Assembly (NCBI RefSeq): GCF_018390555.1
Contig: NZ_JAHBGB010000044.1
Coordinates: 213,424 to 277,423 of the forward strand
Direction of reading: 5' to 3'
DNA length: 64,000 nt
Origin: Ancylobacter oerskovii
GTDB lineage: Bacteria > Pseudomonadota > Alphaproteobacteria > Rhizobiales > Xanthobacteraceae
Shown here in pieces: positions 1 to 64,000 of this stretch. Numbering within the stretch: position 1 is the stretch's first letter; the number at the start of each line of letters is the position of its first letter. The position numbers and the translations under genes are program-made. The notes beneath the pieces were generated by a model. It was given only the letters and a program-made list of their open reading frames with translations. It did no database searches and was not told where the DNA came from.

Positions 1-516
1 GACCAGCAGCCCGGCACAATCGGCGCAGCCATCCTCCACCGCTTCCACCCAGTTGCGCTCGGCCTTGGCGAAATCGCCCAGCACGAAGGGCATGACGAGG
101 TTCCTGTCGCCGGGATGGCCGATGCCGAGCCGTACCCGGCCGTAATCATTGCCGCAATGGGCGGTGACGGAGCGCAGGCCGTTATGGCCGGCATTGCCGC
201 CGCCGAACTTGGCCCGCACCTTGGCGGGCGGCAAATCGAGCTCGTCATGGAAGACGAAGATGTGCTTCAGCTCGATCTTGTAGAAGCGCTGCGCCTCGGC
301 GACGGCGCGGCCGCTCTCGTTCATGAAGGTCTCGGGCAGCAGCGCCAGCACCTTCTCGCCGGCGATCTCGCCCTCGCAGGCGGCGCCCTGGAAGCGGCGG
401 CGCCAGGGCGAGAAACGATGGCGGCGGGCGATGGCGTCCACCACCATGAAGCCGATATTGTGCCGGTTGCCGGCATATTTCGGCCCGGGATTTCCGAGCC
501 CGGCGAAGAGGAACAT
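1..516 (-). CDS. pth: Peptidyl-tRNA hydrolase (partial, C-terminus beyond the window edge)
   Basis: Cleaves the ester bond of peptidyl-tRNAs released from stalled ribosomes and so recycles tRNA in the cytoplasm. The reading frame opens with [20 protein letters not shown], which contains the family GLGNPG motif and the catalytic His (about residue 19). HDELDLP, with the catalytic-site Asp, and [12 protein letters not shown] follow. 172 residues are visible and the gene runs off the left edge without a stop; the usual length is about 190-240. The start is the ATG at 516-514, which aligns with the family N-terminus. It lies downstream of rplY on the same strand, a common pairing, with a hairpin between the two genes. 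Confidence 0.95.
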
Positions 517-560
517 CCCTGGCCCCGTGGCGCTGACCGCAGCGGTCCCTGAAACGAGAA

Positions 561-586
561 GGAGCCGGAAGCGGGCTTCCGGCTCC
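561..586 (-). terminator. Hairpin between rplY and pth
   Basis: An 11-bp perfect stem (GGAGCCGGAAG with CTTCCGGCTCC) encloses a 4-nt loop. On the minus strand it is followed by a short pyrimidine-rich run. It lies between the rplY stop and the pth start, so it may attenuate read-through from rplY into pth. The T-tract is weak. Confidence 0.6.
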
Positions 587-642
587 AGATTTCATCCGCC
601 GCGCCCTGATCGCGCGGGAACGTAGCGGGTCGCGTCGGCCGA

Positions 643-1266
643 TCAGGCCTTGGCGGCCTCGGCAGCCGCCGCGGCGGCTTCGTCGGCCTCGGCTTCCTTG
701 AGGCCCGACGGCGCCACGATGGTGGCCAGCGTATCGTCGCCATGGCCGGCCCAGGTGACGCCCGCCGGCAGCTTCACCTTCGACAGGTGGACCGAGTCGC
801 CGAAGGCGGCGCCGGAGACGTCAACCTCGATCGCGTCGGGAATGGCGTCGGCCGGAGCGTTCAGCGACACGCTATGGGCGACGATGTTGAGCGTCGCGCC
901 CTGCTTGAAGGCGGCGCCGGTGTCGGCACCGAGGAAATGCACCGGCACGTCGACGGTCAGGGTGGCGCCGATGGCGACCCGCAGGAAGTCGATGTGCAGC
1001 GGGAAATCCTTCACCACATCGAGCTGGTAGTCGCGCGGGATGACGCGGTGCGTCTCGCCGTCGACGTCGATGTTGAACAGGGTGGTCAGGAAGTGGCCGG
1101 CATAGATGATCTTGTTGATCTCGACATGGTCGAGGGTGATGCCGACGGGGGCCTTCCCGTCGCCATAGATCACGGCGGGCACGCGGCCGGCGCGACGCTC
1201 GGCACGGGCGGCCCCCTTGCCGCTCTTCGCGCGGGCCTGCGCCTTCAGTTCCTTGATGGCGGACAT
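643..1266 (-). CDS. rplY: 50S ribosomal protein L25 / general stress protein Ctc
   Basis: L25/Ctc binds 5S rRNA in the large ribosomal subunit. The 207-residue product is the long form: an N-terminal 5S-binding L25 domain (about residues 1-95, MSAIKELKAQARAKSGKGAA and VIYGDGKAP) followed by the TL5/Ctc C-terminal beta domain. It ends in an Ala-rich acidic tail. The start is the ATG at 1266-1264, preceded by AAGGA at good spacing; an in-frame start seven codons upstream has no comparable support. pth follows downstream, a conserved order. Confidence 0.95.
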   Translation of the reverse strand: MSAIKELKAQARAKSGKGAARAERRAGRVPAVIYGDGKAPVGITLDHVEINKIIYAGHFLTTLFNIDVDGETHRVIPRDYQLDVVKDFPLHIDFLRVAIGATLTVDVPVHFLGADTGAAFKQGATLNIVAHSVSLNAPADAIPDAIEVDVSGAAFGDSVHLSKVKLPAGVTWAGHGDDTLATIVAPSGLKEAEADEAAAAAAEAAKA

Positions 1267-1454
1267 GCTTGAATTCCTTGTTTGCAAAAGGAGAGGGCCG
1301 CTCGCGCGGCCCGGTCCCTTCAGGCTGGGTCTGGTGGTGCCGCAGCGGGCCTCCAGGGGTGCGGAATGGCTGCAGCGAGCGGCTCAATAGCAGCAAAAGC
1401 CTTCTGCGGCAATGCTTGCCTCAACGCCCGCCGCCATCGCGCGCCGCCGGGCGG

Positions 1455-2315
1455 CTAGAACTTGCCCAGCACGCCGGCCTTCACCACGCCGCTGGCGTTC
1501 GAATCCACCGGCGCCGAACGCTGGACCGAGATGAAGCGCTCATAGGTGCCCATCGGCGCGCGCCATTCCACGCCGGTGTTGACGGTGGAGGAACTGTCCA
1601 TCTCGACGGTGGCGCCGAGCTTGTCGCCCGTGCCGAGGCTGTCCAGCGGCACGCTGTAGCTGCTGCCGACGGTATAGCCGTCATAGACGGAGGGCGTGCC
1701 GGTGGAGGCCGAGGCGCCCAGCTGGCTGGTGCCGTAGAGCGAGAGATTGTCCATGGAATAGCCGACGCGGCCCTTCACCTCGCCATTGCCGCTGCCGGCC
1801 TGCCGGTTGAGCAGCGAGGAGACCGGGGCGGTGGCCGACATGCTGGTGGAGACGCCGACGCTGACCGGACCGCGCTCGACGAACTGGACGCTGGTGGGCA
1901 GCCGGGACCCCTTCGGCGCCGCGACGGACTTGCGTTCCGGCAGCTGCGCGTTGGGCGCCGGCTTCTCGCTCGCCAGCTCCGGCGTGCCGCCGAGGCCGAG
2001 ATCGAGGCTCTCATAGAGCGAAGGCGGCGTCCATTCCTCGACCGGGGTGTCGGCGATCCGCGGCGGGGCGGGCTCGGGTATGTCGGCCGGGCGCGGCGGG
2101 GGGAGCGCCGGCGCGGCGGCCGCTTCCGGGGCCTCCCGCGGGTCGGCGGGCGTGACGATGACGGTGACGCCGGCCCATGGATCGACCGGGTCATAGGGCA
2201 GCGGCCCGCCCATGGACTGGGCGAGGGCCATGGCCGGCGTCAGCGCCGTGCCGGCCGCACAGAGCAGGAGGGACAGGCGAACCGGCCTGTGGCCACGCAA
2301 GTGGGTGCGTTGCAT
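1455..2315 (-). CDS. Exported proline-rich hypothetical protein
   Basis: A 286-residue protein with no family that I recognise. Residues 1-33 form a Sec-type signal peptide (basic start, then a leucine/alanine core ending AMALAQ). Residues about 50-130 are rich in Pro, Ala and Glu and look disordered. The C-terminal half (about 140-286) is rich in Ser, Gly and Thr with alternating hydrophobics, and ends in a phenylalanine (AGVLGKF). That is compatible with an outer-membrane or periplasmic beta-rich domain. Base composition matches the neighbours. Its location in the envelope is inferred; its function is unknown. Confidence 0.7.
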   Translation of the reverse strand: MQRTHLRGHRPVRLSLLLCAAGTALTPAMALAQSMGGPLPYDPVDPWAGVTVIVTPADPREAPEAAAAPALPPPRPADIPEPAPPRIADTPVEEWTPPSLYESLDLGLGGTPELASEKPAPNAQLPERKSVAAPKGSRLPTSVQFVERGPVSVGVSTSMSATAPVSSLLNRQAGSGNGEVKGRVGYSMDNLSLYGTSQLGASASTGTPSVYDGYTVGSSYSVPLDSLGTGDKLGATVEMDSSSTVNTGVEWRAPMGTYERFISVQRSAPVDSNASGVVKAGVLGKF

Positions 2316-2438
2316 CGGGTCGTCCCGTTGGATTCGACGAGCCCGAGTCTATGCGGCCGAAAAGTGGAATGAGCATGGCGCAGCGCACACAAACGCGTGC
2401 GCTGCGGTGAGGGAAGGCCGTTCCGGCGAAACAGCGCC

Positions 2439-3392
2439 TCAGTTGAACAGGCTGGAGACGCTTTCCTCGTGCGCAGTGCGCCCGATCGCCTCGGCCAGCA
2501 GGCTGGCGATGGAAATGACGCGGATGTTGCGCGCCACCCGCACCGCCTCGGTGGGCTGGATCGAATCGGTGATCACCAGTTCCTTGAGATTGGAGGCGGT
2601 GACGCGGGCCACCGCGCCGCCGGAGAGCACGCCATGGCTGATATAGGCGTGCACCTCGGTGGCGCCGCGCTCCAGCAGCGCGTCGGCGGCGTTCACCAGC
2701 GTGCCGCCGGAATCGATGATGTCGTCGACCAGGATGCAGCGCTTGCCGCGCACGTCGCCGATGACGTTCATCACCTCGCTCTCGCCGGGGCGCTCGCGGC
2801 GCTTGTCGACGATGGCGAGCTGGGCGTCGATGCGCTTGGCGAGCGCGCGGGCGCGCACCACGCCGCCGACGTCCGGCGACACCACGGTGATGTCGTTGAG
2901 GTCGAAGCGCGACTTCACGTCCTGCACCATCACCGGGGCGGCGAACAGGTTGTCGGTCGGTATGTCGAAGAAGCCCTGGATCTGCCCGGCGTGCAGGTCG
3001 ACGGTGAGCACGCGGTCGGCGCCGGCATGGGTGATCAGGTTGGCCACCAGCTTGGCGGAGATCGGCGTGCGGCCGGAGGAGCGGCGGTCCTGCCGCGCAT
3101 AGCCGAAATAGGGCAGCACGGCGGTGATGCGGCGGGCGGAGGAGCGGCGCAGCGCATCGATGATGATGAGCAGCTCCATCAGATGGTCGTTGGTCGGGAA
3201 GGAGGTCGACTGCAGGACGAAGACATCCTTGCCGCGGACATTCTCCTGGATCTCGACGAAGATCTCCATATCGGCGAAGCGCCGCACCACCGCCTTGCTC
3301 AGCGGCGTGGCGAGATAGGCGCCGATCGCCTCGGCGAGGGGGCGGTTGCTGTTGCCCGCGACCAGTTTGATCGACCCGTTATTGCTGGACAT
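2439..3392 (-). CDS. prs: Ribose-phosphate pyrophosphokinase (PRPP synthetase)
   Basis: Makes PRPP from ribose-5-phosphate and ATP for purine, pyrimidine, histidine, tryptophan and NAD synthesis. The 317-residue product has the class I landmarks: [15 protein letters not shown] at the N-terminus, the ATP-binding region around [40 protein letters not shown], and the PRPP-binding loop [12 protein letters not shown] chose the ATG at 3392-3390 because [13 protein letters not shown] matches the usual family N-terminus. An in-frame ATG at 3422 would add ten residues. Confidence 0.95.
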
Positions 3393-3600
3393 TCCGGCAC
3401 GCGCTCCAAGCCGTAGATTCACTGCGCGAGGTCATCGCGCCTTCCTCGCGGCCGTCGCACGACCGTCGCGAGGTCCTGATAGGCGGGCCGGCCAGCCCTG
3501 TAAAGCCACACCAACGCAGGATTTGCGCGAGCCGGACACCGGGTGTCGGGGCGGCAACGCCGCGGATGCGGGGCAGGCGGCGCGATCGGGCGGGTGGCCA

Positions 3601-3684
3601 GTGACTTGCGGCCAGTGACTTGCGGCCAGTGACTTGCGGCCAGTGACTTGCGGCCAGTGACTTGCGGTCAGTGACTTGCGGTGA
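3601..3684. repeat. Six tandem copies of a 14-bp unit
   Basis: Six head-to-tail copies of GTGACTTGCGGCCA or close variants occupy 3601-3614, 3615-3628, 3629-3642, 3643-3656, 3657-3670 and 3671-3684. The last two differ by one or two bases. The array covers the last codons and stop of the adjacent minus-strand lipoprotein gene and continues downstream of it. This fits local slippage expansion. There are no spacers, so it is not a CRISPR array. Confidence 0.95.
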
Positions 3685-4387
3685 GGGCAAGCGTCGAGGT
3701 GGTCCCGTCCACCGGCGCCTCGCCGCCGGCATCGGCGACCGGCGGGCCGTCATCGGTGCGCACCGGCTCGTAGGGATCCTCGGCCACGGCGGGCTCGGGC
3801 GCCGGATCGTCCGTGCTGGCCGGCTTGCGCGGCGCCGTCGGGTTCTGCGCGAGGCGGGTGGAGATTTCCGTGAGGCTCTGGGCGGCGATGCGGTCGAGCA
3901 TGGCCTGATCGACATTGGCCCAGACATCGGCCCCGGTGCCGGCCGGCTCGGCGCCGGAGACGCGCAGCACCCGCTCGCGATCCTGGTCGTAGACGTCCCA
4001 TGCCCAGTCGACGCTGCCCTTGCCGTTCTCGACGACGGCGACGAGATAGCCGCGCACGCGATAGGGCGCGTTGCTGTCGCGGGAGGCGACCGGGATGCGC
4101 TGGGTGCCGGCCTCGGCGGACAGGCTGGTGACGAGCTTGTCGAACACCGGCTCCGGCGGGCCGTCGATGGATTCAAAGGCAAGGGCGCGGGGCGCGGCGG
4201 AGCGCGAGGCGAGCGTGCGGGAGGAGGACGAGGGAGAGGAGGAAGCCTGCACGGCCGACCCCGCGGCACTGGCCACCGGCTTGTTGGCGCCGCCGGTCTG
4301 GCAGGCCGCCAGCCCGAGGGCGATGACGGTGGCTGCCGCGGCGGGTGCGAACCGGCGAAGTCGCCGGTCGAGCTGTTCCATCATCAA
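3668..4387 (-). CDS. Putative lipoprotein of unknown function
   Basis: A 239-residue protein. The N-terminus is a lipoprotein signal: a basic start, a hydrophobic stretch and the lipobox LAAC at about residues 26-29, so membrane anchoring through the Cys is expected. A Ser/Ala-rich linker (about 35-70) precedes a folded region (about 75-190) with FDKLVTSLSAEAG, YRVRGYLVAVVE and WAWDVYDQDRERVLRVSG. The tail is acidic and Pro-rich. I do not recognise a named family; similar lipoproteins occur in other Hyphomicrobiales. The last codons lie in a 14-bp tandem repeat, so the extreme C-terminus may vary between strains. Confidence 0.75.
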   Translation of the reverse strand: MMMEQLDRRLRRFAPAAAATVIALGLAACQTGGANKPVASAAGSAVQASSSPSSSSRTLASRSAAPRALAFESIDGPPEPVFDKLVTSLSAEAGTQRIPVASRDSNAPYRVRGYLVAVVENGKGSVDWAWDVYDQDRERVLRVSGAEPAGTGADVWANVDQAMLDRIAAQSLTEISTRLAQNPTAPRKPASTDDPAPEPAVAEDPYEPVRTDDGPPVADAGGEAPVDGTTSTLALTASH

Positions 4388-4479
4388 GCGCCGTCCCCTT
4401 GCGGGCCGGTCGCTGCGCGTGTCCGTGCCGGAGCGATTCGGCGCGGCCGCGCCGTCGCCGGCACATCCGGGGCAAATCG

Positions 4480-5637
4480 TTAACGGGAATTAACGATGAA
4501 ATCCAGAGGGGCACCCGTTAACGGCTCGTTACCGTTAACGGTGACGAGATAGGTCCGGCCGAGGCACATGGCGGTTTCGGTCTCGCTGTCCATCAGGATC
4601 ATGTGGGCGAACATCACCATCCCCGGCTCCAGCACCCAGGGATTGGCCTCGTAGAACATCGGCGGGTCCATCCAGGACGGGGTGAACTTGGCGCCGAGCG
4701 AATAGCCGCAGGCGGCGAGCCGGTGATCGGCCAGGCCGTGGCCGTCCATCACCTCGCTATGGGCGGCGAACACCTCGCCGGCGGTGCGGCCGGGGACGAT
4801 GTGGCGGGCGCAGGCCTCGAGCGCCCGCTTCGCGGCGTCGAACAGGTCGGTATGGCGATCATAGGGCTCGCCGATGACGACGGTCTCCATCATCGCCGCA
4901 TGGTAGTGGCGATAGGCGCCGGCCCATTCCAGCGTGATCTGGTCGCGCGCGCCGAGGCGGCGGCGGCCGGACTTGTAGCGGCAGAGCAGGGCGTCGCGGG
5001 CGGAGCCGATGATGAACTCGTTGCCGGGGTAGTCGCCGCCGCCCTTGAAGATGGCGCCCTGCATGGCGGCGAGCACCTCGCCCTCGTCGACGCCGGGGGC
5101 GATGAGGTCGATGGCCGCCTGCCGGGCGTCGAGCGCCAGCTGGCCGGCCTTGCGGACGTAGAAGATTTCCTCCTCCGACTTCACCGCCCGGAGATAATCG
5201 ACGAGGCCGGAGGCATCGGAGAGGGCGGCGAAGCCCTCGAAAGCGGCGTCGAGCTTGCGGCCATTGGCGGCGGTGAGGCCGTAGCTGTCATATTCGACGC
5301 CGATGCGGGCATGGGTGCCGCCGAGATCGGCCACCATGTCGCGCAATTGCTGCTGCGGCGTGGAATGCGCGGAATCGCGCCAGATGCGGATGTCCTCGAT
5401 CAGCGAGGTGTGCTGCGCCTGCCTGAGGTCCGCCGAACGGGTGAGCAGGGCGAAACGGCCATCGGCGCCCAGCCACAGCGACTGGAAGAAGCAGAAGCCG
5501 AACGTGTCGTAGCCGGTGAGCCAGTACATCGATTCCTGCTGGAACATCAGCAGGCCGTCGAGTTGGCGCTCCGCCATCTCCGCCAGCAGGCGGTTCTTGC
5601 GGCGCTCGAATTCCCGGGTGGTGAAATGCAGGCTCAT
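4480..5637 (-). CDS. M24 (creatinase/Xaa-Pro peptidase-like) hydrolase
   Basis: A 385-residue pita-bread-fold protein with an N-terminal creatinase-type domain (about 1-145, including SMYWLTGYDTFGFCF) and a C-terminal M24 domain (about 155-385). The metal-ligand positions of true aminopeptidase P look degenerate. Where a DxG..D pattern is expected it reads LEWAGAYRHYHAAM, and the usual GHG segment reads CGYSLG. It may therefore be a metal-independent, creatinase- or ectoine-hydrolase-like amidinohydrolase or amidase rather than a peptidase. The start codon lies 3 nt from the pgeF stop, so it is probably co-transcribed with pgeF. The substrate is unknown. Confidence 0.8.
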   Translation of the reverse strand: MSLHFTTREFERRKNRLLAEMAERQLDGLLMFQQESMYWLTGYDTFGFCFFQSLWLGADGRFALLTRSADLRQAQHTSLIEDIRIWRDSAHSTPQQQLRDMVADLGGTHARIGVEYDSYGLTAANGRKLDAAFEGFAALSDASGLVDYLRAVKSEEEIFYVRKAGQLALDARQAAIDLIAPGVDEGEVLAAMQGAIFKGGGDYPGNEFIIGSARDALLCRYKSGRRRLGARDQITLEWAGAYRHYHAAMMETVVIGEPYDRHTDLFDAAKRALEACARHIVPGRTAGEVFAAHSEVMDGHGLADHRLAACGYSLGAKFTPSWMDPPMFYEANPWVLEPGMVMFAHMILMDSETETAMCLGRTYLVTVNGNEPLTGAPLDFIVNSR

Positions 5638-5640
5638 GGC

Positions 5641-6405
5641 TCAAGGCACCAGGGTGATGGCGGCGATCAGCCGGCCGTAATCGGGCTCGCCGCGATGGGT
5701 GGCGCGACGATAGGAATAGAAGCGGGCCTCGTCGGCATAGGTGTCGAGGCCGAGGTCCTCGACGGTGCCGACCCCGAGGCGGGCCAGGCGGGCGGCGATG
5801 TAGCCGGGCAGGTCGAACATCGCGTGGCCCGGCCGTTCGGACGGCGCCAGGAAACGATCATTGCCGGCGTCGAGCGCGGTGACGTTGGCGACGAAGTCCG
5901 GGCCCACCTCGTAGCTCGGCTGGCGGATCAGCGGGCCGATGGCGGCGACGATGCGCTCGCGGCGGGCGCCGAGTTCCTCCATGCGCGCGACGGTGCTGTC
6001 GAGCACGCCGCCGACCGCGCCCTTCCAGCCGGCGTGGGCGGCACCGACGACGCCCGCCTCGGCATCGGCGAACAGCACCGGGCCGCAATCGGCGATCGAG
6101 ACGCTGATGGCGATGCCGGGCGTATCGGTGGCGAGCGCGTCGGCCTTGGGGCGCTCGCCCCAGGGGGCGCGGGCGAGGAGGCAGTCCGGCGAATGGACCT
6201 GCCAGCAGGTGAGGAAGTGCGTCGGCGGCACGTCGAGCGCGGCGGCCATGCGGGCGCGGTTCTCGACGACGTTGCCCGGCACGTCGCTGGAGCCGGTGCC
6301 GCCGTTGAGACCGGCATAGATGCCCTCCGACACGCCGCCCTCGCGGGTGAAGAAGGCGTGGCGGATGCCGGGCAGCGCCTTGAGCGCGGGGGATTCGACC
6401 TTCAT
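5641..6405 (-). CDS. pgeF: Peptidoglycan editing factor / multicopper polyphenol oxidase family (PgeF, YfiH)
   Basis: YfiH/PgeF proteins are described as preventing mis-incorporation of serine into peptidoglycan precursors, and members show purine nucleoside phosphorylase or laccase-like activity in vitro. The 254-residue product has the zinc-site signatures CWQVHSPDC, ADCGPVLFAD and VGAAHAGWKG. The start ATG at 6405-6403 overlaps the stop of the upstream methyltransferase by 4 bp, so translational coupling is likely. It sits in the run lgt, methyltransferase, pgeF, M24 protein. Confidence 0.9.
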   Translation of the reverse strand: MKVESPALKALPGIRHAFFTREGGVSEGIYAGLNGGTGSSDVPGNVVENRARMAAALDVPPTHFLTCWQVHSPDCLLARAPWGERPKADALATDTPGIAISVSIADCGPVLFADAEAGVVGAAHAGWKGAVGGVLDSTVARMEELGARRERIVAAIGPLIRQPSYEVGPDFVANVTALDAGNDRFLAPSERPGHAMFDLPGYIAARLARLGVGTVEDLGLDTYADEARFYSYRRATHRGEPDYGRLIAAITLVP

Positions 6406-7520
6406 GCGGAACCTCCGAATTCGTCTTCCGGCGCGAATCCCGCCGGGGCGCCGAGATGAGGATGCACCAGCGCGAGCGCCTTGAAGAGGGTGCCCATGCC
6501 CTGCTCGTGCGTGCCGGCGAGGCGGAGCGCGGCGGCATCGATGGCCGCGGCGGCCTCCGGCGAGGCATCGCGCTTCAGCCGACCGGCGCGGGCCTCGAGG
6601 CCGAGCCGGCCCAGCAACTCGCCCTGGCCGACGGGCCCGAAGGCGCGGCCCCCGTTGGCGCGGGCGGCGGCGGCGAGAGCGGCGAAATCGACATGCGCGG
6701 TGAGGTCGGCCTCGCCGGGATGGGCGAGCGGGTCGTCATAGGCGTGCGCACGCAACGCCTGCAGCGTGTCGCCGAAGCCGCCGGCGTGCCCGTAATCGAC
6801 GAACAGCGCCGCGCCGCCGTCGCGGGGAAGGCGCGCCCCGACATGGGCGGCGACGCTCCGGCCGAGCGGGCAGATTTCGAGCAGCGCCCCCGCCGGGGTG
6901 GCGAGCAGCCGGTGCTCGTCGGCGGCGTCGAGGCGGGCGCCGGGACGCAGCCCGAAAGCGAGCGCGCCTTCGGCGTCGAGCCCGACCATGCGCTCGGCGA
7001 TGCCCTCCGGCGTGCGGACGAACTGGCGGACCGGCAGGGCGTCGATGAATTCGTTGGCGAGAAGGATGAGCGGGCCGGCGGGCAGGTCCTCCACCCGATC
7101 GGCCCATTCGATGCGATGGCCGGCGAGGGCGGCGCGCTGGACATCCCGCAGGCGCGGCGAGGCCTCGACCAGCACGAGGCGGGCGGCGTCGAGAAAGCCG
7201 GGAACGACGCGGGCGGCGCGCAGGGCATCGGCCATCAGCGTGCCGCGGCCGGGCCCGAGCTCGGCGAATACGAAGGGGGAGGGCGCGCCGAGGCGCATCC
7301 AGGCATCGGCCGCCCACAGGCCGAGCAGCTCGCCGAACATCTGGCTGATCTCCGGCGCGGTGACGAAATCGCCGGCGCGGCCGAAGGGTTCGCGGGTGGA
7401 ATAGTAGCCGTGGCGGGGGTGGAACAGGCACTCGGCCATGAAATCCGCCACGGTGAGCGGGCCGTCGGCCGCGATCCGGGCGGCGAGAGCGGAGGCGAGC
7501 GGCGTGGGCGTCCCGCTCAT
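6402..7520 (-). CDS. Class I SAM-dependent methyltransferase, MidA/NDUFAF7 family
   Basis: Homologue of mitochondrial NDUFAF7, which methylates an arginine of the complex I subunit NDUFS2; whether bacterial members act on NuoD is an inference. The 372-residue product has the family N-terminus ([20 protein letters not shown]), the SAM motif [16 protein letters not shown] and the family motif [13 protein letters not shown]. The start is the ATG at 7520-7518, which overlaps the lgt stop by 4 bp. Its own stop overlaps the pgeF start by 4 bp. A longer open frame upstream is only the antisense-free extension through lgt and is not coding. Confidence 0.88.
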
Positions 7521-8368
7521 GCGCGGGCGCGCTGGTCGAGCGGCGGGCGGCGGGCCGAATGCCAGGCGAGCCAGGCGCCGAACAGCACCATCGGCACCGA
7601 CAGCACCATGCCCATGGTCAGCCAGCCGCCATAGAGATAGCCGAGCTGCGCATCCGGCTCGCGCACGAATTCCACGATGATGCGCGAGATGCCGTAGAGC
7701 ATGACGAACAGGCCGCCGACGATGCCGGGGCGGGCCAACGCCCGGAAGCCGTGGATGGCGATCTGCAGGATGACGAAGATGGCGATGCCTTCCAGCGCCG
7801 CCTCGTAGAGCTGGCTGGGATGGCGCGGCAGCGGGCCGCCGGTGGGGAACACGAATGCCCAGGGCACATCGGTGACGCGGCCCCACAATTCGCCATTGAT
7901 GAAATTGGCGAGGCGGCCGAGGAACAGGCCGATCGGCACCACCGCGGCGGCGATGTCCAGCATCGACATCAAGGGCAGGCCGCGGCGGCGGCAGAACAGC
8001 GCCATGGCGAGGATGGAGCCGAGGAAGCCGCCGTGGAAGGACATGCCGCCATGCCAGACGGTGAGCGCTTCCATCGGGTGATCGGCATAATAGGGCAGGT
8101 TGTAGAACAGCACATAGCCGATGCGCCCGCCGAGGATGACGCCAAAGGCGACCCACACCACGGCATCGTCGAACTCTTCCGGCGCGATGGCTGCCTTGCC
8201 GCCCCAGAGCGCCGGCGTGGCGCAGAGCTTCTTCGCCAGCCACCAGCCGATGAGCAGGCCGGCGACATAGGCGAGGGCGTACCAGCGGACGGCGAAGGGG
8301 CCGAGCTGGACCAGCACCGGATCGATGGCCGGGAAGGGCAGGGCGAGAAGCGGCGAAGCGATCAGCAT
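7517..8368 (-). CDS. lgt: Prolipoprotein diacylglyceryl transferase
   Basis: Transfers diacylglycerol from phosphatidylglycerol to the lipobox cysteine of prolipoproteins at the inner membrane, the first step of lipoprotein maturation. The 283-residue product has about seven membrane segments and the conserved Lgt motifs: [27 protein letters not shown] and the signature [18 protein letters not shown]. The start at 8368-8366 gives the usual family N-terminus ([20 protein letters not shown]). The frame remains open upstream to 8575, but that stretch is low complexity and not family-like. The stop overlaps the methyltransferase start. Confidence 0.95.
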
Positions 8369-8612
8369 GAAGGATCCGGGCTGCGGGGCCGACGACGGCG
8401 CGCCCGGCCGCGGCACGACTCGCGCGGCATTCGGCGCCGTCACGGTCTTGCCTCCCTCGCGTGACAGGATCAAGGCCGAGATGGGTCGCTGCGGCCGGCA
8501 AACCGCCGCCCCCGGCGTGTGGAATATGGGTGCGGGCGGCGTCGCGCCCTTGCGGTGCGGGGACTTGCGCCCCATTGTTCAAGCCGAGGCGTCACGCCGG
8601 GAGAGAGTAGAC

Positions 8613-8879
8613 ATGACCCAGACCACGAGCCGCATCTTCGACGATTTTGCGCGCCTGATGAACGATGCCGCCGGCGTCGCCACCGGCGTGCGGCGCGAGG
8701 CCGAGACGGTGATGCGCGCTCAGGCCGAGCGTATCCTGCGCGAGCTCGACGTGGTGACGCGCGAGGAGTTCGACACGGTGAAGGATCTCGCCGCCGCCGC
8801 CCGCGAGGAGAACGAGGAGCTGAAGGCGCGGATCACGGCGCTGGAAGCCCGGCTCGCCACGCCCGACGCGGCCGAATGA
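8613..8879 (+). CDS. UbiK-like accessory factor (BMFP domain)
   Basis: An 88-residue, largely helical protein with a C-terminal coiled coil (VTREEFDTVKDLAAAAREEN, then ELKARITALEARL). That is the BMFP/UbiK fold. In E. coli UbiK assists aerobic ubiquinone biosynthesis and binds membrane lipid; the same role here is inferred. The start ATG follows GGGAGAGAG. It is transcribed divergently from lgt, with about 240 bp between the starts. Confidence 0.85.
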   Translation: MTQTTSRIFDDFARLMNDAAGVATGVRREAETVMRAQAERILRELDVVTREEFDTVKDLAAAAREENEELKARITALEARLATPDAAE

Positions 8880-9112
8880 GGGGGGCTGTGGACGCCGGGC
8901 CGCGAGGCTTGCGGCATCCCGCGAATCCCTGACACCTTCAATCTATTGATTGTCGAGAGGCGATCACCCACGAACGGTCGTAGCGAGGTACGGATTCAGC
9001 GCGATATAGTCGGATCACGGTGATTCGTTCGGAGAACGAAGGAGTTGCCGGCCTGCTGCCCGCGTTGTGTGCGTTCGACCCCCTCCCGCGTCCCAGCCTC
9101 GCGAGGTCGAGC

Positions 9113-9610
9113 ATGACCTATACCGATTTCGAAGCCGACACCCGGATCAATCCCCTCGATCTCGTCGAACGCATGGCCGCGCTCAACGAATGGTCGTTCG
9201 AACGCTCGGCCGAGGATGAGATCACCATTTCGGTGGAGGGGCGGTGGACCGATTGCCACGTCTCCTTCCAGTGGATGGACGAGGTGGAAGCGCTGCACAT
9301 CGCCTGCGCCTTCGACCTGAAGGTGCCGGAGAAGCGCAAGAACGAGGTGCTGCGGCTGCTGTCGCTGATCAACGAGCAGATGTGGGTCGGCCATTTCGAC
9401 CTGTGGTCGAAGGAGGGCGTGATCATGTTCCGCCATGCCCTGCTGCTCGCCGGTGCCGAGGCGACCGATCGCCAGTGCGAAGTGCTGATGGAAGTCGCGG
9501 TGGAGGCGGTGGAGCGCTATTTCCCGGCCTTCCAGTTCGTGGTCTGGGCCGGCAAGTCGGCGCGCGAGGCGATGGACGCCACCCTGTTCGAGACCATCGG
9601 CGAAGCGTAG
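9113..9610 (+). CDS. YbjN domain-containing protein
   Basis: A 165-residue acidic cytoplasmic protein of the YbjN family, which has a type III secretion chaperone-like fold. Typical elements are NPLDLVERMAALNEWSFERS, the beta strands EITISVEGRW and VSFQWMDEVEALHIACAF, and the helical C-terminus. E. coli YbjN is implicated in stress and motility regulation, but its molecular role is unclear. The start MTYTDFEADTR was preferred over an upstream in-frame start at 9020, whose extension is not family-like. It lies between the UbiK-like gene and proC. Confidence 0.85.
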   Translation: MTYTDFEADTRINPLDLVERMAALNEWSFERSAEDEITISVEGRWTDCHVSFQWMDEVEALHIACAFDLKVPEKRKNEVLRLLSLINEQMWVGHFDLWSKEGVIMFRHALLLAGAEATDRQCEVLMEVAVEAVERYFPAFQFVVWAGKSAREAMDATLFETIGEA

Positions 9611-9740
9611 CGAGGCGCCGGCGGCGTTCGCTGCCGGAGATGCGGTGGACACCGGTGCCGCCGGGGCAGCATTGATCGGGCGAATCCGCTAATCCCTTGC
9701 CCGATACCGCTCAGGCGGCGCAGAGGCGCGAGGCGACACC

Positions 9741-10565
9741 ATGGCTCTTCTTTCCGATATTCCCGGCCGTGTCCTGCTGGTGGGGGCCGGCAAGATGGGC
9801 GGTGCCATGCTCGAAGGCTGGATCGGCCTCGGGCTGGAGCCCGCCCGGATCGCCGTCGTCGATCCGGGTCCGCCGCCGGAAGTGGCGGCGATGCTGGAAG
9901 CGCGCGGCGTGGCGCTCAATCCGCTCAATGGCGGGCCGCCATCGGTGATGCTGGTGGCGGTGAAGCCGCAGGTGGCCCCCGACGTGCTTGCCAAGGTGGC
10001 GCCGCTCGCCGGGCCGGGCACGCTGGTGGTCTCGGTGATGGCCGGCCGCACGCTCGCCTTTCTCGAGGAGCATTTCGCGCCGGGCACGGCGGTGGTGCGC
10101 TCGATCCCCAACACCCCGGCGGCGATCGGGCGTGGCGTCACGGTGGCGGTGCCGAACCGGGCGGTCTCGCCGGAGCAGATGCGCATCGCCGATGCGCTGC
10201 TCAAGGCCACCGGCGGCTGCGAATGGGTGGAGAGCGAGGACCTGATCGACGTCGCCACGGCGGTGTCGGGCTCGGGCCCGGCCTATGTGTTCCTGCTCGC
10301 CGAGGCGCTGGCGGAGGCCGGTGCCAAGGCCGGGCTGCCGGTCGACATGGCCGACCGGCTCGCCCGCGCCACCGTCGCCGGCGCCGGCGAGCTGATCGTC
10401 CGCTCCGGCATCGACCCGGCGCAGCTTCGGCGCAACGTCACCTCGCCGAACGGCACCACGGCGGCGGCGCTGTCGGTGCTGATGGACGAGACGAAGGGGT
10501 TCGGCCCGCTGCTGACCGAGGCGGTCGCCGCCGCCGCGCGCCGCTCGCGCGAGCTGGCGGGCTGA
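9741..10565 (+). CDS. proC: Pyrroline-5-carboxylate reductase
   Basis: Reduces pyrroline-5-carboxylate to proline with NAD(P)H, the last step of proline synthesis. The 274-residue product has the Rossmann motif LLVGAGKMGGAM near the N-terminus, SIPNTPAAIGRG in the middle, and the C-terminal P5CR signature starting VSGSGPAYVFLLAEAL and containing TSPNGTTAAAL. Family length and complete. The tRNA-binding protein gene csaA follows 30 bp downstream and may share its transcript. Confidence 0.96.
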   Translation: MALLSDIPGRVLLVGAGKMGGAMLEGWIGLGLEPARIAVVDPGPPPEVAAMLEARGVALNPLNGGPPSVMLVAVKPQVAPDVLAKVAPLAGPGTLVVSVMAGRTLAFLEEHFAPGTAVVRSIPNTPAAIGRGVTVAVPNRAVSPEQMRIADALLKATGGCEWVESEDLIDVATAVSGSGPAYVFLLAEALAEAGAKAGLPVDMADRLARATVAGAGELIVRSGIDPAQLRRNVTSPNGTTAAALSVLMDETKGFGPLLTEAVAAAARRSRELAG

Positions 10566-10595
10566 GCCGGCGGACGCGAAGACGAGGAGGATCCC

Positions 10596-10949
10596 ATGAG
10601 CCTTGCACCCGCCGCGACCATCGATATCGGCGACTTCCTGAAGGTCGACATCCGCGTCGGCACGATCATCCAGGCCGAGCCCTTCCCGGAGGCGCGCAAG
10701 CCGGCGCTGAAGCTGGTGATCGACTTCGGCGCCCATGTCGGGGTGAAGAAGTCCACGGCGCAGATCACCGTGCACTATGCGCCGGAGGACCTCATCGGCC
10801 GGCAGGTGGCGGCGGTGGTGAACTTCCCGCCGCGGCAGATCGGGCCCGTGATGTCGGAGGTGCTGACCCTCGGCTTCCCGGACGAGGACGGCGCCGTGGT
10901 GCTGTTCGCTCCCGACCGCGAGGTGCCGAACGGGGCGCGGCTGTTCTGA
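10596..10949 (+). CDS. csaA: tRNA-binding protein, CsaA family
   Basis: A 117-residue single OB-fold (EMAP/tRNA-binding) protein. The [21 protein letters not shown] opening, [31 protein letters not shown] and the C-terminal PNGARLF are all typical of CsaA. CsaA was described as having export-chaperone-like activity in Bacillus and binds tRNA in vitro; its main role is unsettled. A ribosome site (GACGAGGAGGAT) precedes the ATG closely. Confidence 0.92.
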
Positions 10950-10974
10950 GGCGGGGGGCGCCGGTCTCGGCTTG

Positions 10975-11070
10975 CTTCATTCCGGGGCTGGACCCCGGGC
11001 ATCCGGCTGTCCCGACTTGTTCCGATGTATGGGTCGGATCCCCGGGTCACGCCCGGGGACGAGGGTGAGG
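10975..11070. repeat. Palindromic GC-rich intergenic repeat (family C)
   Basis: A short interspersed element with arms resembling CCCCGGG-type palindromes: GGGGCTGGACCCCGGGCATC near the left end and GATCCCCGGGTCACGCCCGG near the right end. A related sequence occurs at 44243-44330. Such elements are common between genes in Hyphomicrobiales. Here it lies between the convergent csaA and histidine kinase genes, where it could fold in both transcripts. Confidence 0.7.
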
Positions 11071-11104
11071 TTCGGGGCGGCGGCATGTCCAAAGCTTCGC
11101 CCAT

Positions 11105-12604
11105 TCACACCGGGATGCGGATGGTCGCCCTCAGCCCGCCGAGCGGGCTGTCGCCCAGCGTGACATCGCCTCCATGGGCGCGCGCCGCGTCGCGGGCGAT
11201 GGTCAGCCCCAGCCCCGAGCCGCCTTCGTCCTGATTGCGCGCCTCGTCGAGGCGGAAGAACGGCCGGAACACCTCCTCGCGCCGTTCGGGCGGAATGCCG
11301 GGGCCGTCGTCGTCCACCGTGACGATCAGCCAGCGCTCGGCGCGGGTGCCGTTGATGTCGATGCGGCCGGCATAGCGCCAACCATTCGCCACCAGATTGG
11401 CGAGGCAGCGGCGGAAGGCGTCCGGCCGCAGCGTCACCATCGGATCGCCGGAGAAGGACGCGGTGACGGTGGCCCCGTGGCGCTCGCCGGCCACCCGGGC
11501 CTCCTCGATCAGCCGGGCGATGTCGGTGAGCGCCGGCGGCTCGCCCATGTCGTCGCGGGCGAAGGCGAGATAGGCCTCCAGCATGCTCTGCAACTCGTCG
11601 ACATCCTTGCGCAGCGCCTCGGTCTCGCGCTCGTCCATGAAGGCGAGTTCCAGCTTGAAGCGGGTGAGGATGGTGCGCATGTCGTGCGACACGCCCGCCA
11701 GCATGGTGGTGCGCTGCTCGATCTGCCGCTCGATGCGCCGCTTCATCTCGATGAAGGCGAGCGCCGCGCCGCGCACCTCGCGCGCCCCGCGCGGCCGGAA
11801 GCCGGTGACGTCGCGCCCCTTGCCGAAGGCGATGGCGGCGTCGGCCAGCGCCTCGATCGGCTTGATCTGGTTGCGCAGGAACAGGATGGCGACGGTGAGC
11901 AGCACCAGCGAGGTGCCGACCATCCAGACCAGGAAGATGTGGGAGTTCGAGAGATAGGCCTGACTGCGGCGGGCGAAGATGCGCATCACCATGTCGTCGA
12001 ACTGGATCCGCACCTCGATCAGGTTGGAATTGCCGACGGTATCGGTCCAGAACGGCCGGCGCAGCCGCTTGCCGAGCTCGCCGGTGAAGTTGGAATCGAG
12101 GATGGAGAAGAAGGGCTTGGGCCCCGGCGGCGGCAGGTGCTCGTCGGGCAGGAAGTCGACCGACAGGCCCATGGCCGACTGGGCGATCTGCCGCACCCGC
12201 TCGCGTCCCTCCTGGCTGGGAAAGGCGACGGCGAGGTCGGCGAGCGCGGTGATGTCCTGCGACACCGCGGCGGAGAGCCGGCGGGTGACGGTGTTGTAGT
12301 GGCGTTCCATGAACACGAAGGCCAGCACCGATTGCAGGATCACCATCGGCGTGACGATGATGATCAGCGAGCGGGCGTAGAGCCCCTTCGGCATCACCCG
12401 GTTGAACCAGGAGCCGAAGCGGGCATTGTTCTCGCGCAGGCGGGCATTGGCGTCGCACAGGGCGCCCCAGGCGGTGTGGGCCCCCTTCGGCATGACCCGG
12501 CCCACCGCGGCGGCGAGGCGGGCATTGTTCTCCCGCAGGCGCGTGCCGAGATCGCGCAGGAAGTGCCGGGCGGCGCCGAGCCGCTGATCGTCGAGCAGGC
12601 TCAA
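11105..12604 (-). CDS. Membrane sensor histidine kinase, EnvZ-like
   Basis: A 499-residue inner-membrane kinase: cytoplasmic N-terminus (1-75), first membrane segment about 77-97, periplasmic sensor region (about 98-222), second membrane segment about 223-243, HAMP, a dimerisation domain with the phosphorylated His at about residue 307 (GVSHDMRTILTRFKLEL), then a HATPase domain with DDDGPGIP and GGSGLGLTIA. The H-box has Ile where Pro is usual (HDMRTI). The N-terminal cytoplasmic tail holds two near-identical 20-residue blocks (22-41 and 55-74). The ATG overlaps the response-regulator stop by 4 bp, so it is the second gene of a two-component operon. The stimulus is unknown. Confidence 0.9.
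   Translation of the reverse strand: MSLLDDQRLGAARHFLRDLGTRLRENNARLAAAVGRVMPKGAHTAWGALCDANARLRENNARFGSWFNRVMPKGLYARSLIIIVTPMVILQSVLAFVFMERHYNTVTRRLSAAVSQDITALADLAVAFPSQEGRERVRQIAQSAMGLSVDFLPDEHLPPPGPKPFFSILDSNFTGELGKRLRRPFWTDTVGNSNLIEVRIQFDDMVMRIFARRSQAYLSNSHIFLVWMVGTSLVLLTVAILFLRNQIKPIEALADAAIAFGKGRDVTGFRPRGAREVRGAALAFIEMKRRIERQIEQRTTMLAGVSHDMRTILTRFKLELAFMDERETEALRKDVDELQSMLEAYLAFARDDMGEPPALTDIARLIEEARVAGERHGATVTASFSGDPMVTLRPDAFRRCLANLVANGWRYAGRIDINGTRAERWLIVTVDDDGPGIPPERREEVFRPFFRLDEARNQDEGGSGLGLTIARDAARAHGGDVTLGDSPLGGLRATIRIPV
12383..12541 (-). repeat. Direct duplication inside the kinase N-terminus (99-bp period)
   Basis: Two 60-bp blocks, at 12482-12541 and 12383-12442, encode similar 20-residue segments. 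Both begin RLRENNAR and end RVMPKG. The blocks are nearly identical at their ends and diverge in the middle, which suggests an older in-frame duplication. It lies in the region before the first membrane segment. Confidence 0.85.
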
Positions 12605-13344
12605 GGCGCCACGACCAGCCGGTAGCCGACGCCGCGCACGGTCTGCAGATAGGCCGGGTTGGCCGGATCGCGCTCGATCTTGCGGCGCAGGCGGTTGACC
12701 TGCACGTCGACCGCCCGGTCGCCGGCGGAAATGCCGGGGGCGACCAGCGCCTGGCGCGGCACCGTCTCGCCCGGCCGCTCGCCGAGCACGCGCAGCATGT
12801 CGCGCTCGCGGTCGGTAAGGCGGACGAGTTCGCCCTCGCGCTGGAGCTCGCCGCGCTCCAGATGGAACACGAACGGCCCGAACCGCACGGATTCGATGAC
12901 CTGGGCCGGCGGGACCGCCGCGCGCTTCAGGATGTTGTTGATGCGCAGCAGCAGCTCGCGCGGCTCGAAGGGCTTGGCGAGATAGTCGTCGGCGCCGATC
13001 TCCAGCCCCTTGATGCGGTCCTCGGTCTCCGAGCGGGCGGTGAGCATGAGGATCGGCACGCCGGATTCGGTGCGCACCAGCCGGGCGAGCTCCAGCCCGT
13101 TCATGCCGGGCATCATCACGTCGAGGATGAGCAGGTCGAAGGTGAGGCCGGCGAGCCGTCCGCGCGCGTCGTCGGCCGATTCCGCCGTCGTCACCCGATA
13201 GCCCTGCTCCGACAGGAAGCGCGAGAGGAGGTCGCGGATCCGGCGGTCGTCGTCGACGATCAGCAAATGGACGGCGTCGTCGGCCGGCGTCGCCATGCGC
13301 GGGCGGGCGGTCGAGGCGGGGCCGGAACTGGCAGCGTCGAGCAT
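12601..13344 (-). CDS. OmpR-family response regulator
   Basis: A 247-residue DNA-binding regulator that partners the adjacent EnvZ-like kinase. The receiver domain (about 25-140) has the acidic pocket VDDD, the phospho-acceptor Asp in LLILDVMMPGMNG, and the Lys in DDYLAKPFEPREL. The C-terminal winged helix (about 155-247) has RLTDRERDMLRVL and the recognition region VDVQVNRLRRKIE, ending TVRGVGYRL. I chose the ATG at 13344-13342 because GAGGAGAC precedes it closely; the frame stays open to 13422. Its stop overlaps the kinase start by 4 bp. Confidence 0.92.
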   Translation of the reverse strand: MLDAASSGPASTARPRMATPADDAVHLLIVDDDRRIRDLLSRFLSEQGYRVTTAESADDARGRLAGLTFDLLILDVMMPGMNGLELARLVRTESGVPILMLTARSETEDRIKGLEIGADDYLAKPFEPRELLLRINNILKRAAVPPAQVIESVRFGPFVFHLERGELQREGELVRLTDRERDMLRVLGERPGETVPRQALVAPGISAGDRAVDVQVNRLRRKIERDPANPAYLQTVRGVGYRLVVAP

Positions 13345-13387
13345 CGGTGTCTCCTCGATCGCCTTGCGGCCAGGCGGAATCGCCCGA

Positions 13388-13457
13388 TCGGAAAGCGCTT
13401 TCGATTCAATGGGCTGGAGCATGTTCCCTTTGCGAAGGCCTTTCGACCTTCGCGGAA
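13388..13457. repeat. Palindromic element between marR-type gene and response regulator
   Basis: A perfect 12-bp palindrome, GAAAGCGCTTTC (13391-13402), is followed by an imperfect hairpin with arms TGCGAAGG (13430-13437) and CCTTCGC (13447-13453) nested in GTTCC and GGAAC. Such elements are widespread between Hyphomicrobiales genes. It could end the upstream MarR transcript. It is also immediately upstream of the response-regulator gene, so an operator role is possible but unsupported. Confidence 0.55.
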
Positions 13458-13463
13458 CACGCC

Positions 13464-14051
13464 CTAGCGCGGGCGGGCGGGCGCCTTGCCGGCGCGCGCG
13501 CTGCCCGGCGCCATGGCCTGGTCGGCGCGGGCGATGAGCTTCTCCACCCCGGCCTGATCTTCGGCATCGATCATGGCGACAAGAAAGCGGCGCACATCCT
13601 CCCGCGTGCCCGGCGCGCAGGCAGCGAGCGCCCGCTCGATGCGCTGCGACTGGATGGCCACAAAGTCGCGCGCCAGTGCCGCGCCCTTGGGCGTGAGGTG
13701 GAGCAGGCGCTGGCGGCGGTCGGAGGAGCCGGCGCGGCTGTCGACGAAGCCGCCGTCGACCAGCTCGCGCAGCACCCGTCCGAGGCTCTGCTTGGTGATG
13801 CGCAATATGTCGAGCAGGTCCGTCACCCGCATGCCCGGGTGGCGGTTGACGAAGTGGAGGACCCGGTGATGCGCGCGCCCGAAACCGTACCCCTGCAGCA
13901 CCTTGTCCGGGTCGCTGACGAAGTTGCGATAGGCGAAGAACAGCAGCTCGATCAGGTCGGTCTGGTTGGCCGGCGCGGCATCGCCCGCGGCGGCGGCATC
14001 GGCATCCGCCGCATTGGCGTGGGGCGGTCGAGAGACATTTATGTCAGCCAT
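13464..14051 (-). CDS. MarR-family winged-helix regulator
   Basis: A 195-residue regulator. After an Ala/Asp-rich N-terminal tail (about 1-28), the MarR fold runs from about 30 to 165. It includes GRAHHRVLHFVNRHPGMRVT, the recognition helix region ITKQSLGRVLRELVDGGFV, and the wing with DRRQRLLHLTPKG. The tail is basic and Ala/Pro-rich. The start is the ATG at 14051-14049; a TTG ten codons upstream is in frame. It is divergent from ilvE with about 270 bp between the starts, so it may control ilvE, itself, or both. The ligand is unknown. Confidence 0.85.
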   Translation of the reverse strand: MADINVSRPPHANAADADAAAAGDAAPANQTDLIELLFFAYRNFVSDPDKVLQGYGFGRAHHRVLHFVNRHPGMRVTDLLDILRITKQSLGRVLRELVDGGFVDSRAGSSDRRQRLLHLTPKGAALARDFVAIQSQRIERALAACAPGTREDVRRFLVAMIDAEDQAGVEKLIARADQAMAPGSARAGKAPARPR

Positions 14052-14320
14052 GTTGACTTTTTTCGTTATGATCGTTACCAAGAAGCCCTGTTTGACGAAA
14101 GGATCGTTCGGGTTGCCCCGCGCGACCTTCGCGTCAGCCAGCGCGTCGGCGGTGCCGGATGGCAGTTCCTTCGACGGCGATCACGATAGATGTACTTGGC
14201 CTGCGAAGCAAAATATGCGCTGAAAACACGCACGCGACCGGGTAGGACATGCTTTAAGGACAAGATGGGCGCTGCCGCCGGATCATGGCGGGCGGCGGGC
14301 CCCGTTCGGGAGACAGTACC

Positions 14321-15211
14321 ATGGCAAGCGAACCCTTCGACAAACGCAGTGGCTGGATCTGGTACGACGGCGCCTTGGTGCCGTGGTCGGATGCCAAGGT
14401 CCATGTTCTGACGCACGGCCTGCATTACGGCAGCTGTGTATTCGAGGGCGAGCGCGCCTATGGCGGCGAGATCTTCAAGCTGGACGAGCACACCGTCCGC
14501 CTGAAGGAGAGCGCGCGCCTGCTCGATTTCGAGATTCCCTACAGCGAGGCGGAGATCAACGCCGCCTGCCGCGAGATCCTGGTGAAGCAGAATCTGGTCG
14601 ACGCCTATCTGCGCCCGGTGGCGTGGCGCGGCTCGGACATGATGGGCGTCTCCGCCCAGAACAACCAGATCCACCTCGCCATCGCGGCGTGGGAATGGCC
14701 GAGCTATTTCGATCCGGCGGAGCGGCTGAAGGGCATCCGCATCGGCATGGCGAAGTATCGCCGTCCCGATCCGCTGACCGCGCCCTCGACCTCGAAGGCG
14801 GCCGGCCTCTACATGATCTGCACCATCTCCAAGCACGCTGCCGAGCGCGAGGGCTATGCCGACGCGCTGATGCTGGACTGGCGCGGCCGTGTCGCCGAAT
14901 GCACCGGCGCCAACATCTTCTTCGTGAAGGATGGGGTGATCCACACGCCGGAGGCGGATGCGTTCCTCAACGGCATCACCCGCCAGACGGTGATCGCGCT
15001 CGCCAAGCGCCGCGGCATCGAGGTGAACGAGCGGGCGATCATGCCGGAGGAGCTGTCCAGCTTCGACGAGTGCTTCATCACCGGTACCGCCGCCGAGGTG
15101 ACGCCGGTGTCGGAGATCGCCGGCACGCATTTCCAGCCCGGCCCGGTGACCAAGACGCTGTTCGAGGATTACAACGTCGAGGTGCAGCCGAAGAAGAAGG
15201 CGGCGGCGTAA
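14321..15211 (+). CDS. ilvE: Branched-chain amino acid aminotransferase
   Basis: A PLP-dependent enzyme that interconverts Val, Leu and Ile with their 2-oxo acids. The 296-residue product has the class IV fold: VHVLTHGLHYGSCVFEGERA near the N-terminus, the PLP lysine within APSTSKAAGLYMICT, and ECTGANIFFVKDG in the C-terminal half. I chose the ATG at 14321 (MASEPFDK), preceded by CGGGAGACA; the frame is open to 14285. A strong hairpin terminator follows. It is divergent from a MarR regulator. Confidence 0.95.
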   Translation: MASEPFDKRSGWIWYDGALVPWSDAKVHVLTHGLHYGSCVFEGERAYGGEIFKLDEHTVRLKESARLLDFEIPYSEAEINAACREILVKQNLVDAYLRPVAWRGSDMMGVSAQNNQIHLAIAAWEWPSYFDPAERLKGIRIGMAKYRRPDPLTAPSTSKAAGLYMICTISKHAAEREGYADALMLDWRGRVAECTGANIFFVKDGVIHTPEADAFLNGITRQTVIALAKRRGIEVNERAIMPEELSSFDECFITGTAAEVTPVSEIAGTHFQPGPVTKTLFEDYNVEVQPKKKAAA

Positions 15212-15238
15212 GCGGCCGACGCTCTTCGCACATGAATG

Positions 15239-15270
15239 AAATGCCGGCCTTCGGGCCGGCATTTTCGTTT
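15239..15270 (+). terminator. Rho-independent terminator after ilvE
   Basis: A 9-bp GC-rich stem (ATGCCGGCC with GGCCGGCAT) closed by a UUCG tetraloop, flanked by A and T residues and followed by TTTTCGTTTT. It starts about 28 nt after the ilvE stop. Confidence 0.92.
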
Positions 15271-15384
15271 TGCGCACCCGGTCCGGGCACCGGTAGGGCT
15301 CGGCGTGCGTCGGCCTCCCGGCGTCGGGGACTTGCTATGCATCGGGGGCTTGCCGCGCGCGGCGGATTGGCCTAGCCGGGCGGC

Positions 15385-15888
15385 ATGAGCATCTGGCGCC
15401 CGGTTTCCCATATTCGCGTTCTCGCCATCGGCCTGCACTGGCGGAACGGCCGGCTGCTCGCCGCCGAGGTGCGGGACGATCTCGGCCGCCTCAAGGGCGT
15501 GCGGCCGCTGGGCGGCGGGGTCGAGTTCGGCGAACGCTGCGAAGCCGCCCTCATGCGCGAATTCCGCGAGGAACTGGGCGTCGCGATCGAGGTGATCGAC
15601 GGTCCGGCGGTGCTGGAGAACATCTACACCCATCAGGGCGCGACCGGGCATGAGGTGGTGTTCGCCTATGAGGTGGATTTCGCCGCGGACGCCTTCGCCG
15701 GGCAGGATCGCATCGTCTTCCACGAGGACGACGGCAGCCCGGTGGTGGCGCACTGGTACGATCTGGCCGAACTCGACATCGCCGGCGGGCCGGCGCTCTA
15801 TCCCGAGGGGCTGAAGCGGCATCTGCTCGCCCGCCGGGCGGAGGGCTCGGCGTTTGCACGGCTCCGTGTCGAGGGCTCGGACGCGTAG
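15385..15888 (+). CDS. NUDIX hydrolase
   Basis: A 167-residue NUDIX-fold protein. The NUDIX box is complete: GGGVEFGERCEAALMREFRE followed by ELGV, which fits GX5EX7REUXEEXGU with all metal-binding Glu residues present. The N-terminal strands (HIRVLAIGLHWRNGRLLAAE) and C-terminal helix are typical. The substrate (a nucleoside diphosphate linked to another group) cannot be read from the sequence. It lies between ilvE and the convergent moaE. Confidence 0.88.
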   Translation: MSIWRPVSHIRVLAIGLHWRNGRLLAAEVRDDLGRLKGVRPLGGGVEFGERCEAALMREFREELGVAIEVIDGPAVLENIYTHQGATGHEVVFAYEVDFAADAFAGQDRIVFHEDDGSPVVAHWYDLAELDIAGGPALYPEGLKRHLLARRAEGSAFARLRVEGSDA

Positions 15889-15904
15889 GGACCGGTAAGG
15901 CGGG

Positions 15905-16378
15905 TCAGCGCCACCGCTCCGCCGCGGCGTCGTCCGCCTCCTTGGCGGCAACCCAGTTTTTCACCGTCTCGCGTTCTTCCAGCTTCCAGAATGGGGCGCT
16001 GGTCTTCAGCCAGTCCATGAGAAACTCGGCGGCCTCGAAGGCGGCGCCGCGATGCGGCGAGGCGGTGACCACCAGCACGATGTTCTCGCCCGGCACCAGG
16101 CGGCCGTGGCGGTGGATCACCGTGGCGCCGAGGAGCGGCCAGCGCGCGCGGGCTTCCTCGACGAGGCGGCCGATTTCCTCCTCCGCCATGCCGGGATAAT
16201 GCTCCAGCGTCAGGGCGACGAGGCACCCTTCGCCGGACGCGTCGTCGGCGCGGCACAGGCCGGAAAAGGTGACGACCGCGCCGATGTCGGTGCGACCGGC
16301 CGACAAGGCGGCGATCTCGGCGGCGGTGTCGAAATCCTCGCTCTGGATGCGGATGGTGAAACGGCCGTCATCCGTCAC
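15905..16378 (-). CDS. moaE: Molybdopterin synthase catalytic subunit
   Basis: With MoaD it converts precursor Z (cyclic pyranopterin monophosphate) to molybdopterin. The 157-residue product shows the family features: GAVVTFSGLCR near the N-terminus, LTLEHYPGMAEEEI, VIHRHGRLVPGENIVLVVTAS, HRGAAFEAAEFLMDWLKTSA and the catalytic-region lysine in PFWKLEE. It follows moaD on the same strand with a 4-nt gap and ends the uvrC-pgsA-moaD-moaE block. Confidence 0.95.
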   Translation of the reverse strand: MTDDGRFTIRIQSEDFDTAAEIAALSAGRTDIGAVVTFSGLCRADDASGEGCLVALTLEHYPGMAEEEIGRLVEEARARWPLLGATVIHRHGRLVPGENIVLVVTASPHRGAAFEAAEFLMDWLKTSAPFWKLEERETVKNWVAAKEADDAAAERWR

Positions 16379-16382
16379 GACG

Positions 16383-16634
16383 TCAGCCTCCCGTCATCGG
16401 CGGGAAGAAGGCGATCTCGCGGGCGCCGGCGATCGGCGCGTCGGGGCGCGCATGGCGGCGATCAATGGCCGCACGCACCACCTTGGGGTCCTTGAACGCC
16501 TCGGCATAGCCCTCGCCACGCGCGGCGAGGAAGGCGGCAAGTTCCGCCACGGTGCGGACGCCCTGCGGCGTCTCGACCTCCTCGGCCTCATGCCCGATGC
16601 GCTCGCGCACCCAGGCGAAATAAACGATCTTCAC
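16383..16634 (-). CDS. moaD: Molybdopterin synthase sulfur carrier subunit
   Basis: An 83-residue ubiquitin-like sulfur carrier. The product starts MKIVYFAWVRERIGHEAEEV and ends PPMTGG. The C-terminal Gly-Gly is the site that is adenylated and thiocarboxylated. The start is a GTG at 16634-16632 that overlaps the pgsA stop by 4 bp (GTGA), so it depends on translational coupling. The longer frame open upstream is a shadow of pgsA. Confidence 0.93.
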   Translation of the reverse strand: MKIVYFAWVRERIGHEAEEVETPQGVRTVAELAAFLAARGEGYAEAFKDPKVVRAAIDRRHARPDAPIAGAREIAFFPPMTGG

Positions 16635-17287
16635 GCCTCTTCCTCGAGCAGGTGCCGGGCGCCGGCCCGGAAATAGTCCCACCCGGTATAAAGTGTGAGC
16701 AGCGCCGCGATCCACAAGAGCAGGATGCCGGCCAGCGTGGTGCCGGGCAGCAGCGCATCGGCCGCGGGGCCCGCCAGCAGCACGCCGACCGCGACCAGCT
16801 GCGTCGCGGTCTTCCACTTGGCGAGGCGGGTGACGGGGACGCTGACCCGCAGTTCGGCGAGGAATTCGCGCAGGCCGGAGACCAGGATCTCGCGGCACAG
16901 GATGACCGCCGCCGCCCATAGCGACCAGCCGCGGATGGTGCCGTCCGATGCCATCATCAACAGCGAGGCGGCGACCAGCAGCTTGTCGGCGATGGGATCG
17001 AGCATGCGCCCGATCGCCGATTGCTGCGACCAGATGCGGGCGAGATAGCCGTCGAAGAAATCGGTGATGGCGGCGGCGACATAGATGCCGAGCGCCGCCC
17101 AGCGCAGCCACAGCCCGCCGGCGAGGATATCCGCCCAGAACAGACAGCCGACCAGCAGCGGCACCGCCACGCAGCGCGCATAGGTGAGCAGGTTGGGGAG
17201 CGCGTAGGTATGCGCACGCTTGCCGCGCACAGAGGCGGCCTGTGCGGGTTCAGTCACCGTATTCCGGGCGGGCGCGACGTCGACCAT
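16631..17287 (-). CDS. pgsA: CDP-diacylglycerol-glycerol-3-phosphate 3-phosphatidyltransferase
   Basis: Makes phosphatidylglycerol phosphate in the inner membrane. The product has the CDP-alcohol phosphotransferase signature split across ITDFFDGYLAR and GRMLDPIADK, with the catalytic Asp residues in place, and about five membrane segments. I chose the ATG at 17287-17285 (MVDVAPARN, 218 residues). An in-frame ATG at 17335 would add 16 residues. The conserved part starts at YALPNLLTYAR. Its stop overlaps the moaD start by 4 bp; uvrC lies upstream on the same strand. Confidence 0.93.
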   Translation of the reverse strand: MVDVAPARNTVTEPAQAASVRGKRAHTYALPNLLTYARCVAVPLLVGCLFWADILAGGLWLRWAALGIYVAAAITDFFDGYLARIWSQQSAIGRMLDPIADKLLVAASLLMMASDGTIRGWSLWAAAVILCREILVSGLREFLAELRVSVPVTRLAKWKTATQLVAVGVLLAGPAADALLPGTTLAGILLLWIAALLTLYTGWDYFRAGARHLLEEEA

Positions 17288-17396
17288 TGCTCTGTCCGGT
17301 TCCTCGACTGGGACGTAACCACCCTGGGGGGCCACGTCAATCTACTGCGGGCATTTCACGGCAAAGTAACGGCCATGCGTCGCTCGCCCCCCGGCT

Positions 17397-19673
17397 TCAG
17401 CGTGGACCGGCGTGGAAAAAGTCGTAGACCGCCCGCGCGGTGGCGGCATTCACCCCCGGCACCGCCTCGAGATCCGACAGCGAGGCGCGCTCGATGGCCT
17501 TCAGCGTGCCGAAATGGCGCAGCAGCGCCCGCTTGCGGGTCGGGCCGATGCCCGGGATCTCCTGCAGCCCGCCCTGGGCGATGTCCTTGGAACGGCGGGC
17601 GCGGTGCGAGCCGATGGCGAAGCGATGCGCCTCGTCGCGCAGGCGCTGGACGAAATAGAGCACCGGGTCGCGCGCCTCCAGCCGGAAGGGCTCGCGGCCG
17701 GGGACGAAGAAGGTCTCGCGGCCGGCGTCGCGGTCGGGGCCCTTGGCGACACCGACAAGGGGCACGTCGGTGATGCCGAGCTCGGCGAGGGTTTCCCGCG
17801 CCGCCTTGAGCTGTCCGGCGCCGCCATCGATCAGCACCAGGTCCGGCCAGCCCTCAGGCGTCAGGCGCAGCGGTTCGGGGGCTTCGTCGTCGGCGGCGAT
17901 GCCGGCCGGCGCGACAGCTTTCCCCTCTCCCCGCATCAAACCCGGCTGTTGCCGGGTTTGATCTCGAGATAGGTCAAAATCGGATGCATCTAATTTTGAC
18001 GGAGAGGGGTGGGGTGAGGGGGAATGCGCGTCGGCGATGGGGAGCGTCGCTTCCCCCTCACCCGACGGCTGCGCCGTCGACCTCTCCCCCTCGGGGAGAG
18101 GTGCAGAAAGGGGAGCGACCAGCGGCGTTCCTTCCTTCTCGTCGGCGCGAGGTGGGCCGTCGCCGGCCCGCGGGGCTTCGCGCAGCAGGCGGGAGAAGCG
18201 GCGCTGCAGCACCTCGCGCATCATGCCGTAATCGTCGCCCGGCGTGAGCTCGGCGTTCTTGATGTTGAACTTGCGGTACTGGCTCTTGGCGAAGCCTTCC
18301 GGGCCGGCGACGATCATGCCGCCCACCGCGTTCGAACCCATGATGTGCGAGTTGTCATAGACCTCGATGCGGCGCGGCGAGGCCGGCAGGGCGAAGGCGC
18401 GGGCCAGCTCGTCGAGCAGCCGCGCCTGGCTGGCGCTCTCGGCGAGCTTGCGGCCGAGCGCCTCGCGGGCGTTCTGCATGGCGTGCTCGACCAGCTCGCG
18501 CTTCTCGCCGCGCTGGGGTACGGCGATCTCCACCTTGTGGCCGCTGCGCTCGCTGAGCGCCTCGGCGAGCAGGCCGCTCTCCTCCGCCGCATGGCTGAGC
18601 AATATGAGGCGCGGCGCCGGCTTGTCCTCGTAGAACTGCGCCAGGAAGGCGCCGAGCACCTCGCCCGGCTCCAGCGTGCGGTCGGCGCGCGGATAGAGCG
18701 CGTGGTTGCCCCAGTTCTGCCCGGTGCGGAAGAAGAACACCTGCACGCAGGTGGCGCCGCCCTCCTGGTGGATGGCGAACACGTCGGCCTCTTCCACCGA
18801 ACGAGGGTTGATGCCCTGCGAGCCCTGCACGGCGGAGAGCGCGGCGAGGCGGTCGCGCAACGCGGCGGCGCGCTCGAACTCCAGATCCTCCGAGGCCTGC
18901 TCCATTTCGTGGGCCAGCTGCTCCTTCACCGTGCGGCTCTTGCCGGACAGGAAGTCGCGTGCCTCGCGGACATATTCGGCATAGTCGGTGTGGCTGACCT
19001 CGCCGGTGCAGGGGCCGGCGCAGCGCTTGATCTGGAACAGCAGGCAGGGACGGGTGCGCGCCTCGTAATAGCTGTCCGAGCAGGAGCGGACCAGGAACGC
19101 CTTCTGCAGCGCGTTGATGGTGCGGTTCACCGCCCAGACCGAGGCGAAGGGGCCGTAATAGTCGCCGGGCCTGGAGCGGGCGCCGCGATGCTTGGCGATC
19201 TGCGGCGAGACATGGTCGCGGGTGATGAGGATATAGGGGAACGACTTGTCGTCGCGCAGCAGCACGTTGAAGCGCGGGCGCAGCTGCTTGATGAGGTTGG
19301 CCTCGAGCAGCAGCGCCTCGGTCTCGGTGCCGGTGGAGATGAACTCCATCTCGGCGGTGGCCGACACCATGCGGAAGATGCGGTTGGTCAGCCCGGTCGG
19401 CCGCGTATAGGCGATGATGCGCTTCCTGATGCTCTTCGCCTTGCCGACATAGAGCACCGCGCCCTCGGCATCGAGCATGCGGTAGACGCCGGCGCCGTTC
19501 GGAGCGTGCTTCACCGCGCGCAGGATGGCGGCGCGGCCGGAGGCGAGCGAGCCGGCGGCGGGGGTGGCTTCGTCGGGCTCGTCGAGGACAAGGAGCGCCT
19601 CGTCGTCGATCTCGGCCATCTCGGCGTCGTCGATCTCCGGCTCGGGCGCGTTATGGTGGGGGCGAGCGATCAT
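17397..19673 (-). CDS. uvrC: Excinuclease ABC subunit C, with in-frame repeat insertion
   Basis: The nuclease subunit of nucleotide excision repair, which cuts on both sides of a lesion with UvrB. The 758-residue product has a GIY-YIG domain (about 58-140, [20 protein letters not shown]), a UVR motif (about 250-285), the RNase H-like nuclease domain with [18 protein letters not shown] (about 435-452) and [10 protein letters not shown] (about 608-617), and C-terminal helix-hairpin-helix motifs ([25 protein letters not shown]). Between the two nuclease motifs, residues about 499-598 are low complexity and encoded by a palindromic repeat. The frame is intact and lacks stops, so a functional enzyme with an extra loop is likely. 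Typical alphaproteobacterial UvrC is roughly 100 residues shorter. Confidence 0.95.
17922..18114. repeat. Palindromic repeat element inside uvrC (families A and A')
   Basis: 17922-18021 closely matches the intergenic copy at 40350-40450. Both start CCCTCTCCCCGCATC, contain a hairpin around GGCTGTTGCC, then GGTCAAA, and end TTTGACGGAGAGGGG followed by TGGGGTGAGGGGG. Adjacent 18051-18114 resembles the CCCTCACCGACCCGCTGCGC-type element at 40476-40531, in variant form. The uvrC frame reads through both without a stop. Confidence 0.88.
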
Positions 19674-20179
19674 GCGAGCCTAAAATATGGATTCGCACCC
19701 GCCGCGAACAGGGGGAGGGCGGCGAACTCACGCCTGTTGATCCCGCCGACCACAGATCGCCCTCATCCTGAGGTGTCCGGCCGCCGGCCGGGCCTCGAAG
19801 GATGCTCGCCCGGGGGCGCGTCACCGAGCCTCCTTCGAGGCTCGCTGCGCTCGCACCTCAGGATGAGGTGGTTCTGGCGGAAAACATTGCCGGTGTCCCG
19901 GAGGGCCGACAGGCGGATCCGGCAGGCGGATCCGGGATCGTGCGAGCATTCGATGAGCCACCTCCCTGTCTTCTCCCCGCTGGGGGGAGGTGGCCCGCGC
20001 AGCGGGTCGGTGAGGGGCCACGACATCGGAAAGCCAGGGAGCCTCCTCACCCCGGCCCTCTCCCCGCCGGGGAGAGGGAGAGAGCTCCATCGCGCCGCGC
20101 AAGAAAGCGGCTGTCGCGGGACTGCCATGCGCAATTTCGTGGCTGTGGCGGCGGAGAAATCGGGGTAAGGGGAGAGGCC
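19674..20179. repeat. Intergenic repeat cluster between uvrC and the DMT transporter gene
   Basis: No gene is supported here. 19757-19872 is an inverted-repeat element bounded by CTCATCCTGAGGTG and CACCTCAGGATGAG, with internal hairpins around CCGGCCGCCGGCCGG and CCTTCGAGGCTCGCTGCG (family B; partial relatives at 35490-35690). 19965-20095 is a family A element, with GGTGGCCCGCGCAGCGGGTC and CTCCCCGCCGGGGAGAGG. A direct repeat GGCGGATCCGG also occurs at 19911-19933. Long open frames across it come from repeat sequence and are not coding. Confidence 0.8.
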
Positions 20180-21112
20180 ATGACCTCCGTCTCCGACATC
20201 TCCGCGAAACCCGCCGTCCCGCTCACCGGCTATATCTATGGTGCGGCGGGAGCGATCCTGTTCGCCTCCAAGGGCATCATCATCAAGCTCGCCTATGGCG
20301 AGGGTGTCGATCCCGAGACGTTGCTGGCGCTGCGCATGGCCTTCTCGCTGCCCTTCTACCTCGTCATCGGCGGCCTTGCGCTGAGGACCATGCGCCTGCG
20401 CGGCGAGACCATGCCGGGTCTCAGGATCCTGATCCAGTCCGCCGGGGTGGGTGCGCTCGGCTACTGGTTCTCCAGCTATGTCGATTTCCTCGGGCTGCAA
20501 TATATCTCCGCCTCCTTCGAGCGGCTGATCCTGTTCACCTATCCGCTGTTCGTGGTGCTGTTCGGCGCGCTGCTGTTCGGCCAGCCGATCCGGCTCAAGG
20601 CCTTGTGGACCTTCCTCATCGCCTATGGCGGCCTGGCGCTGATCTTCATGGAGGGACTGGCGACGGTCGGCACCGATGTGGCGCGCGGCGCGATGTTCGT
20701 GGGCATGGCGGCGGTCAGCTTCGCGCTCTACCAGCTGATGGCGCGCAAGCTCCTGAACAGCATAGGCTCGGCCCTGTTCACCTGCGTGGCGATGATCTCG
20801 GCCTCGGTGATGGCGATCGGCCAGTTCGCCGTGATGCGCCCGCTGGCGGGGCTCCTGGTGTCCCCGCGGGTGCTGATGCTGTCGGTGCTGATCGCCATCG
20901 GCGCGACGGTGGTGCCGACCTTCCTGATGAACGCGGCGCTGAAGCGCATCTCGGCGCAGGCCAATTCGATGATCTCGACGGTGAGCCCGGTGGCGACGAT
21001 GGCGCTCGCCTTCTTCGTGCTGGGCGAGACGGCAAGTCCGCTCGAGCTCGCCGGCGCGGTGCTGGTGATGACGAGCGTCGGCTGGTTCACCCTCAGCGAC
21101 CGGCGCAGATAG
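20180..21112 (+). CDS. EamA/DMT-family transporter
   Basis: A 310-residue inner-membrane protein with about ten hydrophobic segments arranged as two EamA repeats (about 15-150 and 165-300). Repeat landmarks include GAAGAILFASKGIIIKLAYG, FERLILFTYPLFVVLFGALL and MISTVSPVATMALAFFVLGE. Members export metabolites such as amino acids or nucleotide derivatives; the substrate cannot be read here. The ATG at 20180 follows GGGGAGAGG closely. The frame is open far upstream, but only through repeat sequence. Confidence 0.88.
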   Translation: MTSVSDISAKPAVPLTGYIYGAAGAILFASKGIIIKLAYGEGVDPETLLALRMAFSLPFYLVIGGLALRTMRLRGETMPGLRILIQSAGVGALGYWFSSYVDFLGLQYISASFERLILFTYPLFVVLFGALLFGQPIRLKALWTFLIAYGGLALIFMEGLATVGTDVARGAMFVGMAAVSFALYQLMARKLLNSIGSALFTCVAMISASVMAIGQFAVMRPLAGLLVSPRVLMLSVLIAIGATVVPTFLMNAALKRISAQANSMISTVSPVATMALAFFVLGETASPLELAGAVLVMTSVGWFTLSDRRR

Positions 21113-21124
21113 CCGCGGGACCCC

Positions 21125-21907
21125 CTAGTCGGGCACTTCGGTGTCCGGCGTTTGCCAGGCCATGTGCTGGCCGCCGTCGACCGTCAGCATCTGGCCGGTG
21201 ACGCTCTCCGCCCGGGCGAGGAACAGCACCGCCGCGGCGACCTCTTCCGGCTGCGGCCCGCGGCCGAGCGGCACCGATGCGCTCTGCCGTGCGAAATCCT
21301 CGAGGCTCTGGCGGCTGTTCGCGAAGGTCGGCCCCGGGGAAACCGCGTTGACGCGGACCCGCGGGGCGAGGCTCTGGGCGAGCAGGCGGGTCGCCGCCCA
21401 CAGGCCCTGCTTGGTCAGGCTGTAGGAGAGATAGTGCGGCGTCGGCTTCAGGACCCGCTGGTCGATGAGGTTGACCACCGCGCCGGTCTCGCCGGCCGGC
21501 AGCTGCGCCGCGAAGGCTTCGGCGAGAAAGACCGGTGCGCGCAGGTTGACGGCGAAATGCCGGTTCCACAGCTCCGGCGACAGCGAACCGGCCGCGTCGG
21601 GATGGAATTCCGAGGCGTTGTTCACCAGAAGGCGGACGACGCCGAAGCGGGCGCAGGCCGGCAGCAGGGCCGCCACGGCCGCGGCATCGGAGAGCTCGGC
21701 ATGGACGAGATGGGCGCGGGCGCCGCGCGCCTCGATCTCGCCGCCGATCGACGAGGCGGCGGGCCCGGGATGGCGGGTGTGGACGATGAGATCGTAACCC
21801 GCCGAGGCGAGGGCGAGAGAAATGGCGCGGCCGATGCGCACCGCGGCGCCGGTGACGAGCGCGAGCGGACGAGCGGCGGCAGGTGATTGCGGAGCGGACA
21901 AGGTCAT
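21125..21907 (-). CDS. SDR-family oxidoreductase, pteridine reductase (FolM)-like
   Basis: A 260-residue short-chain dehydrogenase. It has the NAD(P)-binding motif TGAAVRIGRAIS (a TGAxxxxG variant seen in pteridine reductases), LLVNNAS, the catalytic Tyr and Lys in YSLTKQ, and VNAVSPGPTF. The motif pattern resembles dihydromonapterin/pteridine reductases, but substrate assignment is inference. It is convergent with the DMT transporter gene, 12 bp from its stop. Confidence 0.85.
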   Translation of the reverse strand: MTLSAPQSPAAARPLALVTGAAVRIGRAISLALASAGYDLIVHTRHPGPAASSIGGEIEARGARAHLVHAELSDAAAVAALLPACARFGVVRLLVNNASEFHPDAAGSLSPELWNRHFAVNLRAPVFLAEAFAAQLPAGETGAVVNLIDQRVLKPTPHYLSYSLTKQGLWAATRLLAQSLAPRVRVNAVSPGPTFANSRQSLEDFARQSASVPLGRGPQPEEVAAAVLFLARAESVTGQMLTVDGGQHMAWQTPDTEVPD

Positions 21908-22199
21908 ATCTCTTCATGAACCGGAGCGAAAGGACTGTCCAATTCGAAAAGCGCCGATCTGTTCGTTCCATCGACGCAAGATTAACATATCCTTAACCAT
22001 GAAAAACGAAATGCGATATAATTCGCGCGCCGGACGGGCCGATTTTCGAGATCTTATGCTTCGCGCGACTTGTATACGTATCGTTAATGATAATATCAGG
22101 TTACGAAATGCCATAAGAATTTGCTCATAATCTTATGTGACCGTCGACCCTATCGAATTGAACCCGGGCGCACGCTGCCTGGATGATTGGGAGACGATT
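21908..22199 (+). promoter_or_regulatory. AT-rich leader region upstream of the outer-membrane protein gene
   Basis: This 292-bp gap is markedly AT-rich compared with the window and holds no supported ORF. Near its right end an inverted repeat has 7-bp arms, CATAAGA (22112-22118) and TCTTATG (22131-22137), with 12 bp between. TTGTAT (about 22069) and TAATAT nearby could be promoter elements, but their spacing (15 bp) is poor. It most likely holds the promoters of both divergent genes. Confidence 0.45.
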
Positions 22200-22808
22200 A
22201 TGAAAGCAGTTCTCGCGGGCCTGGCCCTCGCGGCGGCGATCGCCGTGCCGGCCTCCGCCGCCGATCTCAGCTACCCGGCCCCGGCCGCCTATGCTCCGCC
22301 GGCCCCCGTGTTCACCTGGACCGGTTTCTATCTGGGCGCCAACGCCGGCTATGGCTGGGGCGAAGCGGATTTCTCCGACGACACCAACGGTTTCCTCGGC
22401 GGCATCCAGGCCGGCTATAACTGGCAGTTCGCCGGCAGCCCGCTGGTGGTCGGCGTCGAGACCGACATCCAGGCCACCAATATCGAGAGCCCGACCTTCT
22501 CGCTCGATTATTTCGGCACGGTGCGCGCCCGCCTCGGCTGGGCGGTCGACCAGTTCCTGATCTACGGCACCGGCGGCTTCGCCTATGCGCGCGGCAATTA
22601 CGAGATCGGGGGCCTGTCGAACAAGCAGACCAACACCGGCTGGACCATCGGCGCCGGCGGCGAATATGCCTTCTCGCCGAACTGGAGCGTCAAGGCCGAG
22701 TATCTCTATCTCGACCTCGGCTCCGAGTCCTACGAGACCGTGGGCGGGCCGATCGATGTCGGCACCACCGCCAACATCCTGCGCCTGGGCGTGAACTACA
22801 AGTTCTGA
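22200..22808 (+). CDS. Outer-membrane beta-barrel protein, Omp25/31-like (first of two)
   Basis: A 202-residue porin-like protein. Signal peptide about 1-21 (MKAVLAGLALAAAIAVPASA, cleaved after A). An Ala/Pro-rich stretch then leads into an eight-stranded-type barrel with WTGFYLGANAGYGWG, GIQAGYNWQ, VGVETDIQ, GTVRARLGW, AEYLYLDLG and the C-terminal outer-membrane phenylalanine (VNYKF). This family includes Brucella Omp25/Omp31 and rhizobial RopB. The start has GGGAGACG upstream. A terminator follows, and a paralogue lies 355 bp downstream. Confidence 0.9.
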   Translation: MKAVLAGLALAAAIAVPASAADLSYPAPAAYAPPAPVFTWTGFYLGANAGYGWGEADFSDDTNGFLGGIQAGYNWQFAGSPLVVGVETDIQATNIESPTFSLDYFGTVRARLGWAVDQFLIYGTGGFAYARGNYEIGGLSNKQTNTGWTIGAGGEYAFSPNWSVKAEYLYLDLGSESYETVGGPIDVGTTANILRLGVNYKF

Positions 22809-22842
22809 CGCCCGCCGGACGTCCGGCATCCCGTCACGAAGG

Positions 22843-22875
22843 AAGGCGGCCCCGGTTCGGGGCCGCCTTTGCGTT
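22843..22875 (+). terminator. Rho-independent terminator after first outer-membrane protein gene
   Basis: An 11-bp stem (AAGGCGGCCCC with GGGGCCGCCTT) with a GGTTC loop and a following TGCGTTT. It starts 35 nt after the stop codon. Confidence 0.88.
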
Positions 22876-23162
22876 TGCTGCCGGCCGCACGGGCAATCTG
22901 TTGCATTTCTGCGACGCTGCAAATCAATCGATGAGTGATCGTGGCGGAAATGTTGCAGCCCGCGCCGCAGTCGCGATCGGCGCGTTACCTCCCGCGATTC
23001 CGTATTCGCAACGCCTCGCGAGGTGTTCGTCGGCGATGCGGGAGCAAGCTGGGGCGGCGCTGTTTCGGTTTTCGCCGCATTCCGGCCCTCGACCTGACAA
23101 GCTGCGCTTCTATCTCATCCTCAACTGCATTGTGTTCAGCAGTTTTGCTCGGAGAGTACATT
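22876..23162 (+). promoter_or_regulatory. Leader region of second outer-membrane protein gene
   Basis: No ORF with plausible coding character is visible between the first terminator and the second barrel gene. The region probably holds the promoter and 5' untranslated region of the second gene. I see no clear sigma-70 boxes. The start codon is preceded by TCGGAGAGTA. Confidence 0.35.
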
Positions 23163-23807
23163 ATGAAGAAGATCCTTGCCTCGGGCGTTGCGCTCGCCGC
23201 CCTCATGGTCGCGGCCCCGGCCTTCGCTGCCGATATCGCGCAGCCCTACCCGACAAAGGCTCCGGTCGTCGCCCCCGTGCCGGTCTTCTCCTGGACCGGC
23301 TTCTATCTCGGTGCCAATGCCGGCTATGGCTGGGGCAGCGGCAATGGCTATGCCGAGACCCTCGGCCTCGACCCGGATGGCTGGCTCGGCGGCGGCCAGG
23401 TCGGCTTCAACTATCAGCTCGGCAACAACGTCGTGATCGGCGTCGAGGCCGACCTGCAGGGCACCGGCATCAAGGACACCGCCTACGGCTATGAGTCGAA
23501 GCTCGACTACTTCGGCACCGTGCGCGCCCGTGTCGGCTACGCCTTCGACACCGTGCTGCCCTACGTCACCGGCGGTTTCGCCTATGGCAAGAGCAAGATC
23601 AACGACCAGGTGCTGGACTGGAACGAGAGCTCGACCCAGACCGGCTGGACCATCGGCGCCGGCGTGGAATACGCCTTCCTGCCGAACTGGACGGTCAAGG
23701 CCGAGTATCTGTATGTCGATCTCGGCGACGACTATTACAACAATCTCGGCGCCAAGGCGGGTCTCGACCTCAACGTCGCCCGCGTCGGCGTGAACTACAA
23801 GTTCTGA
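23163..23807 (+). CDS. Outer-membrane beta-barrel protein, Omp25/31-like (second of two)
   Basis: A 214-residue paralogue of the preceding gene. Signal peptide about 1-22 (ending APAFA, then ADIAQPYP). Barrel motifs follow in the same order: WTGFYLGANAGYGWG, FNYQLGNNVVIGVEADLQ, YFGTVRARVGYAF, TGWTIGAGVEYAF, AEYLYVDLG and the terminal VNYKF. The shared blocks point to tandem duplication, but the leader regions and extracellular loops differ. Each gene has its own terminator, so they are separately expressed. Confidence 0.9.
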   Translation: MKKILASGVALAALMVAAPAFAADIAQPYPTKAPVVAPVPVFSWTGFYLGANAGYGWGSGNGYAETLGLDPDGWLGGGQVGFNYQLGNNVVIGVEADLQGTGIKDTAYGYESKLDYFGTVRARVGYAFDTVLPYVTGGFAYGKSKINDQVLDWNESSTQTGWTIGAGVEYAFLPNWTVKAEYLYVDLGDDYYNNLGAKAGLDLNVARVGVNYKF

Positions 23808-23847
23808 GCCTGACCGGCGCCTCCGGGCGCCGATCTCTCGGTACGCT

Positions 23848-23880
23848 AAAGGCCCCGGAGGCAACTCCGGGGCCTTTTTC
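23848..23880 (+). terminator. Rho-independent terminator after second outer-membrane protein gene
   Basis: A 13-bp stem (AAAGGCCCCGGAG with CTCCGGGGCCTTT) closed by a GCAA tetraloop and followed by a T-run. It lies 41 nt after the stop codon. Confidence 0.93.
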
Positions 23881-23922
23881 ATGGCCGCTTGCTTTCTGGC
23901 CGCCTGCCGCGGCGCTTCGCGC

Positions 23923-24522
23923 TCAGGCGCGGGTTGCCTCGAAAGCGGGCACCCGTTCGGCGAAGGCGTCCAGCCAATCGACGAGCGCGGGATGATCGGC
24001 GCGCCAGCTGCCGTCGAAGCGCAGGTCGAGATAGCCGAGCGCGCAAGCGGTGGCGATCTCCGCCACGTCGATGCCGGTGGCGGTCGCCCCCTTGGCCGGC
24101 GGGTTGGCTTCCAGCGACTTGAGGGCCCGCGCGACCTTGCCGGCCTGATTGTCGACCCAGGCCGGGGTGCGCTGGGCCTCGGGACGGTAACGGACCTCGT
24201 AGACCTGCAGCAGCGCCGCATCCATGAGGCCATCGGCCAGGGCCTGGCCGATCAAAGCGGCGATGCGCGCCGGACCGGCCGCGGGAAGGATGATGCCGCC
24301 GCCTGCCTGCATGTCGAGATATTCGAGAATGACCGGCGAATCATAGACCGGCGCGCCGTCCGACAGCAGCACGGGGATCTTGCCGAGCGGATTCTGCTGG
24401 CGCACGGAATCCGTCGGATCGGTGGTGTCCGCCCATTCGATGTCGAGATGGATGCCGCACAGAACGGCGCCGATCTTGACCTTGCGGCCGAACGGGGAGG
24501 GTTTTGACGAACGGAGGATCAT
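23923..24522 (-). CDS. Glutathione S-transferase family protein
   Basis: A 199-residue protein with an N-terminal thioredoxin-like GST domain (about 1-78, with SSKPSPFGRKVKI, NPLGKIPVLLSDG and VYDSPVILEYLD) and a C-terminal all-helical domain (about 85-195, with DVAEIATACALGYLDLR). The Ser in SPFGRK is a candidate for the activating residue. The substrate is unknown. The start is the ATG at 24522-24520, preceded by GAACGGAGG-type sequence in the regulatory region; the longer upstream frame runs antisense-free through the cold-shock gene and is not coding. Confidence 0.88.
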   Translation of the reverse strand: MILRSSKPSPFGRKVKIGAVLCGIHLDIEWADTTDPTDSVRQQNPLGKIPVLLSDGAPVYDSPVILEYLDMQAGGGIILPAAGPARIAALIGQALADGLMDAALLQVYEVRYRPEAQRTPAWVDNQAGKVARALKSLEANPPAKGATATGIDVAEIATACALGYLDLRFDGSWRADHPALVDWLDAFAERVPAFEATRA

Positions 24523-24635
24523 CGCGGATTTCAGATCTTCAGGCGCATGCGGCACCGCCGACCCGTCCCCTACGGCGCGGACGGGCGTCGTGGCATGCGG
24601 CGGCGGCGCCATGCCGTCGCTTCGATGAAGAGCTA

Positions 24636-24851
24636 TCAGTCGGCGGGCTGGAGGTCGATGGCCTTGGGGCCCTTGCCACGCTTGTCCGGCTCGACCTCGA
24701 AACTGATCCGCTGTCCCTCGGCGAGGGCGCCCAGGCCAGACCGGGTGACCGCCGAGACATGCACGAAGACGTCGCGCCCGCCGTCGTCCGGCCGGATGAA
24801 GCCGTAACCCTTTTCCGTGTTGAAGAACTTGACGGTTCCCGTCATTGCCAT
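24636..24851 (-). CDS. Cold-shock domain protein, CspA family
   Basis: A 71-residue single OB-fold RNA/DNA-binding protein. RNP1 appears as KGYGFIRP and RNP2 as VFVHVSAV. The C-terminus is typical (ISFEVEPDKRGKGPKAIDLQ). Such proteins melt RNA structure, and some are constitutive rather than cold-induced; which applies here is unknown. AAGGAG precedes the ATG at good spacing. An alternative ATG two codons later is also possible. Confidence 0.93.
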   Translation of the reverse strand: MAMTGTVKFFNTEKGYGFIRPDDGGRDVFVHVSAVTRSGLGALAEGQRISFEVEPDKRGKGPKAIDLQPAD

Positions 24852-24985
24852 TGCGCCTGCTCCTTGCCTCCGCCGGCGCCGTTCGCCTGCCGCCGGGTCT
24901 TATGAACCCAGACGTTGAAGCAAGACCGATGCCGCGAATGCGGGAGGGGCGCAAAAAGCCGATGCGGCGCGGGCGCCGCGCCAGC

Positions 24986-25849
24986 TCAGCGCTCGGGTAT
25001 CAGCCAGCCGACGCGGGAGCGGCCGACGCCATCGCTCGCCATCACCGGCGCCAGGGCGGCAAGCACGGCGCGGATCTCGTCGGCGAGCGTGAAGGGAGGA
25101 TTGACCACGATCAGCCCGCAGCCGGAGAGCACGCCGGCCTGGCGCACGGCGCGGGTGTCGAACTCGATGCGCAGGGTCTTGGGAATGCCGGCGCGGGCGA
25201 TCTCGCGCTGAAAGGCATCGACCGCGCGCACGTCCTTGATCGGGTACCACAGCGCATAAATGCCGGTTGCCCAGCGCGCATGCGCCTCGGCGAGAGTGGA
25301 GGCGAGGCGGTGGAACTCGCCGGCTTCCTCAAAGGGGGGATCCACCAGCACCAGGCCGCGCCGCTCCCTGGGCGGCAGATAGGCGGTGAGCGCCTGCCAG
25401 CCATCCGTCGGCAGCACCTTGGCGCGGTGATCCTGGGCGACCTCGGACAGGGCGGCCCTGACACCGGGCTCCGTCTCGCAAAACAGCAGCCGGTCCTGCG
25501 GCCGGGTCAGGGCGAGGGCGAAGAGCGGCGAGCCGGGATAGTGGCGCATGCCGGCCGGGTCGGCGTCGAGGCCGGGATTGCAGGCGTCGAGGACCTGCCG
25601 CCAGGGCGCCAGCAGCGCGTCGATCTCCGGCCTGAAGCTGGCCCGCAACACCGCCCCGACGCCGCGTTCCCACTCGCCGGTGCGTTGCGCCTCGTCGCCG
25701 GACAGATCGTAGAGACCGGCGCCGGCATGGGTGTCGAGCACGCGGAAGGCGGCATCCTTCTGGCCGAGATAGGCGAGAATGCGCGTCAGCACGACATGCT
25801 TGACGACATCGGCGAAATTGCCGGCGTGGAAGGCGTGGCGATAGTTCAT
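24986..25849 (-). CDS. rlmJ: 23S rRNA (adenine(2030)-N6)-methyltransferase
   Basis: Methylates A2030 of 23S rRNA. The 287-residue product opens with the family signature MNYRHAFHAGNFADVVKHVV and has the SAM region LDTHAGAGLYDL and the amino-methyltransferase motif VDPPFE. RlmJ is a stand-alone housekeeping methyltransferase. It sits 9 nt downstream of the RNase T2 stop on the opposite side of a gene boundary: both are on the minus strand, with rlmJ last. Confidence 0.94.
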   Translation of the reverse strand: MNYRHAFHAGNFADVVKHVVLTRILAYLGQKDAAFRVLDTHAGAGLYDLSGDEAQRTGEWERGVGAVLRASFRPEIDALLAPWRQVLDACNPGLDADPAGMRHYPGSPLFALALTRPQDRLLFCETEPGVRAALSEVAQDHRAKVLPTDGWQALTAYLPPRERRGLVLVDPPFEEAGEFHRLASTLAEAHARWATGIYALWYPIKDVRAVDAFQREIARAGIPKTLRIEFDTRAVRQAGVLSGCGLIVVNPPFTLADEIRAVLAALAPVMASDGVGRSRVGWLIPER

Positions 25850-25858
25850 CGAACGGGC

Positions 25859-26578
25859 TCAGCCACCGCGCATCGGCGGCATCACGACGCGGGGCGTGCG
25901 GCAGGCGCGCTTGTCCACGTCGGCGCAGGAGGTGAAGCCGAGCGACTTGTCGAGGCAGATGCGTACCTCGTGCAGGCGGCGGGAATCGCAGGTCACGGCG
26001 ATCATGCCGGCGTCGAGGCCGGGATTGGCGTCGAGGAAAGACGCCTCGACCTCGTCGGGCGACACCATCTTGTATGTGTCGAGCTGGCGATATTCCGTGG
26101 GAATGGTCACCGCCGCGCGGGCCTTGCGCACCAGGTCGAAATAGGCGGTGGGGTCGAGGCCGGCGCAGGTGCCGTGCTTGCGCCATTCATGGATGATCAG
26201 GCGACGGCTCGGCATGAGGTCGAGCATGGAGCGAACCACCGGCTCCGGCACGAAAGGCGCCGGCTTCTGGCAGTCTTCCGGCCAGCCGACGGCGTTCTGC
26301 GGCCACAGCCCGTGCACCACGAAGGCGAAGGGGCGGGCGCTCCGGCACTGGGCGGGATCCGCCCTGTTGCCGGCGCTCTCGCAATAGGTGGGCGACCAGG
26401 AAAGCGAGAGCACATAGTGATCGAACCGGCCGGGCGTCCCGGCCGTCTGTGCCGCCGCCGGCGTCGCGCCGCCGGCCAGGCCGGACGCTGCGAGCGCGAC
26501 GAAGGCGAGGACAAGCCGAGCGAAGGCAGACCGGGCGAGGGCGGCGCGGACGAACCGCGCCGCGTCACCCAGGCTCAC
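25859..26578 (-). CDS. Secreted ribonuclease T2 family protein
   Basis: A 239-residue T2 ribonuclease, which cleaves single-stranded RNA through a 2',3'-cyclic phosphate. A signal peptide (about 1-38, ending PAAAQTAG) directs it to the periplasm. Both active-site blocks are intact: CAS I FVVHGLWPQ and CAS II HEWRKHGTC. Eight or so cysteines are available for disulfides. The start is a GTG at 26578-26576 that overlaps the stop of the upstream exported-protein gene (GTGA). No ATG is available before the signal peptide. Confidence 0.9.
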   Translation of the reverse strand: MSLGDAARFVRAALARSAFARLVLAFVALAASGLAGGATPAAAQTAGTPGRFDHYVLSLSWSPTYCESAGNRADPAQCRSARPFAFVVHGLWPQNAVGWPEDCQKPAPFVPEPVVRSMLDLMPSRRLIIHEWRKHGTCAGLDPTAYFDLVRKARAAVTIPTEYRQLDTYKMVSPDEVEASFLDANPGLDAGMIAVTCDSRRLHEVRICLDKSLGFTSCADVDKRACRTPRVVMPPMRGG

Positions 26579-27144
26579 GGCAGGGCCATCCGGCAGTTCG
26601 GCGCATAGGTCCAGGAGCGGTCGAAGCCCTGAACGCACCATTCGACGCCCCAGGAAAAGCCGATGAAGCCGCCATCCTCGATGATCGAGTAATAGACCTT
26701 GTGACGGCTGGCGCCCGCGGGCACCGCCTTCACCGCACCGACCTTGCCGCCGGCATACTGGCCGCCGGCATAGACATGGCCGGCCGTCGCCGGCGCACCG
26801 GAGACGACGGCGTCGGCCGCGCAATAGCGGCGCGGCTGATATTCCGGTCCCCAGGGGCGGAAGGCGACTTCCTGGACATGGTCGAAGCCGTCGATGGTCG
26901 CCTTGGAGTCCCAATAGGTGCTCTGCGTCTCCGCGAAATGCTTCTGGATGCGCGCGAGCGCCTCGGGCGTGTCGCAGGCCGGCACGTTGCCGCTGTAGTT
27001 GGGGCCGGAGAGCCAGAAGTTCTTCTCGAGGAAGCTTGCCGCCTGGCCGCCGGCCGACGAGGCCAGCAGGAGGCCGGCGCCGAGCACGGCGGAAATCACG
27101 CGACGGGCCGTGCCGCCGGCCTGCCGGCTCCGATCCTTGAACAT
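26575..27144 (-). CDS. Exported hypothetical protein upstream of RNase T2
   Basis: A 189-residue protein with a signal peptide (about 1-32, basic start and the core VISAVLGAGLLLASSAGG). The mature part has four cysteines and aromatic-rich segments (VYYSIIEDGGFIGFSWGVEW, DRSWTYAPNC). I do not recognise the family. GGGGAGAG precedes the ATG at 27144-27142. Its stop overlaps the RNase T2 start, so the two are translationally coupled and probably function together in the periplasm. That link is inference from the overlap. Confidence 0.75.
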   Translation of the reverse strand: MFKDRSRQAGGTARRVISAVLGAGLLLASSAGGQAASFLEKNFWLSGPNYSGNVPACDTPEALARIQKHFAETQSTYWDSKATIDGFDHVQEVAFRPWGPEYQPRRYCAADAVVSGAPATAGHVYAGGQYAGGKVGAVKAVPAGASRHKVYYSIIEDGGFIGFSWGVEWCVQGFDRSWTYAPNCRMALP

Positions 27145-27259
27145 GCAAACTCTCCCCGATGTGTTGGCGCGACGATGCATCCCGTCCCGACACCGGTCAA
27201 GGACGGGGGTGCAACACATCGGGCAAAAATCTACCGCACCGGATCGCAAGGCCGGTCGC

Positions 27260-27595
27260 TCAACGCAGGGGCGTCCGATTCGCGGCGATGTGCAGCGACG
27301 ACGGGCGCGCGGAGACGGCGCAGGGCTCGTCGATGAAGATCCAGCTCGCCACGTTCTGGTCCATGCCGCACACGGCGGTGCGCGGGCCGGCCGTGCCGGA
27401 GAGGCAGATGCGCTCGCCATGCTCATAGTCGCGCCCGCCGGCGCGGCATTTGCAATCGGCCGCGGCGCTGCCGCCGGCGGCCAGCAGCAGGGCGATCGTC
27501 GCGGCACCGTGCCGGACGCTGCGGGTCGCGTGCGGAAAGGCATGAGCACGGGGAACGTGACAAAGGCGGGCATGAGGAATGCGGGCATGCAACAT
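27260..27595 (-). CDS. Small exported cysteine-rich hypothetical protein
   Basis: A 111-residue protein. A basic, His/Arg-rich N-terminus (about 1-30) precedes a hydrophobic stretch (TIALLLAAGGSAAA), probably a long signal peptide. The mature part is small and carries DCKCRAGG, ERICLSG, AVCGMD and DEPC, five cysteines in about 60 residues. I do not recognise the family. AGGG lies upstream of the ATG. It precedes the other exported gene and RNase T2 on the same strand, with a 115-bp gap, and may be part of the same transcript. Confidence 0.6.
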   Translation of the reverse strand: MLHARIPHARLCHVPRAHAFPHATRSVRHGAATIALLLAAGGSAAADCKCRAGGRDYEHGERICLSGTAGPRTAVCGMDQNVASWIFIDEPCAVSARPSSLHIAANRTPLR

Positions 27596-27636
27596 AAGGG
27601 CACCCTCCCATTCCGGCGCGAAGCGCGCGTCGTGGC

Positions 27637-27990
27637 TCAGATCAAGCGTATCACATAGAGCTTGCGGGTGGTCTCCAGCACTTCCCACACGCCCTTGAAG
27701 CCGGGGCGCAGCACGAATGAGTCGCCGGCCGCGAGGCGTACCGGCGCCTTGCCGTCCTCGTGCAGGACCGAGACGCCTTCGAGGAAGGAGCAGAATTCCC
27801 ATTCCTCGTACTCGACCCGCCAGGCGCCGGGCGTCGATTCCCACACGCCGGCGAACAAGGCGCCATCGGGCAGGGTTTCGAAATTCCAGGTGCGGTGAAT
27901 CGGCGTTCCGGCGACGAGCCGTTCCGGCAGCGGCGCGGTTTCCTCGGGAGCGCCGAGAGCGGCGAGATCAAAAGGCAGGAAGAACGCCAT
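27637..27990 (-). CDS. Cupin domain protein
   Basis: A 117-residue single-domain cupin of the type that includes (S)-ureidoglycine aminohydrolase-like proteins (cupin_3). Visible pieces are GVWESTPGAWRVEYEEWEF, VSVLHEDGK, VRLAAGDSFVLRPGFKGVWE and the terminal KLYVIRL. The usual metal-binding His cluster is not obvious, so catalysis is uncertain. It is followed at about 40 bp by the small Cys-rich exported protein gene. Confidence 0.82.
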   Translation of the reverse strand: MAFFLPFDLAALGAPEETAPLPERLVAGTPIHRTWNFETLPDGALFAGVWESTPGAWRVEYEEWEFCSFLEGVSVLHEDGKAPVRLAAGDSFVLRPGFKGVWEVLETTRKLYVIRLI

Positions 27991-28044
27991 GGTGGATCCA
28001 ATATGGGAGAGGCCGCGCCCCCAAACGGGCGCGGCCTCCCGATT

Positions 28045-28551
28045 CTAGCTGAAGAAGCCCTTGATGGTCGCCCAGATGCTCTTGGCCGGAGCCTCCCCGG
28101 CGGCGGAAGCTTCCGTCGGCGCGGCGTCCTGCGGCGAGATCTGCGACTTGGAGACCACCTCCGGGGTGATCTGGGCGAACAGGCCGAGCTTGGCGAGGGT
28201 CGCCGGTCCGACGAAGCCGTCGGCGTCGAGGCCGTTATTGGCCTGATAGTCCTTGACCGCCTTCTGCGTGCCGGCGCCGAACTTGCCGTCGGCGTCGAGG
28301 CCGAGCGCCGTCTGCAGCTTCTTGACCGTCTCGCCGGAGGTGCCGACCTTCAGGAGAACGAGCTCGTAGAGCCCGAGCGCGGCAAAGGTGTCCGGCCCGG
28401 CGATGCCGTCCGCCGCCAGCCCGTGCTCCTTCTGATAGGCCTTCAGCGCCTCCTCGGTTTTGGGGCCGAATTGGCCGTCCGCGGGCACGCCCAGCTTTTC
28501 CTGCAGGATTTTGACCGGAGTGCCGGCAAGGCCTTTTTTCAAGATCGACAC
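28045..28551 (-). CDS. Peptidoglycan-binding-repeat protein without visible signal peptide
   Basis: A 168-residue protein with two PG_binding_1 repeats (about 8-52, VKILQEKLGVPADGQFGPKT, and about 72-118, VKKLQTALGLDADGKFGAGT), a linker, and an amphipathic C-terminal end (IWATIKGFFS). The start is a GTG at 28551-28549 with a perfect AGGAGG eight bases upstream, stronger than any other candidate. With that start the protein begins MSILKKGLAGTP and has no signal peptide, which is odd for a cell-wall-binding domain. Confidence 0.8.
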   Translation of the reverse strand: MSILKKGLAGTPVKILQEKLGVPADGQFGPKTEEALKAYQKEHGLAADGIAGPDTFAALGLYELVLLKVGTSGETVKKLQTALGLDADGKFGAGTQKAVKDYQANNGLDADGFVGPATLAKLGLFAQITPEVVSKSQISPQDAAPTEASAAGEAPAKSIWATIKGFFS

Positions 28552-28753
28552 GGCTATGTCCTCCTCAATCGACAAGGCGCGCCGCCGATGCATCGGCGTC
28601 CACTTTGCCCCCCGGTTGAGGACTTTACGGTATGATTCATGACGGCCAAGGCAAAAACGTCGGGCGCGCGACCGAAATCGCACGCCCGACGCGTCCCGTT
28701 CCCGGAGCCGGCGGCTATCCGCCCCCCGCCGCCGGTGCGGGGCGGGAACCGAT

Positions 28754-30364
28754 CTATTCGGCCGGTGCCGGCTCTGCCTCGATCGCCGCCGGCGGCCGCG
28801 CCTCGACCTCGGCGTAACGGGCGCAGGCCAGCAGGAAGCCCGCCACCATCACATAGGCGAGCGAAACCCCGGGGGTGACGGCGATGCCCACCGTCTCGCC
28901 ATGCATGAAGCCGAAGAAGGTGAGCACGGCGCCGGCGAGGGCGAAGGCGGCCGCATGGGTGAACTTGCGATCGATGACGAAGACGCCGATGGCACCGAGC
29001 ACCAGCCCGACCAGGATGGCGCCGCCGCCCATGACCTCCAGCCCGTGATAGAGCACGCCGACCGTGCCGAGCTTGTCCATGCCGATGGCATGGGCGGAGG
29101 TGCCGGCGAGGCCCAGCGCATTGTCGATGAGCAGCTTGGCCCAGGCGGCGAGGTGCGGTGTCAGCGCCAGGATCACCGCCGGGGCGTGGCGGGCCGGCGT
29201 GGTCTGGAACGCCTGCGCGCCGATCAGCATGCCGATGTAGAGCAGGATCGGCGAGATGGCGACGACCGGCACCAGCGCGAGCAGCACGGCGATGATGCCG
29301 AACCAGGACAGGATGATCACCATCAGCCCGGTGGCGGCGGAATAGCCGATGCGCCCGCCCATCGATTTCCAGCCGGGATGGCCGATATAGACGGCGTTGA
29401 TGAACGGGTTGCCCATCAGGCAGCCGATCAGGCTGACGATGCCGTCGGCGGTGAGCACGCGGGTGGTGGGATAGTGGTCGCCGGCCGCCTCGGCGCTCTC
29501 CACATTGTCCATCGCCTCGACGAGATCATAGATGCCGAACGGGATGGCCGTGACGAGGATGACGCCGAGATATTCGAAGCCGGAGAAGACATGGCCGAAG
29601 GCCGGCAGCGGCACCGAGAAGCCGAAATTGGCGAAGGAGGTCGTGAGCTTGTCGAGGCTCATGCCGCCATAGTTCAGGCCGAACAGGTTCGACCCCCAGG
29701 CGATGACCATGCCGATCGCGATGGCGACGAGGCCGGCGGGAATGCCCTTCGGGTATTTCACCCCGCCGAGCCAGCTGACCAGGATGACGGCGAAGCAGGT
29801 GAGCCCGATCGCCGGCGTCATGAAGATTTCGAAGGCCGGGCGCATGGAGATGAAGGCCACCGACACGCCGGCGAGGGTGCCGAGCAGCGCCGCGCGGGGG
29901 GTGATGCGGCGGATATAGGGCGCGACAAAGCCGCCGATCATCAGGATGAAGCTCTGGAAGAACACCCAGACGAGGCCGGCTTCCCAGCCCTTCACCGGAT
30001 CGCCGGTGGAGGCGCCGATCGGCAGCATGATCACGAAGACGACGACGAACATGTGCGGCACCGAGATGCCGGAGGGCAGGGCGCAGACGTCGTCGCGGCC
30101 GGTCTTCTTCGCCAGCTGGTAGCCGAGCCAGGCGTAATAGGCGGTGGACAGGAACATCATCAGCCCGACCGCCGGCAGGATGCGGCCGAATACCAGTTCG
30201 GCCGGCATCTTCAGCACGAATTGCAGCAGGCCGGTCAGCACCAGCATGTTGACGAGGATGTTGGTGCCGAAGCCGAACAGGGCGTTCCAGTCGCCCCGGG
30301 TCCACAGGATCGGCCGCATGCCGGTACGCATGGGTGAAAGCGGAGACATCGAAGGCGCAGACAT
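28754..30364 (-). CDS. NCS2-family (xanthine/uracil-type) permease
   Basis: A 536-residue inner-membrane permease with about 12-14 hydrophobic segments, related to the AzgA/NCS2 purine-pyrimidine transporters. It contains NALFGFGTNILVNMLVLTGL at the N-terminus, PSGISVPHMFVVVFV, and the later NVESAEAAGDHYPTTRVL with a region like the NCS2 substrate-site motif. The substrate is inferred as a nucleobase or related urea-containing compound. The start is the ATG at 30364, preceded by GAGGAG. It is downstream of, and probably co-transcribed with, the hydrolase gene. Confidence 0.86.
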   Translation of the reverse strand: MSAPSMSPLSPMRTGMRPILWTRGDWNALFGFGTNILVNMLVLTGLLQFVLKMPAELVFGRILPAVGLMMFLSTAYYAWLGYQLAKKTGRDDVCALPSGISVPHMFVVVFVIMLPIGASTGDPVKGWEAGLVWVFFQSFILMIGGFVAPYIRRITPRAALLGTLAGVSVAFISMRPAFEIFMTPAIGLTCFAVILVSWLGGVKYPKGIPAGLVAIAIGMVIAWGSNLFGLNYGGMSLDKLTTSFANFGFSVPLPAFGHVFSGFEYLGVILVTAIPFGIYDLVEAMDNVESAEAAGDHYPTTRVLTADGIVSLIGCLMGNPFINAVYIGHPGWKSMGGRIGYSAATGLMVIILSWFGIIAVLLALVPVVAISPILLYIGMLIGAQAFQTTPARHAPAVILALTPHLAAWAKLLIDNALGLAGTSAHAIGMDKLGTVGVLYHGLEVMGGGAILVGLVLGAIGVFVIDRKFTHAAAFALAGAVLTFFGFMHGETVGIAVTPGVSLAYVMVAGFLLACARYAEVEARPPAAIEAEPAPAE

Positions 30365-30449
30365 GCTCGGGACTCCTCGATGGGGAATGATGGGGAGGCG
30401 CATGCGCAGGCAAACGGGCCGGCCGGGCCGGCGCGGGGATGCAGGCCGC

Positions 30450-31151
30450 TCAGGCGGCCGCAGGAGAGGCTTCTGCGCTCGTCCTGCCGAGCGCGGCGAG
30501 GAAGGCGGCGCTGTCCGACACCCAGCCGAAAATGCCGCCCTGAGCCTTGATCATGTCGAGGCCGACGCGATGGAATTCCGGGAAATACGAGGCGCAGCAA
30601 TCGGATAGCGCAACGCAGCGATAGCCGCGGTCGTTGCCCTCGCGAATGGTGGTGTGGACGCAGACCTCGGTGGTGACGCCGCAGACCAGCAGCGTGTCGA
30701 TGCCGCGATTCTTCAGCATGAGCTCCAGGTCGGTCTGGTAGAAGGCGCCCTTGCCGGGCTTGTCGAGTACCGGCTCGCCCTCGGTGGGATAGAGGGCGGC
30801 GATGATGTCGTGGCCGGGCTCGCCGCGGATGAGGATGCGGCCCATCGGTCCGGCGCAGCCGATGCGGGCGGTGGGCTCGCCGCGTTCCACCTTGGCGGGC
30901 GGGGCGTCGGCCATGTCGGGGCGATGGCCCTCACGGGTGTGGATGACCAGCATGCCGGCGGCGCGGGCCGCTTCCAGCGCGTTTCTGCAAGGTTCCACAG
31001 CGGCTTGCAGCAGCGAGACGTCGTTGCCCAGCGTCTCGCCGAACCCGCCGGGCTCGAGGAAATCGCGCTGCATGTCGATGATGACCAGCGCCGTGCGGGC
31101 GGGGTCGAAGGGAAGCGGCGTCGGTTCGGCAGCGAGGACGGGCATCGGCAT
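30450..31151 (-). CDS. Isochorismatase-family cysteine hydrolase, biuret-hydrolase-like
   Basis: A 233-residue enzyme with the Asp-Lys-Cys triad of the cysteine hydrolase superfamily: IIDMQRDF (Asp), DKPGKGAF (Lys) and [13 protein letters not shown] (Cys). It shares the blocks [23 protein letters not shown] and [17 protein letters not shown] with rhizobial biuret amidohydrolase, so deamination of biuret or a related ureide is likely but not proven. I chose the ATG at 31151-31149 because a TATGAT box at 31226-31231 would leave the ATG at 31214 almost leaderless. The NCS2 permease gene follows. Confidence 0.82.
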
Positions 31152-31473
31152 CTCCGCGGATCGGCGTTCGGGCGCGCCGGGTTCGTTGTATGCTGAAATG
31201 TATGCATCAAGCATGCCATGCCTAAATCATAGGCGATTTATCAGTTATGTATTTGATTTAAAATGTGTTTATTGATTTCTGTCTTCCTGCCTCACCTCGC
31301 CTGTCTGCACGATGTTTGTGCGATATGCGGTGTTTCCAGCTCACCTCGCGCTTGCCGCCGCCATCGAGCGATACCGGGAAGCGCGATTGCCGGGGGATGA
31401 AGCCGCAGGGCGGCACGTTGCGGCACGCGGGGCGGAATGCTCGTATGGCGCCTCCCGCCCCTCGGATCGCTCC
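31152..31473. promoter_or_regulatory. Divergent promoter region with phased TGTATGC repeats
   Basis: Between the hydrolase and phosphodiesterase starts. On the minus strand a TATGAT box (31231-31226) is a good -10 candidate, with no clear -35. TGTATGC occurs at 31187-31193 and 31199-31205, 12 bp apart, followed by GCATGCC (31211-31217) in inverted sense. That is a plausible operator for a GntR-type or similar regulator. The right half up to 31473 shows nothing further. Confidence 0.4.
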
Positions 31474-32268
31474 ATGCTCATCGTTCATCTCTCCGACCCG
31501 CATCTGCGGCCGAAAGGCCATCTCTATCAAGGCCTTGTCGATTCCAACGCCATGTTCGCGGCGGCCCTCGACCACCTCGCCCGCCTCGATCCCCGCCCGG
31601 ATCTGGTGCTGCTGACCGGCGACGTGGTGGATGAAGGCATGGCGGAGGAATATGCCGTGGCGGTGGAGATGCTGGCCGGCATCGGGCTGCCGCTGCTGGT
31701 CATTCCCGGCAATCATGACGAGCGGGAGGCGTTCCGGGCCTGCTTCGCGGGGCATTCCCACCTGCCGAAGACCGGGCCACTGCATTTTGCGGTCGGCGAT
31801 CACGGGCCGGTGCGGGTCGTCGGACTGGACGTCACCGTGCCCGGCGAGCATTACGGTGAGGTGTATGATGAGGCCAGTTCCTGGCTGGACTCCGCTCTGG
31901 CGGCCGAGCCGGACCGGCCGACGCTGGTGATGATGCACCAGCCGCCGATCCTGGGCGGGATTCCCTATATCGACGACTATAATTGCCGGGGAGGGGAGAG
32001 GCTCGCCGCCGTCCTCGCGCGTCATCCGCAGGTCGAGCGGGTGCTGTGCGGGCACATCCACCGCTTCATGCAGGCGCGCTTCGGCGGCACCCTGCTGGTG
32101 ACGGCGCCGAGCACCACCACCGCCATCGCGCTGCGGCTGCGGCCGGATGCCGAGCCGGCCTCCTTCGTCGAGCCGCCGGCGATGCTGCTGCACCGGTGGA
32201 CGCCGGCCGGCCTCGTCACGCATTACCTGCCGATCGGCCGCTTTCCCGGTCCCTATCCGTTCTTCTGA
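31474..32268 (+). CDS. Calcineurin-like phosphodiesterase (CpdA/Icc type)
   Basis: A 264-residue metallophosphoesterase with all the bimetal-site motifs in order: [29 protein letters not shown] and CGHIHR. Such enzymes act on cyclic nucleotides or glycerophosphodiesters; the substrate is not evident. The ATG at 31474 gives the normal N-terminus ([11 protein letters not shown]); the open frame upstream to 31312 is not family-like. The Shine-Dalgarno is weak. uvrB starts 55 bp downstream. Confidence 0.88.
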
Positions 32269-32323
32269 GCGGCGGCCGGCGAAGCCCTTTCCATGGCGGA
32301 GGCGAAGCCCCATATTCCCGCCC

Positions 32324-34921
<2,598 letters not shown>

Positions 34922-35054
34922 GCGCCGCCGGCAGGCGGCGAACCTGCGCGCGAGCGATGCTTGGCACGGCGAGGCGGCTTCCGCTTAATGAGGTGCGAGC
35001 CGCTTGCCGCAGCGCGAGGCCGCGGGAGGGCCGGCTCGGGGCAGGGAGGTTTCC

Positions 35055-35447
35055 ATGGGCTTCACGCAGGCGATCGCGAGCGTGCTCGGCAAATACGCCA
35101 CCTTCGAGGGGCGGGCGCCGCGCTCGGAATATTGGTGGTGGGTGCTGTTCACCATCCTGCTGAACTGGGTGCTGAGCTTCGCCGACCTCGCTTTGTTCGG
35201 CGCCTTCTCCTTCATCGCCACCGGCGACGTCCACGTCTTCACGCCACTGACCACGATCGTCGGTATCGCGCTGATCCTGCCCTGCATCGCGGTGGCGGTG
35301 CGCCGCTTTCACGACATGAACCGCACCGGTTGGTGGGTGCTGATCGGGCTCACCGGCATCGGGGCGCTGGTGCTGTTCTTCTGGTTCATGGTGAAGGGCA
35401 CCGAAGGGCCGAACCGCTTCGGCGAGGACCCGCTCATGCGCTACTGA
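35055..35447 (+). CDS. DUF805 membrane protein
   Basis: A 130-residue inner-membrane protein with four hydrophobic segments. The DUF805 hallmarks are present: FEGRAPRSEYWWWVLF near the N-terminus and AVAVRRFHDMNRTGWW before the last segments. It ends GPNRFGEDPL, also typical. Function is unknown. GGGAGG precedes the ATG at 35055; upstream in-frame starts lack this. Confidence 0.88.
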   Translation: MGFTQAIASVLGKYATFEGRAPRSEYWWWVLFTILLNWVLSFADLALFGAFSFIATGDVHVFTPLTTIVGIALILPCIAVAVRRFHDMNRTGWWVLIGLTGIGALVLFFWFMVKGTEGPNRFGEDPLMRY

Positions 35448-35489
35448 GGCGCCCGCAGGGGATGCGCAGGCGAGCGGGCCGCCGCCCCT

Positions 35490-35700
35490 CACAATGCATC
35501 CTCAGGCTGCGAGCGCAGAGAGCCTCGGAGGGGGCTCGGTAACGCGCGCCCTGGCGGGCATCCTTCGAGGCCCGGCCTGCGGCCGGGCACCTCAGGATGA
35601 GGGAGTTCTTGAGGGACTCAGGATGAGGGGGCTCTCGAGGACCTCAGGATGGGGGCTCTTTGGGGGACTCAGGATGAGGGGGCTCTTGGGGGCGGGTGAC
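35490..35700. repeat. Intergenic repeat cluster (family B plus degenerate tandem copies)
   Basis: The first part (to about 35600) relates to the element at 19757-19872, with CCTTCGAGGCCCGGCCTGCGGCCGGG and CACCTCAGGATGAGG. The end unit GACTCAGGATGAGGG then recurs three or four times with variations (about 35590-35690), spaced by about 30 bp. No ORF here has coding character. Confidence 0.75.
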
Positions 35701-35805
35701 TAGAGGGGCGGGTGGCAAGACCGGCGCGGCTTCGCCGGATGGTCGGCTGGTCCCGGTGCCCGGACGGGTGAATGCCGCAGCACAGGTCGCCGCTCAGCCG
35801 GGCAT

Positions 35806-35845
35806 GAAAAAAGCCTCCATGGCGACCGGCCATGGAGGCTTTCAT
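35806..35845 (-). terminator. Rho-independent terminator after the Tim44-like gene
   Basis: A 13-bp stem (AAAGCCTCCATGG with CCATGGAGGCTTT), 7-nt loop. On the minus strand a run of six T residues follows. It lies about 45 nt after the Tim44-like stop codon. Confidence 0.92.
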
Positions 35846-35889
35846 GCATGGCGGGACGCCCACCTGGGGCACCCCCGAATGGCGGGGGA

Positions 35890-36915
35890 TCAGCCGCCCT
35901 GCTGGATGGCGGTCACCGTCCACTCGCCGCCGCCGGCGGGGCGGGTGAAGGTCCAGAACTCCACCACCGATTCGAGGCGGTCCGGGTCGCCCTGCACCAG
36001 GCGGCCGGTGGCGCGCTCGATCAGCGTGTCCTTCAGCTGGTAGCGCATGGCGACGGTGGCGTAGTCGCGGCCGTCCTCGCTCCAGGCCTCGGAGAGGTCG
36101 CCCTGCAGCAGCTTCACGTCGCTGAGGCGATTCTGCAGGCCGTCCTGGGCGTAGCCGTCGAGTTCCTCGCCGACATAATCAGCCATTTCCGGCGTCATCA
36201 GCTGCGACAGAGCGGCGCGGTCGTCGCGGGAATAGGCGTCCTGCACCTCGCCGAGCCTGCGCTCGAAGGCATCGAAATCGGCGCCCTGAAGCTGCAGCGG
36301 CCGGCCGCGGGGACGGCTGGCGAAGCCGGAGCGGCCGGCCGCCGCGCCGTTCGAGCCGGGAGCCGAGCCACCGCCGAACATGTCGCGCGCCAGCGGGGCG
36401 CCGGGCTGCGGGCCCTGCGCGGTCGCCGGGCGGTTGCGCGAGGCGAGCCAGCCCATGACCAGCCGGACGACGATGAAGATCAGCGCGATCTGCAGCAGCA
36501 GGCCGAGAATGCCGGCGAGGCTGCCGAGGCCGGAGAAGAAGCCGCCGCCCATCAACAGGCCGAACAGGCCGGCGCCGAGCAGGCCGCCCATCAGCCCGCC
36601 CATGAAGCCGGGACGATTGAAGAAGCCGCCCTGCCGAGCCGCCGCCGCCGTGCCGGCCGTGGCGGCCGGATTGGTGGTGGTGGCGCCGGGCTGGGTCGCC
36701 GAGCGCTGCATGGTCTGGGCGGAGGGAGAGGTCGGGGTCGGCGCGGGAGCGGACCAGGTGCGCGCACCGCGGCTCCCCATGCTGCGACCGCCGCCCGCAC
36801 GGGCGTCGGCGTCGGGAACGACGGCGATCAGACTGCCGGCCACGATGACGGCCGCCGCGCCGACACGCGCGACGGTGGCCAGGTCAGGCAGACGAAACAG
36901 GGACTTGATGCGCAT
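35890..36915 (-). CDS. Tim44-like domain protein
   Basis: A 341-residue membrane protein. The N-terminus has a signal or anchor segment (about 15-36, VARVGAAAVIVAGSLIAVV), then a Ser/Thr/Pro/Ala-rich region. Gly-rich hydrophobic segments (about 100-165, MGGLMGGLLGAGLFGLLMGG) follow, then a C-terminal Tim44-like domain (about 205-340, LGEVQDAYSRDDRAALSQLM). Mitochondrial Tim44 tethers Hsp70 to the import channel; the bacterial role is unknown. The start is the ATG at 36915, preceded by GAGAGAGG. A terminator follows. Confidence 0.88.
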   Translation of the reverse strand: MRIKSLFRLPDLATVARVGAAAVIVAGSLIAVVPDADARAGGGRSMGSRGARTWSAPAPTPTSPSAQTMQRSATQPGATTTNPAATAGTAAAARQGGFFNRPGFMGGLMGGLLGAGLFGLLMGGGFFSGLGSLAGILGLLLQIALIFIVVRLVMGWLASRNRPATAQGPQPGAPLARDMFGGGSAPGSNGAAAGRSGFASRPRGRPLQLQGADFDAFERRLGEVQDAYSRDDRAALSQLMTPEMADYVGEELDGYAQDGLQNRLSDVKLLQGDLSEAWSEDGRDYATVAMRYQLKDTLIERATGRLVQGDPDRLESVVEFWTFTRPAGGGEWTVTAIQQGG

Positions 36916-37030
36916 GGCCTCTCTCGGAACTGACACGGGAGTCACAATGTGACGCTGCGTCAGCATATGGGGAGGCCATGACCGTTTGTCACCTCCCGGG
37001 GCGATCAAGCCTGCGGGAGGAGGCCGAGGC

Positions 37031-37204
37031 TCAGAAGCCGAGCCGCGTCTCGATGGCGGCGATGGAGCCGACCGGCGCGGGGGCTACGTGAGGGGCCTGC
37101 TTCTCGGTGGGGGTCTCGACAGCGCGGGGCACCGTCTTCAGTGCGGCGGGCTGGCGGAGCGCGGCGGGAACTCGTTCCTCGGCGCGATTCCTGACGGCGG
37201 ACAT
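37031..37204 (-). CDS. 57-residue hypothetical small protein
   Basis: A short ORF (MSAVRNRAEERVPAALRQPA... ending ETRLGF) with AGGAAGGA 8-14 bases upstream of the ATG. Its codons have the very high GC third-position bias of real genes in this window, which argues for coding. It is basic at the N-terminus, Pro/Ala-rich in the middle and has no membrane segment. No family recognised. It lies upstream of the Tim44-like gene on the same strand, about 115 bp from it. Confidence 0.55.
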   Translation of the reverse strand: MSAVRNRAEERVPAALRQPAALKTVPRAVETPTEKQAPHVAPAPVGSIAAIETRLGF

Positions 37205-37481
37205 AACTCAATCCTTCCTGATACGCGATACGCGGTTAGGCGATGCGTCGTCTCTCAACGCTAGGCACGGCACCTTTATAGATCCGCAATCCTGAATGAG
37301 GACTGATCGGTCCGTTCATAACAGCCGCTGTTTCGTTCAGAATCGCGGCAGGTTCTGGGCGAAGTACAGGTAACTCAACGGCAGGCACGGTCCAGATGTG
37401 GATTTGGATAGGCTGAGGCCAAATGGCCACACCCCGGCATGCTAATTGCTAAGTTGCGTCGACCACCGGAGCGAACAAGCC
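37205..37481. promoter_or_regulatory. Divergent promoter region upstream of ppc
   Basis: 277 bp between the small-protein gene and ppc, with lower GC than its flanks. I see no repeat family and no convincing sigma-70 pair. It presumably holds the ppc promoter on the plus strand and that of the small gene on the minus strand. Confidence 0.3.
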
Positions 37482-40274
<2,793 letters not shown>

Positions 40275-40839
40275 GGGGGCGTCGGCTTGCTGATGAGTGG
40301 GGGTGGGCGGGCGTCGTCCCTGCTGGGGGAGACACGGCGCGCTTTTTCTCCCTCTCCCCGCATCGGACTCGGCTGTTGCCGAGTTCGATCTCTCCGAAGG
40401 TCAAACTCGGCAACAGCCGAGTTTGACGGAGAGGGGTGGGGTGAGGGGGCTTCCTGGCTTCCCGATGTCTAGGGCCCCTCACCGACCCGCTGCGCGGGCC
40501 ACCTCTCCCCGACGGGGAGAGGGAAGGAAAGAAGGGGCTCTTCCCGATGAGTGAGGGTGGGTATCGTCCCAATGGGGAGGGGTGGATGCACGGTGCGCTT
40601 TTTTCTCCCTCTCCCCATTGAGGAGAGGGTCGGGGTGAGGGGTCTTCCTAGCTCTCCAATCGCTAGAGCCCCTCACCGACCCGCTGCGCGGGCCACCTCT
40701 CCCCAACGGGGAGAGGGAAAGAAAGAAGGGCATCTTTCCCGACGAGGTGAGGGTGGGCATCGCCCCAATGGGCGGGGCCGATGCACGGCGCGGTTGGGGA
40801 GCGGGCTCCCCGGCGCCAGGCCCTTGCGCGACGGGGCCT
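40275..40839. repeat. Array of palindromic repeats downstream of ppc
   Basis: No gene is supported. The region is a tandem-like array with a period of about 190 bp. One segment (40350-40450) is the element also found in uvrC. GACCCGCTGCGCGGGCCACC followed by a CTCTCCCC(G/A)ACGGGGAGAG hairpin occurs at about 40484-40524 and 40677-40717. GAGGGTGGG(T/C)ATCG(T/C)CCC-type blocks alternate with these. Every unit can fold. Confidence 0.85.
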
Positions 40840-41598
40840 TCACAGGCCGGCGGCGGGCTTGGCTTCCGGCGGGATGTTCGGCGGCACGCGGGCCATCTGG
40901 AAGGCCGTCCTGATGAGCTCGGCATTGCCGCCGGCGATGTCGCCGCCGGGCAGGTGCCTGCCGTCCTCCAGCCCGATGCGGCTGTCGAGGCCGCGCAACA
41001 GCGCGTCGCGGTAGAGCGGCCAGACGCTGGCCTCATAGCCGTGCTGCAGGACCGGCACGTCCAGGCTGGCACGGGCGAGGACGGTGCGGATCGCGGCCGC
41101 GGCGGCCAGTGCCTCCGCCTCGTCCTGCTCGTTGATCTCGATGAGGATGCGCAGGCATTTCGGCGCCTCGGGCAGCTTCACGAAGCGCTCGGCATCCGCG
41201 ACCGACCACAGGCCGGCCTCGACGCCGATGCCGCGAGCGAGCGCGAGGGCGATCATTTCCGGCGCGTCTTCCTCCACGAGGTTCACCGACACGTAGTCCG
41301 GCCGCTCGGTCCAGGCGGCGACGGCCTCCAGCCGGCCGCGGCCGCCGGGAGGAATGTCGGCATGGGTCGACAGGCCGACCGGCACGCCGGGCACCCGGGC
41401 GCGGATCGCGGCCAGCGCGGCGGCGACCGCGGCGGGATCGAGGGTCTCGAGGCCGTTCGTGTCGCGAGGATGCAGGTGCAGCTCGCTCGCGCCGGCCGCC
41501 ACCACCGCTTCCGCCTGAAAGGCGAGCTCGGCGGGGGTGAAGGGCGTATCGGCGTGGAAGCCCTTGTCGCGCGAACCGTTGAGACAGGCCTGGAGCAT
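40840..41598 (-). CDS. BKACE-family (DUF849) beta-keto acid cleavage enzyme
   Basis: Members condense a beta-keto acid with acetyl-CoA and split it to acetoacetate and a new CoA ester (3-keto-5-aminohexanoate cleavage enzyme type). The 252-residue product has the TIM-barrel start MLQACLNGSRDKGFH, the zinc ligands in ASELHLHPRD, and GLSTHADIPPG. It is shorter than the roughly 270-310 usual, mostly at the C-terminus. Substrate unknown. GGGAGGAA precedes the ATG at 41598. A start at 41625 is possible. Confidence 0.85.
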   Translation of the reverse strand: MLQACLNGSRDKGFHADTPFTPAELAFQAEAVVAAGASELHLHPRDTNGLETLDPAAVAAALAAIRARVPGVPVGLSTHADIPPGGRGRLEAVAAWTERPDYVSVNLVEEDAPEMIALALARGIGVEAGLWSVADAERFVKLPEAPKCLRILIEINEQDEAEALAAAAAIRTVLARASLDVPVLQHGYEASVWPLYRDALLRGLDSRIGLEDGRHLPGGDIAGGNAELIRTAFQMARVPPNIPPEAKPAAGL

Positions 41599-41630
41599 GC
41601 GGCGTTCCTCCCGGTGGGACATCAATGCCC

Positions 41631-42104
41631 TTAACCCGCGTGATGGCCCATTCGTTTCAGGCGGGAGACGGTTCTTTCCAGCGCCTGCAGGAATTCCGAG
41701 CGGTCGCGCGGCGAGAAGGGACGGGGACCGCCGGTGATCGCGCCGGTCTCGCGCAGATCCTGCATCAGGTTGCGGGTGGCGAGCTGCAGGCCGATGGAGG
41801 AGGCGGTGAAGGCCTTGCCGCCGGGCGCCAATGCCTCCGCCCCCTTCGCCACCACCCGGGCGGCGAGCGGCACGTCGGCGGTGACGACCACATCGCCGGG
41901 CTCCACCCGCTCGACGATCCAGTCATCGGCGATATCGGGACCGGCCGGGACGATCACCCGCTCGATCCAGTCGGTGCGCGGCACGTTGACGAAGCTGTTC
42001 GCCACCACGAACACCTTCAGCCGGTGGCGCTCGGCCACGCGGTAGGTCTCGTCCTTTACCGGACAGGCGTCGGCGTCGACATAGATGATGGTGGATCTGG
42101 CCAA
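41631..42104 (-). CDS. YaiI/YqxD family protein (UPF0178)
   Basis: A 157-residue protein of the UPF0178 (DUF188) family, which has a PIN-like fold with predicted nuclease potential. The N-terminal VDADACPVKDE motif supplies the acidic site, and VVTADVPLAARVV carries a second Asp. Biological role unknown. The first usable start is a TTG at 42104-42102 without a Shine-Dalgarno. It lies about 35 nt downstream of a hairpin terminator and a short ORF with an extreme Shine-Dalgarno. Confidence 0.88.
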   Translation of the reverse strand: MARSTIIYVDADACPVKDETYRVAERHRLKVFVVANSFVNVPRTDWIERVIVPAGPDIADDWIVERVEPGDVVVTADVPLAARVVAKGAEALAPGGKAFTASSIGLQLATRNLMQDLRETGAITGGPRPFSPRDRSEFLQALERTVSRLKRMGHHAG

Positions 42105-42134
42105 GGTATTCGGTGCCGCTGGGGAAGGTGCTGG

Positions 42135-42168
42135 AAGAAAGAAGGGCTGCCCGTCAGGACAGCCCTTC
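42135..42168 (-). terminator. Hairpin terminator downstream of the short extended-SD ORF
   Basis: A 9-bp stem (GAAGGGCTG, 42141-42149, with CAGCCCTTC, 42160-42168) with a 10-nt loop. On the minus strand it is followed by TTTCTTCC. It would end a transcript of about 200 nt starting near 42334. It lies 30-odd bases before the yaiI start, so it could also act as an attenuator. Confidence 0.75.
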
Positions 42169-42227
42169 CCATGTCAGACCGCGGTCCGGCCCGGTAAACC
42201 GTCTGTTGGACGGTGCTTAGTGTCGCG

Positions 42228-42305
42228 TCACGCGGCACGGACCTCGCTAGAGGCAAGTGTCCAGGTCACGGATACGGACGACCGCGGATCAAGACGATCA
42301 GACAC
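42228..42305 (-). CDS. 25-codon ORF with 17-nt extended Shine-Dalgarno (rreB-like small mRNA)
   Basis: Starts with GTG at 42305-42303, whose first G is also the last base of the extended Shine-Dalgarno, and ends at TGA 42230-42228. Product: MSDRLDPRSSVSVTWT, then LASSEVRAA. The combination of a 17-nt SD, GTG start, very short peptide and compact transcript with its own terminator is the design reported for rreB (ribosome-regulated expression in Bradyrhizobiaceae; there a 14-residue peptide). A stem ACCGTC/GACGGT (42198-42214) and a GACCGCGGTC palindrome lie between the stop and the terminator. Homology of the peptide is not shown; the link rests on architecture. Confidence 0.65.
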   Translation of the reverse strand: MSDRLDPRSSVSVTWTLASSEVRAA

Positions 42306-42321
42306 TGGATCACCTCCTTTC
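42305..42321 (-). promoter_or_regulatory. 17-nt Shine-Dalgarno complementary to the 16S rRNA 3' end
   Basis: Read on the minus strand: GAAAGGAGGTGATCCAG. The plus strand reads CTGGATCACCTCCTTTC, which equals the 3' end of bacterial 16S rRNA. Ordinary SD sites match 4-7 nt. Sequence outside these 17 bases does not resemble 16S rRNA. The distance from GGAGG to the GTG is 7 nt, which is canonical. Confidence 0.9.
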
Positions 42322-42340
42322 GATTGTTGACGACGTTGTG

Positions 42341-42368
42341 AGCTTAGCGCGATTCGCGGCGACGTCAT
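42341..42368 (-). promoter_or_regulatory. Candidate promoter of the short extended-SD mRNA
   Basis: ATGACG (42368-42363, four of six bases of the -35 consensus), 16-bp spacer, then TAAGCT (42346-42341, three of six of the -10). Initiation near 42334 would leave about 12 nt before the Shine-Dalgarno. Weak sequence match; supported mainly by position. Confidence 0.3.
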
Positions 42369-42445
42369 CCTCCCTTGCGGCACGACTGTTCACATCCGGT
42401 TGCGGTGTGACATGTTCGGTGAGCGGTTCGATGCAGGAGGTGACG

Positions 42446-44227
42446 ATGCGCAGTGCCTTGAGCAACGCCTTGAAGACGCCCCTGGCGTGGATGCTGGCGG
42501 CTTCCGTGATGGCGACGCCCGCCCTCAGCCAGCAGGCTTCCGACACGCAGGCGCCGGAAGCGCCGAGCGCGATCGCCGCCGAGGCGAAGTCGGCCACCTC
42601 GAAGCACTGGATGGTGGCGACCGCCAATCCGCTCGCCACCCGCGCCGGGGCGGCGGCGCTGCGCAATGGCGGCAACGCCATCGACGCGCTGGTGGCGGCG
42701 CAGGCGGTGCTCGGCCTGGTGGAGCCGCAATCCTCCGGCCTCGGCGGCGGCGGCTTCCTGGTCTATTGGGACGCGGCGAGCGGCAAGCTCACCACCTTCG
42801 ACGGCCGCGAGACGGCGCCCCGCGCGGCGACGCCGACGCTGTTCCAGAACGCCAAGGGCGAACCGCTGACCTTCATGTCGGCGGTGGTCGGCGGCCGCTC
42901 GGTCGGCACGCCCGGCCTGCCGCGCCTGCTCGATTTCGCGCATCGGCGCTACGGCCATACCGCCTGGGCGCATCTGTTCCGCCCGGCGGTGCGCCTTGCC
43001 GAGGACGGCTTCCCGGTTTCGCCGCGTCTCTCCAAGCTGATCGCCGAGGACGAGAAGACGCTGAAGGCCAACCCGGAGACGGCCGCCTATTTCTTCGACG
43101 ACAAGGGCGCGCCGCTGGCGGCGGGGACGACGCTGAAGAACCCGGCCTATGGCGACACGCTGCGCCAGCTGGCGCGCTACGGCTCCGCCGCCTTCTATCG
43201 CGGCCCCATCGCCCGCGACATCGTGCGCACGGTGCGCGGGGCGCAGGGCAATCCCGGTGCGCTGACGCTGGAGGATCTGCGCGCCTACCGGGTGAAGGAG
43301 CGGGCGCCGGTGTGCGGCGACTATCGCGGGCTCGACATTTGCGGCATGGGCCCGCCGAGCTCGGGAGCGCTCACGGTCGGGCAGATCCTAGGTATGCTGA
43401 ATTCCTACGACCTCAAGTCGCTGGGGGCGTCCTCGCCGGAATCCTGGCGGCTGATCGCCGATGCCTCGCGGCTCGCCTTCGCCGACCGCGACCGCTACAT
43501 GGCCGACCAGGACTATGTGCCGATGCCGACCAAGGGGCTGCTGGCGCCGGACTACCTGAAGAGCCGCGCCGAGCTGCTGCGCGGCGACGACGCGCTGCCG
43601 GAAGTGGCGCCGGGCACCCCGACCTGGAATCACGCCATGCTGGCGCCGAAGCGGGCCGACGATGAATCGATCGAGCTGCCCTCGACGACGCAGATCACCA
43701 TCGTCGACCGCGACGGCAACGTCGCCTCCATGACCTCCAGCATCGAGGCGGGCTTCGGCTCGCGGCTGATGGTGCGCGGCTTCCTGCTCAATAACGAGCT
43801 GACCGACTTCTCCTTCCGTTCCCAGAAGGACGGCGTGCCGATCGCCAACCGGGTCGAGCCCGGCAAGCGGCCGCGCTCCTCCATGGCGCCGACCATCGTG
43901 ATGAAGGACGGCAAGCCGCTGCTGGCGCTGGGCTCGCCGGGCGGCAGCCAGATCATCGGCTATGTGACGAAGACGCTGATCGCCCATCTCGACTGGGGCA
44001 TGGACCTGCCCGCCGCCATCGCCGCGCCGAACGTGCTGGCGCGCTTCAACGAGGTGGAGGTCGAGCAGGGCACGCCGGCCGAGGCGCTGGCGCCGAAGCT
44101 CGCCGAGCTCGGCTACAAGGTGAAGACGGCGCCGATGACCTCGGGCGTGCAGGCGGTGCTGATCGGCCCGGACGGGCTGACCGGCGCCGCCGACCCCCGC
44201 CGCGAAGGGGCGGTGATCGGCGAGTGA
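42446..44227 (+). CDS. ggt: Gamma-glutamyltransferase
   Basis: A periplasmic Ntn-hydrolase that hydrolyses glutathione and transfers gamma-glutamyl groups. The 593-residue precursor has a signal peptide (about 1-32, ending ATPALSQQ) and self-cleaves before the catalytic Thr at about residue 414 (LPSTTQITIVDRDGNVASMT). Substrate-site blocks RNGGNAIDALVAAQAVLGLV, SGLGGGGF and GSPGGSQIIG are present. The start is the ATG at 42446 with AGGAGG 5-6 bases upstream; the open frame upstream crosses the small mRNA region and is not coding. Confidence 0.94.
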   Translation: MRSALSNALKTPLAWMLAASVMATPALSQQASDTQAPEAPSAIAAEAKSATSKHWMVATANPLATRAGAAALRNGGNAIDALVAAQAVLGLVEPQSSGLGGGGFLVYWDAASGKLTTFDGRETAPRAATPTLFQNAKGEPLTFMSAVVGGRSVGTPGLPRLLDFAHRRYGHTAWAHLFRPAVRLAEDGFPVSPRLSKLIAEDEKTLKANPETAAYFFDDKGAPLAAGTTLKNPAYGDTLRQLARYGSAAFYRGPIARDIVRTVRGAQGNPGALTLEDLRAYRVKERAPVCGDYRGLDICGMGPPSSGALTVGQILGMLNSYDLKSLGASSPESWRLIADASRLAFADRDRYMADQDYVPMPTKGLLAPDYLKSRAELLRGDDALPEVAPGTPTWNHAMLAPKRADDESIELPSTTQITIVDRDGNVASMTSSIEAGFGSRLMVRGFLLNNELTDFSFRSQKDGVPIANRVEPGKRPRSSMAPTIVMKDGKPLLALGSPGGSQIIGYVTKTLIAHLDWGMDLPAAIAAPNVLARFNEVEVEQGTPAEALAPKLAELGYKVKTAPMTSGVQAVLIGPDGLTGAADPRREGAVIGE

Positions 44228-44351
44228 GCGCCTCCTGGGTGCGTCATCCCCGGGCCTGGCCCGGGGATCCATGACGAGAGTGCCTGGAGTTGAAAAGCGC
44301 AGATGGCCGGGCCCGGCCCGGCCATGACGAAGGGAATGCCGCCGCGCCGCT
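44228..44351. repeat. Palindromic intergenic repeat (family C)
   Basis: GTCATCCCCGGGCCTGGCCC then GGGGATCC, followed by a second palindrome TGGCCGGGCCCGGCCCGGCC. Related to the element at 10975-11070. It lies between the convergent ggt and fmdB genes and may serve as a two-way transcript end. Confidence 0.7.
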
Positions 44352-44720
44352 CTAGTGGCTGATCATCCACGGGCGCGCTGAGGGGAAGCTCTTGGCGCCG
44401 TTCGCCGAGGTGGCGGTGCGGTTCTTCTTCGACCGGCTCTTCATGCCGCCGGAGCAGCAGGAGCAGCCGGCGGCGTGTTTCGCCCGCTCCTGCTTTTCCC
44501 GGTAGCCGTCGACGCTCATCGGCGCGTGGCGGGCCTGCTCGTTGCCCGCATGGGCGCTGAGGCTCGCCCGCGACATCGAGGTGAAGTGCGGGGCGGTGAG
44601 CAGCACGCGCGGGGCCATGACGCCGCAATCCGGGCAGGGCTGCGGGGACTGGTATTCGCTCATCGGGCGCAGGGCGGTGAAGTCGCCGCAGTCGTCGCAA
44701 AGATATTCGTAGACGGGCAT
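44352..44720 (-). CDS. fmdB: FmdB-family zinc ribbon protein
   Basis: A 122-residue protein. The N-terminal zinc ribbon (about 1-45: MPVYEYLCDDCG, then PCPDCG) is the FmdB signature. The middle is basic, and a second Cys cluster CSCCSGG follows at about 85-91. In Methylophilus, FmdB sits next to formamidase and is proposed to regulate it. Same position here: last gene of the urt-fmdA-fmdB operon. Confidence 0.88.
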   Translation of the reverse strand: MPVYEYLCDDCGDFTALRPMSEYQSPQPCPDCGVMAPRVLLTAPHFTSMSRASLSAHAGNEQARHAPMSVDGYREKQERAKHAAGCSCCSGGMKSRSKKNRTATSANGAKSFPSARPWMISH

Positions 44721-44811
44721 GTGCCGGTTCCTTGAGCGGTTCCGTTAGGGCGTTTCCTCGATGGAGGCGGGACGGTGTCGCCACCGTCCCGTCGACCGGA
44801 CCAAAAGGGGG

Positions 44812-46047
44812 TCAGAGGTCCGGCGAGATCGGCATGTCGACCGAGCCGTCGATGAACTTGGTCGGGCCGGCCGAAGAGGGCTTGATGTCGAAGTCGAAGA
44901 TCTCGGTCGGCAGCCACAGCGTGGCGCAGGAATTGGGGATGTCGACCACGCCCGAGAGATGGCCCTGCACCGGCGCGACGCCGAGGATGGAGTGCGCCTG
45001 CGCGCCGGAATAGCCAAACTTCTTCAGGTACTCGATGGCGTTGAGGCAGGCCTGCCGGTAGGCGACATTGGCGTCGAGATAGTGCTGGGTGCCGCTCTCG
45101 TCGACCGAGATGCCTTCGAAGATCAGGTAGTCCTTGTAGTTCGGGGTGATCGGCGACGGCTTGAAGATCGGGTTCTTGATGCCGTACAGCGCCATGCCGT
45201 CCTTGATCAGGTCGACCTTGATGTGCAGCCAGGCGCCGAACATCTCGATGGCGCCGCAGAAGGTGATCTCGCCGTCGCCCTGGGAGAAGTGCATGTCGCC
45301 CATGGAGAGGCCGGCGCCGTCGACATAGACCGGGAAGTAGATCTTCGAGCCGCGCGACAGGTCCTTGATGTCGCAATTGCCGCCATGCTCGCGCGGCGGC
45401 ACGGTGCGGGCGCCCTCGGCCGCCACCTTATCCCAGGCGTCGCCCTTGCCGAGCTTGCCGAGATGCGCGGTCTTCGGCGCCGGCGGGTTGGCGAGCGGCG
45501 GTACGCGGGTCGGGTTGGTGTCGATCAGCGCCTGCTCGCGGGCGTTCCAGGTGTCGAGCAGCTTCTGCGAGGGCAGGGTGCCGATGAGGCCGGGATGGAT
45601 GAGGCCGGCGAAGCCGACGCCCGGCACGTGGCGCGAGCGGGTGAACATGCCCTCATAGTGCCAGATCGACTTCTGCGCGAGCGGGAAGTGGTCGGTGAGG
45701 AAGCCACCGCCGTTCTTCTTCGAGAAGAAGCCGTTGAAGCCCCATTCATGGCCCTTCAGCGTGCCGGCGTCGAGGATGTCGACGACGAGCAGGTCGCCCG
45801 GCTTGGCGCCCTTCACGCCGATGGGGCCGGAGAGATAGTGCACCGTCGACAGGTCGACGTCGCGGATGTCGTCGGCGGAATCGTTGTTGGCGATGGCGCC
45901 GCCGGTCCAGTCCACCGTCTCGACCAGGAAGTCGGCGCCCGGCTCGACCCAGGTGGCGATCGGAATGTCCGGGTGCCAGCGATTGTGCAGATATTCGTTC
46001 TCCGTGGCCGGCTTCGACAGATCGACCGAGATCAGTGTTTCAGGCAT
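44812..46047 (-). CDS. fmdA: Formamidase (acetamidase/formamidase family)
   Basis: Hydrolyses formamide (possibly short-chain amides) to formate and ammonia in the cytoplasm. The 411-residue length and the family segments are typical: HNRWHPDIPIATWVEPGADF, HYLSGPIGVKGAKPGDLLVV, GGNCDIKDL, GDMHFSQGDGEITFCGAIEM and VVDIPNSCATLWLPTEIFDF. It follows the urtABCDE genes, so the transporter probably supplies its substrate and the ammonia feeds nitrogen assimilation. Confidence 0.93.
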   Translation of the reverse strand: MPETLISVDLSKPATENEYLHNRWHPDIPIATWVEPGADFLVETVDWTGGAIANNDSADDIRDVDLSTVHYLSGPIGVKGAKPGDLLVVDILDAGTLKGHEWGFNGFFSKKNGGGFLTDHFPLAQKSIWHYEGMFTRSRHVPGVGFAGLIHPGLIGTLPSQKLLDTWNAREQALIDTNPTRVPPLANPPAPKTAHLGKLGKGDAWDKVAAEGARTVPPREHGGNCDIKDLSRGSKIYFPVYVDGAGLSMGDMHFSQGDGEITFCGAIEMFGAWLHIKVDLIKDGMALYGIKNPIFKPSPITPNYKDYLIFEGISVDESGTQHYLDANVAYRQACLNAIEYLKKFGYSGAQAHSILGVAPVQGHLSGVVDIPNSCATLWLPTEIFDFDIKPSSAGPTKFIDGSVDMPISPDL

Positions 46048-46124
46048 GGCGAACTCCGTTCCCCTTGGACTGCATGCGGATGGTTTGGAAATTGGGATGC
46101 CGGCCGACCGGCCGGTGCCCGGCC

Positions 46125-46814
46125 TCAGACGGAAAGGAAGCGCGCGACCTTCGCCTCGTCGACGTCGGCGCGCCTGTCCTCGTGGACGATCTCGCCATTC
46201 TCGATCACCAGCACCCTGTCGGCGATGTCGAGGGCAAAGGACAGCACCTGCTCCGACACCACGATGGACAGTCCGCGCTCGTCGCGGATGCGCTTCAGCG
46301 TACGCGCCATCTCGCGGATGATCGAGGGCTGGATGCCTTCGGTCGGCTCGTCGAGCAGCAGCACCTTCGGCTGGGTGGCGAGCGCGCGGGCGATGGCGAG
46401 CTGCTGCTGCTGGCCGCCGGAAAGGTTGCCGCCGCGGCGGCCCTTCATCTCCAAGAGCACCGGGAACAGCTCGTAGAGGTCCGGCGGCACCTTGATCTCG
46501 CCGCGCGGGATCAGCCCGGTCTCGATGTTCTCCTGCACCGTCATGGTGGAGAAGATCATGCGGCCCTGCGGCACATAGGCGATGCCGTTGGCGACGCGCT
46601 CATAGCTCTTGAGCCTGGTGATGTCGGTGGCGCCCAGCGTGACCGAGCCGCTTTTCGTGGGCACGATGCCCATGAGCGACTTCATGAGCGTGGTCTTGCC
46701 CATGCCGTTGCGGCCCATGATGGCGACGATCTCGTTCGGCGCCACCTTGACGTCGATGCCGTGCAGCACCTCGCTCTGGCCGTAGGAGACGTGGAGGTCG
46801 GCGATGTCGAGCAT
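46125..46814 (-). CDS. urtE: Urea/short-chain amide ABC transporter ATP-binding protein UrtE
   Basis: A 229-residue ATPase of the branched-chain amino acid (HAAT) transporter type. Walker A GRNGMGKTT (about 35-43), signature LSGGQQQQLAIARAL, Walker B VLLLDEPTEGIQPSI, and D-loop present. The TEGIQPSII segment is typical for UrtE. It forms a heterodimer with UrtD to power UrtBC. Confidence 0.92.
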   Translation of the reverse strand: MLDIADLHVSYGQSEVLHGIDVKVAPNEIVAIMGRNGMGKTTLMKSLMGIVPTKSGSVTLGATDITRLKSYERVANGIAYVPQGRMIFSTMTVQENIETGLIPRGEIKVPPDLYELFPVLLEMKGRRGGNLSGGQQQQLAIARALATQPKVLLLDEPTEGIQPSIIREMARTLKRIRDERGLSIVVSEQVLSFALDIADRVLVIENGEIVHEDRRADVDEAKVARFLSV

Positions 46815-46826
46815 GGTGAGCCTCCC

Positions 46827-47594
<768 letters not shown>

Positions 47595-47605
47595 GGTTGC
47601 GGCTC

Positions 47606-48778
47606 CTATTCGGCGACGGCGGGCGTGGCGACGGGGAGGGGCTCGGCCACCGCCGGGGACGCGGCGCGCCGGGCCGGACCGCCGAACAGCGGGCCGAGGC
47701 GCGGGGCGACATGGACCTGCCAGAGGCCGGCAATGCCGTTCGGAAAGGCGAGCACCACGGCGATGAACAGTCCGCCGAGGCCGAGCAGCCACAGCTCCGG
47801 GAAGCTTTCGGAGAAGGAGGTCTTCGCCCAATTCACCAGCAGCGTGCCGTAGATGGCGCCGAGGATGGACAGGCGCCCGCCGACCGCGGTGTAGATCACC
47901 ATCTCGATGGACGGCACGATGCCGACGAAGGAGGGCGACATGAAGCCGACCTGCAGGGTGAACATCGCCCCGCCTATGCCCGAGAGAGCCGCCGACAGGC
48001 AGAAGACGAACACCTTGAAGCTGGAGACGTCGTAGCCGGAGAAGCGCACGCGGTCTTCCTTGTCGCGCATGGCGACGAGGAGGCGGCCGAGCTTGGAGGA
48101 CTTCACGTAATAGGCGAGCAGGATGCAGGCGAGCAGCAGCCCGACGCAGACGAAATAGAGGACCGTCTTGGCGCCGTCGGTGCGGATATCCCAGCCGTGC
48201 AGCGTGCGCAGGTCGGTGATGCCGTTGATGCCGCCGGTATAGCCCTGCTGGCCGACGATCAGGATGGTCATGATGGCGGCGAGCGCCTGGGTGATGATGG
48301 CGAAATAGACGCCGCCCACCCGCCGCTTGAACAGCGCGAAGCCGAGGATCAGCGCGAACAGGGCGGGCACCGCGACCACCGCCAGCGTGGTGAAGCCGAA
48401 ATGGCGGAACGGCTCCCAGAACCAGGGCAGGGCGGTGATCTGGTTCCAGTCCATGAAATCGGGAATGCCGGGCGTCGACTGGATCCTGGTGTTCTCGACG
48501 CTCGAGGCTTCGAGCTTGAGATACATCGCCATGCAGTAGCCGCCGAGGCCGAAGAACACGCCCTGGCCGAGCGAGAGGATGCCGGCATAGCCCCAGCACA
48601 GCACCAGGCCGAGCGCCACGAAGGCGTAGGTGAGGTATTTGCCGACGAATTGCAGGCGGAAATTGTCCAGCGCCAGCGGCAGCACCACCAGCAACAGCAG
48701 CGCGAGGAGGGCGATGCCGATCATGTCCTGCGGGCGCAGGAAGAAGCTGCGGCCGGATGTCGGGGCTTGTGTGGTCAC
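47606..48778 (-). CDS. urtC: Urea/short-chain amide ABC transporter permease UrtC
   Basis: A 390-residue LivM-type permease with about ten membrane segments, including CWGYAGILSLGQGVFFGLGG (family motif) and GGVYFAIITQALAAIMTILI. UrtC members have a long first periplasmic region, seen here. The C-terminus is a Pro/Ala-rich tail. Starts with GTG at 48778-48776. It pairs with UrtB to form the pore. Confidence 0.9.
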   Translation of the reverse strand: MTTQAPTSGRSFFLRPQDMIGIALLALLLLVVLPLALDNFRLQFVGKYLTYAFVALGLVLCWGYAGILSLGQGVFFGLGGYCMAMYLKLEASSVENTRIQSTPGIPDFMDWNQITALPWFWEPFRHFGFTTLAVVAVPALFALILGFALFKRRVGGVYFAIITQALAAIMTILIVGQQGYTGGINGITDLRTLHGWDIRTDGAKTVLYFVCVGLLLACILLAYYVKSSKLGRLLVAMRDKEDRVRFSGYDVSSFKVFVFCLSAALSGIGGAMFTLQVGFMSPSFVGIVPSIEMVIYTAVGGRLSILGAIYGTLLVNWAKTSFSESFPELWLLGLGGLFIAVVLAFPNGIAGLWQVHVAPRLGPLFGGPARRAASPAVAEPLPVATPAVAE

Positions 48779-48788
48779 GGGCGCCTCC

Positions 48789-49715
48789 TCAACGACGGAC
48801 CTTGATGACGAACAGGCCCTGCGGCCGCAGCATCAGGATGACGACCACGCCGATCAGCGTGAGGACCTTGGCCATCGAGCCGGAGAGGAAGAATTCCAGC
48901 GTCGACTGGGCCTGCGAGATGGTGAAGGCGGAGGCGATGGTGCCGAGCAGGCTCTGCGCGCCGCCGAACACCACGACGAGGAAGGTGTCGACGATGTAGA
49001 GCTGGCCGGAGGTCGGGCCGGTGGAGCCGATCATGGTGAAGGCCGAGCCGGCGACACCGGCGATGCCGCAGCCGAGGCCGAAGGTGTAGCGGTCGACCTT
49101 CTCGGTGTTGATGCCGACCGCACCGGCCATGACGCGGTTCTGCACCACGGCGCGCACCTGCTTGCCCCAGCTCGACCGGTACATCAGCAGCGCCACCGCG
49201 ACGGTGATGGCGATGGTCAGCCCCATGACGAACAGGCCGTTGATCTGCACCTCGACGACATCGGTGACGGGGAGCGAGCCCATCATCCAGCCCGGCAGCT
49301 CGACGCCGACCTCGCGCGGGCCGAACACCGAGCGGTAGACCTGCTGCAGGATCAGGCTGAGGCCCCAGGTGGCGAGCAGCGTGTCGAGCGGGCGCTTGTA
49401 GAGATGGCGGATCATCAGCCATTCCGTCGCCATGCCCAGCGCGCCGGAGGCGAGGAAGGCGAGGATCATCGCGACGAAGAAGTAGATCCCGAACAGCGAC
49501 GGCAGGTGGTTCAGGAAGAATTGCGAGGTGAAGTAGGTAACATAGGCGCCGAGGATCATGAACTCGCCATGCGCCATGTTGATCACGCCCATCTGGCCGA
49601 AGATGATGGCGAGGCCGAGCGCCATCAGCACGAAGACCGAGAACAGGATCAGGCCGGCGAAACCCTGCATCAGGAAGATGGAGCTGAGCTCGGCCAGCGA
49701 ATAATCGGAAAACAT
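48789..49715 (-). CDS. urtB: Urea/short-chain amide ABC transporter permease UrtB
   Basis: A 308-residue LivH-type permease with eight or so membrane segments: LIFGQMGVINMAHGEFMILG (family motif), PLDTLLATWGLSLILQQVYR and GVAGSAFTMIGSTGPTSGQ. The C-terminus runs into a basic end (PQGLFVIKVRR). Starts with ATG at 49715. A hairpin separates it from urtA upstream. Confidence 0.92.
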   Translation of the reverse strand: MFSDYSLAELSSIFLMQGFAGLILFSVFVLMALGLAIIFGQMGVINMAHGEFMILGAYVTYFTSQFFLNHLPSLFGIYFFVAMILAFLASGALGMATEWLMIRHLYKRPLDTLLATWGLSLILQQVYRSVFGPREVGVELPGWMMGSLPVTDVVEVQINGLFVMGLTIAITVAVALLMYRSSWGKQVRAVVQNRVMAGAVGINTEKVDRYTFGLGCGIAGVAGSAFTMIGSTGPTSGQLYIVDTFLVVVFGGAQSLLGTIASAFTISQAQSTLEFFLSGSMAKVLTLIGVVVILMLRPQGLFVIKVRR

Positions 49716-49768
49716 CGGGAATCCCCCGGCAGGCGCCCGAGCGGCGCGGCTTCGTCGACCGAAAGCGG

Positions 49769-49792
49769 CCGGAGAGGGCGAGCCCTCTCCGG
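49769..49792 (-). other. Intercistronic hairpin between urtA and urtB
   Basis: A 10-bp perfect stem (CCGGAGAGGG with CCCTCTCCGG) and 4-nt loop, 17 nt after the urtA stop. No T-tract follows. Such hairpins after a binding-protein gene often protect the 3' end or partly terminate, which would raise UrtA over the membrane components. That role is inferred. Confidence 0.65.
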
Positions 49793-49808
49793 GATCAGCG
49801 GCGGGCGA

Positions 49809-51092
49809 TCACTGATAGCCCTTGGGGAACGGGTTGGGCTCGATGAGATCGGGGGTCTCGAACACCACCTTGAACTGGCCGTCGAGCTGCGCCTGGCCGA
49901 CGCGGGTCTTCGACCACAGATGGTGGTTGGGGTGGATCTTGACGTAGCCTTCCGGCGCCTTGGGGAACTCGATGCCGGCGGAGGCCTCGGCGATCTTGTC
50001 GATGTCGAAGCTGCCGGCCTTCTCCACGGTGAGCTTCCACAGCCACGGGCCGAGATAGGCGGCCTGGGTGACGTCGCCGATGACGGTCTTCTCGCCCCAC
50101 ATCTTCTTGAAGGCGGCGACGAAGTCCTTGTTGTTGGGATTGTCGAGCGACTGGAAGTACTTCATGCAGCTATAGGCGCCGGCGATGTTGTCGCCGCCGA
50201 TGCCGTCGATCTCGTCCTCGGTGACGGAGATGGTCAGCAGCGTCTGCTTGGACAGGTCGATGCCGGCGGCCTTGAGCTGCTTGTAGAAGGCGACGTTGGA
50301 GCCGCCGACGATGATGGCGTAGATCACGTCCGGCTTGGTCAGCTTGATCTTGTTGATCACCGAGTTGAACTGGGTATGGCCGAGCGGGAAATATTCCTCG
50401 CCCACCACCTTGCTGCCCTTCATGAAGTTTTCGATGTGCTTGCGGGCGATCTTGTTGGAGGTGCGCGGCCAGATATAGTCGGAGCCGAGCAGATAGAAGC
50501 TCTTGGCTCCCTTCTCCCTCTGCACCCAGTCGAGCCCGGCGATGATCTGCTGGGTGGCCTCCTGGCCGGTATAGATGACGTTCTTCGACTGCTCGAGACC
50601 TTCATAGAAGGTCGGGTAGTAGAGCATGCCGTTATACTGCTCGAACACCGGCAGCACCGCCTTGCGGGAGGCTGAGGTCCAACAGCCGAACACCGCGGCG
50701 CATTTGTCGTTGACCAGCAGCTTCTTGGCCTTCTCGGCGAAGTTCGGCCAATCGGAGGCGCCGTCCTCCTGCACGAACTTGATCTTGCGGCCGAGCACGC
50801 CGCCCATGGCGTTGATCTGGTCGATGGCGAGCTTCTCCGCCTGCACCGAGCCGGTCTCGGAGATCGCCATGGTGCCGGTGACGGAATGCAGGATGCCGAC
50901 GGTGACGTCGGTATCGGTTACTGCAAGTCCCGTCGTGTTGACGGCGGAGGTCGCCGGCGCCTGGGCGAAGGCGCGGGAAGGAAACAGCGCGGTGGATGAA
51001 AGAAGAGGTGCCGCGGGGAGCGCGGCGAGACCTTTCAGAAGCCGGCGGCGCGTCGCAGAAAACTTATCAGATCCGTCCTGATGCGTGGACAT
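49809..51092 (-). CDS. urtA: Urea/short-chain amide ABC transporter substrate-binding protein UrtA
   Basis: A 427-residue periplasmic binding protein. The N-terminus carries a twin-arginine-like signal (TRRRLLKGLAALPAAPLL), so export may be by Tat. The mature part has the HAAT binding fold: VGILHSVTGTMAISETGSVQ, VFGCWTSASRKAVLPVFE and LYYPTFYEGLEQSKNVIYTG, as in UrtA/FmdD. The substrate is urea or formamide-like amides, given fmdA downstream. The start is the ATG at 51092-51090, with GGAGGGG upstream. First gene of the operon. Confidence 0.93.
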   Translation of the reverse strand: MSTHQDGSDKFSATRRRLLKGLAALPAAPLLSSTALFPSRAFAQAPATSAVNTTGLAVTDTDVTVGILHSVTGTMAISETGSVQAEKLAIDQINAMGGVLGRKIKFVQEDGASDWPNFAEKAKKLLVNDKCAAVFGCWTSASRKAVLPVFEQYNGMLYYPTFYEGLEQSKNVIYTGQEATQQIIAGLDWVQREKGAKSFYLLGSDYIWPRTSNKIARKHIENFMKGSKVVGEEYFPLGHTQFNSVINKIKLTKPDVIYAIIVGGSNVAFYKQLKAAGIDLSKQTLLTISVTEDEIDGIGGDNIAGAYSCMKYFQSLDNPNNKDFVAAFKKMWGEKTVIGDVTQAAYLGPWLWKLTVEKAGSFDIDKIAEASAGIEFPKAPEGYVKIHPNHHLWSKTRVGQAQLDGQFKVVFETPDLIEPNPFPKGYQ

Positions 51093-51554
51093 GCAAATCC
51101 CCTCCACGGGTTTGGCGTGGCTAAACAAGCTTGTCGCTGTGCTTGTATTGTCATGATGGTGGCGGGGGAGACCGCGCCGCAGCAATACGTCAATTGACGT
51201 ATAGGGATTCGCCGGCCCGCCCCTCACCATGTCTGCGCGCCTGGAAAGGCAGGTTCCGCCGGTCGGCGGGCCTGATTTCTACGCGCGCGAGCGAAGGTGC
51301 ACGCGGGTTGAAGGGTTTTCTACTTTCCGGGCAGCGGAAGAGCCCGGTGTCCGGTTCGGGGTGTCGCCGGTTCGATTGTTGGTTCCGGCGAGACGTCCTG
51401 CGCCGGGAGCGCGACGGCCGTCGCGTTCGGGAGCCGGGGCGCATGGTGCGTTTTTTGCTGGCGTGCGACCGGCCCGGACGTGGCCGGCGGCAGAACAGGG
51501 CGTGGGAGGAACAGGGGAGGAATGGCGGGCGTCGAGGCGGCGAGGCAGGACACC
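51093..51554. promoter_or_regulatory. Divergent control region between urtA and the hybrid kinase gene
   Basis: 462 bp. It contains the 18-bp palindrome at 51185-51202, a shorter palindrome ACAAGCTTGT at 51126-51135 with further GCTTGT copies (51141-51146), and a GC-rich right half that shows no repeat family. The urtA promoter should lie between about 51095 and 51180; I see no strong -10/-35 pair. Confidence 0.5.
51185..51202. promoter_or_regulatory. Perfect 18-bp palindrome, candidate operator
   Basis: ATACGTCAATTGACGTAT, identical to its reverse complement, 93 bp upstream of the urtA start and about 350 bp upstream of the kinase start. Length, symmetry and position suit a dimeric regulator such as the LuxR-type response regulator encoded downstream of the kinase. 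Confidence 0.7.
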
Positions 51555-54500
51555 ATGGCGGCCGAGCAGAAGATCGTGCGCGTGCGACGCCGCTACAACC
51601 AGTGGGTCGTCAACGAGACGCTGGAGGACTATGCGCTGCGCTTCACCGCCAAGAGCGCCCGGCGCTGGTCGGCGCTGCGGGTGGCGAACACCGCGCTCGG
51701 GGCGGTGTCCTTCCTTGCCCTGGAGGCGATCGGCGGCGCGGTGACGCTTGCCTATGGCTTCCACAACGCCGTCGCCGCCATCCTCGTCGTCTGCGCGCTG
51801 ATCTTCGCCACCGGCCTGCCCATCTGCTACTACGCGGCGAAATACGGCGTCGACATCGACCTGCTGACCCGCGGCGCCGGCTTCGGCTATATCGGCTCGA
51901 CCGTCACCTCGCTGATCTACGCCTCCTTCACCTATCTGTTCTTCGCCATCGAGGCGGCGATCATGGCGCTGGCACTGGAGATGTGCTTCGGCGTGCCGCT
52001 GATGGTCGGCTATTTCGTCAGCGCGCTGGTGGTGATTCCGCTGGTGACGCACGGCATCACCTTCATCAGCCGCTTCCAGCTGTGGACCCAGCCCGCCTGG
52101 GTGCTGCTCAACATCGTGCCGCTGGTCTTCGTGCTGCAGGCCGGCGGGAACGCGCTGGAGGAGTGGACGCGCTATGCCGGCCGGCTCGGCGCGCCCGACG
52201 GCTCGTTCGATCCGCTGCTGTTCGGCAGCGCCGCCACCGTGGTGTTCGCGCTGGTGGCGCAGATCGGCGAGCAGGTGGATTTCCTGCGCTTCCTGCCGCG
52301 CCGTGCGCCGGGACGCAGTGCCGCCGCCCGCAATACGGCGTGGTGGCTCGCGCTGCTGTCGGCCGGGCCGGGGTGGATCGTCGTCGGCGGGCTGAAGATG
52401 CTGGCGGGGTCCTTCCTCGCCTATTTCGCGCTCACTCATGGCGTGCCCTTCCTGCACGCCGCCGAGCCGACGCAGATGTATCTCGTCGCCTTCGAGGTGG
52501 GCCTGCCGCCGCAGGCGGCGCTCGTCGCCACCGGGCTGTTCGTCATCCTCGCCCAGCTCAAGATCAACGTGACGAACTCCTATGCCGGCTCGATCGCCTG
52601 GTCGAACTTCTTCTCGCGGCTGACCCACAGCCATCCCGGCCGGGTGGTGTGGCTGGTGTTCAATGTCACCATCGCGCTGATGCTGATGGCGCTCGGCATC
52701 TACAAGGTGCTGGAGCAGATCCTCGGCCTCTACGCCATCGTGGCGGTGGCCTGGGTGGCGGCGCTGGTGGCCGACCTCGTGGTGAACAAGCCGATGGGCT
52801 GGAGCCCGCCGGGCATCGAATTCAAGCGGGCGCATCTTTACGATATCAACCCGGTCGGGGTGGCGGCGGTGATGGCGGGCACCGGCGTCGCGGTGCTGGC
52901 CTTCGCCGGGCTGTTCGGCGCGGCGCTGCAGGCCTTCGCGCCCTTCGTGGCGCTGGTGGTTTCCTTCGCCACCGCCTGCGCCGTCGCCTGGGGAACCGGC
53001 GGGCGCTACTATCTCGCCCGCCAGACCACGAAGCGGTGGGAAGGCCGCACCACGCTGCGGTGCTGCATCTGCGAGCACAAGTTCGAGCCGGAGGACATGG
53101 CGCATTGCCCGGTCTATGCCGGGCCGATCTGCTCGCTGTGCTGCTCGCTCGACGCGCGCTGCCACGACCGCTGCAAGCAGGAGGCGCGCTTTCCCGACCA
53201 GATCCTCGCCATGCTGCGGGCGGCCCTGCCGGTGTGGGCGGTGGCGCGGATCAACTCCCGGCTCGGCCATTATATCGGCGTGCTGTCGCTGCTGGCGGTG
53301 GTGATCGGCGCCATTCTGGGGGTGATCTATGTCCAGGCCGCGCTGTCGCCGCCCGCCGAGCGGGACGCGATCGGGGGCATGCTGTTCACCCTCTATTTCA
53401 TCCTGCTGATCATCGCCGGCGTCGCCGCCTGGCTGTTCGTGCTGGCGCAGGAGAGCCGGCGCGTCGCCCAGGAAGAGAGCAACCGCCAGACCGCGCTGCT
53501 GATGCGCGAGATCGAGGCGCACAAGCGCACCGACGCCAAGCTGCAGAAGGCGAAGGAAGTCGCGGAGGCCGCCAACCTCGCCAAGAGCCGCTACGTGGTC
53601 GGCATCAGCCATGAGCTGCGCACGCCGCTCAACGCCATTCTCGGCTATGCCCAGCTCTTGGAGCGCGACGCCGCCATCCCGCCGCACCGGCGCGACTCGA
53701 TCCGGGTGATGCGGCGCTCGGCCGAGCACCTGTCCGGCCTCATCGACGGGCTGCTCGACATTTCGAAGATCGAGGCCGGGCGGCTGCATCTCGCCCGCGA
53801 CGAGGTGCGCATCGGCGAGTTCCTCGACCAGCTGGTCGACATGTTCCGGCTGCAGGCGACGGCCAAGGGCATCGATTTCGTCTATGTCGGGCCCGAGCGG
53901 CTGCCGGCGGTGGTCTATACCGACGAGAAGCGGCTGCGGCAGATCCTCATCAACCTGCTCTCCAACGCCATCAAGTTCACCCATTCGGGGCGGGTGGCGC
54001 TGCGCGTCGCCTATCGCAGCCAGGTCGCGGAGTTCGAGGTCGAGGATACCGGCATCGGCATTCCCGCGGCCGATCACCGGCGCATCTTCGAGCCGTTCGA
54101 GCGCGGCGAGCGGGCCGGCACCTATTCCACCGCCGGCATCGGCCTCGGGTTGACCATCACCAAGCTGCTCACCGAGATCATGGGCGGGGAGATCTCGCTG
54201 ACCTCCACGCCGGGCGCCGGCAGCGTCTTCCGGGTGAAGGTGATGCTCTCGGAAGTCGCGCGGCCGAGCCGCAACGCCGCCCCGCCGCATCGCCGGATCG
54301 CCGGCTATGCCGGGCGGCGGCGCACCGTGCTGGTGGCCGACGACGACGACGCGCATCGCGACCTGATGCACGAGGTGCTGGTGCCGCTCGGCTTCACCGT
54401 ACTCGCCGCCGCCGACGGCGTGGCGGCGCTGGACATGGTGCGGCAATGGGCGCCGGACCTGGTGCTGCTCGACATCTCCATGCCCGGGCTGAACGGCTGG

Positions 54501-54941
54501 GAAGTGGCGCGGCAGCTGCGCGACGAGGGCTTCGCGCGGCTACGCATCCTGATGATCTCCGCCAATGCCGGCGAGATCATCGGCGAGGGGCTCGACGCCC
54601 GCCATCACGACGACCAGATGGCCAAGCCCGTGCAGCTCGCGGCGCTGCTGGAAAAGCTGGAAAAGCTGCTGGAGCTCGACTGGATCGTCGAGGGGCAGGG
54701 CGCGTCGCCGGTTCCGGCGTCGGTGCCGGTGCTGCGGCCGCCGGCGGGCGCGCATATCGAGGATCTCATGAAGCTCGGCGAGATCGGCTATGTGCGCGGC
54801 ATCCAGGCCAAGCTCTCCGAGATCGAGGCCGCCTCGCCGGAGAGCGGCGCCTTCGTCTCGCATATGCGCGACCTCGTCGACACCTTCGATCTCAAGCGAT
54901 ACATGGCCGTATTGGAGGCGTTGCGCAGCGATGATGCATAG
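51555..54941 (+). CDS. Hybrid sensor histidine kinase with NCS1-transporter-like membrane domain
   Basis: A 1128-residue fusion. Residues about 15-490 form a multi-span membrane domain resembling NCS1 cytosine/purine permeases (ALEAIGGAVTLAYGF, LTRGAGFGYIGST, LKINVTNSYAGSIAW, DLVVNKP). Residues about 501-540 hold a cysteine cluster (RCCICEHKFE, HCPVYAGPICSLCCS, CHDRC). Two further membrane segments (about 570-630) precede a HisKA domain (His about 684, GISHELRTPLNAILGYAQ), a HATPase (DTGIGIP about 831) and a receiver (Asp about 970, LVLLDISMPGLNG). The C-terminal 90 residues are unassigned. The start is the ATG at 51555; an ATG at 51522 is also possible. Transporter-coupled kinases such as CbrA exist, but with a different (SLC5-type) transporter. 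It overlaps the next gene and faces the urt operon, so amide sensing is inferred. Confidence 0.88.
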   Translation: MAAEQKIVRVRRRYNQWVVNETLEDYALRFTAKSARRWSALRVANTALGAVSFLALEAIGGAVTLAYGFHNAVAAILVVCALIFATGLPICYYAAKYGVDIDLLTRGAGFGYIGSTVTSLIYASFTYLFFAIEAAIMALALEMCFGVPLMVGYFVSALVVIPLVTHGITFISRFQLWTQPAWVLLNIVPLVFVLQAGGNALEEWTRYAGRLGAPDGSFDPLLFGSAATVVFALVAQIGEQVDFLRFLPRRAPGRSAAARNTAWWLALLSAGPGWIVVGGLKMLAGSFLAYFALTHGVPFLHAAEPTQMYLVAFEVGLPPQAALVATGLFVILAQLKINVTNSYAGSIAWSNFFSRLTHSHPGRVVWLVFNVTIALMLMALGIYKVLEQILGLYAIVAVAWVAALVADLVVNKPMGWSPPGIEFKRAHLYDINPVGVAAVMAGTGVAVLAFAGLFGAALQAFAPFVALVVSFATACAVAWGTGGRYYLARQTTKRWEGRTTLRCCICEHKFEPEDMAHCPVYAGPICSLCCSLDARCHDRCKQEARFPDQILAMLRAALPVWAVARINSRLGHYIGVLSLLAVVIGAILGVIYVQAALSPPAERDAIGGMLFTLYFILLIIAGVAAWLFVLAQESRRVAQEESNRQTALLMREIEAHKRTDAKLQKAKEVAEAANLAKSRYVVGISHELRTPLNAILGYAQLLERDAAIPPHRRDSIRVMRRSAEHLSGLIDGLLDISKIEAGRLHLARDEVRIGEFLDQLVDMFRLQATAKGIDFVYVGPERLPAVVYTDEKRLRQILINLLSNAIKFTHSGRVALRVAYRSQVAEFEVEDTGIGIPAADHRRIFEPFERGERAGTYSTAGIGLGLTITKLLTEIMGGEISLTSTPGAGSVFRVKVMLSEVARPSRNAAPPHRRIAGYAGRRRTVLVADDDDAHRDLMHEVLVPLGFTVLAAADGVAALDMVRQWAPDLVLLDISMPGLNGWEVARQLRDEGFARLRILMISANAGEIIGEGLDARHHDDQMAKPVQLAALLEKLEKLLELDWIVEGQGASPVPASVPVLRPPAGAHIEDLMKLGEIGYVRGIQAKLSEIEAASPESGAFVSHMRDLVDTFDLKRYMAVLEALRSDDA

Positions 54942-55866
54942 CGTGGAGCGCCGCGACATCGTCCTGGTGGTGGACGATTCGCCGGAAACCCTCAGCCTCC
55001 TGACCGACGCGCTGGAAGCCGCCGGCGCCACGGTGCTGGTGGCGGTGGAGGGCGCCAACGCGCTCGCCCTGGTGGAGCGTATCACCCCGGACGTCATCCT
55101 GATGGACGCGCTGATGCCGGGCATGGACGGCTTCGAGACCTGCCGCCGGCTGAAGGGCAACAAGGCCACCGCGCATGTGCCGGTGATCTTCATGACCGGC
55201 CTGTCGGAAACCGAGCAGATCGTGAAAGGGCTGGAGGCGGGCGGCGTCGACTATGTGACGAAGCCGATCTCGCCTTACGAACTGATCGCCCGCATCCGCG
55301 TGCATCTCGCCAATGCCCGGCAAACACACAGCGCGCGGGCGGCGCTCGACGCGGCCGGCCGCTTCCTGCTGTCCTCGACGGCGCAGGGGCGGGTGCTGTG
55401 GAGCACGCCGCAGGCGACCGCGCTGCTCGCCGCCATCACCGTTTCCGCGCCGGGCGACGCCTTCCTGCTGCCGGAGGCGGTGCGCGACTGGCTCGCCGGC
55501 CGCCGCGGCGAGACGGCGTCGGGCACGGCCCGCGAGGCGATCGACCTGCCGGTCGACGGCTCCGCGCGGCGGCTGCGACTCTCCTATGTCGGGCAGATCG
55601 GGCCGGACGAACTGCTCCTGCGCATCGTCGAGGACGAGGGACTGGCGCCCGAGCAGGTGCTGAAAGCCCGGCTGAACCTCACCTTGCGCGAGGCGGAAGT
55701 GCTGATGTGGCTGGCGCGCGGCAAGGCGAACCGCGACATCGGCGAGATCCTCGGCCTGTCGCCGCGCACGGTGAACAAGCATCTGGAGCAGATCTACGCC
55801 AAGATCGGCGTCGAGAACCGGGCGGCGGCGACGGCGCTCGCCGTCACCGCGCTGACCCCGCGCTAG
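54931..55866 (+). CDS. LuxR-type response regulator
   Basis: A 311-residue regulator: receiver domain (about 8-125, VLVVDDSPETLSLL, phospho-Asp in VILMDALMPGMDG, Lys in DYVTKPISPYEL), a middle domain of unknown fold (about 135-235), and a C-terminal LuxR-type HTH (about 245-305, LTLREAEVLMWLARGKANRD, then IGEILGLSPRTVNKHL). The start overlaps the end of the kinase gene by about 11 bp (ATGATG; the second ATG at 54934 is equally possible), so it is the kinase partner. Likely target: the palindrome upstream of urtA. Confidence 0.9.
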   Translation: MMHSVERRDIVLVVDDSPETLSLLTDALEAAGATVLVAVEGANALALVERITPDVILMDALMPGMDGFETCRRLKGNKATAHVPVIFMTGLSETEQIVKGLEAGGVDYVTKPISPYELIARIRVHLANARQTHSARAALDAAGRFLLSSTAQGRVLWSTPQATALLAAITVSAPGDAFLLPEAVRDWLAGRRGETASGTAREAIDLPVDGSARRLRLSYVGQIGPDELLLRIVEDEGLAPEQVLKARLNLTLREAEVLMWLARGKANRDIGEILGLSPRTVNKHLEQIYAKIGVENRAAATALAVTALTPR

Positions 55867-55880
55867 CGGGGGAGACGGGG

Positions 55881-56300
55881 CTAGCCGGCGGCGCCGCGCC
55901 CGATGGGGGCGAGACGGTCGAGGTCGGCATCGGTGAACAGGCGCGAGCGGGTGAGGAAGCGCACGCCCCGGCCGTTCTCCAGGCTGAACATGCCGCCGCG
56001 CCCGGGCACGACGTCGATGATCAGCTGGGTGTGCTGCCAATAGTCGAATTGCGACGGGCTCATATAGAAGGGCGCACCCCCGATGGCGCCGAGCCGGACG
56101 TCCTCGTCGCCGACGATGTAGTCGCCCTGCGGGTAGCACATGGGCGAGGAGCCGTCGCAGCAGCCGCCGGACTGGTGGAACAGCACCGGGCCGTATTCGC
56201 CCTGCAGTTCGGCGATGAGCGCCAGCGCCGCCTCGGTGGCGAGGACGCGGGAAACCGTGTCGGCGGGGGTGAGCGGATCGGCGGCGAGGGTGTCGGTCAT
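55881..56300 (-). CDS. DUF779 domain protein
   Basis: A 139-residue protein. The family core is ALIAELQGEYGPVLFHQSGG followed by CCDGSSPMCY, with three cysteines, then YWQHTQLIIDVVPGRGGMFS. The function is unknown, but DUF779 genes habitually neighbour aldehyde dehydrogenase genes, as here. GGGAGGAG precedes the ATG at 56300. It is the last gene of the alcohol/aldehyde module. Confidence 0.88.
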   Translation of the reverse strand: MTDTLAADPLTPADTVSRVLATEAALALIAELQGEYGPVLFHQSGGCCDGSSPMCYPQGDYIVGDEDVRLGAIGGAPFYMSPSQFDYWQHTQLIIDVVPGRGGMFSLENGRGVRFLTRSRLFTDADLDRLAPIGRGAAG

Positions 56301-56470
56301 GGTCTCCTCCCGTTTCGTCGCCGCGCTCGTTCGGCCGGTGTGGCGCGGCTGTCGGCATTCCGAAGATGGGGCCCGAACGGTCCGCCGGCAAGCGCGCGGC
56401 AAACGCGCGCCAGGTCGGCCCGTCGCCGCGTGAAGCCGGGCAGCCGCATGCCGTCCGGCCTCCCGGTGGC

Positions 56471-57499
56471 TCAGGCGGCGATGTCCAGCACGATGCGGCC
56501 GTCGATCTTGCCGGCATGCATGCGCGCGAAGATATCGTTGATGTCCTCGAGCCTGCCGCGCTCCACCGTCGCCTTCACCTTGCCCTCGGCGGCGAAATCG
56601 AGCGATTCCTGCAGGTCGAGACGGGTGCCGACGATGGAGCCGCGCACCGTGGTGCCGTTCAGCACCATATCGAAGATCGGCAGGTCGAAGGCGCCGGGCG
56701 GCAGCCCGTTCGCCACCAGCGTGCCGCCTCGGCGCATCATGCCGAGCGCCTGGCTGAAGGCCTTGGGCGAGACCGCTGTCACCAGCACGCCATGGGCGCC
56801 GCCGATCTGCTTCTTCAGCACCGCGACCGGATCCTGCTCCAGCACGTTGACGGTGACGGCGGCGCCGAGCTTGCGGGCCAGATCGAGCTTGTCCTCGGCG
56901 ACGTCGACCGCCGCGACGTTGAGGCCCATCGCCTTGGCGTACTGCACCGCCATGTGGCCGAGCCCGCCGACGCCGGAGATCACCACCCAGTCGCCGGGCT
57001 TGGTGTCGGTCATCTTCAGGCCCTTATAGACGGTGACGCCGGCGCACAGCACCGGGGCGATGTCGACGAAGCCGACATTCTTCGGCAGGTGGCCGACATA
57101 GTTGGGGTCGGCGATCACATAATCGGCGAAGCCGCCATTCACCGAATAGCCGGTGTTCTTCTGCTCCTCGCACAGGGTCTCCCAGCCGCCGAGGCAGTGG
57201 GCGCAGTGGCCGCAGGCGGTGTAGAGCCAGGGGACGCCGACGCGGTCGCCCTCCTTGACGTGCTTGACCCCGGCGCCGACGCCGGAGACGTAACCGACGC
57301 CCTCATGGCCGGGAATGAAGGGCGGGTTCGGCTTCACCGGCCAGTCGCCCTCGGCGGCGTGGAGATCGGTGTGGCACACGCCCGATGCCTGGATGCGGAC
57401 CTGGATCTCGCCCGGGCCGGGCTCTGGAACCGCCACGTCCTCGATGACGAGGGGCTTGCCGAACGCACGGACCACCGCCGCCTTCATCGTCTTTGCCAT
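56471..57499 (-). CDS. adhP: Zinc-dependent alcohol dehydrogenase, AdhP type
   Basis: Oxidises ethanol or other primary alcohols with NAD. The 342-residue product has the catalytic zinc ligands ([22 protein letters not shown]), the structural zinc cluster [15 protein letters not shown] and the Rossmann motif [14 protein letters not shown]. Close to E. coli AdhP in length. The start is the ATG at 57499, with GGGAGAC upstream; the upstream ORF start at 57601 is not family-like. It lies between the aldehyde dehydrogenase and DUF779 genes, all on one strand. Confidence 0.93.
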
Positions 57500-57661
57500 C
57501 CAATTTGTCTCCCTGTTCGGGCGGGCGCCCCGCTGCGCCGGCCACCATCGCTGCGGCGGGAGGAGCCCCGTCCACCCCGCCGATCCCTGGTCTTTCCCCA
57601 TGTGGGGACGTGCCGGGAAGGTGGCCGGGCGCGCGCGGCGCCCGACCGGAGCCGGATCGGC

Positions 57662-59179
<1,518 letters not shown>

Positions 59180-59213
59180 TCTGGGATCCTCCCGAGTTGG
59201 GTGCCCCTGGGTT

Positions 59214-59229
59214 TGCACCGCCTGTGCCA
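59214..59229 (-). promoter_or_regulatory. Sigma-54 (-24/-12) promoter of the aldehyde dehydrogenase gene
   Basis: Minus strand: TGGCACAGGCGGTGCA. The invariant GG (-24) and GC (-12) have exactly the required spacing, and 14 of 16 positions including N are consistent with TGGCACGN4TTGCW. The transcript would start near 59202, 23 nt before the ATG. A divergent sigma-54 activator gene supports it. Confidence 0.85.
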
Positions 59230-59351
59230 GAGTTTTCTTGCGGCGCAAAAAATCGTTGATGCGATACGGCAAAATATTGAAAGTGCTGGATTAAGAAATC
59301 AGTTCACTTTCGTTTCAAAACAAAGGGTGTGGACCGCCGGCCGGAACTTTG

Positions 59352-59408
59352 CCACAACTGTGGGAGAGAACGACAATAACTAAGAACATGTGTTGCAGAA
59401 TGCGACAC
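59352..59408. promoter_or_regulatory. Dyads upstream of the sigma-54 promoter (candidate activator sites)
   Basis: GTGTTGC-AGAAT-GCGACAC (59390-59408; six of seven arm bases pair) and CCACA-AC-TGTGG (59352-59363, perfect). They lie about 125-190 bp upstream of the sigma-54 promoter, the distance expected for enhancer sites, and the first also sits just before the activator's own start. Confidence 0.55.
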
Positions 59409-59422
59409 TCCGGGAGGAGCGT

Positions 59423-61315
59423 ATGCGAGCCGACACGGTGTCGAGGGCGGTTTCCGCCGCCCGCCGGCAGTTCTTCAACGAGGGGCGGCCGCCGCAATCG
59501 CTGGTCGCCGAGCCCATCCTGCGCTCGTGGCGGCGCTGCGCCGATCGCGGCCTCGACAACCAGGTGCTGCCCTCGCTGGTGCCGCTCACCGCGGGCGAGC
59601 TGCGCCAGGCGAGCGAGCGCAACGAGCGGCTGCGGCGCCTGAGCCGGCCGGAGATCGAGAGCCTCTATGCCGAGGCGATGCAGACCGGCTGCGTCGTCGT
59701 CCTCACCGATGCCTCCGGCCTCATCCTGGAATCGCGGGGCCATGCCGCCTTCGCCTCGCGCGCGGCGCAGGTGGCGCTGCACCCGGGGGTGGACTGGAGC
59801 GAGACGGCGACCGGCACCAATGCCGTGGGCACCGCGCTGCTCGAGGGGCGTCCCATCGCCGTGCATGGCGGCGAGCATTATCTCGACCCGCATGGGATAT
59901 TGAGCTGCTCGGCGGCGCCGATCATGGACCCGTTCGGGCATGCGCTGGGCGTGCTCGACCTTTCGGGGCCGGCGGCGGTGGATCATCGCCACGCGCTCGG
60001 GCTGGTGCGGCTCGCCGCCGAGCAGATCGAGCATCGCTTCTTCGACGACGGCTTCGCCGAGCTGCAGGTGCTGCGGCTCGGCGCCGACCGGGCCCTGCTC
60101 GGCACCGCGCGCGAGGGCGTGCTGGTGTTCGACGGCGAACGGCTGGTGGCGGCCAACCGCCACGGGCTGGGGCTGTTCGGCATCGACTGGTCGGCGCTCG
60201 GCAGCCGGCGGGTGGAAGAACTCGTCGCGCGGCTGCCGCAGGAGGCGGGCATCGCCCGCATCGAGGTTACGGGAGGGCGAGTGCTGTTCGGCCGTCTCGA
60301 TGGCGCGGAGGCGCCGTCCCGCCGTGTGGCGGGGGGCGTCGCCCTGCGTCGCGCGCCGTCCAATTCTCCGGGCCGTTTGCCGCAATTCGGCGAGCTGCTG
60401 CTGCGCGAGGAGGACGAGCGGGCACTGTCGCGGGCGGTGAAGATGACCGATGCCGGCGTGCCGGTGCTGATCCAGGGCGAGACGGGCACCGGCAAGGAGA
60501 TGGCGGCACGCGAGGTCCATCGGCGCGGCCCCCGGGCCGCCGGCCCCTTCGTGGCGGTCAATTGCGCGGCCATTCCCGAGACGCTGATCGAGGCCGAGCT
60601 GTTCGGCTATGAGGAGGGCGCCTTCACCGGCGCCCGCCGCCACGGCCGCAAGGGCCTGCTGCGCGAGGCGGATGGCGGCGTGCTGTTCCTGGACGAGATC
60701 GGCGACATGCCGCTGGCCCTGCAATCCCGGCTCCTGCGGGTGCTGCAGGACCGCGAGGTGCTGCCGCTGGGTGCCGGCCGGCCGGTGAGCGTCGATTTCG
60801 CGCTGGTCTGCGCCACCCACCGCCATCTGAAGGCGCTGGTGGAGAGCGGGGCGTTCCGTTCCGATCTCTATTTCCGCATCGCCCATTACACGATCGAGCT
60901 GCCGGCGGTGCGCGACCTGCCGGACCGCCTCGCGACGGTACGCGAGCTCTGGCGCCGGGTCGCCGGGGACGACCGGCTCGCCCTCACCGCCGGCTGCGAG
61001 GAGCGGCTGGCGGCCTATGAATGGCCGGGCAATTTCCGCCAATTGGTCGGCGTGCTCAGGATGCTGGCGGCGCTTGCCGAGCCGGGCCAGCCGGTCGGCC
61101 CGGACCTGTTGCCCGAGGAGGTGGGGGCTTCGCGAGGCGCGTCCGATGACGGGGCGCCGGCCGTGGCCTCCTCCGAGCCGGCCGATCTCGACGCGATCGA
61201 GCTCGCGGCGATGCGCCGGGCGCTCGATGCCCATGGCGGCAATGTGTCCAAGGCGGCGCGAGCGCTGGGCATCAATCGCTCGACGCTCTATCGCCGGCTG
61301 CTCAGCACCCATTGA
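59423..61315 (+). CDS. Sigma-54-dependent transcriptional activator, AcoR type
   Basis: A 630-residue activator: N-terminal region with GAF-like sensor (about 60-200), AAA+ domain (about 325-550) with Walker A GETGTGKE, the sigma-54-contact loop GAFTGA, and LFLDEIGDMPLALQSRLLRV, then a Fis-type HTH at the C-terminus (SKAARALGINRSTLYRRL). The start is the ATG at 59423 with GGGAGGAG upstream; a GTG at 59390 would run through the dyad. It probably senses the alcohol or aldehyde and drives the sigma-54 promoter on the opposite strand. Confidence 0.92.
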   Translation: MRADTVSRAVSAARRQFFNEGRPPQSLVAEPILRSWRRCADRGLDNQVLPSLVPLTAGELRQASERNERLRRLSRPEIESLYAEAMQTGCVVVLTDASGLILESRGHAAFASRAAQVALHPGVDWSETATGTNAVGTALLEGRPIAVHGGEHYLDPHGILSCSAAPIMDPFGHALGVLDLSGPAAVDHRHALGLVRLAAEQIEHRFFDDGFAELQVLRLGADRALLGTAREGVLVFDGERLVAANRHGLGLFGIDWSALGSRRVEELVARLPQEAGIARIEVTGGRVLFGRLDGAEAPSRRVAGGVALRRAPSNSPGRLPQFGELLLREEDERALSRAVKMTDAGVPVLIQGETGTGKEMAAREVHRRGPRAAGPFVAVNCAAIPETLIEAELFGYEEGAFTGARRHGRKGLLREADGGVLFLDEIGDMPLALQSRLLRVLQDREVLPLGAGRPVSVDFALVCATHRHLKALVESGAFRSDLYFRIAHYTIELPAVRDLPDRLATVRELWRRVAGDDRLALTAGCEERLAAYEWPGNFRQLVGVLRMLAALAEPGQPVGPDLLPEEVGASRGASDDGAPAVASSEPADLDAIELAAMRRALDAHGGNVSKAARALGINRSTLYRRLLSTH

Positions 61316-61318
61316 GGC

Positions 61319-61690
61319 TCAGCCGTCGCGGCGCTCCAGCGAGGCGAGATCGCTTTGCGGCACTTCGGGATTCCCCTCGACGCGATCGCGATGCAGGGCG
61401 GCGCGGGCAAGCAGCATCAGCGTCACCGGGGTGGTGATTGTGACGAAGACGGCGATCAGCACCTCATGCAGCAGCGGCCGGCTCTGCAGCACGCTGAAGC
61501 AGATCATCGAGCCGACCAGCACGCCGCCGACGCCGAGCGTGGCGCCCAAAGTCGGCGCGTGGACGCGGGCGTAGAAATTGTTCAGCCGCACCAGGCCGAT
61601 GGAGCCGACCAAGGTGATGGCGGCGCCAGCGACCACCAGCGCGGCGACCAGCAAGGCCGCCCATAGCGGCAGATGGGGAGCGGTGCTCAT
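61319..61690 (-). CDS. mnhG: Na+/H+ antiporter subunit G (MnhG/MrpG)
   Basis: A 123-residue membrane protein with three hydrophobic segments. The first is preceded by LPLWAALLVAALVVAGAAIT; the family pattern SIGLVRLNNFYARVHAPTLG is clear. It is the last gene of the operon and overlaps mnhF by 4 bp. Its stop lies only 4 nt from the end of the convergent activator gene. Confidence 0.9.
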   Translation of the reverse strand: MSTAPHLPLWAALLVAALVVAGAAITLVGSIGLVRLNNFYARVHAPTLGATLGVGGVLVGSMICFSVLQSRPLLHEVLIAVFVTITTPVTLMLLARAALHRDRVEGNPEVPQSDLASLERRDG

Positions 61691-61980
61691 TCGATCACCT
61701 CGCCGCGCATGAGGAATTTGGCGAGCGCCACCGTGCCGGAAAAGCCGAGCAGCCCGATGGCCAGCGCCGCCTCGAAATAAAGCGTGGTGCCGGAGCGGAT
61801 GCCGATGGTGAGCAGCAGCAGCATGGCGTTCACATAGAGGGTGTCCAGGCCGAGGATGCGGTCCTGCGCGCGCGGGCCGATGAGGATGCGGTAGACCGCG
61901 CAGGCCATGGCGAGGCCCACCAGCACCTGCGCCAGCGTCAGCGACCAGCCGAGGATGAGGACTTCGAGCGGTTCGGTCAT
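61687..61980 (-). CDS. mnhF: Na+/H+ antiporter subunit F (MnhF/MrpF)
   Basis: A 97-residue protein with three membrane segments and the family core YRILIGPRAQDRILGLDTLY. Starts with ATG at 61980, which overlaps the mnhE stop by 4 bp; it overlaps mnhG at its end likewise. Longer frames upstream are mnhE/D shadows. Confidence 0.9.
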   Translation of the reverse strand: MTEPLEVLILGWSLTLAQVLVGLAMACAVYRILIGPRAQDRILGLDTLYVNAMLLLLTIGIRSGTTLYFEAALAIGLLGFSGTVALAKFLMRGEVIE

Positions 61981-62486
61981 TCGAAGATCTCCATCAAGAG
62001 GCGCTCGTAGCGGAGCTTGATGAGGTCGGTCCAGCTCTGCTCGTCGACGAGGTCGAGCACATGCAGCAGCAGCGTGCCGCGAGCCGGGTCGTGATTGACC
62101 CACAGCGTGCCCGGCGTGCAGGTGAGGATGATCGCCAGCACCGCGAGGCCGTATTCGTTGCGCAGATCGAGCCGGACCGTCATGAAGCCGGCATGGTCGC
62201 TGCGCCGCCCGCCGCGCAGGATGATGGTGCCGACCGCGAGATTGGAGCGGAACACGTCGACCAGCACCCGCAGCGCCAGCTGGGCCATCGCCGCCGGTCG
62301 CCTGAGCCGCGTCGGCTCGGGATCTAGGGCCACCATCACCCATGTCGCGCCGAGGGCCACGAGGCTGCCGAGCACGATATGCCCCGGCGCCAGCGACTGC
62401 TGCAGCAGCAGCCACATGGCGAGGAGCGCCAGGAACAGCAGCGGGAAGGGGATGATCCGTCGCAGCAGGCCGGAGGGGCGGTTCAT
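61977..62486 (-). CDS. mnhE: Na+/H+ antiporter subunit E (MnhE/MrpE)
   Basis: A 169-residue protein. Two N-terminal membrane segments (about 12-50) lead into a cytoplasmic domain with the typical VDVFRSNLAVGTIILRG and LTCTPGTLWVNHDPARGTLL. The start is the ATG at 62486, which overlaps mnhD by 4 bp. Confidence 0.9.
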   Translation of the reverse strand: MNRPSGLLRRIIPFPLLFLALLAMWLLLQQSLAPGHIVLGSLVALGATWVMVALDPEPTRLRRPAAMAQLALRVLVDVFRSNLAVGTIILRGGRRSDHAGFMTVRLDLRNEYGLAVLAIILTCTPGTLWVNHDPARGTLLLHVLDLVDEQSWTDLIKLRYERLLMEIFE

Positions 62487-64000
62487 GGCTTGCCTCCCGT
62501 GCCGGAGGTGGGCCGCAGCGGCACCGTGCCGGCGGGCGCGATGCCGAGTATGTCGCGGGCATATTCCTGCGGCCAGTAGAGCATCTGCGCGGTGGCATCC
62601 ATGTAGCGCATCGCCGGGCCGCCGAACACGGTGAGCAGAACGCAGAGCGCCAGCAGCGCGCCGAGGGGCGCCGCCTCGACGGCACGCACCCGCGGAATGG
62701 CCCCTTCGCCGGGCACCCACAGGGTGCGGATGCCGGTGCGCGTCATGGCGATCAGCGTCGCGAAGCCGGTGAGCATCATCAGCGCGATCAGCAGCCAGTG
62801 CGAGAAGGAGATCGACCCGGCTTCGTTGACCAGCGCCGACAGCATCGCCACCTTGCCGATGAAGCCGGACAGCGGCGGCAGGCCGGCGAGCAGGGCGGTG
62901 CAGGCGACGAAGGCGCCGCCGAGCAGGGCGATCGTCGCCGGGATCGCCACGCCGACCTCGCCTTCGTCGTCGTCCTCCTCCTCGTCGCTCTCGCCGTCGC
63001 CATAGGCCTCCATGGTCACGGCGAGCACGTCGGCGCCGGCATCGCGGCCGCGCTCGATCAACTCGATCAGCAGGAAGAAGGCCGAGATGGAGAGGGTGGA
63101 GGTGACGAGATAGAACAAGGCGCCGGAGATGACCGCGTTGTTGGTGGTGCCGATGGCGGCCAGGATGGTGCCGGACGACACCAGCACGCTGTAGCCGGCC
63201 AGGCGCAGCATCGATTGCGAGGCGAGTACGCCGATGCCGCCGAAGGCGATGGTGGCCATGCCGCCATAATACAGCCAGTCGGCACCGAAGCCGGCGGAGT
63301 TGCCCGCCTCGCCGCCGAAGCAGAGCAGGAACAGCCGCAGGATCACATAGAGGCCGACCTTGGTCATGATGGCGAACATGGCGGCGATCGGCGCGCAGGC
63401 GGCGGCATAGGTGGTCGGCAGCCAGAAGCACAGCGGCCACATGCCGGCCTTGATGAGGAAGGCGACGCCGAGGATCGCCGCGCCGGTCTCGAACAGCGCC
63501 CGCTCGTCGATGTTCAGCGACGGGACCAGCCGCGCGAGATCGGCCATGTTCAGCGTGCCGGTAACGCCGTAGATGATGGCGACGCCGATGAGGAACAGCG
63601 AGGAGGCGACGAGGTTCACCGGGATGTAGTGCAGCCCGGCCTTCACCCGCGCGGTGCCCGAACCGTGCAGCACCAGCCCGTAGGAGGCGGCGAGCAGCAC
63701 CTCGAAGAACACGAAGAGATTGAACAGGTCGCCGGTGAGGAAGGCGCCGTTGAGGCCGGCGAGCAGCAAGAGGAACAGCGTGTGGAAGCGCGGCCCGGCC
63801 TTGTGCCAGCGGGCGAGGGCATAGAGCAGGCTCGACAGGCCCAGCACCGAGGTGAGCAGCAGCATCAGCGCCGACAGCCGGTCCGCCACCAGCACGATGC
63901 CGAACGGCGCCGGCCAGTTGCCGAGCGGATAGGCGATGATGGTGGCGTCGCCGTCGGTGTCGATGGTCGCGGCCTGGATCAGAAGGGTGAGCGCGATGCC
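62483..64000 (-). CDS. mnhD: Na+/H+ antiporter subunit D (MnhD/MrpD), partial
   Basis: An NuoN/NuoM-like membrane subunit of the Mrp complex, which exchanges Na+ for H+. The visible 505 residues have about 13 membrane segments with NGAFLTGDLFNLFVFFEVLL, the charged lysine region IKAGMWPLCFWLPTTYAAA and GLPPLSGFIGKVAML. The N-terminus lies beyond the right edge. Between two membrane segments it carries an acidic insert (YGDGESDEEEDDDEGEVG) unusual for the family. Confidence 0.92.
   Translation of the reverse strand, partial: GIALTLLIQAATIDTDGDATIIAYPLGNWPAPFGIVLVADRLSALMLLLTSVLGLSSLLYALARWHKAGPRFHTLFLLLLAGLNGAFLTGDLFNLFVFFEVLLAASYGLVLHGSGTARVKAGLHYIPVNLVASSLFLIGVAIIYGVTGTLNMADLARLVPSLNIDERALFETGAAILGVAFLIKAGMWPLCFWLPTTYAAACAPIAAMFAIMTKVGLYVILRLFLLCFGGEAGNSAGFGADWLYYGGMATIAFGGIGVLASQSMLRLAGYSVLVSSGTILAAIGTTNNAVISGALFYLVTSTLSISAFFLLIELIERGRDAGADVLAVTMEAYGDGESDEEEDDDEGEVGVAIPATIALLGGAFVACTALLAGLPPLSGFIGKVAMLSALVNEAGSISFSHWLLIALMMLTGFATLIAMTRTGIRTLWVPGEGAIPRVRAVEAAPLGALLALCVLLTVFGGPAMRYMDATAQMLYWPQEYARDILGIAPAGTVPLRPTSGTGGKP

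Follow-up and report, generated by a model that had tools for sequence, protein, structure and literature searches.

The window analysed here, a 64,000-nucleotide stretch of the Ancylobacter oerskovii genome, carries on its minus strand a short ORF that opens with GTG, shares the first base of that codon with an extended Shine-Dalgarno sequence (SD) and is followed by a GC-rich hairpin with a T-rich tail and then by yaiI (Table 1). A sequence-only reading had described this arrangement as an rreB-like small mRNA whose SD exactly complements the 3' end of 16S rRNA; its coordinates for the SD, the ORF and the hairpin were all confirmed, the SD against an Ancylobacter 16S end. Conserved blocks resembling -35 and -10 elements would place the 5' end of the RNA near position 42334, giving a predicted length of about 200 nt. 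Two long-range pairings would shape this RNA: helix S1, in which the later part of the ORF, a mimic of the 16S 3' end, pairs with the SD, and helix S2, in which early ORF bases pair with the segment directly 5' of the terminator. A clear terminator is present at 179 of 191 family loci and at 29 of the 30 in Ancylobacter.

Table 1. Features of the small-RNA locus, in window coordinates except for the last row
Feature	Position	Strand	Remarks
-35-like block GATGACGTC, TGACG conserved	42361..42369	-	29 aligned Ancylobacter loci (L029 omitted); putative promoter element
-10-like block TAAGCT	42341..42346	-	conserved in 29 aligned Ancylobacter loci; putative promoter element
Entire predicted RNA, about 200 nt, RF01867 (CC2171) relative	42135..42334	-	5' end predicted from the -10 block
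17-nt extended SD GAAAGGAGGTGATCCAG	42305..42321	-	last G is the first base of the GTG start
Short ORF, GTG start, 25 codons, VSDRLDPRSSVSVTWTLASSEVRAA	42228..42305	-	25 codons in 30/30 Ancylobacter loci
S2 5' arm, inside codons 1-10	42277..42303	-	predicted duplex with region ~42169-42191, E -32
16S 3'-end mimic CUGGACACUUGCCUCU, complementary to the SD (helix S1)	42249..42264	-	predicted duplex, -16.5 kcal/mol
H3 local hairpin GCCUC/GAGGU, would compete with S1	42239..42262	-	predicted fold
S2 3' arm GGCCGGACCGCGGUCUGACAUGG, adjoins the terminator	42169..42191	-	largely conserved in Ancylobacter
Intrinsic terminator: GC-rich hairpin and T-rich tail	42135..42168	-	read from the sequence
yaiI (DUF188, PF02639), TTG start ~30 nt past the terminator	41631..42104	-	Pfam E 1.4e-47
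SD of Gemmatimonadota loci L357-L370	locus position 1501	match strand	

No 16S gene was matched in the assembly itself by a search that likewise overlooked 16S in 5 of the 14 control genomes. The 16S 3' end was therefore taken from another Ancylobacter genome (L353; GGCTGGATCACCTCCTTTCT), and exactly 17 of its bases are complementary to the SD. This match is far from chance: the SD 16-mer occurs a single time in the 5.48-Mb genome, at the ORF locus, and a 20-base SD query with up to three mismatches has an expectation of 0.01 in the window. SD and start codon were found together in all 30 Ancylobacter genomes, in one copy each and in one genome with one mismatch; the 17-nt match, whose loss in close relatives would have spoken against the sequence-only reading, is thus retained. 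At up to one mismatch, the same pair recurred in 40 of 61 relatives, again in one copy each (none in all 61 genomes when the pattern was read backwards), and, with ATG or GTG as the start, in 186 of 397 genomes of the order, two of which have two copies (backwards control positive in one). Allowing no mismatch, any base before the start and ATG, GTG or TTG as start codon, we obtained hits in 51 of 318 genomes of the class (backwards control 0), a count that includes at least two loci resembling ordinary genes (L173 and L202). A phylum-wide draw with a slightly shorter SD pattern gave hits in 29 of 51 alphaproteobacterial genomes against 1 of 149 others (control 0). Four loci of this draw were viewed; the single hit outside Alphaproteobacteria (L400) resembles an ordinary 141-codon gene and was rejected as an RNA element, as was one alphaproteobacterial hit (L393) that is unlike the element. 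A looser search of the bacterial family, allowing two mismatches, was not used for a frequency, because it recovers 16S genes as well and its control was positive in five genomes.

The two ordinary-looking genes within the class count, of 57 and 56 codons and with a signal-peptide-like start, carry the full long SD, and the long SD alone therefore does not define the RNA family. Bradyrhizobium loci have the identical SD in front of a 14-codon ORF, and several genera carry the variant GGTGGTCC, which would pair with 16S through wobble. A natural example of a weakened long SD is found in another genome of the same family (G526, locus L352), in which CATTGTC, GACAATG and a terminator-like hairpin are kept while the SD reads GGTGGTCAGATG (also given as GGTGGTCAG), the RNA being retained.

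We then placed the element among known RNA families. An Rfam scan of the window at gathering level returned no match; a permissive scan aligned RF01867, 'caulobacter sRNA CC2171', to positions 42143-42329 with 66.6 bits (E = 9.7e-14), below the curated threshold of 75. The alignment runs from end to end over the 159-position model (1-159) and covers the long SD as well as the terminator and the helix that joins the start of the ORF to the pre-terminator segment. In the register of the model, four of the seven closing-helix pairs are non-standard in the window, where folding predicts a wider helix in a shifted register. In Rfam the family is catalogued as an sRNA gene; its printed structure has GG-CC pairing inside the SD and is without an SD:mimic helix. 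Across the bacterial family, 91 of 149 genomes matched RF01867 at E <= 0.01 (39 over the cut-off, best 100.8 bits), and by eye these matches coincide with the SD loci of the two-mismatch search, the exceptions being a match in G526 and six that score below 25 bits. Matches were also obtained in 74 of 318 genomes of the class, nine of them over the cut-off, and, among 14 control genomes, in Caulobacter vibrioides and Deinobacterium chartae, one of the two being over the cut-off.

The Bradyrhizobium small mRNA rreB is reportedly about 165 nt long, encodes 14 residues and has a 17-nt SD with a GTG start; it is said to bind 30S subunits, to co-sediment with them and to be weakly translated. The window element shares with it a 17-nt SD ending on the GTG start and the form of a small RNA with a terminator, but differs in its 25-codon ORF, which encodes an unrelated peptide; its predicted length is about 200 nt, against about 165 nt for rreB. 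Loci of the genus Bradyrhizobium encode the 14-residue peptide VSxxKRCHLAGIAR, which differs from the 25-codon ORFs in all 30 Ancylobacter genomes. One such 14-codon locus (L089) matches RF01867 with 47.7 bits (E = 6e-9), part of the score being supplied by the shared SD, and has both an SD complementarity inside its ORF and a long-range helix. The proposal that the element is a homologue or analogue of rreB holds in the sense of a relative. From its sequence we class it as related to both CC2171 and rreB without assigning it formally to either, because it scores below the Rfam cut-off and lacks the 14-residue peptide, both of which were tested.

rreR of the Rhodobacter lineage reportedly encodes 18 residues. 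Three loci in one alphaproteobacterial family (L193-L195) combine the long SD with an 18-codon ORF, the size given for rreR, and are putative rreR copies; two of them (L193 and L194) have CATGGTTCAG / CTGACCATG pairing just 5' of the hairpin, and L194 matches RF01867 with 46.7 bits. They differ from the window element in their ATG start and in weak SD:ORF pairing, with an S1 energy of -11.4 in L194. One genome of alphaproteobacterial family f64 (G569) has two clear RF01867 matches, the 18-codon, rreR-like L195 and the CC2171-like L219 (68.9 bits, SD AAAGGAGGTGATCGAATG, CATTGTC/GACAATG pairing). Second matches in G701 and G799 are weak, at 24.4 and 27.6 bits.

Literature searches on rreB/Bradyrhizobium, CC2171/Caulobacter and rreR/Rhodobacter gave nothing relevant; a wider search brought up accounts of Rfam 15 and of Mesorhizobium. 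Rfam 15 lists RF01867 among the families whose structure gained one covarying pair (PMC11701678), and part of the structure is thus already known to Rfam, since the printed model has the closing helix and this pair is listed. A Mesorhizobium huakuii study reports a 215-nt sequenced product for MH_s33, annotated as CC2171, which speaks for expression of a relative, and RNA-seq products for 34 of 35 non-riboswitch predictions (PMC5596092). For Caulobacter, Schrader et al. 2014 (PMC4117421) cite 27 ncRNAs from tiling arrays and place most ncRNAs in intergenic regions that are untranslated by ribosome profiling, a point counted against a ribosome-binding RNA; going by its name, CC2171 would be one of these 27. 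The paper on rreB appears in the reference list of another article (PMC7298713) as Hahn et al. 2017, RNA Biol 14:1353, and it may already describe SD masking or the CC2171 link.

To examine the predicted helices, we compared 198 loci, of which 191 in 68 clusters entered the S1 and S2 statistics. Removed beforehand were L077, L081, L082 and L083 (without a site within one mismatch), L160 (39-codon ORF), L173 (57 codons), L202 (56 codons) and L187, which may be genuine; three loci with too little flank were dropped in going from 198 to 191. Loci fetched later stayed out of these statistics, and of 108 such stretches in one scan, six were examined closely. Shuffling single loci was weak, reaching p <= 0.05 for S1 in 33 and for S2 in 32 of 148 loci, and because of this low power clustered and anchored tests were adopted.

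Complementarity between the SD and the later part of the ORF extends across the compared loci. Over the 191 loci, the SD:ORF duplex had a mean z of -1.54 (s.e. 0.15) against dinucleotide shuffles, negative in 62 of 68 clusters, and of -1.12 against synonymous recoding; by the latter measure, S1 is stronger than the peptide requires. Controls gave -0.17 for a reversed SD, -0.01 upstream and 0.04 downstream. The 30 Ancylobacter loci alone, which are near-identical and so not independent, had a mean z of -1.99 (downstream control -0.06). In the window, predicted duplex energies are -35.0 kcal/mol for SD:16S versus -16.5 kcal/mol for SD:mimic, and a 30S subunit could therefore displace the mimic.

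The mimic takes a different form in each type of locus. GTG-type loci often carry CTGGATC..CCTC, which codes for W-I-L-A-S and resembles the 16S end CTGGATCACCTCC; rreB-type loci have TCACCTC and often also CTGGGATC; and ATG-type loci often have GGAGCAGCCTYC, coding for E-Q-P-S. It is kept in different reading frames (for example in L112 and L114) and persists as CCGGATC in loci that no longer encode the tryptophan (L132, L133 and L144). A covariation count on 7-mers was mixed: SDs of the CCGA type mostly go with CGGATC in the ORF, those of the CCAG type with CTGG and those of the CCAA type with TTGG or CTGG, with exceptions. In L140 and L203 a changed SD (CCGG) comes without CCGGATC at the usual place. 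In a strict version of the test, fewer than six of seven bases were paired in 45 of 107 CCAG-type loci, among them the window locus, whose mimic is interrupted. Given this mixed count, our case for S1 is built on the energies.

S2 recurs with different sequences: CATTGTC/GACAATG in many GTG-type loci, AGTGAG/CTCACG or AATGAG/CTCATG in ATG-type loci, CATGAAT/ATTCATG in L200 and GTGATT/AATCAC in L190. In a swap test that anchors the 3' segment on the terminator, the arms of 64 cluster representatives scored 13.0 with their own partners versus 9.64 (s.d. 0.34) when swapped, and none of 20,000 swaps scored as high; unanchored, the signal was weak (mean z -0.49 versus -0.25 for the control). All 30 Ancylobacter loci belong to one 75-locus cluster, represented in this test by L132. 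The narrow X:X' pairing of the window itself is unremarkable, at 11.5 compared with a mean of 9.82 with the 3' arms of other clusters, 22 of 109 of which do as well. With wide arms, by contrast, the Ancylobacter loci reach -22.5 kcal/mol versus -15.5 kcal/mol with the 3' arms of other clusters (29 loci), and the shifted helix is carried by the inner CCGCGGUC / GACCGCGG. In Ancylobacter, then, it is the wider, inner helix and nothing else that speaks for S2. The predicted fold stacks S2 beside the terminator rather than in competition with it, and shows H3 in place of S1.

Selection on the ORF was examined by codon position. The 30 Ancylobacter ORFs comprise 21 distinct sequences, whose variable sites number 12, 13 and 14 of 24 at the three codon positions, and whose changed cells number 20, 28 and 36, the third position changing most. 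Leaving out the divergent L029, the first 32 bases of the ORF vary at one site only, and 33 of 55 changes are nonsynonymous (0.60, versus 0.71 expected at random). All 30 ORFs stop at the same codon and do so with three different stop codons, and because the short frame and the place of its stop are kept in this way, the translation of some frame is probably important even if the peptide is not. Start codons were part of the search pattern; loci found with the covariance model and having deviating SDs (L209, L213-L217, L219 and L352) also have ATG or GTG. When conservation of the SD and of the peptide was compared across relatives, as had been suggested, the SD was present in 30 of 30 Ancylobacter genomes and the ORF displayed little codon-position bias. 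Together with S1 beyond synonymous recoding and the S2 swap test, these near-even variable positions point to selection on the RNA more than on the peptide, in line with the original proposal that the element does not act through its peptide.

A counterpart came to light in another phylum. The pattern scan returned two loci in Gemmatimonadota MAGs, L255 (SD at 5473) and L330 (SD at 1259), and among 200 Gemmatimonadota genomes SD and start codon were found in 14 (control 0). Apart from the query's own, the 13 hits have a TTG start, 20-21 codons and the mimic GCGATCGCC or a version one base off. All 15 loci viewed then have a hairpin, with three or more T among the nine bases that come after it. 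S2 covaries strongly on 13 aligned loci: six of nine pairs are changed on both sides (reached by 7 of 500 shuffles), with 13 such cells where shuffles average 4.8 (0 of 500 reach it), 11 further pair types (reached by 63 of 500) and 96.2% of cells pairing versus 23-44% when slid. These percentages lean towards L359, from which the counted structure was read off, and the count retains L358, which is apparently misaligned. S1, being nearly invariant, says little by covariation; over the 15 loci its z is -1.40 (controls +0.40 and +0.44), and S2 beats all 20,000 swaps. Variable sites in the 12 ORFs of 20 codons number 12, 12 and 13 of 19 by codon position. The loci are hardly seen by any Rfam family, RF01867 detecting 3 of 11 at 32-36 bits, and a literature search on a Gemmatimonad SD small RNA, judged by titles, found nothing bearing on the element. 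In its sequence, the Gemmatimonadota RNA is thus similar in layout, with strong covariation; because its ORF and closing helix do not share the alphaproteobacterial sequences, we take this as a likeness of layout rather than as common descent.

Genomic context was considered as a source of function. yaiI lies directly downstream on the same strand in all 30 Ancylobacter genomes and, among loci with at least 700 nt downstream, at 14 of 70 other GTG-type loci from several families; it was found downstream of none of 62 ATG/other-type and none of 24 rreB-type loci. Control of yaiI was accordingly rejected as a general role, as was control of ggt, a neighbour of the RNA at no more than 30 of the 198 loci, all of them in Ancylobacter. 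A phage origin, considered in view of six hits on viral contigs, was likewise set aside as a general role. Three of these hits (L401, L402 and L404) are rreB-type, two (L403 and L406) have a peptide that begins with VSHC, as in the GTG type, and one (L405) resembles an ordinary 71-codon gene; in L404 and L406 the copy lies less than about 600 bases from the contig end, perhaps in host flank or an integration neighbourhood. Bradyrhizobium-type rreB copies in a Tepidisphaeraceae MAG (L259) and a Sphingomonas MAG (L267) probably sit on mis-binned contigs.

Comparison across loci, then, brings out a conserved SD, an ORF complementary to it, family-wide covariation in S2 and a terminator, without clear selection at the codon level; transcription at this locus, formation of a pseudoknot, switching, 30S capture and a physiological role are what we infer from that pattern. 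We lean slightly towards a structured ribosome-binding small RNA, related to CC2171 and rreB and not primarily a peptide gene, that captures or reports free 30S subunits. An unpaired leader would present the 17-nt SD, which would pair with the single-stranded 3' end of 16S rRNA over almost its full length and thereby capture a free 30S subunit. The 16S mimic in the second half of the ORF would pair with the RNA's own SD (S1), and early codons with the pre-terminator segment (S2); because SD, X, mimic and X' follow one another in that order along the RNA, S1 and S2 would together make an H-type pseudoknot that hides the SD. The local hairpin H3 over the mimic would compete and free the SD, and we suggest that pseudoknot and H3 alternate. 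The RNA would thus flip between a masked and an exposed state, a free 30S subunit winning the SD from the mimic. A helix right after the start codon may hinder accommodation, which would make initiation slow and translation of the short ORF poor, and the RNA would in this way buffer or report free 30S subunits. Of the mechanisms considered, a putative role as 30S trap or ribosome sensor finds the most support, and we give it a modest preference.

Three other explanations were weighed against the 30S trap. An ordinary small-protein gene, with the peptide as product and the long SD only setting expression, would account for the stop within 13-31 codons in all 148 loci, for the start codon at covariance-model loci with deviating SDs, for the kept stop position in Ancylobacter despite three different stop codons and for the likeness of related GTG-type peptides (VSHC..PR...W.LAS.EV.A). 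The recurring peptide motifs, however, coincide with the arms of S1 and S2, and their RNA is kept out of frame in L112, L114 and L005; the SD complementarity exceeds that of synonymous recodings; codon-position bias is slight in Ancylobacter and in the 12 Gemmatimonadota ORFs; and ATG-, rreB- and GTG-type peptides share, by eye, almost nothing past the second residue. We regard this explanation as unlikely. The GTPase Era reads the sequence GAUCACCUCC, and the element might instead be an antisense or decoy RNA in ribosome assembly, its SD pairing with pre-16S or its mimic competing for an GAUCACCUCC-reading protein and so tuning 16S maturation. The complementarity does reach nearly to the 16S terminus, including the linker before the anti-SD core, and the mimics resemble linker and core (GGAUC..CCUC; GAUCGCC in Gemmatimonadota). 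Yet a start codon and short ORF are kept even in loci found without a start in the query, and antisense pairing needs neither; in several loci, moreover, the mimic departs from 16S and stays complementary to its own SD (CGGATC with CCGATG). Such a role seems to us quite improbable.

The remaining explanation is a cis-acting leader of yaiI, in which ribosome occupancy of the short ORF would decide between termination and read-through. It draws on the same-strand linkage in all 30 Ancylobacter genomes and at 14 of 70 other GTG-type loci, on the absence of an SD from yaiI, which starts about 30 nt past the terminator, and on the scant room between the two for a separate promoter. Loci without yaiI, however, have the SD too and, taken as a family, keep S2 and the terminator, and the predicted stacking of S2 beside the terminator involves no competition with it; we hold a yaiI leader to be improbable. 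Attenuation of yaiI, which the sequence-only reading had offered as a second possibility, is locally possible in Ancylobacter and does not hold as a general role, given its linkage at 14 of 70, 0 of 62 and 0 of 24 loci elsewhere. That reading is thus borne out in part, for the relation to rreB and the primacy of RNA over peptide, and its central idea is for the most part right; it did not foresee the CC2171 relation, the SD-masking 16S mimic, the long-range helix or the Gemmatimonadota counterpart. What this analysis adds is the relation to CC2171, a reading of the ORF at the RNA level, the SD:mimic pseudoknot and the Gemmatimonadota counterpart.

These results supply a testable architecture of SD, 16S mimic, closing helix and terminator across Alphaproteobacteria, with the same layout in another phylum, and join a Caulobacter 'sRNA' family with a Bradyrhizobium 'small mRNA', two RNAs that Hahn et al. 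may already link. They also caution that conserved residues in a small ORF may in fact reflect base pairing in the RNA. Should the RNA capture 30S subunits, bacteria would possess an RNA devoted to sensing or buffering the availability of ribosomes. More tentatively, CC2171, rreB, the rreR-like loci and the Ancylobacter element may form one class with a Gemmatimonadota counterpart, a 30S decoy kept off by an SD-masking pseudoknot, whose state would report ribosome availability and whose ORF sequence would be a by-product. If this doubtful but possible scheme is true, the class would be to the ribosome what 6S RNA is to RNA polymerase.
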